In this document: positions 1-31,008 of the stretch, in pieces
Numbering within the stretch: the stretch's first letter is position 1
How the letters are laid out: each line of letters begins with the position of its first letter
Assembly (NCBI RefSeq): GCF_001279005.1
Contig: NZ_LGCN01000207.1
Location: 1-31,008, forward strand
Reading direction: 5' to 3'
Source: Streptomyces caelestis
GTDB lineage: Bacteria; Actinomycetota; Actinomycetes; Streptomycetales; Streptomycetaceae
Length of the DNA: 31,008 nt
The notes under the pieces: generated by a model
Database searches by the model: none
What the model saw: the letters and a program-made list of their open reading frames with translations, nothing else
Told to the model about the DNA's origin: nothing
Program-made: the position numbers and the translations under genes

Positions 1-90
1 CCCGGCAGAGGGCGAGAACCCGCCCGCCGAAGGCGAGGAGAACCCCCCGGCAGAGGGCGAGAACCCGCCCGCCGAAGGCGAGGAGAACCC
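1..90 (+). repeat. 45-bp in-frame tandem repeat, two full visible copies
   Basis: Bases 1-45 and 46-90 are essentially identical, and a third copy starts at 91 but diverges after about 9 bases. The unit is a multiple of three and encodes 15 residues rich in Pro, Glu, Gly and Asn. The array may extend upstream of the window. Near identity of the copies suggests recent duplication or homogenisation. Confidence 0.9.
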
Positions 91-805
91 CCCGGCAGAC
101 GACGGGGACGACGTCGAGCTCTGCCTCGACGAGGAGGGCAACAGCACGGCCGAGCTCAGCCTCGAGCTGAAGAGCGGTCTGGCCGGCCTGCCCGAGACGA
201 TCGTCGCCGGCAGCGGCTGGAAGGCGTTCTCGTTCAACGTCTCCAACCGCGGCGACGAGGAGATCAAGGACATCAAGCCGCTGATCGGCGTCGCCGCCGT
301 CGGCTGGGACGCGGAGGACTACTCCGGCCAGATCACCGTCCAGGTGTTCGACAAGGCCACGGGGAAGTGGACCACGCTGGCGGACGCCGCCGGTGAGGGC
401 GGCACCTTCGCCGCGTTCTCGCTCGGCGCCGGCCGGTCGACCTCGTACCAGCTGCGGCTCAGCGTCTCCGGCAAGGTGCCCGACGCGCTCGGCATCACCG
501 GCGGTCTGGCCCAGTACGCGGACGACGACGGCTGCTGGGTCGCCGACGACACCGACGGCTGGATCTACTTCTTCGAGATCCTGGCCGCCGGCTCCGACGC
601 CGGGAAGCCGAACGACGCCAAGCCGCAGACCGGCGGCAAGGTCGAGCTCGACGAGGTGAAGGACGTCAAGGTCACCGGCAGCCTCGCCGAGACCGGTTCG
701 AGCTCCGCTCTGCCGATGATCGGCCTGGCCGGCGGCGCCGCCGTCGTGGCCGGTGCCGGTGCGGTGTTCGTGGTGCGCCGGCGCAAGGCCGGTTCGGAGG
801 CGTAA
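1..805 (+). CDS. Sortase-anchored surface protein, C-terminal part (5' truncated by window)
   Basis: The reading frame is open from base 2 to the TAA at 803-805, so the gene starts before the window. It begins with an acidic Pro/Glu/Gly/Asn repeat of 15 residues encoded by a 45-bp tandem repeat. About 160 residues of Gly/Val/Asp-rich, probably beta-rich, extracellular domain follow. The C-terminus is a classic cell-wall sorting signal: LAETG at 683-697, a hydrophobic stretch of about 22 residues, and a basic RRRK tail. LAxTG is the motif known for class E sortases of Streptomyces (as in the long chaplins), so the protein is probably covalently attached to peptidoglycan on the cell surface. 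The repeat probably acts as a wall-spanning stalk (inference). No catalytic domain is visible in this part. The gene converges on the GMC oxidoreductase gene across a shared hairpin terminator. Confidence 0.85.
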   Translation, partial: PAEGENPPAEGEENPPAEGENPPAEGEENPPADDGDDVELCLDEEGNSTAELSLELKSGLAGLPETIVAGSGWKAFSFNVSNRGDEEIKDIKPLIGVAAVGWDAEDYSGQITVQVFDKATGKWTTLADAAGEGGTFAAFSLGAGRSTSYQLRLSVSGKVPDALGITGGLAQYADDDGCWVADDTDGWIYFFEILAAGSDAGKPNDAKPQTGGKVELDEVKDVKVTGSLAETGSSSALPMIGLAGGAAVVAGAGAVFVVRRRKAGSEA

Positions 806-843
806 CGCCGCCCGGCCGCACCGCGTGCGGCATCACCCAGGAC

Positions 844-891
844 AAGGGAAAAGGACCTGAGCTCGGAGGGGGGCACAGGTCCTTTTCCCTT
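844..891. terminator. Bidirectional hairpin terminator
   Basis: A perfect 16-bp inverted repeat has arms at 844-859 and 876-891 separated by a 16-nt G-rich loop. It lies between two convergent genes, and the right arm runs into the stop codon (891-893) of the minus-strand gene. The arms are A/T-rich at their outer ends, so the hairpin is flanked by a U-run in both directions. It should serve both convergent genes. Confidence 0.85.
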
Positions 892-2708
892 TACTTCTTC
901 GGCGGCACCGCCGGCATCCCCAGGAACGGCAGCCGCAGCGCGCCGAACGCCTCCGCCGGGACCGCCGGGGACTTCGGCTCGACCGGCTCCAGGCGCCGGT
1001 AGGCCTCCCCCTGCGCGGGACGCGGATCGGCCTCGCCCTTGTTGGGCCAGTACGACATCGCCCGCTCGGCCTGTGCCGTGATGGTCAGGGAGGGGTTGAC
1101 GCCCAGGTTCGCCGAGACCGCCGACCCGTCCACGACCGAGATGCCGGGGTGGCCGTAGAGACGGTGGTACGGGTCGATCACACCGGTCTCGCGGGAGCCG
1201 CCGATCGGGCAGCCGCCCAGGAAGTGCGCGGTCAGCGGCATCCCCGTCAGCTCGCCGACGTTGGATCCGGCGAAGCCGTTGATCTCGGCCGCCAGCGCCG
1301 ACGCACCGTCGGTGGCCGCCTTGATCTGCTTGGGGTTGGGGGCGCCGTGGCCCTGCCGGGCGGTGAGCAGCCCGCGGCCGGCCCCGGACGGCTTGAGGTA
1401 CGTCGTCAGGGAGTTGTCCAGCGACTGCATCACCAGTCCGATGATGGTCCGCTCCGACCAGCGCCGGTTGGACAGCGAACGGAGCAGCAGCCAGGGGTGC
1501 CGCGCCGCGTTGCCCAGCCAGCCGAGCACCCGGGCGGCGCCTGAACCGCCGCCCGCGTACGGCACCTGGAGGATCGACAGCCCGCCCATCGCGTTGGAGC
1601 CCCGGCCGTAGCGGACCGGCTCGATGTGGGTGTTCTCGTCGGGGTGGATCGACGACGTGATGGCCACGCCGCGGGTGAAGTCGGCCTTCGGCGCGCCGGT
1701 GGCCCTGCGGTAGCGGCGGTCGTCGGTCTGCGCGCCGACGAGGGCCTCGGAGTTGGTGCGGGTCAGCTCGCCCAGCCGGTCCGAGAGGTGCGGCAGCAGG
1801 CCGCCCGCCTTCATCCGGTGCAGCAGCGTCTGGGTGCCGTAGGTGCCGGCGGCCAGGACGACCCGGCGGGCGCGGAGGGTGCGGCCCCTGCCCTTGCGGC
1901 GGTCGTCGGTCGGGAGCGTGGCGACGGCGAACCCGCCCCGCGAGTCCTCCGTGACCGACACGACCGTCGTCATGGGGTGCACGACCGCGCCCGCCTTCTC
2001 GGCGAGGTGGAGGTAGTTCTCGTTGAGGGTGTTCTTCGCGCCGTGCCGGCAGCCGGTCATGCACTCGCCGCACTCGGCACAGGCCCGGCGCGACGGCCCC
2101 GCCCCGCCGAAGTACGGGTCGGGCACCTCCTGCCCCGGCCTCGCCCTCGTCTTCCCGTCGGCGTCCTCGCCGTCGCCGAAGAAGACGCCGACCGGGGCCA
2201 TGTGGAAGCTGTCGCCCACGCCCATCCGCTCGGCCACCGCCTTCAGGTGCACGTCCGACGGGGTCGTCGTCGGGTTGAGCCGTACGCCGAGCATGCGCCT
2301 GGCCTGGTCGTAGTACGGGCCCAGCTCCTCCTGCCAGTCGGTGATGTGTCCCCACTGCGGGTCCTCGAAGAACGGCTTCGGCGGTACGTAGAGGGTGTTG
2401 GCGTAGTTGAGCGAACCGCCGCCGACGCCCGCGCCGGCCAGCACCATGACGTTGCCGAGCAGGTGGATGCGCTGGATGCCGTACATGCCGAGCTTCGGCG
2501 CCCAGAGGTAGTTCTTCAGGTCCCAGGAGTTCTTCGGCAGGGTCTCGCGGGTGAAGCGGCGGCCGGCCTCCAGGACTGCGACGCGGTAGCCCTTCTCGGT
2601 CAGCCGGAGCGCCGAGACGGAACCGCCGAATCCCGAGCCGACGACGATGACGTCGTAGTCGTGGCCGGATCCGTCGTCCGGTCCGGGGGCGGAGTTCTCC
2701 TGTGACAC
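891..2708 (-). CDS. ChoD-like GMC family FAD oxidoreductase
   Basis: This 605-residue protein probably oxidises an alcohol or sterol substrate with FAD in the cytoplasm; no signal peptide is seen. The N-terminal Rossmann motif GSGFGG is at residues 24-29, and the C-terminal GMC signature is present (a His in HFLGGCPIG, then DGSAVSANLGVNPSLTITA). This fits the cytoplasmic ChoD-type branch related to cholesterol oxidase rather than the secreted Streptomyces ChoA. Residues 210, 213, 216 and 220 form a CxxCxxCxxxC cluster, the spacing of a ferredoxin 4Fe-4S site. The GTG start at 2708 is chosen because GAGGAG lies a few bases upstream. The longer open frame beyond it only overlaps the dehydrogenase in another frame. 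The gap to the upstream dehydrogenase is 41 bp on the same strand, so the two are probably co-transcribed. The substrate is unknown. Confidence 0.88.
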   Translation of the reverse strand: MSQENSAPGPDDGSGHDYDVIVVGSGFGGSVSALRLTEKGYRVAVLEAGRRFTRETLPKNSWDLKNYLWAPKLGMYGIQRIHLLGNVMVLAGAGVGGGSLNYANTLYVPPKPFFEDPQWGHITDWQEELGPYYDQARRMLGVRLNPTTTPSDVHLKAVAERMGVGDSFHMAPVGVFFGDGEDADGKTRARPGQEVPDPYFGGAGPSRRACAECGECMTGCRHGAKNTLNENYLHLAEKAGAVVHPMTTVVSVTEDSRGGFAVATLPTDDRRKGRGRTLRARRVVLAAGTYGTQTLLHRMKAGGLLPHLSDRLGELTRTNSEALVGAQTDDRRYRRATGAPKADFTRGVAITSSIHPDENTHIEPVRYGRGSNAMGGLSILQVPYAGGGSGAARVLGWLGNAARHPWLLLRSLSNRRWSERTIIGLVMQSLDNSLTTYLKPSGAGRGLLTARQGHGAPNPKQIKAATDGASALAAEINGFAGSNVGELTGMPLTAHFLGGCPIGGSRETGVIDPYHRLYGHPGISVVDGSAVSANLGVNPSLTITAQAERAMSYWPNKGEADPRPAQGEAYRRLEPVEPKSPAVPAEAFGALRLPFLGMPAVPPKK

Positions 2709-2749
2709 GTGCTCTCCTCGTCGAAAGCGGCGGCGCCGGGGGCCGGGGC

Positions 2750-4363
2750 CTAGCGGAAACGGAACGCCTTCATCAGGCGCAGGCTGCGGCTCATGAAGGC
2801 CGCGTACTTCTCGTCGTCCATGCCCAGTGACGGGGCCATCGGGAGCAGGCGCTGGTGGGCGACGGTCTGGGCCTCGGTGTACTTGAGGATGCCCTCGGAG
2901 CCGTGCCGGCGGCCGAGGCCGGAGTCCTTCATGCCGCCCATCGGCGACTGGACGCTGCCGTACGCGGGTGCGTAGCCCTCGTTGATGTTGACCGTGCCGG
3001 TGCGCAGCCGGGCGGCGATCCCGCGGCCGCGGCGGGCGTCCCTGGTCCAGACGGAGGAGTTCAGACCGTACGGGGTGGAGTTGGCGCGTTCGACCGCCTC
3101 GTCGTCGGAGGAGAAGCGGTAGACGGAGACGACCGGGCCGAAGGTCTCCTCGGAGCAGACGCTCATCGGGGCCTCGACGCCGTCGAGGATGGTCGGCTCG
3201 TAGAAGTAGGGGCCGATGTCCGGGCGGGCGGCGCCGCCCGCGAGCACCTTGGCGCCCTTGGCGACGGCGTCGTCGACGTGGCGGGTGACGGCGTCCAGCT
3301 GGCGCTGCCCGACCAGCGAGCCCATGCCGGCGCCGTAGGCGAGGGACGCGCCGAGGCGGATCGCCCTGGTGCGGGTGGCGAAGCGCTCCAGGAAGGCGTC
3401 CGCGACCGACTCGTGGACGTACAGCCGCTCGATGGAGATGCACAGCTGGCCCGCGCTGGAGAAGCAGGCGCGGACGGCGCCCGCGGCGGCCTTGTCGAGG
3501 TCGGCGTCCTCCAGGACCAGCATGGCGTTCTTGCCGCCGAGTTCGAGGGAGACGCCGACCAGCCGGGCGGCGGCCCCCCGGGCGACCTCGCGGCCGGTGC
3601 GGGTGGAGCCGGTGAAGGAGACGTAGTCGGCGTGGCGGACCACCTCGGGGCCCACGACCGGGCCCTCGCCGAGGACCACCTGGAAGACGTCGGCGGGCAG
3701 TCCGGCCTCGATCAGCAGGTCCCGGGCCCACAGTGCGGTGAGGCAGGTCTCCGTGTCGGGCTTCATCACGACCGCGTTGCCCGCGACGAACGCCGGGAGC
3801 GCGTCGCCGACGGAGAGTTCGAGGGGGTAGTTCCAGGGGGCGATCTGGCCCACGACACCGCGCGGGTGGCGCAGTTCGGTGACCTTCGTCAGGGTGGGCA
3901 TGGCGCCCGCGTGCCGCTTGGGCCGCAGGTAGGCGGCGGCCCGGCGGCCGTAGTGGCGGGCGGCGACGGCGACGGCCTGCACCTCCTCGTGGGCGTGCAG
4001 CCGGGCCTTGCCGGTCTCCAGCTGGATCAGGTCGAGCACCTCGGCCTGGCGGCTCAGCACCAGGTCGTGGAAGCGCAGCAGGACGGCGGCGCGCTCCCGT
4101 ACCGGGATCCGCGCCCAGACGGCCTGGGCGGCGCGGGCCGCCTCGAAGGCCTTCGCGACGTCCTCGGGCGTCGACTCGGGCAGGTCGGCCAGTTTCTCGC
4201 CGGTGAACGGCGTGTGGTTGGCGGTCCGGCCGGAGCCGGCCACGCCCTTGGTGAGCTGGGCGACCAGCTCCGGCGTGACCACGTCGGCGGCGGTGCGGGC
4301 GCCCGCAGGCGCGGGGGCGAGGGGGTTGGTGCCGGTCGTTTCCCGGGTCTGCGCGTCCGTCAT
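2750..4363 (-). CDS. gabD2: Succinic semialdehyde dehydrogenase (GabD2-like)
   Basis: This is an aldehyde dehydrogenase superfamily enzyme of 537 residues that probably oxidises succinic semialdehyde to succinate with NAD(P)+ (the GABA-shunt exit). Expected residues are present: PWN at 176-178, cofactor-binding Lys201 in MKP, general base Glu274 in LELGGKN, and nucleophile Cys308 in GQLCIS. The GQLCISIERLYV segment resembles mycobacterial GabD2. The ATG at 4363 is preferred, giving MTDAQTRE. An upstream in-frame start at 4423 would add 20 residues with no family resemblance. No clear Shine-Dalgarno precedes 4363, so a very short leader is possible. It lies 41 bp upstream of the GMC oxidoreductase gene and probably forms an operon with it, which suggests a shared catabolic route (inference). 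Confidence 0.9.
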   Translation of the reverse strand: MTDAQTRETTGTNPLAPAPAGARTAADVVTPELVAQLTKGVAGSGRTANHTPFTGEKLADLPESTPEDVAKAFEAARAAQAVWARIPVRERAAVLLRFHDLVLSRQAEVLDLIQLETGKARLHAHEEVQAVAVAARHYGRRAAAYLRPKRHAGAMPTLTKVTELRHPRGVVGQIAPWNYPLELSVGDALPAFVAGNAVVMKPDTETCLTALWARDLLIEAGLPADVFQVVLGEGPVVGPEVVRHADYVSFTGSTRTGREVARGAAARLVGVSLELGGKNAMLVLEDADLDKAAAGAVRACFSSAGQLCISIERLYVHESVADAFLERFATRTRAIRLGASLAYGAGMGSLVGQRQLDAVTRHVDDAVAKGAKVLAGGAARPDIGPYFYEPTILDGVEAPMSVCSEETFGPVVSVYRFSSDDEAVERANSTPYGLNSSVWTRDARRGRGIAARLRTGTVNINEGYAPAYGSVQSPMGGMKDSGLGRRHGSEGILKYTEAQTVAHQRLLPMAPSLGMDDEKYAAFMSRSLRLMKAFRFR

Positions 4364-4494
4364 GAGCCGCAGGGTATGCCGGGGAGAACACTTTGTGTAC
4401 CCGTCGGTAACGGATTCCCGCACGGCTCACACATCACGCCAGTGAGCGCTGGCAACAAAGCTCCTGATCAGCGCGTTGACGGACACCGGCTCGT

Positions 4495-6207
4495 TCAGAG
4501 CCGGCGGATGTCCCACGAGTCGATGACCGTACGGGCGATCTCCCGGCCGTCCTCGGCGAAGTAGCCCTTGCCCGGGTACACGATCCAGAGCCGGTACATG
4601 TCGCCGTCCTTGTTCCGGTAGTACACGACCTGCGCCTCGCGCACCACCGCCGGACTGGTGGTCGTCGTGTAGACGATGGTGTTGGTGGCCGCCTCGCGGT
4701 CCTTGTACGTCGTCTCGCGCGGCTGCCCCTTCGGGGCCGGCGTGTCGGCGATGCCCCAGCTGTACTCGCCGTCCCTCAGGTCCTCCCAGTGCGCGAACGC
4801 CCGTTCCGAGGCCGAGGCCTCGATGTCGCCGTTCTCGTCGTCGGCCTTGATGTCGCGGTCGACCTCGACCCGCACCAGTCCGCTCGGGTCGGTGAAGGAG
4901 GCGACGGTCCCGTCCGAGTCCTCGGCCTGCTCGTCCTGCGCGAAGTCCTCGGGCACCGCGACGCCGGCGCCCACCTTGCTCCCGAGGTCGTGCTGCTTCC
5001 AGCCGTCCGGCAGCGGCCCCGCGAACGGGTCGGCGATCACCAGGTAGGCGGCCAGCGCTCCCGCGACGACCGCCGCGCCCAGCGCCGTCAGCGTCTTGCG
5101 GCCGATCCGGACGCCCTTGCCGCCGGAGCCCGGGGCGGGGAGCCGGGTCACCTGCGTGGGCTGCGGGGCGGGCGGGTTCGCGGTCGTCTCCAGTGCGGCG
5201 CGGACCTGGGCGGCGTTCGGGCGGCGCGCCGGGTCCTTCTGCAGCAGCCCGGTGATGATCTCGGCCAGCGGTCCCTGCGCGGAGGCGGGCGGCGCCGGCG
5301 TGGCGTTGAGGACCGACTGGAGGGTGGCGGGGGTGTTGCTGCGGCGGAACGGCGAGACGCCCTCCGTCGCCGCGTACAGCACCACACCGAGCGACCACAG
5401 GTCGGAGGCGGGACCGGGGCGCTGTCCCAGCACCCGTTCCGGGGCGATGTACTCGGGCGAGCCGACGAAGCCGCCGGTGTCGGTCAGATTGGTCTCGCCC
5501 TCGATCTGGGCGATGCCGAAGTCGGTGAGGACGACCCGGTCGTACCGGCCGAGCAGCACGTTGTCCGGTTTGACGTCCCGGTGCAGCACGCCCGCCGCGT
5601 GGGCGGCCTCCAGCGCGCCGAGCACCTCCAGGCCGACCCTGGCCGCCTCGCGCGCGGAGAGGGTGCCCTCGTCCTGCAGCACCTGGCCCAGCGAACGGCC
5701 CTGGACCAGTTCCATCACGATCCACGGCCGGCCGTCGACCACCGCGACGTCATGGACGTCGACCACCGCGGGGTGGTCGAGCCGGGCGGCCGCGCGGGCC
5801 TCGCGGCGCATCCGCTCGAAGGCGTTGGAGCGTTCACGTTCGGGAAGGTGGTCCGGGACGCGCGGCTCCTTGACGGCGACCTCGCGGTCGACGGTCTCGT
5901 CCTTGGCCCGCCACACCGTGCCCATGCCGCCGTGTCCGAGCTTGGCGAGCAGCCGGTAACGGCCGGCGAGCAGCCGGCCGACGCCGGGGTCGGACGCGGG
6001 CTCGGGGGACGCGGGCTCGGGGGACACCGGCCGGTGCTGCGGCCGGTCCGGCGTCCGGCCGTGCGGCTGCGGCGGAACCACCCGGGTCGGCGCCGCGTAC
6101 GGATTGCCGGGGTGCGGCACGGCCGCGGGCGGGTTCGGGTTCGGCGGTTGCAGATCGAAACTGGTGGGCTCGTCGGACCCGTGGCGGGCTCCCCCGTCGT
6201 TGCTCAT
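4495..6207 (-). CDS. Membrane Ser/Thr protein kinase, cluster member 5 (last)
   Basis: This 570-residue bitopic kinase is the last of five in transcription order. A Pro-rich cytoplasmic N-terminus of about 77 residues contains a repeated SPEPA motif. It is followed by a complete Hanks-type domain: Gly loop GHGGMG at 91-96, Lys113, HRD with Asp211, DFG at 229-231, APE at 255-257 and DLWSLG. A Pro-rich linker precedes one membrane segment at about 372-392, then an extracytoplasmic domain of about 175 residues starting LPDGWKQ. All catalytic residues are intact, so it should be active. The ATG at 6207 is close to the adjacent kinase gene. The cluster corresponds, from memory, to S. coelicolor SCO4775-SCO4779 (which includes PkaH, PkaD, PkaI and PkaJ); one-to-one names were not verified, so none is given. 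Confidence 0.92.
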   Translation of the reverse strand: MSNDGGARHGSDEPTSFDLQPPNPNPPAAVPHPGNPYAAPTRVVPPQPHGRTPDRPQHRPVSPEPASPEPASDPGVGRLLAGRYRLLAKLGHGGMGTVWRAKDETVDREVAVKEPRVPDHLPERERSNAFERMRREARAAARLDHPAVVDVHDVAVVDGRPWIVMELVQGRSLGQVLQDEGTLSAREAARVGLEVLGALEAAHAAGVLHRDVKPDNVLLGRYDRVVLTDFGIAQIEGETNLTDTGGFVGSPEYIAPERVLGQRPGPASDLWSLGVVLYAATEGVSPFRRSNTPATLQSVLNATPAPPASAQGPLAEIITGLLQKDPARRPNAAQVRAALETTANPPAPQPTQVTRLPAPGSGGKGVRIGRKTLTALGAAVVAGALAAYLVIADPFAGPLPDGWKQHDLGSKVGAGVAVPEDFAQDEQAEDSDGTVASFTDPSGLVRVEVDRDIKADDENGDIEASASERAFAHWEDLRDGEYSWGIADTPAPKGQPRETTYKDREAATNTIVYTTTTSPAVVREAQVVYYRNKDGDMYRLWIVYPGKGYFAEDGREIARTVIDSWDIRRL

Positions 6208-6287
6208 GGTTCATCCATATCGCGCCAAGCCCTCACGTATCCACTGCGGACGCCGACCGGTCACAGACCCGTGACCCTCGCGGGGAC

Positions 6288-7499
6288 TTATCTCCCGTTC
6301 ACGGTGGTATGCGGCCGGATCGAGGAGTCGGCCGGCGTGGGAGGGACCGAGGGGCTCGGGGACCCGGAGGGCGACGCGCTCACGGGTGTCTCCGGCGCCG
6401 TACTCGTCGGCGTGCCTCCCCCGTCGTCGCCCCGGTCCTGCAGGAGCAGCGCCGCCGCGGACACCCCCGCTCCCGCCATGGCGGCGACCGCCAGTGCCGC
6501 GACGAGCGCACCCCTCGTGGGCTGCCGCCGGGCCGGACGCGCCTCGGGTCCCCCGCCCGCCTCCCCCCGCCGCACCGGGGGCCGCCGGCGGGGCGCGTCC
6601 CGGTCCGGGGGCAGCGGTCCGGGGGGCGCCGCCTGCGGCGTACGGCCCGTCTCCCGGAACGCCCGCAGCATCCGCTCGGCCCGGTCCGCGTCCAGCCGGC
6701 GGTCGGGGTCGCGCTCCAGCAGGCCGCGCACCACGGGCAGGATCGGTCCCGCTTCGGCGGGTGGCCGTATCTCGTCGACCACGACGGCGTGCAGGACCCC
6801 GCCGAGGGAGTCCCGCCGGAACGGCGACTCGCCGCTGAGCGCCGTGCACAGCAGCGCGCCCAGCGACCACAGGTCGGACTCCGGTCCCGTCCTGGCGCCG
6901 GACATCCGCTCGGGGGCGGTGTACTCGGGCGAGCCGACGAAGGAGCCGGTCTCGGTGAGCGTGGTGGAGCCCGACATCCGGGCGATGCCGAAGTCGGTGA
7001 GGACGACCCGGCCGGTGCCGTTCTCCAGCAGGACGTTGGCGGGTTTGAGGTCGCGGTGCAGCACACCGGCCGTGTGGGCGGCGCGCAGCGCGCCGAGCAG
7101 GTCGATCCCGATCCGCGCGGCCTCCGCGGCGTCGACCGGGCCCTGCTCGGCGACCCGGTCGGCGAGGGACGGCCCGTCGATCAGCTCCAGGACGATGTAC
7201 GGGTGTTCGTCGTCCTCGACGACGTCGTGGACGACGATGATGTGCGGGTGGCTCAACTGGGCCAGGGCGCGCGCCTCGCGCAGGGTGCGGTCCCGCTGCC
7301 GCCGGGCGTCCGCCGCGGAGAGCGTCTCGTCGAGGGGGAGTTCCTTGACGGCGACCCCCCGCCCGAGCAGTTGGTCGGTGGCCCGCCAGACCACCCCCAT
7401 GCCACCGCGTCCGAGCCTCGCCTCCAAACGGTAACGGCCCGCTATGACACGTCCGTTGGTCCTGGCGGTCGCGTTCTCGGCGTCCCCGTCGGTCCCCAT
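6288..7499 (-). CDS. Ser/Thr protein kinase without extracellular sensor domain, cluster member 4
   Basis: The protein has 403 residues from the ATG at 7499; a GTG at 7517 would add six. The kinase domain is intact: RGGMG loop, Lys52, HRD Asp150 with LKPANVLL, DFG at 169-171 and APE at 195-197. After a basic, Pro-rich linker there is one hydrophobic segment at about 330-353. Only a Ser/Thr/Pro-rich tail of about 50 residues follows. It therefore lacks the folded extracytoplasmic domain carried by the four sister genes and may depend on partners for sensing (inference). It lies between two kinase genes on the same strand with gaps of about 80 bp on each side, consistent with co-transcription. 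Confidence 0.9.
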   Translation of the reverse strand: MGTDGDAENATARTNGRVIAGRYRLEARLGRGGMGVVWRATDQLLGRGVAVKELPLDETLSAADARRQRDRTLREARALAQLSHPHIIVVHDVVEDDEHPYIVLELIDGPSLADRVAEQGPVDAAEAARIGIDLLGALRAAHTAGVLHRDLKPANVLLENGTGRVVLTDFGIARMSGSTTLTETGSFVGSPEYTAPERMSGARTGPESDLWSLGALLCTALSGESPFRRDSLGGVLHAVVVDEIRPPAEAGPILPVVRGLLERDPDRRLDADRAERMLRAFRETGRTPQAAPPGPLPPDRDAPRRRPPVRRGEAGGGPEARPARRQPTRGALVAALAVAAMAGAGVSAAALLLQDRGDDGGGTPTSTAPETPVSASPSGSPSPSVPPTPADSSIRPHTTVNGR

Positions 7500-7581
7500 G
7501 GGCCCATCATGCCCCACCGGATGTGTCGGCTCCGGTACGGCGATTCGGCCAAGCGGCGGGCAGCCGCGCCCGCCACGGGCG

Positions 7582-9228
7582 TCAGGGCTCGCGCCACCCC
7601 TTGAGCACCGTCTCGAACTGCTCGCCGGTCGTGGCCCAGTCCTCGGCCGGCCCGGACATGTAGATCGCGTACTCGACCCCGTCCCGCGAGACGTACATCT
7701 GGTCGACCGCCCGGCGCGGCCCCGGGAAGTCGGTGTCCTTGGCCAGCGCGGTCCAGCCGTACTCCAGCCGGGCGCTCTCGCGGTCCCGGTAGACGCGGCG
7801 GTCCAGGAGGATCCGCTGGTAGCCGACCAGGCGCTCCCCTATCTGCTGGTTCAGATCGCTCAGGTGCTCGTACGGGTCGTCGAAGTCGGGCGAGTCGTCG
7901 ATGGCGATGCGGATGAAGTGCTCGCCGCCGTCGGGCGTGTAGTCGACCTGCCGGGTCTCCTCGTCGAAGACCTCGCGCTCCCAGTCGTCGCCGGGCAGGG
8001 CGATGCTGAAGCCGTAGGGGTCGCTGCGGCGGACCCAGCCCTCCGGGAGGCCGCCCCGCGGCTCGGCCCGCCCCGTTCCGGTCGGGTCGGGCGTGGGGGT
8101 GGCGGTGGCCGTCGGGGACGGGCCGGCCGTGGTGCCGTCCCGGTTCCCCTGCTGGAGCATCACCGCGGTTCCCCCGCCGATGATCGCCGCCAGGGCGACG
8201 ACCAGGGCGATCACCCGCCCGCGCACCCGTCGACGGGGTGCGGCGGCAGGGTGCGCGTACAGCCGCTGGACGGCCGTGGGACCGCCCCGCGGGTGCTGCG
8301 GGTGCTGCGGGACCTGCGGGACCGCCTCCGGTCGGGTCTCGTGCGGCAGTGGCACGTGGGCGTCGACGGCCCGGGTCGGCACGTACTCCTGTGCGGCGGA
8401 CGGCCGGCGTCCCTCGGCCGCCTCGGCGAGCATCTGCTCGGCCCGGTCCGCGTCGGGGCGGACGGCCGGATCCTTGTGCAGGAGTGCGCTGATGACGGGC
8501 GCGAGCGGGCCGGCGTGCCGCGGCTCCTCGGCCTCCTCCTCGACGACCGCCTGCATGGTGGTCAGCGGTGAGGTGCGGCGGAACGGCGACCTGCCCTCCA
8601 CCGCCGTGTACAGCGTCGCGCCCAGCGCCCACAGGTCGGAGGAGGGGCCGGGGTCGTGGCCGCGGACCCGCTCGGGCGCGAGGTAGTCGACCGAGCCGAC
8701 GACCTCGCCGGTGCGGGTGATGGCCGTGTCGCCGTCGATCTGCGCGATGCCGAAGTCGGTGAGCAGCACCCGGCCGTCCCGGCCGAGGAGGACGTTGCCG
8801 GGCTTGACGTCGCGGTGCAGCACGCCGGCGGCGTGCGCGGCGCGCAGCGCGCGCAGCACCCACATGCCGATGCGCGCGGCCTCGCGGGGCTCGACGCGTT
8901 CCCGTTCCTTCACCGCGTCGGCCAGCGAGTGGCCCTCGACCAGCTCCATCACGATCCACGGCCGGCCGTCGTGCTCCAGCACGTCGTGCACCGTGACGAC
9001 GGCGGAGTGGTTGATCCGCGCGGCCGCCCGCGCCTCCGCGCGGGTGCGGGCCAGCAGCATGGCCTGTTCGCTGTCGGAGACGTAGAGCGCCGCGGTCAGT
9101 TCCTTGATGGCGACGGCCCGGTGCAGCACCTCGTCGTGGGCGCGCCACACCCGGCCCATGCCACCGCTCCCGATGGATTCGCCGAGCCGGTAGCGGCCCG
9201 CGACGAGCGAGCCCTGCATCTGATTCAC
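7582..9228 (-). CDS. Membrane Ser/Thr protein kinase, cluster member 3
   Basis: This 548-residue bitopic kinase has all catalytic motifs: SGGMG loop, Lys42, HRD Asp140 with VKPGNVLL, DFG at 158-160 and APE at 184-186. A Pro/Gln/His-rich juxtamembrane linker precedes a membrane helix at about 338-357. A Thr/Pro stalk then leads to an extracytoplasmic domain starting LPEGWVRRSDPYGFSIALP and rich in aromatic and acidic residues, similar in layout to those of the sister proteins. The GTG at 9228 is chosen because GCGGGG sits a few bases upstream and the kinase homology begins right after it. An upstream start at 9345 would add 39 residues unlike any kinase N-terminus. Its substrates are unknown; in S. 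coelicolor the equivalent cluster has been linked to phosphorylation of spore-wall synthesis proteins (recalled). Confidence 0.9.
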   Translation of the reverse strand: MNQMQGSLVAGRYRLGESIGSGGMGRVWRAHDEVLHRAVAIKELTAALYVSDSEQAMLLARTRAEARAAARINHSAVVTVHDVLEHDGRPWIVMELVEGHSLADAVKERERVEPREAARIGMWVLRALRAAHAAGVLHRDVKPGNVLLGRDGRVLLTDFGIAQIDGDTAITRTGEVVGSVDYLAPERVRGHDPGPSSDLWALGATLYTAVEGRSPFRRTSPLTTMQAVVEEEAEEPRHAGPLAPVISALLHKDPAVRPDADRAEQMLAEAAEGRRPSAAQEYVPTRAVDAHVPLPHETRPEAVPQVPQHPQHPRGGPTAVQRLYAHPAAAPRRRVRGRVIALVVALAAIIGGGTAVMLQQGNRDGTTAGPSPTATATPTPDPTGTGRAEPRGGLPEGWVRRSDPYGFSIALPGDDWEREVFDEETRQVDYTPDGGEHFIRIAIDDSPDFDDPYEHLSDLNQQIGERLVGYQRILLDRRVYRDRESARLEYGWTALAKDTDFPGPRRAVDQMYVSRDGVEYAIYMSGPAEDWATTGEQFETVLKGWREP

Positions 9229-9378
9229 GTTGCCCCGCAATGGTCTTGACAGGGCCAGCGTAAGTATCCCGGCGCGTCCTGGGAACCGAGGGGGTGCCTT
9301 GGAGACCGCACTGTGACAGTTGTCGCTGTGGGGGACGTCAGGCAACCAAAACGTCCGTGACGGCGTGGAGTCGGTGGT

Positions 9379-11928
9379 TCAGCCGCTGAACCGGTAGGTC
9401 GCCGCGGCCTGCTCGTAGATCCGTGTCACCTCGTCCCGTTCGCCCTCCGGACCGCGTACCTGCACCACGTGGTAGCGGCCGTCGATCAACGCCGCGAGGT
9501 TGCGGACGTACAGCTCGCCGCCGTCGCCGGTCCAGGTGAACTGGCCCTCGGCCATGGTCCGTCCGCCCACCTCGATGGTCTTCAGACCGGTGGAGGTGGC
9601 CCAGCTGGAGTCGCGGTAGGGCTGGAGCTCGCGCTCGTCGTCCCGCTGGTAGGCCATGGGGTCGCTGCCGTACGTCCGCGCGCTGTCCCGGCCCGGTACG
9701 ACGATGAGCTCGAAGTCACCGCTCGCGTAGACGACCTGGCCGCTGCCGTTCTTCGCGGTGCGCCGCCAGCCCTCGGCGACGGCGATCCGGAAACCCTCCG
9801 GGTCCTTGGCCAGGGTGAAGCCGTCGGCGACCTCGGGACCGGTGGTCTGCGTCTCGGCGGAGGCGGCCGACTCCTCGGGGCCGTCCTGGGAACCCTCCTC
9901 CGGCTCCGCCGGGTTCTTCCCGTCCCCCGGCTCCCCGCCGGCGTCCGACGGGCTCGGCGCGGGGCTCACCCCACCGGCGGCTCCGGTGCGGTCGACCGAA
10001 CCCGGTCCGTCCTCACCGGTCTTCGGCATGAACAGCATGGCGTACGCGATCGCCGCCGCCATGGCGAACAGCACCAGCAGGAGCAGGGTGCGGCCGAGCC
10101 GGCGCGGGGAGCCGGCGTCCTGCTTGGCCCGCTTGTGCCGTCCGTGGTGCGCGGGAAGCCCGGCCCGGCGCCTGCGCACGAGCTCGCCCCGGCGCCGTAC
10201 GACGGGCAGCCGGCCGGCGTCCACCGGCGGCGCCGTTATGACGTGCACACCCGCCTCGGGCTCGGGCGCCGACCGCACCAGGGAACGCAGCCAGCCGCTC
10301 AGCTCCTCGAAGTCGAGGCGCTCGGTGGGGTCCTGACGCAGCAGCGACTCCACGACCGGCCGCAGCGGCCCGCACTCCTCGGCGAACGCGGGCGGCTCGG
10401 CGCACACCATCTGCACCAGCTCGGCCGTCGACTCCTCCGGGTAGGGCGCGTGTCCCTGTACGGCCCGGAACAGCAGGGAGCCCAGCGCCCAGAGGTCGGT
10501 GGCGGGGCCGATCGGTGCGGCCAGCTGCCAGTTCTCGTGCACGGGGCCGGCCTGCTCCGGCGCCCACCGCTCGGTCACGGGCCCGACGACGGCCATACGT
10601 GCCTGCCGCGCCCGCTCGGCGGCCAGCGCGGTGGTCGGGCCGCGGCGCGCGGGGGCGTGTGCCACCAGGTCGTCCCAGCGTGCGGGCGGGGCGGCGGCCA
10701 CCGGTTCGAGGGCGGGGGCTTCGGGTGTTCCGGGGGCGGTGCGTCCGGTGCCGCCGCCCGTAGGGGGTGCGGCACCGTACCGGCCGGTGGCGCCCACACC
10801 GTAGGGGTCGGCTATCCGTCCCGGCGGGATCGCGGCGGCGGCCGCGCCCTCGTCCCCCGGCCGGGGGGCGTACGACGGCGGTGCGGAGCCGTCACCGTGC
10901 CGCGGGGCGGAGGCCGGGCCGCCGTCCTCGGGGGCGGGCCGGGCGCCGGGCAGGGCGGCACGGCCGTTCTGCTGGGCCTCCTGCACCCGGGCGGCGGCGC
11001 GGGTGCCCGCCCGGTACGCGGCGATCGCCCCCGCGCGGGCCGCCCGCACGTCTCCCGCGCTGTCGAGGGCCTTGGGCGCCACCACGGGCGAGAGACCGCC
11101 CGCCGTGTCCGCCCCGCCGCCGGACATCCGGCCGGCCCGCGCCTCGATGGCGGCCCGGCGCGCGGCGTCGGGGTCGGGGTCCGGGTCGGCGGTGAACCCG
11201 GGCGGCCAGGACGGGCCGCGCCCGGCGTCCGGCGCTCCCGCGGGCGCCGCCGGCCCCAGGGCCTCGAGCGCTCCCGACGTCCGCTCCGGCTCCTCGTCGT
11301 CCGGAGGGGGCACCGGGTCGTACCCGCACAGTGCCTCCTCGGCCGCGCCGACCGCGAGGCCGGTGAGCATCACCCGGCCGTCGTCGCAGACGAGCACCGT
11401 GCGCGCGGTGATGTTGCGGTGCACCCAGCCGTGGGCGTGCAGGACCCGCAGCGCGGCCAGGACGTCGGAGGCGACCTCGGCCGCCCGGTACGGGGACAGC
11501 GGCTCCTCGGCGAGCAGGGCGGCGAGCGGACGCGCGGGCACGAGTTCACTGACGATCCACAGTGACCCGCCCTCCGCGAACACGTCGAAGACCTGGTCCA
11601 GGCGCGGGTGGTCGGGGATGGCGGCCGCCGCCTGCGCGGCCTCGACCGCGCGCCGCACGACCGGGTCGGCGGGCCGCCGCGTGCCCCCGCGCGCGGGCCC
11701 GGGAACGCCCCGTCGCACACCCCCGTCACGGGCGGTGAAACCGTCGGGCAGCCCCTCCGCGTCCAGCACCTCGGCCTCGACGACCTCCGGCAACGGGACC
11801 TGTCTGACCAGGACTTCCTGCCCGCTGTAGGTGTCGAAGGCGCAGGTCTCGGTCAGTTCGTACTCGTCGGAGGGTGGCAGCGGCAGACGGTAACGGTCGG
11901 CGAGGACCCGTCCCGCGTAGTCGTCCAC
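9379..11928 (-). CDS. Transmembrane pseudokinase with ~240-residue insertion, cluster member 2
   Basis: This 849-residue protein has the kinase-fold layout but no catalytic machinery. The Gly loop is absent (PLPPSDEYELTET). The VAVK lysine is Arg42. The HRDxKPxN loop reads HRNITARTV, so Asp, Lys and Asn are all lost. DFG is replaced by GLA at 190-192. A low-complexity Ala/Pro/Gly-rich insertion of roughly residues 205-445 separates that point from an APE-like motif at 456-458 and DLWALG at 478-483, which are preserved. A membrane helix lies at about 613-634, followed by an acidic stalk and an extracytoplasmic domain (DPEGFRIAVAEGW) like those of the neighbours. The GTG at 11928 has GGAGG just upstream. 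It is probably a regulatory or scaffold partner of the active kinases (inference). The frame is intact over 2.5 kb, so it is not a decaying gene. Confidence 0.88.
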   Translation of the reverse strand: MDDYAGRVLADRYRLPLPPSDEYELTETCAFDTYSGQEVLVRQVPLPEVVEAEVLDAEGLPDGFTARDGGVRRGVPGPARGGTRRPADPVVRRAVEAAQAAAAIPDHPRLDQVFDVFAEGGSLWIVSELVPARPLAALLAEEPLSPYRAAEVASDVLAALRVLHAHGWVHRNITARTVLVCDDGRVMLTGLAVGAAEEALCGYDPVPPPDDEEPERTSGALEALGPAAPAGAPDAGRGPSWPPGFTADPDPDPDAARRAAIEARAGRMSGGGADTAGGLSPVVAPKALDSAGDVRAARAGAIAAYRAGTRAAARVQEAQQNGRAALPGARPAPEDGGPASAPRHGDGSAPPSYAPRPGDEGAAAAAIPPGRIADPYGVGATGRYGAAPPTGGGTGRTAPGTPEAPALEPVAAAPPARWDDLVAHAPARRGPTTALAAERARQARMAVVGPVTERWAPEQAGPVHENWQLAAPIGPATDLWALGSLLFRAVQGHAPYPEESTAELVQMVCAEPPAFAEECGPLRPVVESLLRQDPTERLDFEELSGWLRSLVRSAPEPEAGVHVITAPPVDAGRLPVVRRRGELVRRRRAGLPAHHGRHKRAKQDAGSPRRLGRTLLLLVLFAMAAAIAYAMLFMPKTGEDGPGSVDRTGAAGGVSPAPSPSDAGGEPGDGKNPAEPEEGSQDGPEESAASAETQTTGPEVADGFTLAKDPEGFRIAVAEGWRRTAKNGSGQVVYASGDFELIVVPGRDSARTYGSDPMAYQRDDERELQPYRDSSWATSTGLKTIEVGGRTMAEGQFTWTGDGGELYVRNLAALIDGRYHVVQVRGPEGERDEVTRIYEQAAATYRFSG

Positions 11929-12081
11929 GTTGCCTCCCCCGGCACTACGGTCGGTCGGTTCCGTTCGCCCGGCGGGCCGTTCCGGCTTCGTACGGTCCGC
12001 AAGCATTCACGATACGTGCCGGAGGCGACTCGCAGAGAGGGGATGCCACATCTGACTCCCCAATCCGCGGACCGGTCATGC

Positions 12082-14148
12082 TCAGGACTTCGGCCGGAAC
12101 GTCTTCGTCAGCGTCTGCCAGGTGTCCTTGCGCCGGTCGCTGTCCCAGTCCGCGGCCCTGGCCGTGTACATCAGCCCGTACCCGAGCCGGTCGCCGACGA
12201 CGGTCCCCCGGTCGATGGAGCGGTACGTGGTCCCGCTCTCCACATAGGTGAACTCCCAGTCGGCCGTGGACCAGCCGCGGTACTCCACCGCCTCGATGCG
12301 GATGCGCTGGTACTGGGCGCGCACCATGGCGCGTTCCTGGTTCTTCCAGTCCGCGACCGGGTCGTCCTTCGGCGTGGTCGTCCAGCCGATGAGCAGCTTC
12401 TGCCCGTCGGGGCCGGTGAACCGGTCCCCGGCGGCCCCCGTCGACCGGAACTTCCATCCTTCGGGCAGCCCGATCGAGTATCCCTGGTTGCCGTTGTACG
12501 TCTGCGCCGCCGACGTGCCGCCGTCGTCCTCGTCCTTCCCGGCCTCGTCCTCGTTCTCGTTCTCGTTCTCGTCCTCGGCCGAGCCGCCGGTGCCCGCGGT
12601 GGCGGTCGCCGTGCCCGCGCCCGGTTCCGTGCCCGTCGGCCCGGTCGCCGTGCCGTCGGTCCGGGTGCCGTCGCCTTCGTCGCCCTTGGTCTCGGCGCTC
12701 GGGGTCCCGCCGGCGACGGTCGCGCCGCCGCTGCCGCCGGCTCCCTTGCCGCCCTCGTCGTCGCCGCCGAGCGTGAGGGCCAGCACGGTGCCGAGCACGG
12801 CGAGCACCACGACCACCGCGATGATGACCAGCGTCCGCCGCGGCACCACGTCGGTGAGCGGCGCCCGCGGCACGGGCCTGGCCGGCAGGTCCGGCGGCGT
12901 CATCACCGGCCAGCCCGAACTACGGCCGCCGGCCGCCGGCTTCTGCCGCGCGGTCCCCCGCGCACCCGGCCCGGACGCCTGGACCGGCTGCGCGGCCGGG
13001 GCGGAGGGCGACGTCGCGCCGGTCCGCGTCCCGGAGGCGCCCGTCGGCGTGCTCCTGGTTCCCGCGGCCGGTTCGGCGGCCGAAGCGGCGCTGCCGCTGC
13101 CGGACTTGGTGCGGGCCGCCGCGGCGACACCGGCCGAGCCGGCCGCCGCCGCCTTCCGCACGGAACGCAGTGCGCCCCGCAGCTTCTCCCCGGCCTCCTC
13201 GCCGCGCCTGCCCCCGGTGCCCGCGCGCTCGTCCGGCTGCCCGGGCAGCGGCACGACCTTCGTCGCGTCCGCCGGTTCCCCGGCCTCCTTGGGCGCGGGC
13301 GCGTCGAGGACCGCGTTCAGCATGGCCCGGGCGCCGCTGTCGTCGAGCCGCTGGGCGGGGTCCTTGGTGAGCAGCCCGTAGATGACGTCCCTGAGCGGTC
13401 CCGCGTTCTTCGGCTCCTCGAGCGGCTCGGTCATCACCGCCGTGAGCGTCGCGATCGCGGACCCCTTGTCGTACGGCGGTGTGCCCTCCACCGCCGCGTA
13501 CAGCAGCCCGCCGAGCGACCACAGGTCGGCCGCCGGACCCGGCTTGTGCCCGCGGGCCCGTTCCGGGGAGATGTAGGAGGGGGCGCCGACCAGCATGCCG
13601 GTCGAGGTGATGGACGGGTCGCCCTCGACCTGGGCGATGCCGAAGTCCGTGAGCACGACCCGGCCGTCCTCGGCGATCAGCACGTTCGACGGCTTCACGT
13701 CGCGGTGCAGGATGCCCTCGCGGTGCGCGGAGCGCAGGACGTCCAGGATGGCGAGGCCGACCTCCGCCGCACGCTTCGGCTCCAGCAGGCCGTCCTCCCG
13801 GATGGCCTCGGCGAGCGACTTGCCCTCGACGAGCTCCATCACGATCCAGGGCCGGTCGTCCTCCTCGACCACGTCGAAGACGGTCACGGCGCTGTTGTTG
13901 CGGATCCGCGCGATCGCCTTGGCCTCGCGCAGCGTCCGCGTGATCAGCCGCCGCTTCTCCTCCTCGTCGATGTTCGTCGGGAAGCGGAGCTCCTTGACGG
14001 CGACGGTCCGCCCCAAGGTCTCGTCCTGGGCCCGCCACACCGTGCCCATGCCGCCGCGGCCGAGCACGTCTCCCAGCCGGTACCGCCCGGCGAGGAGACG
14101 TGCGCTCTTGTCCTGACGGGATGTCCCCGCCCGCTCCGCCTCCGACAT
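12082..14148 (-). CDS. Membrane Ser/Thr protein kinase, cluster member 1 (promoter-proximal)
   Basis: This is the first kinase in transcription order, 688 residues. Catalytic motifs are complete: RGGMG loop, Lys52, HRD Asp150 with VKPSNVLI and DFG at 168-170; the APE motif reads SPE at 194-196. A cytoplasmic Ala/Ser/Thr/Gly-rich linker of about 150 residues leads to a membrane helix at about 439-460. Outside the membrane there is a Gly/Thr-rich stalk with an Asn-Glu dipeptide run, then a domain starting YNGNQGYSIGLPEGWKF that ends the protein. The ATG at 14148 is supported by GAGGGG upstream; an earlier in-frame start at 14253 lacks this. The gap to the pseudokinase gene is about 150 bp. The operon promoter should lie in 14149-14300, but no clear consensus was seen. 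Confidence 0.92.
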   Translation of the reverse strand: MSEAERAGTSRQDKSARLLAGRYRLGDVLGRGGMGTVWRAQDETLGRTVAVKELRFPTNIDEEEKRRLITRTLREAKAIARIRNNSAVTVFDVVEEDDRPWIVMELVEGKSLAEAIREDGLLEPKRAAEVGLAILDVLRSAHREGILHRDVKPSNVLIAEDGRVVLTDFGIAQVEGDPSITSTGMLVGAPSYISPERARGHKPGPAADLWSLGGLLYAAVEGTPPYDKGSAIATLTAVMTEPLEEPKNAGPLRDVIYGLLTKDPAQRLDDSGARAMLNAVLDAPAPKEAGEPADATKVVPLPGQPDERAGTGGRRGEEAGEKLRGALRSVRKAAAAGSAGVAAAARTKSGSGSAASAAEPAAGTRSTPTGASGTRTGATSPSAPAAQPVQASGPGARGTARQKPAAGGRSSGWPVMTPPDLPARPVPRAPLTDVVPRRTLVIIAVVVVLAVLGTVLALTLGGDDEGGKGAGGSGGATVAGGTPSAETKGDEGDGTRTDGTATGPTGTEPGAGTATATAGTGGSAEDENENENEDEAGKDEDDGGTSAAQTYNGNQGYSIGLPEGWKFRSTGAAGDRFTGPDGQKLLIGWTTTPKDDPVADWKNQERAMVRAQYQRIRIEAVEYRGWSTADWEFTYVESGTTYRSIDRGTVVGDRLGYGLMYTARAADWDSDRRKDTWQTLTKTFRPKS

Positions 14149-14319
14149 GCGTCCCCTCATGCAACCCGCCCTGACAGAGCCTTCATTGTCCCTCACCCGA
14201 CAAGTGCTCGACGCCCAGGGTGCCTCTGGCCGCTCATCGGGCCCGGCGCGCACGGCGCCCGGGTGCCGGACGCGCTCCCCCGCCCTGCGTGATGGGCCTC
14301 CGACCTGGGAGAAGCCGGG

Positions 14320-14685
14320 ATGCCGCCGCTTCGGACACTACTGGCCGTCCCTGTGTCCCCGGCCCTGCTCGCCCTGGCCCCGACCGCCTCCTCGGCCCCG
14401 GCCGCCCCGCCCACGGACACGCTCCTCCCGCTCCTGGTCACGCGGGGCGGCGCCCCCGCCGCGGCCCTGCCGGACCTGGAGGAGACCGGCGTCCGCCACG
14501 CCGGCACCGGTCCGGGCGTCGAGCGCGCCGACCGCTTCCGCGCCGGCAGCATCACCAGGACGTTCGTCGCCACGGTCGTCCCGCAACTGGCCGACGAAGG
14601 CCGCCTGTCCCTGTCCGACACCGTGGAGGAGCAGCTGCCCGGCCTGGTGCGGGGGGCGGGCGGCGCGTCCTCACCTTCCGCGTGA
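14320..14685 (+). pseudogene. Remnant of a serine beta-lactamase/D-Ala-D-Ala carboxypeptidase family gene
   Basis: The 121-residue frame starts with a signal-peptide-like hydrophobic stretch ending near Ala-Pro-Ala. It then contains RFRAGSITRTFVATVV followed by LADEGRLSLSDTVEEQLPGLVRG. This matches the N-terminal part of Streptomyces class C beta-lactamase/DD-peptidase proteins, which usually exceed 350 residues. The catalytic SxxK motif reads SITR, so the essential lysine is lost. After GLVRG the family similarity seems to continue briefly in another frame (GRRVLTFRVNTDS), suggesting a frameshift, and the rest of the gene is missing before glpD. I infer a truncated, frameshifted relic. It is also possible that it is a short secreted protein of unknown role. 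Confidence 0.6.
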
Positions 14686-14834
14686 ACACGGACTCGATGG
14701 CGGATCCCGTCCCGAACCCGCGGTGCTCGCGGCCGGGTTCTGCTCCCACACCTCTTGGAACGGACGGGCCCCGAACGGATATCCCGATCCCCGCAACCCG
14801 TTCGAGTGATTCGGGCCGGTGGTCCGCGGCGTGC

Positions 14835-16541
14835 CTACAACGGCACGATGTCCGGCGCCCCCAGCCGGGCCGCGTCCGCCGTCAGGTCGTCGGGCTGCCG
14901 CTGCGACTCCCGTTCGGCCTCCACCCGCTTCTCGTAGTGCCGCACCTCGCGCTCGATCTGGTCCTTGTCCCAGCCCAGCACCGGCGCCATCAGCTCGGCG
15001 GCCTCGCGGGCGCTGCGCGCACCCCGGTCGAACGTCTCGATCGAGATGCGGGTGCGCCGGGTCAGCACGTCGTCCAGATGCCGTGCGCCCTCGTGCGAGG
15101 CGGCGTAGGCGATCTCGGCGCGCAGATAGTCGTCGGCCGCCCCGAGCGGCTCGCCCAGCGCGGGGTCCGAGGCGATGAGGTCCAGGACCTCCTCCGCCAT
15201 CGCGCCGTACCGCTGCAGCAGGTGCTCCACCCGTACCGTGTGCAGTCCGGTGCGCGCGGCCGTGCGCGCACGCGCGTTCCACAGCGCGTGGTAGCCCTCG
15301 GCTCCCACCAGCGGCGTGTCCTCGGTGACGCAGTCGGCGACACGGACGTCGAGTCCGTGCACCGCCGCGTCCACCGCGTCCTTGGCCATGACCCGGTACG
15401 TCGTGTACTTGCCGCCCGCCACCACGACGAGCCCGGGTACGGGATGCGCCACGGTGTGCTCGCGGGACAGCTTGCTCGTGGCGTCCGACTCGCCGGCGAG
15501 CAGCGGTCGCAGACCCGCGTACACGCCCTCCACGTCGTCCCGCGTCAGCGGCACCGCGAGCACCGAGTTCACGTGCTCCAGCAGGTAGTCGATGTCCGCG
15601 CTGGACGCGGCCGGGTGCGCCTTGTCGAGGTCCCAGTCGGTGTCCGTGGTGCCCACGATCCAGTGCCTGCCCCAGGGTATGACGAACAGCACGGACTTCT
15701 CGGTGCGCAGGATGAGCCCGGTCGTGGAGTGGATGCGGTCCTTGGGGACGACCAGGTGGATGCCCTTCGAGGCCCGTACGTGGAACTGGCCGCGTTCGCC
15801 GACCATCGCCTGGGTGTCGTCGGTCCACACCCCGGTGGCGTTGACGACCTGCCTGGCCCGGATCTCGTACTCGCCGCCGCCCTCGACGTCCTGCACCCGG
15901 GCGCCGACGACGCGCTCGCCCTCGCGCAGGAACCCGGTCACCCGGGCGCCGTTGGCCGTCTTCGCGCCGTACGCCGCGGCCGTGCGTACGAGGTTCACCA
16001 CGAACCGGGCGTCGTCCATCTGGGCGTCGTAGTACTGCAGGGCCCCGACCAGCGCGTCCTTCCTCAGGCAGGGGGCCACGCGCAGTGCGTGACGGCGGGT
16101 CAGGTGACGGTGCACGGGCAGACCGCGCCCGTGTCCCCGGGCCATCGCCATGGTGTCGTACAGCGCGACGCCCGCCCCGGCGTAGAGCCGCTCCCAGCCC
16201 TTGTGCTGCAGCGGGTACAGGAACGGCACCGGGCGCACCAGGTGCGGGGCGATCCGCTCCAGCAGCAGGCCGCGCTCCTTCAGCGCCTCCCGCACGAGCA
16301 CGAAGTCGAGCATCTCCAGGTAGCGCAGACCACCGTGGATCAGCTTGCTGGACCGGCTGGACGTACCCGACGCCCAGTCACGCGCCTCGACCAGGCCCGT
16401 GGACAGGCCGCGCGTCGCGGCGTCGAGCGCCGTACCCGCGCCGACCACGCCGCCGCCCACCACCAGCACGTCCAGCTCGTGCTCGGCCATGGACGCGAGT
16501 GATCCGGCGCGCTGCGCCGGCCCCAGTGTCGCTGTCCTCAC
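14835..16541 (-). CDS. glpD: Glycerol-3-phosphate dehydrogenase (FAD, respiratory)
   Basis: This 568-residue protein oxidises sn-glycerol 3-phosphate to dihydroxyacetone phosphate and passes electrons to the quinone pool at the inner face of the membrane. The FAD-binding GGGVVGAG motif is at about 29-36, and the family signature SSKLIHGGLRYLE at 64-76. Conserved RPLL and GGKYTTYR segments and the helical C-terminal domain follow, so the length is normal. The GTG at 16541 is preferred because GGGAGG lies six bases upstream. An internal ATG at 16490 (MAEHELDVLVVGG) has no ribosome-binding site. No glpK or glpF gene is next to it here. It is divergent from the sugar-dehydrogenase homologue. Streptomyces generally carries more than one glpD, so this may not be the gyl-operon copy. 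Confidence 0.93.
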   Translation of the reverse strand: MRTATLGPAQRAGSLASMAEHELDVLVVGGGVVGAGTALDAATRGLSTGLVEARDWASGTSSRSSKLIHGGLRYLEMLDFVLVREALKERGLLLERIAPHLVRPVPFLYPLQHKGWERLYAGAGVALYDTMAMARGHGRGLPVHRHLTRRHALRVAPCLRKDALVGALQYYDAQMDDARFVVNLVRTAAAYGAKTANGARVTGFLREGERVVGARVQDVEGGGEYEIRARQVVNATGVWTDDTQAMVGERGQFHVRASKGIHLVVPKDRIHSTTGLILRTEKSVLFVIPWGRHWIVGTTDTDWDLDKAHPAASSADIDYLLEHVNSVLAVPLTRDDVEGVYAGLRPLLAGESDATSKLSREHTVAHPVPGLVVVAGGKYTTYRVMAKDAVDAAVHGLDVRVADCVTEDTPLVGAEGYHALWNARARTAARTGLHTVRVEHLLQRYGAMAEEVLDLIASDPALGEPLGAADDYLRAEIAYAASHEGARHLDDVLTRRTRISIETFDRGARSAREAAELMAPVLGWDKDQIEREVRHYEKRVEAERESQRQPDDLTADAARLGAPDIVPL

Positions 16542-16812
16542 CGCTGCCTCCCGCTCATCGGTCGCATCGGCCGCACCCGTCGGGCGAAGCCCGGTCCCCC
16601 ACCCTCATGCCCAGATTCTGACCGGCTTGCCCGACTTCGGCCACCACGGACCCCAGCCTGTGGACAACCCGCAGGACGACTCACCGAAACTCGGCCGATC
16701 AATCCCACATATCGGTCATATTTACTCCTAGTCTGACATTGCGCTCGCCTGCCCGGTCCCCAGGGCTTGCGCACCTGTCGCACTCCGGTTATCGGGAAGG
16801 ACGGCCCACGCC
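16542..16812. promoter_or_regulatory. Divergent intergenic region, glpD / sugar dehydrogenase homologue
   Basis: This 271-bp stretch must hold promoters for both flanking genes. An A/T-rich patch at about 16700-16740 stands out from its surroundings. On the minus strand it contains AGGAG at 16725-16729, five bases, then a six-codon ORF (16719-16699, MTDMWD and TGA) about 160 bp ahead of glpD. No confident -35/-10 pair was assigned. Confidence 0.4.
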
Positions 16813-18021
16813 ATGCCCGCAGATCTCGCCGTCATCGGACTCGGCCCGTACGGCCTGCCCCTGGCCCAGGCCGCCGTCGCCGCCGGCATCCCCACCATCG
16901 GTTACCGGACCGGCCCCGAGGCGGGCTCCCTCAGCGCCGCCGAACAGCGCCGCATGCTCGCGCGGGGTTTCCGGACGACCGCCAACGCCGCCGAGCTCGG
17001 CCGGGTGCGCACCGCGGTCATCTGCGCCCCGACGCCGCGCGGCGCGGACGGCGGACTGGATCTGTGCCAGGTGGAGACGGCCGCCCGCACCCTCGCCGCG
17101 TGGCTGCGCCCGCACACCACGGTGATCCTCGAGTCCCCCGTGCCCCCGGGGACGACGGAGGGGCCCCTGCTGCGCCTGCTCGAGTCGGTCTCGGGCCTGC
17201 GCGCGGGACACGACTTCCACCTCGCCTACTCCCCCAGCCGGGTCGACCCCGGCAACCGCGACCACACCCCCGCCAACACCCCCAAGGTCATCGGCGGCCT
17301 CACCCCCGCCTGCACCGAGTCGGCCGCCGCCTTCTACGGACGCATCACCGACAAGGTCGTACGCGCGCGCGGCCTGCGCGAGGCGGAGACCGTGCAGCTC
17401 CTGGAGACCAACTTCCGGCACGTCAACATCGCCCTCGTCAACGAGATGGCCGCCCTCTGCCACGATCTGGGCATCGACCTGTGGGACGTCCTGCGCTGCG
17501 CGGAGACCAAACCCTTCGGCTTCCAGGCGTTCCGCCCCGGCCCCGGCGTCGGCGGCCACGCGGTGCCGCAGGACCTGACCGCCCACGCGGGCCGCACCCT
17601 GCGCATGACGGAACTCGCCCAGGAGGTCAACGGCCGCATGCCGCGTTACGTCGTGCAACGCGCCGCCGCGCTCCTCAACGAGCACGGCAAGTCCGCGCGC
17701 GGCGCACGCGTGCTCCTCCTCGGCGTCACCTACAAGCCCGACCTCGCCGACCTTCAGGGATCCCCGGCCCAGGAGATCGCGGTCCGGCTGATGGAGCTGG
17801 GCGCTTCCGTCAGCTACCACGACCCGTACGTGCCGTCCTGGAACGTCCTCGACCGCCCCGTCCCCCGCGCGGACTCCCTCTACGAGGCCGCCGCCGACGC
17901 CGACCTGACGATCCTGCTCCAGCAGCACCGCACGTACGACCTCCAGGGCCTGTCGGTGAAGGCCCAGCTGATGCTGGACACGCGGGGGGCCACTCCCACG
18001 GGGGCGGCGCATCGGTTGTGA
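16813..18021 (+). CDS. UDP-glucose/GDP-mannose dehydrogenase family protein, catalytic residues replaced
   Basis: The 402-residue protein has the whole fold of UDP-N-acetylhexosamine 6-dehydrogenases. It has an N-terminal NAD site (VIGLGPYGLPLA), the dimer-forming central helix (RHVNIALVNEMA) and the C-terminal domain (GVTYKPDLADLQGSPAQEI). The catalytic positions differ from the family. The nucleophile Cys of GVGGHC is Ala (GVGGHAVPQD). The Lys and Asn of the KLLEN motif are Gln and Thr (QLLETN). The Glu of YSPERV is Ser (YSPSRV). Such a protein should not perform the two-step oxidation to a uronic acid. It may be a binding or regulatory protein or have another activity (inference). It stands alone on the plus strand without polysaccharide genes nearby. 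The ATG at 16813 has GGGAAGG about 12 bases upstream. Confidence 0.85.
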   Translation: MPADLAVIGLGPYGLPLAQAAVAAGIPTIGYRTGPEAGSLSAAEQRRMLARGFRTTANAAELGRVRTAVICAPTPRGADGGLDLCQVETAARTLAAWLRPHTTVILESPVPPGTTEGPLLRLLESVSGLRAGHDFHLAYSPSRVDPGNRDHTPANTPKVIGGLTPACTESAAAFYGRITDKVVRARGLREAETVQLLETNFRHVNIALVNEMAALCHDLGIDLWDVLRCAETKPFGFQAFRPGPGVGGHAVPQDLTAHAGRTLRMTELAQEVNGRMPRYVVQRAAALLNEHGKSARGARVLLLGVTYKPDLADLQGSPAQEIAVRLMELGASVSYHDPYVPSWNVLDRPVPRADSLYEAAADADLTILLQQHRTYDLQGLSVKAQLMLDTRGATPTGAAHRL

Positions 18022-18038
18022 GGAGGGGGCGCGCGGAT

Positions 18039-18179
18039 TCAAGTGCCGCGGAGGTCGGTGGTAGGCAGCGGGATCGCCGGGTAACGTACTTCTCGGATCC
18101 GCAAGAGGTACCTCCTCCGGAACTTCACCATCCGCAGACGGATCCGGTCCCAGGCGGTGGGCTTGCGGTGACGGCCCAT
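18039..18179 (-). CDS. Small basic hypothetical protein (46 aa)
   Basis: An Arg-rich peptide starting MGRHRKPTAWDRIRLRMVK is read from the ATG at 18179 with a G-run about eight bases upstream. Third codon positions are mostly G or C, as in neighbouring genes, which supports coding. The frame continues upstream to another ATG at 18320, but that extension looks like random translated sequence. It converges on the sugar-dehydrogenase homologue (17 bp between stops) and lies downstream of guaB3. I do not recognise the family; no membrane segment is visible. A net-positive peptide of this size could bind nucleic acid, but nothing shows this directly. Confidence 0.45.
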   Translation of the reverse strand: MGRHRKPTAWDRIRLRMVKFRRRYLLRIREVRYPAIPLPTTDLRGT

Positions 18180-18410
18180 GGCGCGCCCCCGTCCACGATG
18201 CCGCCCATAACCCGGTAGGCGGTCCGTCTGGAATTCGGGCCGGGCCCCGAGGGCCGGGGTCCGGAAACGATCTCCTTGGAAGGGGGCGCCCCAGAGAACT
18301 GGGTCGCCGGGCACAGACATTACCGACCGGATTCACCCCGTCGACACGGATTCACCCCGAAGGCAACCGCGCGCCCCCTGAGCACCACGCGCGCCCCCGG
18401 ACACGCGAAA

Positions 18411-18442
18411 GGGGCCGGTCACCCCACCAGGTGACCGGCCCC
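18411..18442 (-). terminator. Hairpin terminator after guaB3
   Basis: A perfect 13-bp inverted repeat has arms at 18411-18423 and 18430-18442 and a 6-nt loop. It begins about 30 bp downstream of the guaB3 stop codon and is followed on the minus strand by TTT. It should end the guaB3 transcript. Confidence 0.8.
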
Positions 18443-18471
18443 TCAGTGCCGTGTCGAAGCCCGCGCGGGCC

Positions 18472-19596
18472 CTACCGCCGGTGCTGCGAGTCCGCCACCG
18501 TCACCTCGACGCGCTGGAACTCCTTCAGCTCGCTGTAGCCGGTCGTGGCCATGGCGCGGCGCAGGGCGCCGAAGAGGTTCATCGAGCCGTCGGGGGTGTG
18601 GGACGGGCCGGTGAGGATCTCCTCCAGGGTGCCGACCGTGCCGAGGTCGACCTTCTGGCCGCGCGGCAGCTCCTCGTTGACGGCCTCCATGCCCCAGTGG
18701 TGGCCCCGGCCCGGGCCGTCCGTCGCGCGGGCCAGCGGGGAGCCCATCATCACGGAGTCCGCGCCGCAGGCGATCGCCTTGGGCAGGTCGCCGGACCAGC
18801 CGACGCCGCCGTCCGCGATGACGTGCACATACCGGCCGCCGGACTCGTCCATGTAGTCGCGGCGGGCGGCGGCCACGTCGGCGACCGCGGTGGCCATCGG
18901 GACCTGGATGCCCAGCACGTTGCGCGTGGTGTGCGCGGCGCCGCCGCCGAAGCCGACCAGGACGCCCGCGGCACCGGTGCGCATGAGGTGCAGGGCGGCC
19001 GTGTAGGTGGCGCAGCCGCCGACGATCACCGGGACGTCGAGCTCGTAGATGAACTGCTTCAGGTTCAGCGGCTCGTGCGCCCCGGAGACGTGCTCCGCCG
19101 AGACCGTCGTACCGCGGATGACGAAGATGTCCACGCCCGCGTCGACGACGGCCTTGGAGAACTGGGCGGTGCGCTGCGGGGAGAGCGCGGCGGCGGTGAT
19201 CACGCCCGAGTCGCGCACCTCCTTGATGCGCTGCCCGATCAGCTCCTCCTTGATGGGAGCGGCGTAGATCTCCTGGAGGCGGCGCGTGGCCGCCTCGGCG
19301 GGCAGGCCGACGATCTCGTCCAGCAGCGGCTGCGGGTCCTCGTAGCGCGTCCACAGGCCCTCGAGGTTCAGCACGCCGAGGCCGCCGAGCTCGCCGATGC
19401 GGATCGCGGTGGCCGGGGAGACGACCGAGTCCATGGGAGCGGCCAGGAACGGCAGCTCGAAGCGGTAGGCGTCGATCTGCCAGGCGATCGAGACCTCCTT
19501 CGGGTCCCGCGTACGGCGGCTGGGGACGACGGCGATGTCGTCGAAGGCGTACGCCCGGCGGCCGCGCTTGCCGCGCCCGATCTCGATCTCAGTCAC
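18472..19596 (-). CDS. guaB3: GuaB3 family IMP dehydrogenase-related protein
   Basis: This 374-residue TIM-barrel protein of the IMP dehydrogenase/GMP reductase superfamily lacks CBS domains. The N-terminal RRAYAFDDIAVVPS and LPFLAAPMDSVVS segments are typical. The active-site loop that reads GPGSICTTR in true IMP dehydrogenase reads GGGAAHTTR here, so the nucleophile Cys is replaced by His222. The HVIADGGVGWSGDLPKAIACGADSVMMGSPLA region, which binds phosphate, is conserved. The in vivo reaction of actinobacterial GuaB3 is unsettled: cyanobacterial GuaB3 has been described as a GMP reductase, but this protein lacks the cysteine used for that chemistry. It follows guaB on the same strand with a hairpin between them, so it may have its own promoter. 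Confidence 0.9.
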   Translation of the reverse strand: MTEIEIGRGKRGRRAYAFDDIAVVPSRRTRDPKEVSIAWQIDAYRFELPFLAAPMDSVVSPATAIRIGELGGLGVLNLEGLWTRYEDPQPLLDEIVGLPAEAATRRLQEIYAAPIKEELIGQRIKEVRDSGVITAAALSPQRTAQFSKAVVDAGVDIFVIRGTTVSAEHVSGAHEPLNLKQFIYELDVPVIVGGCATYTAALHLMRTGAAGVLVGFGGGAAHTTRNVLGIQVPMATAVADVAAARRDYMDESGGRYVHVIADGGVGWSGDLPKAIACGADSVMMGSPLARATDGPGRGHHWGMEAVNEELPRGQKVDLGTVGTLEEILTGPSHTPDGSMNLFGALRRAMATTGYSELKEFQRVEVTVADSQHRR

Positions 19597-19677
19597 GTCT
19601 GTGGCCTTTCCCTGATGCGTTGCAGCGCCTTCCAGTATCCCCGACGGCCGCGGCGCCCACCGCCCCGGACATACGGC

Positions 19678-19709
19678 GGGGGCGGCCCGGATGGTCCCGA
19701 GCCGCCCCC
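19678..19709 (-). terminator. Hairpin terminator after guaB
   Basis: A 9-bp GC-only inverted repeat has arms at 19678-19686 and 19701-19709. It lies about 15 bp downstream of the guaB stop codon, between guaB and guaB3. There is no U-run, as is common in Streptomyces, so it may attenuate rather than fully stop transcription. Confidence 0.6.
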
Positions 19710-19724
19710 GTCGAAGCCCGCCGG

Positions 19725-21272
<1,548 letters not shown>

Positions 21273-21390
21273 CTAACGGGAAGCGTGGGTGTCTCATTCC
21301 ACGGTTTCGCACGGCTCCGGGCTTCGTATGTTCGTACGGGAACGGCTGGTCGTCCGTTCATGTGCCGAAGGGGCGGCGCGACGGCGGCGG

Positions 21391-22068
21391 TTACTGCTCC
21401 GCCAGGGCACGCAGCCGGCTCAGCGCGCGGTGCTGGGCCACCCGGACGGCGCCGGGTGACATTCCCAACATCTGTCCAGTCTCCTCCGCCGTGAGGCCCA
21501 CGGCGATCCGCAGCAGGAGCAGCTCGCGCTGGTTCTCGGGGAGGTTGGCCAGCAGTTTCTTGGCCCATTCGGCGTCGCTGCTGAGCAGGGCGCGCTCCTC
21601 CGGGCCGAGGGAGTCGTCGGGGCGTTCGGGCATCTCGTCGGAGGGCACGGCCGTCGAGCCGGGGTGGCGCATCGCCGCGCGCTGCAGGTCGGCGACCTTG
21701 TGGGAGGCGATGGCGAAGATGAACGCCTCGAAGGGCCGGCCGGTGTCCTTGTAGCGGGGCAGCGCGAGGAGCACCGCGACGCAGACTTCCTGGGCGAGGT
21801 CCTCGACGAAGTGCCGGGCGTCGCCGGGCAGCCGCGACAGACGGGTGCGGCAGTAGCGCAGCGCCAAGGGGTGGACATGGGCGAGCAGATCGTGCGTGGC
21901 CTGCTCGTCCCCGTCGACCGCGCGGTGGACGAGCGCACCGATCGCCCCTTGGGCAGTGCCCGCCTCGTCGTCGCGCATCGGTCCATGGTGCCCTGCGGAC
22001 GCCTGGTCCGCGGCACCGTGTCCTTGGTTGTGCACCGAAGCGTTATGAGCAGGTGCGCCGGAACTCAT
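21391..22068 (-). CDS. shbA: ECF-type RNA polymerase sigma factor ShbA (SigD-like)
   Basis: This 225-residue sigma factor has region 2 containing [17 protein letters not shown] and [19 protein letters not shown]. It has region 4 with a helix-turn-helix ([29 protein letters not shown]). The position between guaB and bldM/whiD matches ShbA of streptomycetes and SigD of mycobacteria. In S. griseus, ShbA is known to drive transcription of hrdB, the principal sigma factor gene. The ATG at 22068 is chosen because GAGGAGG lies nine bases upstream. A GTG at 22119 and an internal ATG at 21978 are alternatives, as the first 45 residues are Gly/His/Ala-rich and not conserved-looking. No anti-sigma factor gene is adjacent. 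Confidence 0.88.
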
Positions 22069-22272
22069 CCCTTGCGCCCTCCTCTTCCGCTCGACCGACT
22101 CGTCCCCGAGGAACTCCACACCTCAAGGATGCGGCATCCTCGGCGAAACGAGCAGCGGGCATCCGGCGGCTGCCGCCGACGCGCTGGTGGGGCGGGGTTT
22201 TCGCACCCCGGGCGTGGCGGATCCGGCCGACTGTGCCGGCTTGTCGTGCCCCGGGGCCGGCCCGGCCTGTTC

Positions 22273-22662
22273 CGTGGCGTGCCGTGCGGCTCGGTCCGGG
22301 TCCGCGGTGCCGGTGGTACGCCGTACGGAACCACGGGTTTCGCACCCGCCGGCAGCGCGCCGTCCAAAGTCACGGACTTCCCGGGCGCCGACAGCACACC
22401 GCGCGGAGTCACGCCCCTCGCCCCCGCCGGAAGCACGCCGCACGGAGCCACGGCTCACGCACCCACCGGAAGCACACCGCACGACGCCGAAACCCGCCCG
22501 TCCCGCCGGCAGCGCACCGTGCAGAGCCACGGACTCCACACCGCCGACAGCACACCGCGCGGAGTCGCACTCCGCACACCCACCGGAAGCGCCCTTCAGA
22601 GGCCGCAGGCTTCGCGTCCGCCGGAAACACGCCCCACCGGGCAGCGGAACCCCGTGGCCGCC
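22273..22662. repeat. Degenerate 39-bp tandem repeat array (about 10 units)
   Basis: Units start near 22273, 22312, 22351, 22390, 22429, 22468, 22508, 22546, 22585 and 22623, mostly exactly 39 bp apart with a few of 38 or 40. The best-conserved core is AGCACACCGCGCGGAGTCAC, seen almost intact in the 22390, 22429 and 22546 units. Units at 22390 and 22546 match each other closely, as do 22429 and 22468 over their first half. The 40-then-38-bp pair shifts any reading frame for one unit, which argues against a translated repeat. There are no spacers, so it is not CRISPR. Its function is unknown. Confidence 0.8.
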
Positions 22663-22920
22663 GGAACCCGCGCCGCCGGCCGGCGGGTTTCGCCCGGGGC
22701 CGACGCGTGGGCGAGCGGTCGCGTGGGGTGTCGCGTCGACGGTCGGGGCCCGGGCGGGAGCGCTCGCGGGCCCCCGCGGTATCGGCTGCCGTGTGATGCC
22801 GCACGCCGGGGCGGGCCCGGGTCTCTCGTTCGGATCGTGCCGGACCGGCTGCCCGGTTCCCGCACCGGGCCGCGCGGGCGCCCGGCGTCGTGCCCCGGCT
22901 CCCGCCGTCCGCGGTACGGG

Positions 22921-22964
22921 GCGCGGGGCCCCGCTCGCCACCCGGCGCCGATCCCCGCGCGGGG
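22921..22964 (-). terminator. Possible terminator after bldM
   Basis: GCGCGGGG at 22921-22928 can pair with CCCCGCGC at 22953-22960. Each arm also forms a local palindrome. It sits a few bases after the bldM stop codon. It is GC-only with no U-run, so this is tentative. Confidence 0.35.
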
Positions 22965-22966
22965 CC

Positions 22967-23578
22967 CTAGCGGACCAGGCCCCACCGGAAGCCGAGCGCC
23001 ACCGCGTGGGCCCGGTCCGACGCGCCGAGCTTCTTGAAGAGCCGCCGCGCGTGCGTCTTGACGGTGTCCTCGGAGAGGAACAGCTCGCGGCCGATCTCGG
23101 CGTTGGAACGGCCGTGGCTCATGCCTTCGAGGACCTGGATCTCCCGCGCGGTGAGCGTGGGCGCCGCACCCATCTCGGCGGAGCGCAGCCGGCGCGGGGC
23201 GAGCCGCCAGGTCGGGTCGGCGAGCGCCTGCGTGACCGTGGCCCGCAGCTCCGCGCGGGAGGCGTCCTTGTGCAGGTAGCCACGCGCGCCGGCCGCCACC
23301 GCGAGCGCCACGCCGTCGAGGTCCTCGGCGACCGTGAGCATGATGATGCGCGCTCCGGGGTCGGCGGACAGCAGTCGCCGGACCGTCTCGACGCCGCCCA
23401 GACCGGGCATGCGTACGTCCATCAGAATCAGGTCCGAGCGGTCGGCTCCCCAGCGGCGGAGGACTTCCTCGCCGTTGGCGGCCGTCGTCACGCGCTCGAC
23501 GCCGGGCACGGTCGCGACCGCGCGGCGGAGCGCCTCTCGGGCAAGCGGGGAGTCGTCGCAGACGAGGACGGAAGTCAT
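22967..23578 (-). CDS. bldM: Developmental response regulator BldM
   Basis: This 203-residue NarL/FixJ-type regulator is needed for aerial growth and sporulation in Streptomyces. The receiver domain covers residues 1-120, with the acidic pair DD at 8-9 and Asp54 in LILMDVRMPG. The LuxR-type helix-turn-helix covers about 140-200 (LTAREIQVLEGMSHGRSNAEIGRELFLSEDTVKTHARRLFKKLG). BldM is known as an atypical regulator: phosphorylation of Asp54 is reported not to be essential. It acts as a homodimer on early targets and as a BldM-WhiI heterodimer on late ones. The ATG at 23578 is preceded by CGGAGG. An exact sigma-BldN-type promoter lies about 120 bp upstream. It is divergent from whiD, with no sensor kinase gene nearby. 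Confidence 0.96.
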   Translation of the reverse strand: MTSVLVCDDSPLAREALRRAVATVPGVERVTTAANGEEVLRRWGADRSDLILMDVRMPGLGGVETVRRLLSADPGARIIMLTVAEDLDGVALAVAAGARGYLHKDASRAELRATVTQALADPTWRLAPRRLRSAEMGAAPTLTAREIQVLEGMSHGRSNAEIGRELFLSEDTVKTHARRLFKKLGASDRAHAVALGFRWGLVR

Positions 23579-23956
23579 GGCCGTCCTCCGCAGCTGATGC
23601 GCGTCACCTTGAGCCTCCAGGCTGGTACGAAATCGTCACCTGTGCGGTCGACCGTCCCGGACGTCCGTCCGGGCGCTTCTTCCTTCAACCGCCTCGCACT
23701 CTCAACGACGGTCACTCGAAAGAGTTACGGGGCCGTCTGCCACCTTCGGCACTCTACGTGAGGAGACGGACACGGTGGAGATATGCGCGCGGACCCCCGA
23801 ACTTTCATCACAACCCGTGCCCCATTCAGACCCTTTTCTTCCCCTTTGCTGGTGTCCGGGGCTAGATTCGCAATGAGTCATATTTTCATCTCCTTGGATC
23901 GTAGTTGTACGGTCTGGACACTGGATCCGCCCAGAACGGCTACAAGGGGTCACGCA
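23579..23956. promoter_or_regulatory. Divergent bldM-whiD control region
   Basis: This 378-bp stretch holds the sigma-BldN promoter of bldM on the minus strand and, on the plus strand, the whiD promoters. TAGATT at 23863-23868 is a possible -10 for whiD but lacks a good -35. A less GC-rich block lies at about 23865-23900. A 59-codon minus-strand ORF at 23702-23881 with a good ribosome-binding site lies here, but its codon use is not Streptomyces-like. Confidence 0.6.
23702..23729 (-). promoter_or_regulatory. Sigma-BldN-type promoter of bldM
   Basis: On the minus strand CGTAAC (23729-23724) is followed after exactly 16 bases by CGTTGA (23707-23702). This matches the known sigma-BldN consensus at every position and places the transcript start near 23695, giving a leader of about 115 bases. 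It agrees with the published dependence of bldM on the ECF sigma factor BldN. Confidence 0.85.
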
Positions 23957-24286
23957 ATGGCAGATTTCTCCCGCCTTCCCGGACCGAACGCGGACCTGTG
24001 GGACTGGCAACTCCTGGCCGCCTGCCGCGGGGTGGACAGCTCGCTCTTCTTCCACCCGGAGGGCGAACGGGGCGCGGCGCGAAGCGCTCGCGAGAACTCG
24101 GCCAAAGAGGTCTGCATGAGGTGCCCGGTGCGCGCCGAGTGCGCCGCACACGCGCTGGCGGTACGCGAGCCGTACGGCGTGTGGGGCGGACTGACCGAGG
24201 ACGAGCGCGAAGAGCTGATGGGGCGGGCGCGCAACCGGCTGGTGTCGGCGTCGGCCACCGGCGGGCACGCCGCTTCGGACAACTGA
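23957..24286 (+). CDS. whiD: WhiB-family developmental protein WhiD
   Basis: This 109-residue iron-sulfur protein is required for late sporulation (spore wall and septum maturation). Four cysteines at 23, 53, 56 and 62 (C-x29-C-x2-C-x5-C) ligate an oxygen- and nitric-oxide-sensitive 4Fe-4S cluster in WhiD. The family turn GVWGG is at 74-78, followed by a basic C-terminal segment (RARNRL). Wbl proteins bind region 4 of the principal sigma factor. The ATG at 23957 is supported by AAGGGG about eight bases upstream and matches the known N-terminus MADFSRLPGP; the longer open frame from 23783 covers the promoter region. It is transcribed away from bldM and followed by a hairpin terminator. Confidence 0.96.
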   Translation: MADFSRLPGPNADLWDWQLLAACRGVDSSLFFHPEGERGAARSARENSAKEVCMRCPVRAECAAHALAVREPYGVWGGLTEDEREELMGRARNRLVSASATGGHAASDN

Positions 24287-24299
24287 GGGAACGTTTCTT

Positions 24300-24333
24300 C
24301 AAGGACACGGGGCACGCACGCGTGCCCTTGTTT
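24300..24333 (+). terminator. Hairpin terminator after whiD
   Basis: GGGCACGC at 24310-24317 pairs with GCGTGCCC at 24320-24327, with outer pairing of CAAGG and CCTTG and a following TTT. It begins shortly after the whiD stop codon and before the convergent LysR gene. Confidence 0.65.
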
Positions 24334-24404
24334 CGTCACTGGGGGTGACCAACCGGTCCTCACACGCGGTGCCGGCGACCACATATCCCGCGCATCCCGT
24401 CCCC

Positions 24405-25301
24405 TTACCGGGCGGCCGCCCCGGCCAGCTTCTCCAGCGTCGCGGTGACCGCCGGCACCTGGGCGAGGTCCGGGAGGGTGAGCGCGACTATCTCCCGGCG
24501 CACGGCGGGCTCCAGCGCCACGGCGCGCACGCCCCTGGGCCGCACCGACTCGACGGCCAGCTGGGGCAGCACCGCCACCCCGAGGCCGGCGCCGACCAGT
24601 CCCACGACGGCCGGATAGTCGTCGGTCGCGAAGTCGATGCGCGGGGTGAAGCCGGCCGTCTCGCACACCTCGACCAGCTGCCCCCGGCAGCGCGGACAGC
24701 CGGCGATCCAGGGCTCGTCGGCGAGTTCGCCGATGGCGACCGACTCCGCGCGGGCGAGCCGGTGCCGTTCGGGCACGAGCCCCACCAGCCGGTCCGACAG
24801 CAGCGGCCGTACGACGAGGTCGTCCCACTCCTCGGCGCCCGCCGCCCCCTCGTACCGGAAGGCGAGGGCCACGTCGCAGTCGCCCTCGCGCAGCATCTCC
24901 ACGGAGCGGGGCGGCTCGGCCTCCTCCAGGGAGACCCGGGTGCCGGGGTGGGCGGCGCGCAGGGCGGCGAGGGCCGTGGGGACGAGGGTGGAGCTGCCGC
25001 TGGGGAAGGAGACGAGCCGGACCCGGCCGGCGCGGAGCCCGGCGATGGCGGCGACCTCCTCCTCGGCGGCGGTCAGTCCGGCGATGATCCCGGCCGCGTG
25101 CCGCACCAGCGCCTCCCCGGCCTGCGTCAGGCGCATCTCGCGGCCGCTGCGGATGAGCAGGGGCGTGCCGACGGACGCCTCCAGGGCCTTCATCTGCTGG
25201 CTGACGGCGGGCTGGGTGCAGCCCAGTGCACGGGCCGCCGCGGAGAAGGAACCGGTGGTGGCCACGGCGCGCAGCACGCGGAGATGACGGGCTTCGATCA
25301 C
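24405..25301 (-). CDS. LysR-family transcriptional regulator
   Basis: The 298-residue protein has an N-terminal winged helix-turn-helix (HLRVLRAVATTGSFSAAARALGCTQPAVSQQMKALE, about 6-41). A C-terminal periplasmic-binding-protein-like effector domain follows from about residue 92. The effector domain contains WIAGCPRCRGQ, a CxxC pair that could be redox- or metal-sensitive, but this is only a possibility. The GTG at 25301 begins right at the domain; no spaced ribosome-binding site is seen, so the start is provisional. It is divergent from the MOSC gene across 80 bp, the usual arrangement for a LysR regulator and its target. The ligand is unknown. Confidence 0.9.
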   Translation of the reverse strand: MIEARHLRVLRAVATTGSFSAAARALGCTQPAVSQQMKALEASVGTPLLIRSGREMRLTQAGEALVRHAAGIIAGLTAAEEEVAAIAGLRAGRVRLVSFPSGSSTLVPTALAALRAAHPGTRVSLEEAEPPRSVEMLREGDCDVALAFRYEGAAGAEEWDDLVVRPLLSDRLVGLVPERHRLARAESVAIGELADEPWIAGCPRCRGQLVEVCETAGFTPRIDFATDDYPAVVGLVGAGLGVAVLPQLAVESVRPRGVRAVALEPAVRREIVALTLPDLAQVPAVTATLEKLAGAAAR

Positions 25302-25320
25302 CCCTCAAGGATAAGCCGAC

Positions 25321-25358
25321 CTTTGACACGGCGCCGGATAATGCGTCGACGCTTTGAC
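25321..25358. promoter_or_regulatory. Candidate LysR operator region
   Basis: The 80-bp gap between the divergent LysR and MOSC genes contains a perfect 10-bp palindrome GCGTCGACGC (25343-25352). It also contains two direct copies of CTTTGAC (25321-25327 and 25352-25358) 31 bp apart. LysR regulators often bind two such sites between divergent genes. The sites are proposed from position and symmetry only. Confidence 0.4.
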
Positions 25359-25381
25359 GCCCATCGCTTACCGTGCGGTCC

Positions 25382-26062
25382 ATGAAGCTTCTGTCTGTGA
25401 ACCTGGGTCGCCCCCGGGCCGTGCCGTACACGGACCAGCGCGACGGCGTGACCGGCATCGACAAGCGGCCCGTGGACGGGCCGGTCCGGGTGGCGGCGCC
25501 GGGGCCGAAGGGGGTCGGCGGGAGCGGCCTGGCCGGGGACGCCGTGTGCGAGCTGCGGCACCACGGCGGGGACGACCAGGCGGTGTACGCCGTGGCCCGC
25601 GAGGACCTCGACGAGTGGGAGCGCACCCTGGGGCGCACGCTGGCGAACGGCTCGTTCGGCGAGAACCTCACCACCGAGGGGCTCGACGTCTCCGGCGCCC
25701 TGATCGGCGAGCGCTGGGCGGTCGGGCCGGAGCTGGTGCTGGAGGTGACCTCCGGGCGCATCCCCTGCCGTACCTTCCAGGGCCATCTGGGTGAGAAGGG
25801 CTGGGTGAAGCGGTTCACGGAGCGGGGCGCTCCGGGGGCGTACTTCCGGGTGATCCAGCCCGGTGGGATACGCGCGGGCGACGCCGTACGGATCGTGCAC
25901 CGGCCGGATCACGAGGTGACGGTCGCGCTGCAGTTCCGCGCGGCGACGACCGAGCGGACGCTGCTGCCCCGGCTGCTGGCGGCGGGCGCGGCGCTGCATC
26001 CGGAGGCTCTGGCGACGGCGCGGACGTACGTGGAGAAGTACGGGGCGCAATCGACGGCCTGA
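25382..26062 (+). CDS. MOSC domain protein (YiiM-like)
   Basis: The 226-residue protein carries a MOSC domain, the beta-strand fold found at the C-terminus of molybdenum cofactor sulfurases and in YiiM-type proteins. Visible motifs are DQAVYAVAREDL, FGENLTTEGLDV and the cysteine-containing SGRIPCRTFQ. In E. coli, YiiM reduces N-hydroxylated base analogues using the molybdenum cofactor. A similar detoxifying reduction is likely here but unproven. The ATG at 25382 gives MKLLSVNLG, the usual start; an in-frame GTG nine bases earlier is possible. It is divergent from the LysR gene, which may regulate it. The short-chain dehydrogenase gene follows after about 60 bp on the same strand. Confidence 0.85.
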   Translation: MKLLSVNLGRPRAVPYTDQRDGVTGIDKRPVDGPVRVAAPGPKGVGGSGLAGDAVCELRHHGGDDQAVYAVAREDLDEWERTLGRTLANGSFGENLTTEGLDVSGALIGERWAVGPELVLEVTSGRIPCRTFQGHLGEKGWVKRFTERGAPGAYFRVIQPGGIRAGDAVRIVHRPDHEVTVALQFRAATTERTLLPRLLAAGAALHPEALATARTYVEKYGAQSTA

Positions 26063-26125
26063 CGGCATGTGTCCATGGGATGACACGAAGCGGACGGCTC
26101 CCCTCCGGGTAACTACTCTTGCGCC

Positions 26126-26899
26126 ATGACAACGGCTCTGATTACGGGATCGACGGCTGGGATCGGTGCCGCGTTCGCGCGGCGGCTGGCGGCCGACGGA
26201 CATGACCTGGTGCTGGTCGCCCGCGACACCGTCCGGCTGCGCGAACAGGCGACCGAGCTGCACGACCGCCACGGCATCGAGGCGGAGGTGCTGACCGCCG
26301 ACCTGGCTCAGGACAAGGGCATCGAGGCGGTGGCCGACCGCCTCGGCGACCCGAAGAACCCCGTCGACCTGCTGGTCAACAACGCCGGCTTCGGCCACCG
26401 GGGCCGTTATCTCGAGGTCCCCATGGCCGACGAGCTGCGGATGCTCAAGGTGCACTGCGAGGCGGTGCTCCGGCTGACGTCGGCGGCGGTGGAGGCGATG
26501 CGCGAGCGCGGGCGCGGAGGCGTCGTGAACGTCGCCTCGACCGCCGCGTTCGTACCGCGCGGGACCTACGGGGCGTCCAAGGCGTGGGTCGTGCAGTTCA
26601 CCCAGGGCGCGGCGCAGGACCTGGCGGGCCACGGCGTACGGCTGATGGCGCTGTGCCCCGGTTTCGTGCGCACCGAGTTCCACGCGCGGGCCGGGATGGG
26701 CACGGACAACATCCCGAGCTGGATGTGGCTGGACGCGGACAAGGTCGCCACGGCGGCGCTCGCGGACCTGGCCCGGGGCAGGACGCTGTCGATCCCGGAT
26801 CCGCGCTACAAGGCGCTGATGGGGGCGGCGAAGCTGGTCCCGCGCGGGCTGCTGGGCGGGATCTCGTCGCGGACGGGACGGAAGTACGGGCCCCGGTAG
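26126..26899 (+). CDS. Short-chain dehydrogenase/reductase
   Basis: The 257-residue Rossmann-fold oxidoreductase has a cofactor motif TGSTAGIG at 7-14, NNAG at 85-88, catalytic Ser138 and the YxxxK pair Tyr148/Lys152. Arg33 in LVARD after the second strand suggests preference for NADP(H). The start at 26126 places the motif at the expected position. There is no good ribosome-binding site, and a TAACTACT sequence about 15 bases upstream hints at a very short leader (weak). The C-terminus is basic (SSRTGRKYGPR). The substrate cannot be told from sequence. It follows the MOSC gene on the same strand. Confidence 0.9.
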   Translation: MTTALITGSTAGIGAAFARRLAADGHDLVLVARDTVRLREQATELHDRHGIEAEVLTADLAQDKGIEAVADRLGDPKNPVDLLVNNAGFGHRGRYLEVPMADELRMLKVHCEAVLRLTSAAVEAMRERGRGGVVNVASTAAFVPRGTYGASKAWVVQFTQGAAQDLAGHGVRLMALCPGFVRTEFHARAGMGTDNIPSWMWLDADKVATAALADLARGRTLSIPDPRYKALMGAAKLVPRGLLGGISSRTGRKYGPR

Positions 26900-27312
26900 C
26901 CATCGCCCGGCGGTTCCGACGGTCCCGGCCGGCACGCGGCCACGGCGGGACGGCTCCCGCTCCCCGGGAGGAAACGGCAACGGGGAGACCGTCGAGGGCT
27001 GGTGGCGGTACGACCGGCTGGGGCTGATGGCGCGGTCGGGGGCGGCGGAGCCGACGGAGTCATGACGGCGGCCGTGCGCGCCGACCGGCCCGGTCCGACT
27101 CCCGCGGACACGGCCACGGCCACGGCCACGGCCACGGCTTCACGAACGAGCCGGACGAGCCGGACGACGGCTGATCGAACGAATACGGCATCCGCTCCGT
27201 CGTCCTCGTGAGGCCGGACACGTCTTCGGTTCGGGGCACGTCGGCCCGGTCGCTCCGGCCTCACGACGTACACGGATTCGTGCACGTCCAGGACGATCGC
27301 CGGGGAGGAACC
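26900..27312. other. 413-bp intergenic stretch with simple repeats
   Basis: No gene is supported here. Short frames exist on both strands, including one on the plus strand ending in a TGA at 27063-27065 after GETVEGWWRYDRLGLM; that could be the tail of a lost gene, but it has no start. A hexanucleotide repeat lies at 27110-27139 and a 9-bp AGCCGGACG duplication just after it. Confidence 0.5.
27110..27139. repeat. Hexanucleotide microsatellite (ACGGCC)
   Basis: Four perfect ACGGCC copies plus a fifth ending in T lie in a non-coding stretch. Such arrays change copy number easily by slippage and could serve as a strain marker. Confidence 0.85.
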
Positions 27313-27714
27313 ATGCGCCGGTCGGGGCGGACCGAAGGACTGCTTCTGGTGGCGGCCGTGCTGATGTCGGCCGTGGCCTGCACGTCGGAGAGCGGCGGCG
27401 ACGGAGGAGGCGAGCAGGCGGCGGCCTGCGCCTACCGCGTCCGCTACCAGGACCGCACGTACCGGGACGTCGCCGGCGTGCGGTTCACGGCGGGAGAGGA
27501 GCTCGGCTCCGCCACCCTCCCGCCGTGCGACGACACCGGCGGGAGGGACGACACAGGACAGGCCGGGGAGACGACGACCGTCCACAGGGTGGACGGCATC
27601 CCTCCCGAGGTGGCCGTCGCCGTCGGGAACGGCCCCGGCGACACCACCTTCGTGGCCGCCTACTCGGGCGGGGAACTTCCTCCGGAGGTACGGAAGCTGA
27701 TCGACGGGTCCTGA
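27313..27714 (+). CDS. Small putative lipoprotein of unknown function
   Basis: The 133-residue protein begins with a basic N-terminus, a hydrophobic stretch (GLLLVAAVLMSAVA) and Cys23, giving a lipobox-like SAVAC. It is therefore probably exported and lipidated. The Ala at -3 is less usual than Leu, Val or Ile. A Gly/Ser/Glu-rich linker follows, then a small domain with two more cysteines (ACAYRVRYQDRTY and LPPCDDT) that could form a disulfide. The remainder is acidic and Thr-rich. The ATG at 27313 is clear, with GGGGAGG four bases upstream; the longer frame from 27208 lacks this. I do not recognise the family with confidence. It stands alone between intergenic stretches. Confidence 0.75.
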   Translation: MRRSGRTEGLLLVAAVLMSAVACTSESGGDGGGEQAAACAYRVRYQDRTYRDVAGVRFTAGEELGSATLPPCDDTGGRDDTGQAGETTTVHRVDGIPPEVAVAVGNGPGDTTFVAAYSGGELPPEVRKLIDGS

Positions 27715-27756
27715 CGCCGACCGCGACCCGGCCGGGTGGAGCCCCGGGCAGGCCGG

Positions 27757-28845
27757 TCACCTCGTCCCGGGTACCGCCGCCTGCGTCCAGCGGTGGAGCG
27801 TCTCGCTCCTGTCGTCGTAGGTGAGCCAGGTCCCGTCGCCGAGCGGACGCACGTAGCCGTCGACGGGGCCCGTCGGGTACGTGATCACCCCGCGTATCCG
27901 CAGCGTGTGCGCGTCGAGCAGCCAGTGGCGGGCCTGCTCCGGGTCCTCGTCGGCGTCGACCGTCGAGGCGATGACCGTGTCGGCGTCGACGAAGCCGCAG
28001 CCGTAGTCCCAGTAAGTTTCGTCCTCGTCCTCGTCGTCGTCGGCCGATTCGGGCTCCTGCTCGGCAGTCACCGTGCCGTCCAGGGCGTGCAGGCGCAGGT
28101 CCGCCCCGTAGTGCTCGACCGTCAGGAAGCCGGGGTGTCCCGGATGGACGTCCATCAGGATGCGGTCCAGGCCCTCGTTCACCCCCCAGCCGGTCAGCTG
28201 CTCGCCGTCCCAGCGCGCCCAGTGCAGCAGGACGCCGTCCTGGCCCATGCCGATGCCCAGCCCCATGTGGACACCGTCCGGGTGGGAGAGGTGGTTCGAA
28301 CCGGCCGCCGCGCTGTCCACCAGCGGCAGCCAGGCCAACTCCCTTCCGTCACGGGCGTCCAGGACCACCCAGCGCTCCTGCCGGTCACCCGGCTCCGGCT
28401 CCGCCATGACATGTGCCCACACGAGCCGGCCGTCGTCCGAGACCCGGCAGGAGCCGCTCTCCAGTCCCCGGCACACCTCCTGCTCGTCCCCCGTGTGCGG
28501 GTGTCCGAGCTCGGGACCCCAGCAGCCGTGCCGGTACTCCCACAGCGTCCTGCCGTCCGTTCCCATGGCCCGTACCGCGCGCTGTCCCGAGAAGACCGCG
28601 AACGTGCCGTCCGGGCTCACCGAGTGGACGCCGTGGTCCCACCGGGGCCAGGGCAGGGGGAAGACGACCGTCGGCGCGCGCTCCCCCGCGAACAGTTCCC
28701 GGAGATCGTGGACCTCCAGCTCGTGCCCGTTCCGGAGGAGGGCGCGGCACGAACCGTCCCCACGGCTCTCCAGCGCGAACCCGTTGACCAGTGCGCGCCC
28801 ACCCGGCAGCCTCACCGAGTCGCGCAGTTGTGCGGTGATCGACAT
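27757..28845 (-). CDS. Hypothetical protein with repeated beta-propeller-like segments
   Basis: The 362-residue cytoplasmic protein from the ATG at 28845 (MSITAQLRDSV) has no signal peptide or membrane segment. Several segments repeat a pattern of small hydrophobic strands with Asp-Gly turns (VSPDGTFAVFSG, VSDDGRLVWAHV, VLDARDGRELAW, LHALDGTV, LGDGTWLTYDD). This suggests a WD40- or YVTN-like beta-propeller. An acidic insertion of Asp/Glu residues follows EPESA. A longer open frame to 29088 overlaps the terminator of the upstream pair and is rejected. No enzyme motif is seen. The convergent lipoprotein gene ends about 40 bp away with no strong hairpin between. Confidence 0.75.
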   Translation of the reverse strand: MSITAQLRDSVRLPGGRALVNGFALESRGDGSCRALLRNGHELEVHDLRELFAGERAPTVVFPLPWPRWDHGVHSVSPDGTFAVFSGQRAVRAMGTDGRTLWEYRHGCWGPELGHPHTGDEQEVCRGLESGSCRVSDDGRLVWAHVMAEPEPGDRQERWVVLDARDGRELAWLPLVDSAAAGSNHLSHPDGVHMGLGIGMGQDGVLLHWARWDGEQLTGWGVNEGLDRILMDVHPGHPGFLTVEHYGADLRLHALDGTVTAEQEPESADDDEDEDETYWDYGCGFVDADTVIASTVDADEDPEQARHWLLDAHTLRIRGVITYPTGPVDGYVRPLGDGTWLTYDDRSETLHRWTQAAVPGTR

Positions 28846-28987
28846 GTCCCGAAGGTAACGGGCCCCACTGACAGGGCGGACCGCCCTCCGCGCCACCGGC
28901 GCCGCCGTTCCGGTCGGCGCCTCCTTGGAAGACACGCGGACGACAGAGGAAGAGTCAGTGAGCAGAGAAGTGCCCTTCGGCCAAGAG

Positions 28988-29029
28988 CGAGGGGCGGTGG
29001 GGAGCGCAAAAGGCCCCCACCGCCCCTCG
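28988..29029 (-). terminator. Strong hairpin terminator after the XRE/DUF397 pair
   Basis: A perfect 15-bp inverted repeat has arms at 28988-29002 and 29015-29029 and a 12-nt loop containing AAAA. It starts seven bases beyond the DUF397 stop codon and should end the two-gene transcript before the next minus-strand gene. Confidence 0.85.
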
Positions 29030-29035
29030 TTCGTC

Positions 29036-29242
29036 TCAGACGCCTGCGGCCATCCGCACGAACGCCGTCCACTGGACAGCGGGGACATTGAGGATTGCCG
29101 CGTCCGGTCGCTTGGAGTCGCGGATCAGTACGGCCGTACCGGCGTCCGCGACCTCGACGCAATCACCGCCGTTGCCCGCGCTGTAGCTGCTCTTGAACCA
29201 GCGCAGTTCGCCGGCGGCAGGCGCGGGGCTGCCTGTCTTCAT
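29036..29242 (-). CDS. DUF397 domain protein
   Basis: The 68-residue protein matches DUF397: LRWFKSSYSAGNGGDCVEVAD, then VLIRDSKRPDAAIL and a final WTAFV. Its ATG overlaps the TGA of the upstream XRE gene (ATGA), so the two are translationally coupled. XRE/DUF397 pairs are numerous in streptomycetes (whiJ-type loci and pairs described as Scr1/Scr2, recalled). They are thought to work together, possibly as a toxin-antitoxin-like or developmental switch. The terminator follows directly. Confidence 0.92.
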   Translation of the reverse strand: MKTGSPAPAAGELRWFKSSYSAGNGGDCVEVADAGTAVLIRDSKRPDAAILNVPAVQWTAFVRMAAGV

Positions 29243-30090
29243 AGCTCTCCCAACAGCTTCTGGATGAAGGCCAGCGACTCCCTGGGAGTCAACGCCTGTG
29301 CCGCGAGGACTCTGTACGTCGCCTCCAACGGGCTGACCTTCTTCGGGTCCGAGTACAGGGCACTTGTGTCCTGCACCTCCATGTAAGCCATCCTGCGCTG
29401 ATCGGCGAGATGGATCAATGTGAAAGGACCCGCCAGTCCCGCGTGCTCGTCGCGCCGCGTCGGCATGACCTGCAACTCGACGTTGCGTTCATGCCCGTAC
29501 AGCAGCAGTTGTTCCAGTTGGCCCCGCAGCACCTCCGGACCTCCGAGAGGTCGCTGCAGAACATGTTCCTCGATGACGAAGCTCAGCAACGGAGCAGGCC
29601 GACGAGCGAAGAGCTTCCGGCGCTCCATACGTGCCGTCACGCCCTGCTCGATCGTCTCCTCGTCCAACAGCGGACGCCACATGCGGAAGACCGCGCGTGC
29701 GTATTCCTCCGTCTGCAAAATCCCCTTGACCACGTGGTCGGAGTAGGCGTGCAACTCAACCGCCTGTGCCTCCAGCTCCGCGTACCGCCGGAAGAACCCC
29801 GGATACCGAGCCTTCGCCACCTCCCCCTTCATGGCCACCAACACCCCTCGCGCCCCCACCTCCCGATCCACCGCGTCCACCAGCTCCGGCCGGGGAATTC
29901 GCCGCCCCTGCTCCACCGCCGCGATCTGCGCCTCGCCGTACCCGACCCGCTCGCCCAACTGCGCCTGCGTCAGCCCCGTGGCCTCCCGCAACAGCTTCAT
30001 CTGGCGGCCGAAGCAGCGCAGGAACTCCCCGTTGGAATCGGCGCCCGCGCCGCCCTCCACGCCCGCACCCGAGTCCGCTCCCGGCTCCAT
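29239..30090 (-). CDS. XRE-family regulator with DUF5753-type C-terminal domain
   Basis: The 283-residue protein has an acidic Gly-rich N-terminal tail. It then has a Cro/C1-type helix-turn-helix at about 25-75 (MKLLREATGLTQAQLGERVGYGEAQIAAVEQGRRIP). A C-terminal domain of about 180 residues with VKGILQTEEYARAVF, RRPAPLLSFVIEEHVLQRPLGG and VQVMP-like segments is typical of DUF5753. The ATG at 30090 is chosen with GAGGGGG about eight bases upstream; a GTG at 30120 would add ten residues. It is the first gene of a coupled pair with DUF397. Such pairs often lie beside an anti-sigma-like ATPase gene; none is visible here, but an unknown divergent gene is. Confidence 0.92.
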   Translation of the reverse strand: MEPGADSGAGVEGGAGADSNGEFLRCFGRQMKLLREATGLTQAQLGERVGYGEAQIAAVEQGRRIPRPELVDAVDREVGARGVLVAMKGEVAKARYPGFFRRYAELEAQAVELHAYSDHVVKGILQTEEYARAVFRMWRPLLDEETIEQGVTARMERRKLFARRPAPLLSFVIEEHVLQRPLGGPEVLRGQLEQLLLYGHERNVELQVMPTRRDEHAGLAGPFTLIHLADQRRMAYMEVQDTSALYSDPKKVSPLEATYRVLAAQALTPRESLAFIQKLLGEL

Positions 30091-30308
30091 CGCACCAGCC
30101 CCCTCAGCACATCCGTCCACCGGTCACCCGTACTCGCACCGTAGGACAAACACGCATCAACCCTGCCCGGCACTGGACATGTTCCGGCTTTCGGGTGAAT
30201 CCCTCGCCGAAGCCGACCCACCGCACCGGCCGCCTACCGTTCCGGCAAGGAACCGGCATCGGAATCCCGAAGGGGTTGCTCGTAGCACAACTTGTCCGGC
30301 AGCAGCGC

Positions 30309-30749
30309 GTGGACGCGTATGTGGGGTACCACGCATTCGGTTTGCAGGAGTCGGACGACGCGGACCTGCCGGTCCCGTTCCCCGACGACTTCGACCACAG
30401 CGCCTTCCTCAGCGCACACCCCGGCCGTCTAGACATCACCAGCGGCGGTCACACCCACACCGCCACGGTCACCGTCGAGGTGTGGGACGGGCCGCCGCCG
30501 CAGGAGGACCCGTCGGGCTGGGACGAGCAGGCCGAGGCCGACTTCGAGTCGACGAGCGGCCAGGTCGCCGTGTGGTCCATGCACACCGGCCGGGCGGACG
30601 ACGTGATCGTGCTGGGGAACTCCGGCGGGGCGTGGCGCGTGCGGGTCAGTTGCACGGGCCGGGCCGAGGCCGCCGCCCTGTCGGAGGGCGAGGGCACCGG
30701 TCACGGGGTGGAGCGTTACCTCATCCGGTTCTGGCCCGTCGGCGCGTGA
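30309..30749 (+). CDS. Hypothetical protein divergent from the XRE/DUF397 pair
   Basis: The reading frame ending in TGA at 30747-30749 encodes an acidic cytoplasmic protein with no signal peptide. Segments such as VDAYVGYHAFGLQESDDADLP and GRADDVIVLGNSGGAWRVRVS look like real protein, and third positions are GC-rich. The start is uncertain. GTG at 30309 gives 146 residues; TTG at 30276 and a GTG near 30196 are in frame, and none has a clear ribosome-binding site. I do not recognise a family. Its position head-to-head with an XRE/DUF397 pair suggests it could be controlled by it or be the third member of the locus (inference). Confidence 0.65.
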   Translation: MDAYVGYHAFGLQESDDADLPVPFPDDFDHSAFLSAHPGRLDITSGGHTHTATVTVEVWDGPPPQEDPSGWDEQAEADFESTSGQVAVWSMHTGRADDVIVLGNSGGAWRVRVSCTGRAEAAALSEGEGTGHGVERYLIRFWPVGA

Positions 30750-30831
30750 GAAAGCAGTAACGCGACAGGAAACCTCTTCACTCAACGCGTACGTTCGCGC
30801 ACGCTCCGTGCGGTACTGTCGCAACAAATCA

Positions 30832-30864
30832 GCCCCCGCGGCGGCGGCAACCGTCCGCGAGGGC
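30832..30864 (+). promoter_or_regulatory. 5' leader hairpin before the terminal gene
   Basis: An imperfect GC-rich stem (GCCC.CGCGG paired with CCGCGAGGGC) lies about 30 bases ahead of the last gene and just after the A-rich CAACAAATC. TACTGT at 30815-30820 could be a -10 for the same transcript. The placement suggests a structured leader. Confidence 0.4.
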
Positions 30865-30893
30865 CTGAACCACCAGTGGAACAGGACTCCACC

Positions 30894-31008
30894 GTGATTT
30901 ACCGGCACAATATCGCGCCCCCGCGCGGCTTCTCCCAGTTCTCCCACGACCTGATCCGGCACCCCCGGCTGTCCTCCGACGCCGTGCGGCTGCTGACCTG
31001 GCAGCTCT
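30894..31008 (+). CDS. Helix-turn-helix protein, N-terminal part (truncated by window end)
   Basis: The open frame runs from a GTG at 30894 to the window end. It encodes VIYRHNIAPPRGFSQFSHDLIRHPRLSSDAVRLLTWQL. This resembles the start of a common streptomycete family of helix-turn-helix proteins with a replication-initiator-like winged helix, in which the RGFxQ...NDLLxxPxLS..A segment recurs (recalled, not verified). AGGA lies about 12 bases upstream of the GTG; an in-frame GTG at 30876 is an alternative. Only 38 codons are visible, so the function cannot be fixed. Confidence 0.6.
   Translation, partial: MIYRHNIAPPRGFSQFSHDLIRHPRLSSDAVRLLTWQL

Follow-up and report, generated by a model that had tools for sequence, protein, structure and literature searches.

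The gene at positions 9379..11928 (minus strand) of the window, the 31,008-nucleotide stretch of Streptomyces caelestis DNA that was analysed (GCF_001279005.1, contig NZ_LGCN01000207.1, positions 1 to 31,008), encodes an 849-residue transmembrane pseudokinase of the ActPs2 type. On balance, the protein appears to serve as a dedicated, non-catalytic, membrane-bound partner of the kinase PkaH in the control of the Streptomyces spore wall, a partnership that we infer from the fixed pairing of the two genes. The surrounding genes had been described in the initial annotation as a five-kinase cluster; four of the members are catalytically intact kinases, but the fifth is the pseudokinase.

Read from 11928 to 9379 on the minus strand, a correction to the annotation, the gene is one uninterrupted frame, 849 codons followed by a stop, and begins with GTG, the start codon in 79 of 80 orthologues (Streptomyces loci, the best 80 of 523 with the pseudokinase gene as query). 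A plus-strand reading of the interval was rejected because frame 1 contains an internal stop. Gene order identifies the gene as the orthologue of SCO4776; the S. coelicolor protein sequence itself lay outside the comparison and is not named among the best 120 of 2872 matches obtained when the S. marokkonensis copy was searched against the database. The immediate upstream neighbour and proposed partner is the orthologue of PkaH (SCO4775; 12082..14253, the open reading frame as listed), and on the other side lie the orthologues of PkaD (SCO4777; 7582..9345 as listed, with the start probably a GTG near 9228), PkaI (SCO4778; 6288..7517, with a short tail after the membrane helix) and PkaJ (SCO4779; 4495..6207), all intact kinases. 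A glpD gene (glycerol-3-phosphate dehydrogenase type; 14835..16541) provides a syntenic anchor; these genes and all features given below are on the minus strand. The order PkaH, pseudokinase gene, PkaD, PkaI, PkaJ is that of the SCO4775-4779 cluster, in which 93-173 bases separate the genes (PMC4416010). The pseudokinase gene is preceded by 153 bases here and in 19 loci, and by 124-400 over all loci measured. In this interval the strongly conserved element GGCACGTATCGTGAATG (12004..12020), which lies some 75-91 bases upstream of the start codon, is a possible promoter of the gene's own.

Alignment of the window protein with the four sister kinases bears out each of the catalytic losses that had been claimed. 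The Gly loop GxGGMG is replaced by SDEYEL and is gone in all 39 rows compared, and the N-lobe strands that lack it (residues 1-50; 11779..11928) are at least 80% conserved in 49 of 50 columns. The lysine of the beta3 motif VAVK is replaced by Arg42 (11803..11805), and HRDxKPxN by HRNITART (170-177; 11398..11421), with Asp172 changed to Asn, Lys174 to Thr and Asn177 to Thr. GLA (190-192; 11353..11361) stands in place of DFG, either by substitution or by a two-residue deletion, since LTGLA can be read as D-F-G changed to G-L-A or as Asp-Phe lost before GIA; several genera have DGLA. R42, N172, T174, T177 and GLA are common to all 81 Streptomyces copies (loci from the best 80 of 523), so that the shared losses are not due to chance, and the HRD Asp, DFG Asp and beta3 Lys of active Ser/Thr kinases are absent from every one. 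That the protein is non-catalytic is strongly supported on these sequence grounds.

The structural elements reported as kept, namely APE, DLWALG, the membrane helix and the extracytoplasmic domain, were recovered by alignment, hydropathy and modelling. The window protein retains H170, R171, D478, W480, R537 and WAPEQ (455-459). Conservation of the pseudo-APE segment GPVTERWAPEQA (449-460; 10549..10584) extends beyond the genus in its ERW(A/S)PEQ part, which is shared by 19 of the 20 loci from the wider family (the remaining one is cut by a contig end) and by two plasmid copies; DLWALG (478-483; 10480..10497) of helix F aligns with the sisters. The spacing from R42 to E96 has a median of 53 in the 81 copies versus 22 in each sister kinase, about 31 more, in agreement with the insertion of about 32 residues between beta3 and helix C of ActPs2, the helix-C Glu assignment being uncertain by one residue. 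A retained helix-C Glu was not accepted: E96 is invariant, yet the sister alignment sets A97 opposite their Glu. Pfam still recognises a kinase domain, split into two stretches, with 49.8 bits, and the best PDB matches of the domain are PknA/PknB entries, with E values from 2e-8. The kinase part is poorly folded in the full-length AlphaFold model (mean pLDDT 55.6) and better in a model of residues 1-560 with the sisters in the alignment (66.9).

The annotation had suggested aligning orthologues across Streptomyces; the losses proved universal in the genus (81/81, and HRN in 129/129 database proteins) rather than the result of local decay. The database proteins include odd rows: P0024 lacks the TGLA pattern, P0043 lacks the SGQEV pattern, and P0102 has a DFG string within residues 150-300. 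The dN/dS of the pseudokinase core is 0.068 versus 0.097-0.200 in the active sisters, lower than that of PkaH in 50 of 60 loci, PkaD in 60/60, PkaI in 59/60 and PkaJ in 59/60 (sister matches were left out when too short or below 55% identity, which leaves 61-79 loci per gene and 60 in common). This agrees with the proposed selection for a non-catalytic role. Not every core region is ahead of the sisters, as helix C has a conservation of 0.920 versus 0.896-0.998. Of the 17 genera of the bacterial family, 15 yielded the pseudokinase, never with the HRD Asp, a result that is new here; Asn occupies the position throughout 20 wider-family loci and two plasmid copies, and likewise in 2/2 copies of g14 and in four of five copies in the same slot of g3, g4, g10 and g15, the fifth having Ala (HLA, L136). 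At the beta3 position the 20 wider-family loci contain 15 Arg, three Glu, one Gln and one His, and a universal Arg42 pocket was therefore rejected. In the trees the pseudokinases form a single clade with support 100/100, with the plasmid copies inside and the cluster kinases apart.

The second long departure from the sister kinases lies in the activation segment. The window protein has 263 residues between GLA and the Ala of APE, whereas PkaD (77 rows) and PkaI (80 rows) each have a median of 23 (PkaH, with one row, and PkaJ, with five, fall outside reliable measurement), and the Ala/Pro/Gly-rich insertion therefore comprises about 240 residues. The GLA-APE distance has a median of 285 and a range of 214-354 in the 81 copies, matching the extension of about 250 residues in ActPs2. 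Hence the length given in the annotation stands but the uniform low complexity does not, as 63 of the 221 columns of residues 208-428 (10645..11307) are at least 80% conserved and five conserved islands emerge: 251-266 (11131..11178; predicted helix 253-265); 292-320 (AARAGAIAAYRAGTRAAARVQEAQ; 10969..11055; predicted helix 291-320, pLDDT about 48-63), with a dN/dS of 0.08 for residues 293-317; and, by column conservation, 322-332 (GRAALPGARPA; 10933..10965), 367-380 (PPGxIADPYGV; 10789..10830) and, at the insertion end, 428-445 (RGPxTALAAERARQARM; 10594..10647). The proposal that the insertion is a phosphorylation platform for the sister kinases did not hold as a core function. Within 208-428 position 290 is the one Ser/Thr conserved at 70% or more, T433 and T452 lying past the insertion edge, and outside Streptomyces the insertion measures 43-81 residues in 15 of 16 loci (161 in the sixteenth), so that a platform is hardly the ancestral function; one Streptomyces locus (L130) is also short, with 78. 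Poorly conserved sites in the insertion could be phosphorylated.

The membrane helix region (611-635; 10024..10098) is delimited by hydropathy, with a Kyte-Doolittle value of 2.46 for 614-634 of the window protein, and by the model, which places a helix at 609-633; the hydropathy maximum is at least 2.33 across the 81 copies. The extracytoplasmic domain (701-849; 9382..9828) is predicted with a pLDDT of at least 90 in 14 of 15 blocks of ten residues. In Foldseek the predicted domain matches PsbP (E 2e-7, TM-score by target 0.67) and LpqN (E 4e-5, TM-score by target 0.48), and the PsbP/Mog1/LpqN fold that the model suggests for it is new here. Its profile matches the outer domain of PkaD with an hhalign probability of 95.9%, and the PkaD domain matches those of PkaH (97.5%) and PkaJ (94.5%); direct hhalign comparison of the pseudokinase outer domain with PkaH and PkaJ gave no match (0.3% and 0.5%). 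With a dN/dS of 0.358 the domain evolves faster than the core. It is dispensable, since the pseudokinases of g11 and those listed for g3, g4, g14 and g15 stop at the membrane helix or shortly beyond it.

PkaH stands in a fixed pairing with the pseudokinase gene across the family, a finding that is new here. PkaH adjoins the gene upstream in 80/80 Streptomyces loci (the best 80 of 523), precedes it in the gene order of 20/20 family loci, and is followed by it at every chromosomal copy examined; the upstream kinases belong to one PkaH clade (100/100), except in the L125 row, where another gene was picked. The 15 genera that yielded the pseudokinase are also those that yielded PkaH. The genome search, with a query of 60 residues, missed the diverged copies of g3, g4, g10, g14 and g15, which were reached only via glpD or PkaH. 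In g2 and g5 (six genomes) no pseudokinase was found, and the best PkaH-like match there scores at most 304 bits, compared with 384 or more in genomes that have PkaH. The kinases linked to glpD in these two genera are active, but they branch outside both the pseudokinase clade and that of PkaH and were rejected as intact orthologues in the slot. A search for PkaH in G029 and G031, taken from 45 genomes without a pseudokinase match, gave no orthologue. One genome (G022, g8) has PkaH without the pseudokinase on the following 8 kb, up to the contig end, and the plasmid pseudokinase copies have no PkaH alongside. Adjacent genes partly co-occur through joint inheritance, which weighs against the coupling argument.

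The fixed pairing favours an allosteric partner of a sister kinase, as the annotation had envisaged among its options, or a scaffold partner of one. The pseudokinase domain would dock on PkaH, or on PkaH together with its cell-wall substrates, and would set the activity or location of PkaH by binding, not by phosphorylation. In most Streptomyces the islands of the insertion may act as extra cytoplasmic docking segments, and a domain of the type found in the sister kinases would be presented to the envelope. More tentatively, and by analogy, PkaH and the pseudokinase may be an obligate pair of receptor kinase and pseudokinase, with PkaH set allosterically by its inactive partner, and this pair may time the synthesis of the spore wall. 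Among animal receptor kinases, HER3 sets HER2 in a similar pair of dead and live kinases. A strict pair fits poorly with the transcription data of S. coelicolor, where the cluster genes are transcribed separately and SCO4776 is constitutive while pkaH RNA was undetected, although microarray data disagree for pkaH, as noted in the same report (PMC4416010). Proteomics has detected the SCO4776 protein, and PkaH is reported to belong to the spore-wall complex and to phosphorylate MreC (PMC9739823).

Ladwig 2015 counts SCO4776 among the five kinases of the cluster (PMC4416010), a label from which its orthologue here, judged by its motifs, departs. An extra copy of SCO4776 in S. coelicolor leads to aberrant, vancomycin-sensitive spores, read as "overbalancing phosphorylation"; a second copy of the active sisters gives the same phenotype, which is therefore not specific, and the available text of that report describes no single-gene deletion of SCO4776 (PMC4416010). 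As the published kinase-activity result includes a gene that should lack such activity, another reading is needed. An extra copy would unbalance the complex by stoichiometry, an imbalance that could produce the published sporulation defect without added kinase activity; if the obligate pair is true, the 2015 overbalancing is an effect of partner stoichiometry.

Other explanations have to be weighed against the PkaH partner. A scaffold of the spore-wall complex, binding several cluster kinases together with Mre and PBP proteins in an assembly role like that of EssB/YukC, is a less probable but serious candidate: the membrane topology, the islands of the insertion and the similarity of the second-copy phenotype to that of the sisters suit it, and the interaction of PkaI with PkaA and PkaD, given in the discussion of PMC4416010, indicates that such kinases do associate. 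The gene tracks PkaH rather than PkaJ, however, which had no match in 10 of the 80 loci and in nine more only a match below 57.5% identity, some of these being contig ends. That the active site has been repurposed, its cleft binding a nucleotide or other ligand via Arg42, Asn172 and Thr174/Thr177 as a sensor or an unusual enzyme (compare the AMPylase SelO), is rather improbable. In conservation the pseudo-catalytic loop ranks third among 11 core regions (0.982 versus 0.861-0.959 in the active sisters), and an AlphaFold3 model of an ActPs2 member binds ATP via R42 and R177 with an ipTM of 0.87 (PMC12599244); but the Gly loop is gone, the beta3 position varies in 5 of the 20 wider-family loci and is Thr in one plasmid copy, and the loop is further degraded to HLALTPDT and HGNLVVEQ in two genera.

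A decoy receptor, whose PsbP/LpqN-type domain takes an envelope ligand in competition with the sisters, would draw on the fold matches and on the domain family shared with PkaD and, through it, with PkaH and PkaJ; the dispensability and fast evolution of the domain and the failure of direct comparison with PkaH and PkaJ make it very improbable. A decaying gene on its way out has next to no probability and is refuted for Streptomyces, even though all catalytic motifs are lost, PkaH stands alone in G022, and the open frame at the match is short in a few genomes (312 aa in G086, 565 in G133). All 81 Streptomyces loci have an open frame over the full length, and because all 81 lack the catalytic residues while core dN/dS lies below that of four active neighbours, decay in the genus was rejected. 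These loci were found by the gene itself and are therefore silent on loss; the separate genome search used for that question lists 38 genomes of the genus, of which 37 have a match, and in the other the C-terminal part lies at the end of a contig.

The ActPs2 family was described by O'Boyle 2025 without a known function (PMC12599244), and the features of the window protein match it: Lys to Arg in beta3 (R42), HRD to HRN, a disrupted DFG (most members have a deletion within DFG), two stretches of extra residues, one of about 32 between beta3 and helix C and one of about 250 in the activation loop, and a membrane helix after the kinase domain. The available text of PMC12599244 gives neither function nor gene neighbourhood for ActPs2 and contains no occurrence of Streptomyces, and the link to SCO4776 is made neither there nor in the available text of PMC4416010. 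This link places the family in a genetically tractable sporulation cluster for which a phenotype, strains and a co-expression assay in E. coli already exist, making ActPs2 function testable at once, and the fixed pairing names PkaH as the first partner candidate. The review calls the insertion disordered and of unclear significance (PMC12599244), whereas conserved islands are found here; the fixed PkaH neighbour, the predicted PsbP-type outer domain and the relatives whose insertion is short and whose beta3 residue is not Arg also go beyond its description.

EssB/YukC of type VII secretion are likewise single-pass membrane pseudokinases with lost motifs, and their role is that of a scaffold (PMC12599244); unlike theirs, the activation loop here is not shortened, and no secretion genes came to notice in the scanned ORFs of the window. 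The MviN pseudokinase domain (ActPs3) is actinobacterial as well and tied to cell-wall synthesis (PMC12599244). Its activation loop carries a deletion, whereas the loop here is about 240 residues longer. The MviN domain belongs to a protein that crosses the membrane several times, in contrast to the receptor-kinase layout of the protein studied here. This layout, together with the fold of the pseudokinase domain, is shared with mycobacterial PknA and PknB, which, unlike the pseudokinase, are catalytically active. The outer domains of PknB are PASTA domains.

The pseudokinase gene runs on the minus strand from 11928 to 9379 and encodes 849 residues from a GTG start; a plus-strand reading of 9379..11928 was dropped because of an internal stop in frame 1. 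On the minus strand the cluster is ordered glpD (14835-16541), PkaH (12082-14253), pseudokinase, PkaD (7582-9345), PkaI (6288-7517) and PkaJ (4495-6207). Since this equals the S. coelicolor order SCO4775 (pkaH), SCO4776, SCO4777 (pkaD), SCO4778 (pkaI) and SCO4779 (pkaJ), as contained in the available text of Ladwig et al. (2015, PMC4416010), the pseudokinase is by gene order the SCO4776 orthologue. A UDP-glucose/GDP-mannose dehydrogenase gene (16813-18021, plus strand) lies between the glpD and IMPDH genes. One short Streptomyces contig (L060) carries the odd order PkaD-like piece, PkaI, PkaH, pseudokinase and PkaD piece, a duplication or an assembly fault. The element GGCACGTATCGT (12004-12020, minus strand) is a possible promoter. 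It lies some 75-91 bases ahead of the pseudokinase start codon and shows strong conservation at this place in the set of 80 Streptomyces loci; it is the sole match within the window at up to 3 mismatches (0.11 expected), and parts of the leader that follows are likewise strongly conserved.

The initial annotation had listed a lost Gly loop, the change of the VAVK Lys to Arg42, of HRDxKPxN to HRNITART and of DFG to GLA, and a kinase-domain alignment of 39 pseudokinase rows with 79 rows of the four sisters bears out each of these losses. H170, R171, D478, W480 and R537 agree with the sisters. Across Streptomyces the losses are universal, with R42, N172, T174, T177 and GLA, as well as WAPEQ, present in 81 of 81 copies (the window and 80 loci). 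HRN occurs in all 129 database pseudokinase proteins, which include the window's own and some of which may coincide with the 80 loci. HRD, DFG and the β3 Lys are intact in every row of PkaH (79/79), PkaD (78/78) and PkaJ (62/62); PkaI has HRD and DFG in 80/80 rows, VAVK being missing in one and the catalytic loop reading HRDITPAN in two. Judged from these motifs, the protein is non-catalytic; the structure model gives it a kinase fold, and its membrane topology is predicted.

The gene is under selection and coupled to PkaH. Nei-Gojobori counts against 80 orthologues, rough in GC-rich genes and of comparative use only, gave dN/dS values of 0.044 (residues 1-60), 0.092 (91-207) and 0.053 (429-560), with 0.526 in the activation-segment insertion, 0.807 in the outer linker and 0.358 in the outer domain. 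In the 60 loci in which all five genes were comparable, the median core value was 0.068 for the pseudokinase versus 0.097 (PkaH), 0.192 (PkaD), 0.200 (PkaI) and 0.125 (PkaJ). Conservation of the pseudo-catalytic loop was 0.982 versus 0.861-0.959 in the sisters and that of the segment from helix H to helix I 0.964 versus 0.821-0.883; helix C was no more conserved than theirs (0.920 versus 0.896-0.998).

A search of 150 family genomes with the first 60 residues, an insensitive query, gave matches in 85 genomes belonging to 10 of 17 genera (coded g2, g3 and so on). The genomes listed include 38 of the window's genus (Streptomyces, as the named loci indicate), one of them the window's own; 37 of the 38 gave a match, and the last, reached via PkaH, retains the gene's C-terminal portion where its contig ends. 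Thirteen genomes without a match were searched with glpD as anchor; glpD was present in 11, one locus (L134) being cut by a contig end, and five of the 11 loci, in g3, g4, g10 and g15, held diverged pseudokinases in the same position. A PkaH-anchored search added two in g14, bringing the total to 15 of 17 genera. No pseudokinase was found in g2 and g5 with the insensitive query or in the clusters of four of their six genomes; each of these four glpD-linked clusters contains four kinases, and every one of the kinases carries both HRD and DFG. The HRD Asp was missing in 20 of 20 fetched wider-family loci, and the pseudokinases grouped in a single clade (support 100/100; 20 rows, without the g14 copies). 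The g11 proteins stop one residue past the membrane-helix hydropathy window, and the sequences inspected from g3, g4, g14 and g15 reach no further than the helix or a little beyond it, so the outer domain is not essential to the family.

Two loci, in two genera, carry further degraded copies, HLALTPDT with no APE motif seen (L136) and HGNLVVEQ (L146), both with an open frame and still behind PkaH. Elsewhere in the window's genome, another kinase-like ORF (L108, G000:C197:53000-57000, minus strand) has THGELSPG and VTGYGLAG in place of HRD and DFG, keeps ASPEQ and DLWALG, and by these motifs would be another pseudokinase. A third (L113, G000:C227:110500-114500, minus strand), also lacks HRD and DFG (HLRLNPNAV, IRGLAVN); it has a hydrophobic segment followed by an outer portion and may be of the MviN-associated type. 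Diverged copies with HRN or HGN and ERWAPEQ also occur on three Streptomyces linear plasmids (L081, L082, L083); the annotated surroundings of L081 and L083 show no kinase cluster (L082 is without annotation), no PkaH neighbour stands beside the plasmid copies in annotated records, and L083 adjoins lantibiotic dehydratase and helicase genes.

All 80 Streptomyces loci have a PkaH match directly upstream of the pseudokinase in the same orientation, and by gene order the next same-strand upstream kinase is PkaH-best in 20 of 20 wider-family loci. A nearest-upstream-kinase script agreed in 18 of these 20. It came up empty in L121 and chose a different gene in L125, probably owing to overlapping stop-to-stop frames; PkaH is adjacent by gene order in both. 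Together with the first-position kinases from the diverged genera, the upstream neighbours fall into a single PkaH clade (support 100/100; 29 rows, without L121). In 13 genomes searched with the PkaH kinase domain, orthologues scored 384-512 bits at 70-91% identity (7 genomes) versus at most 310 bits for paralogues, and none was found in the six genomes of g2 and g5; one genome (G022) has PkaH with no pseudokinase after it. We lean towards a partner of PkaH, which the pseudokinase would bind and, by binding, control. The separate transcription and undetected pkaH RNA recorded in the available text of Ladwig et al. (2015, PMC4416010) count against a strict PkaH pair. A second SCO4776 copy caused aberrant spores and vancomycin sensitivity according to the same text, which fits unbalanced stoichiometry; the phenotype is unspecific because a second copy of the active sisters gives the same one. 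The portions of PMC9739823 available list SCO4776 among detected proteins and report PkaH as part of the spore-wall complex.

That the protein is a broader scaffold is conceivable, at about one chance in four by our judgement; a repurposed cleft seems improbable to us. The pseudokinase outer domain resembles that of PkaD (probability 95.9% in profile comparison), which in turn resembles those of PkaH (97.5%) and PkaJ (94.5%); direct profile comparison with the latter two gave no link, and PkaI has only a short tail in its place. The AlphaFold model of the domain matches PsbP (E 2e-7) and LpqN, an envelope protein of mycobacteria (E 4e-5).

The published bacterial pseudokinase family ActPs2 reportedly received its name in an earlier evolutionary survey. 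Literature searches, with subscription journals mostly outside their coverage, found no printed link between ActPs2 and SCO4776. In Streptomyces the insertion (residues 208-428) is Ala/Pro/Gly-rich, with nearly no conserved Ser/Thr. The activation loop measures 43-81 residues in 15 of 16 loci of other genera and 161 in L120. Among four further Streptomyces loci (L130-L133, the last cut by a contig end), L131 and L132 have 410 and 455 residues from GLA to APE, the longest seen; since the loop of L130 has only 78, a long insertion is usual in Streptomyces yet not universal there. Columns at least 80% conserved number 63/221 in the insertion versus 13/65 in the outer linker, and most of those in the insertion sit in five islands (251-266, 292-320, 322-332, 367-380 and 428-445), two of them helices predicted with low to moderate confidence. 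In the two plasmid copies aligned, islands 292-320 and 367-380 are unrecognisable, and the edges EEALCGY and ERWAPEQ are found in one and both, respectively. The pseudokinase has those features, among the ones by which O'Boyle et al. (2025, PMC12599244) define ActPs2, that the analysis could decide; for the deletion within DFG, typical of most members, LTGLA can stand either for a change of D-F-G to G-L-A or for a loss of Asp-Phe ahead of GIA. The available text of that paper describes the ActPs2 insertion as disordered and its significance as unclear, a picture that the conserved islands refine.
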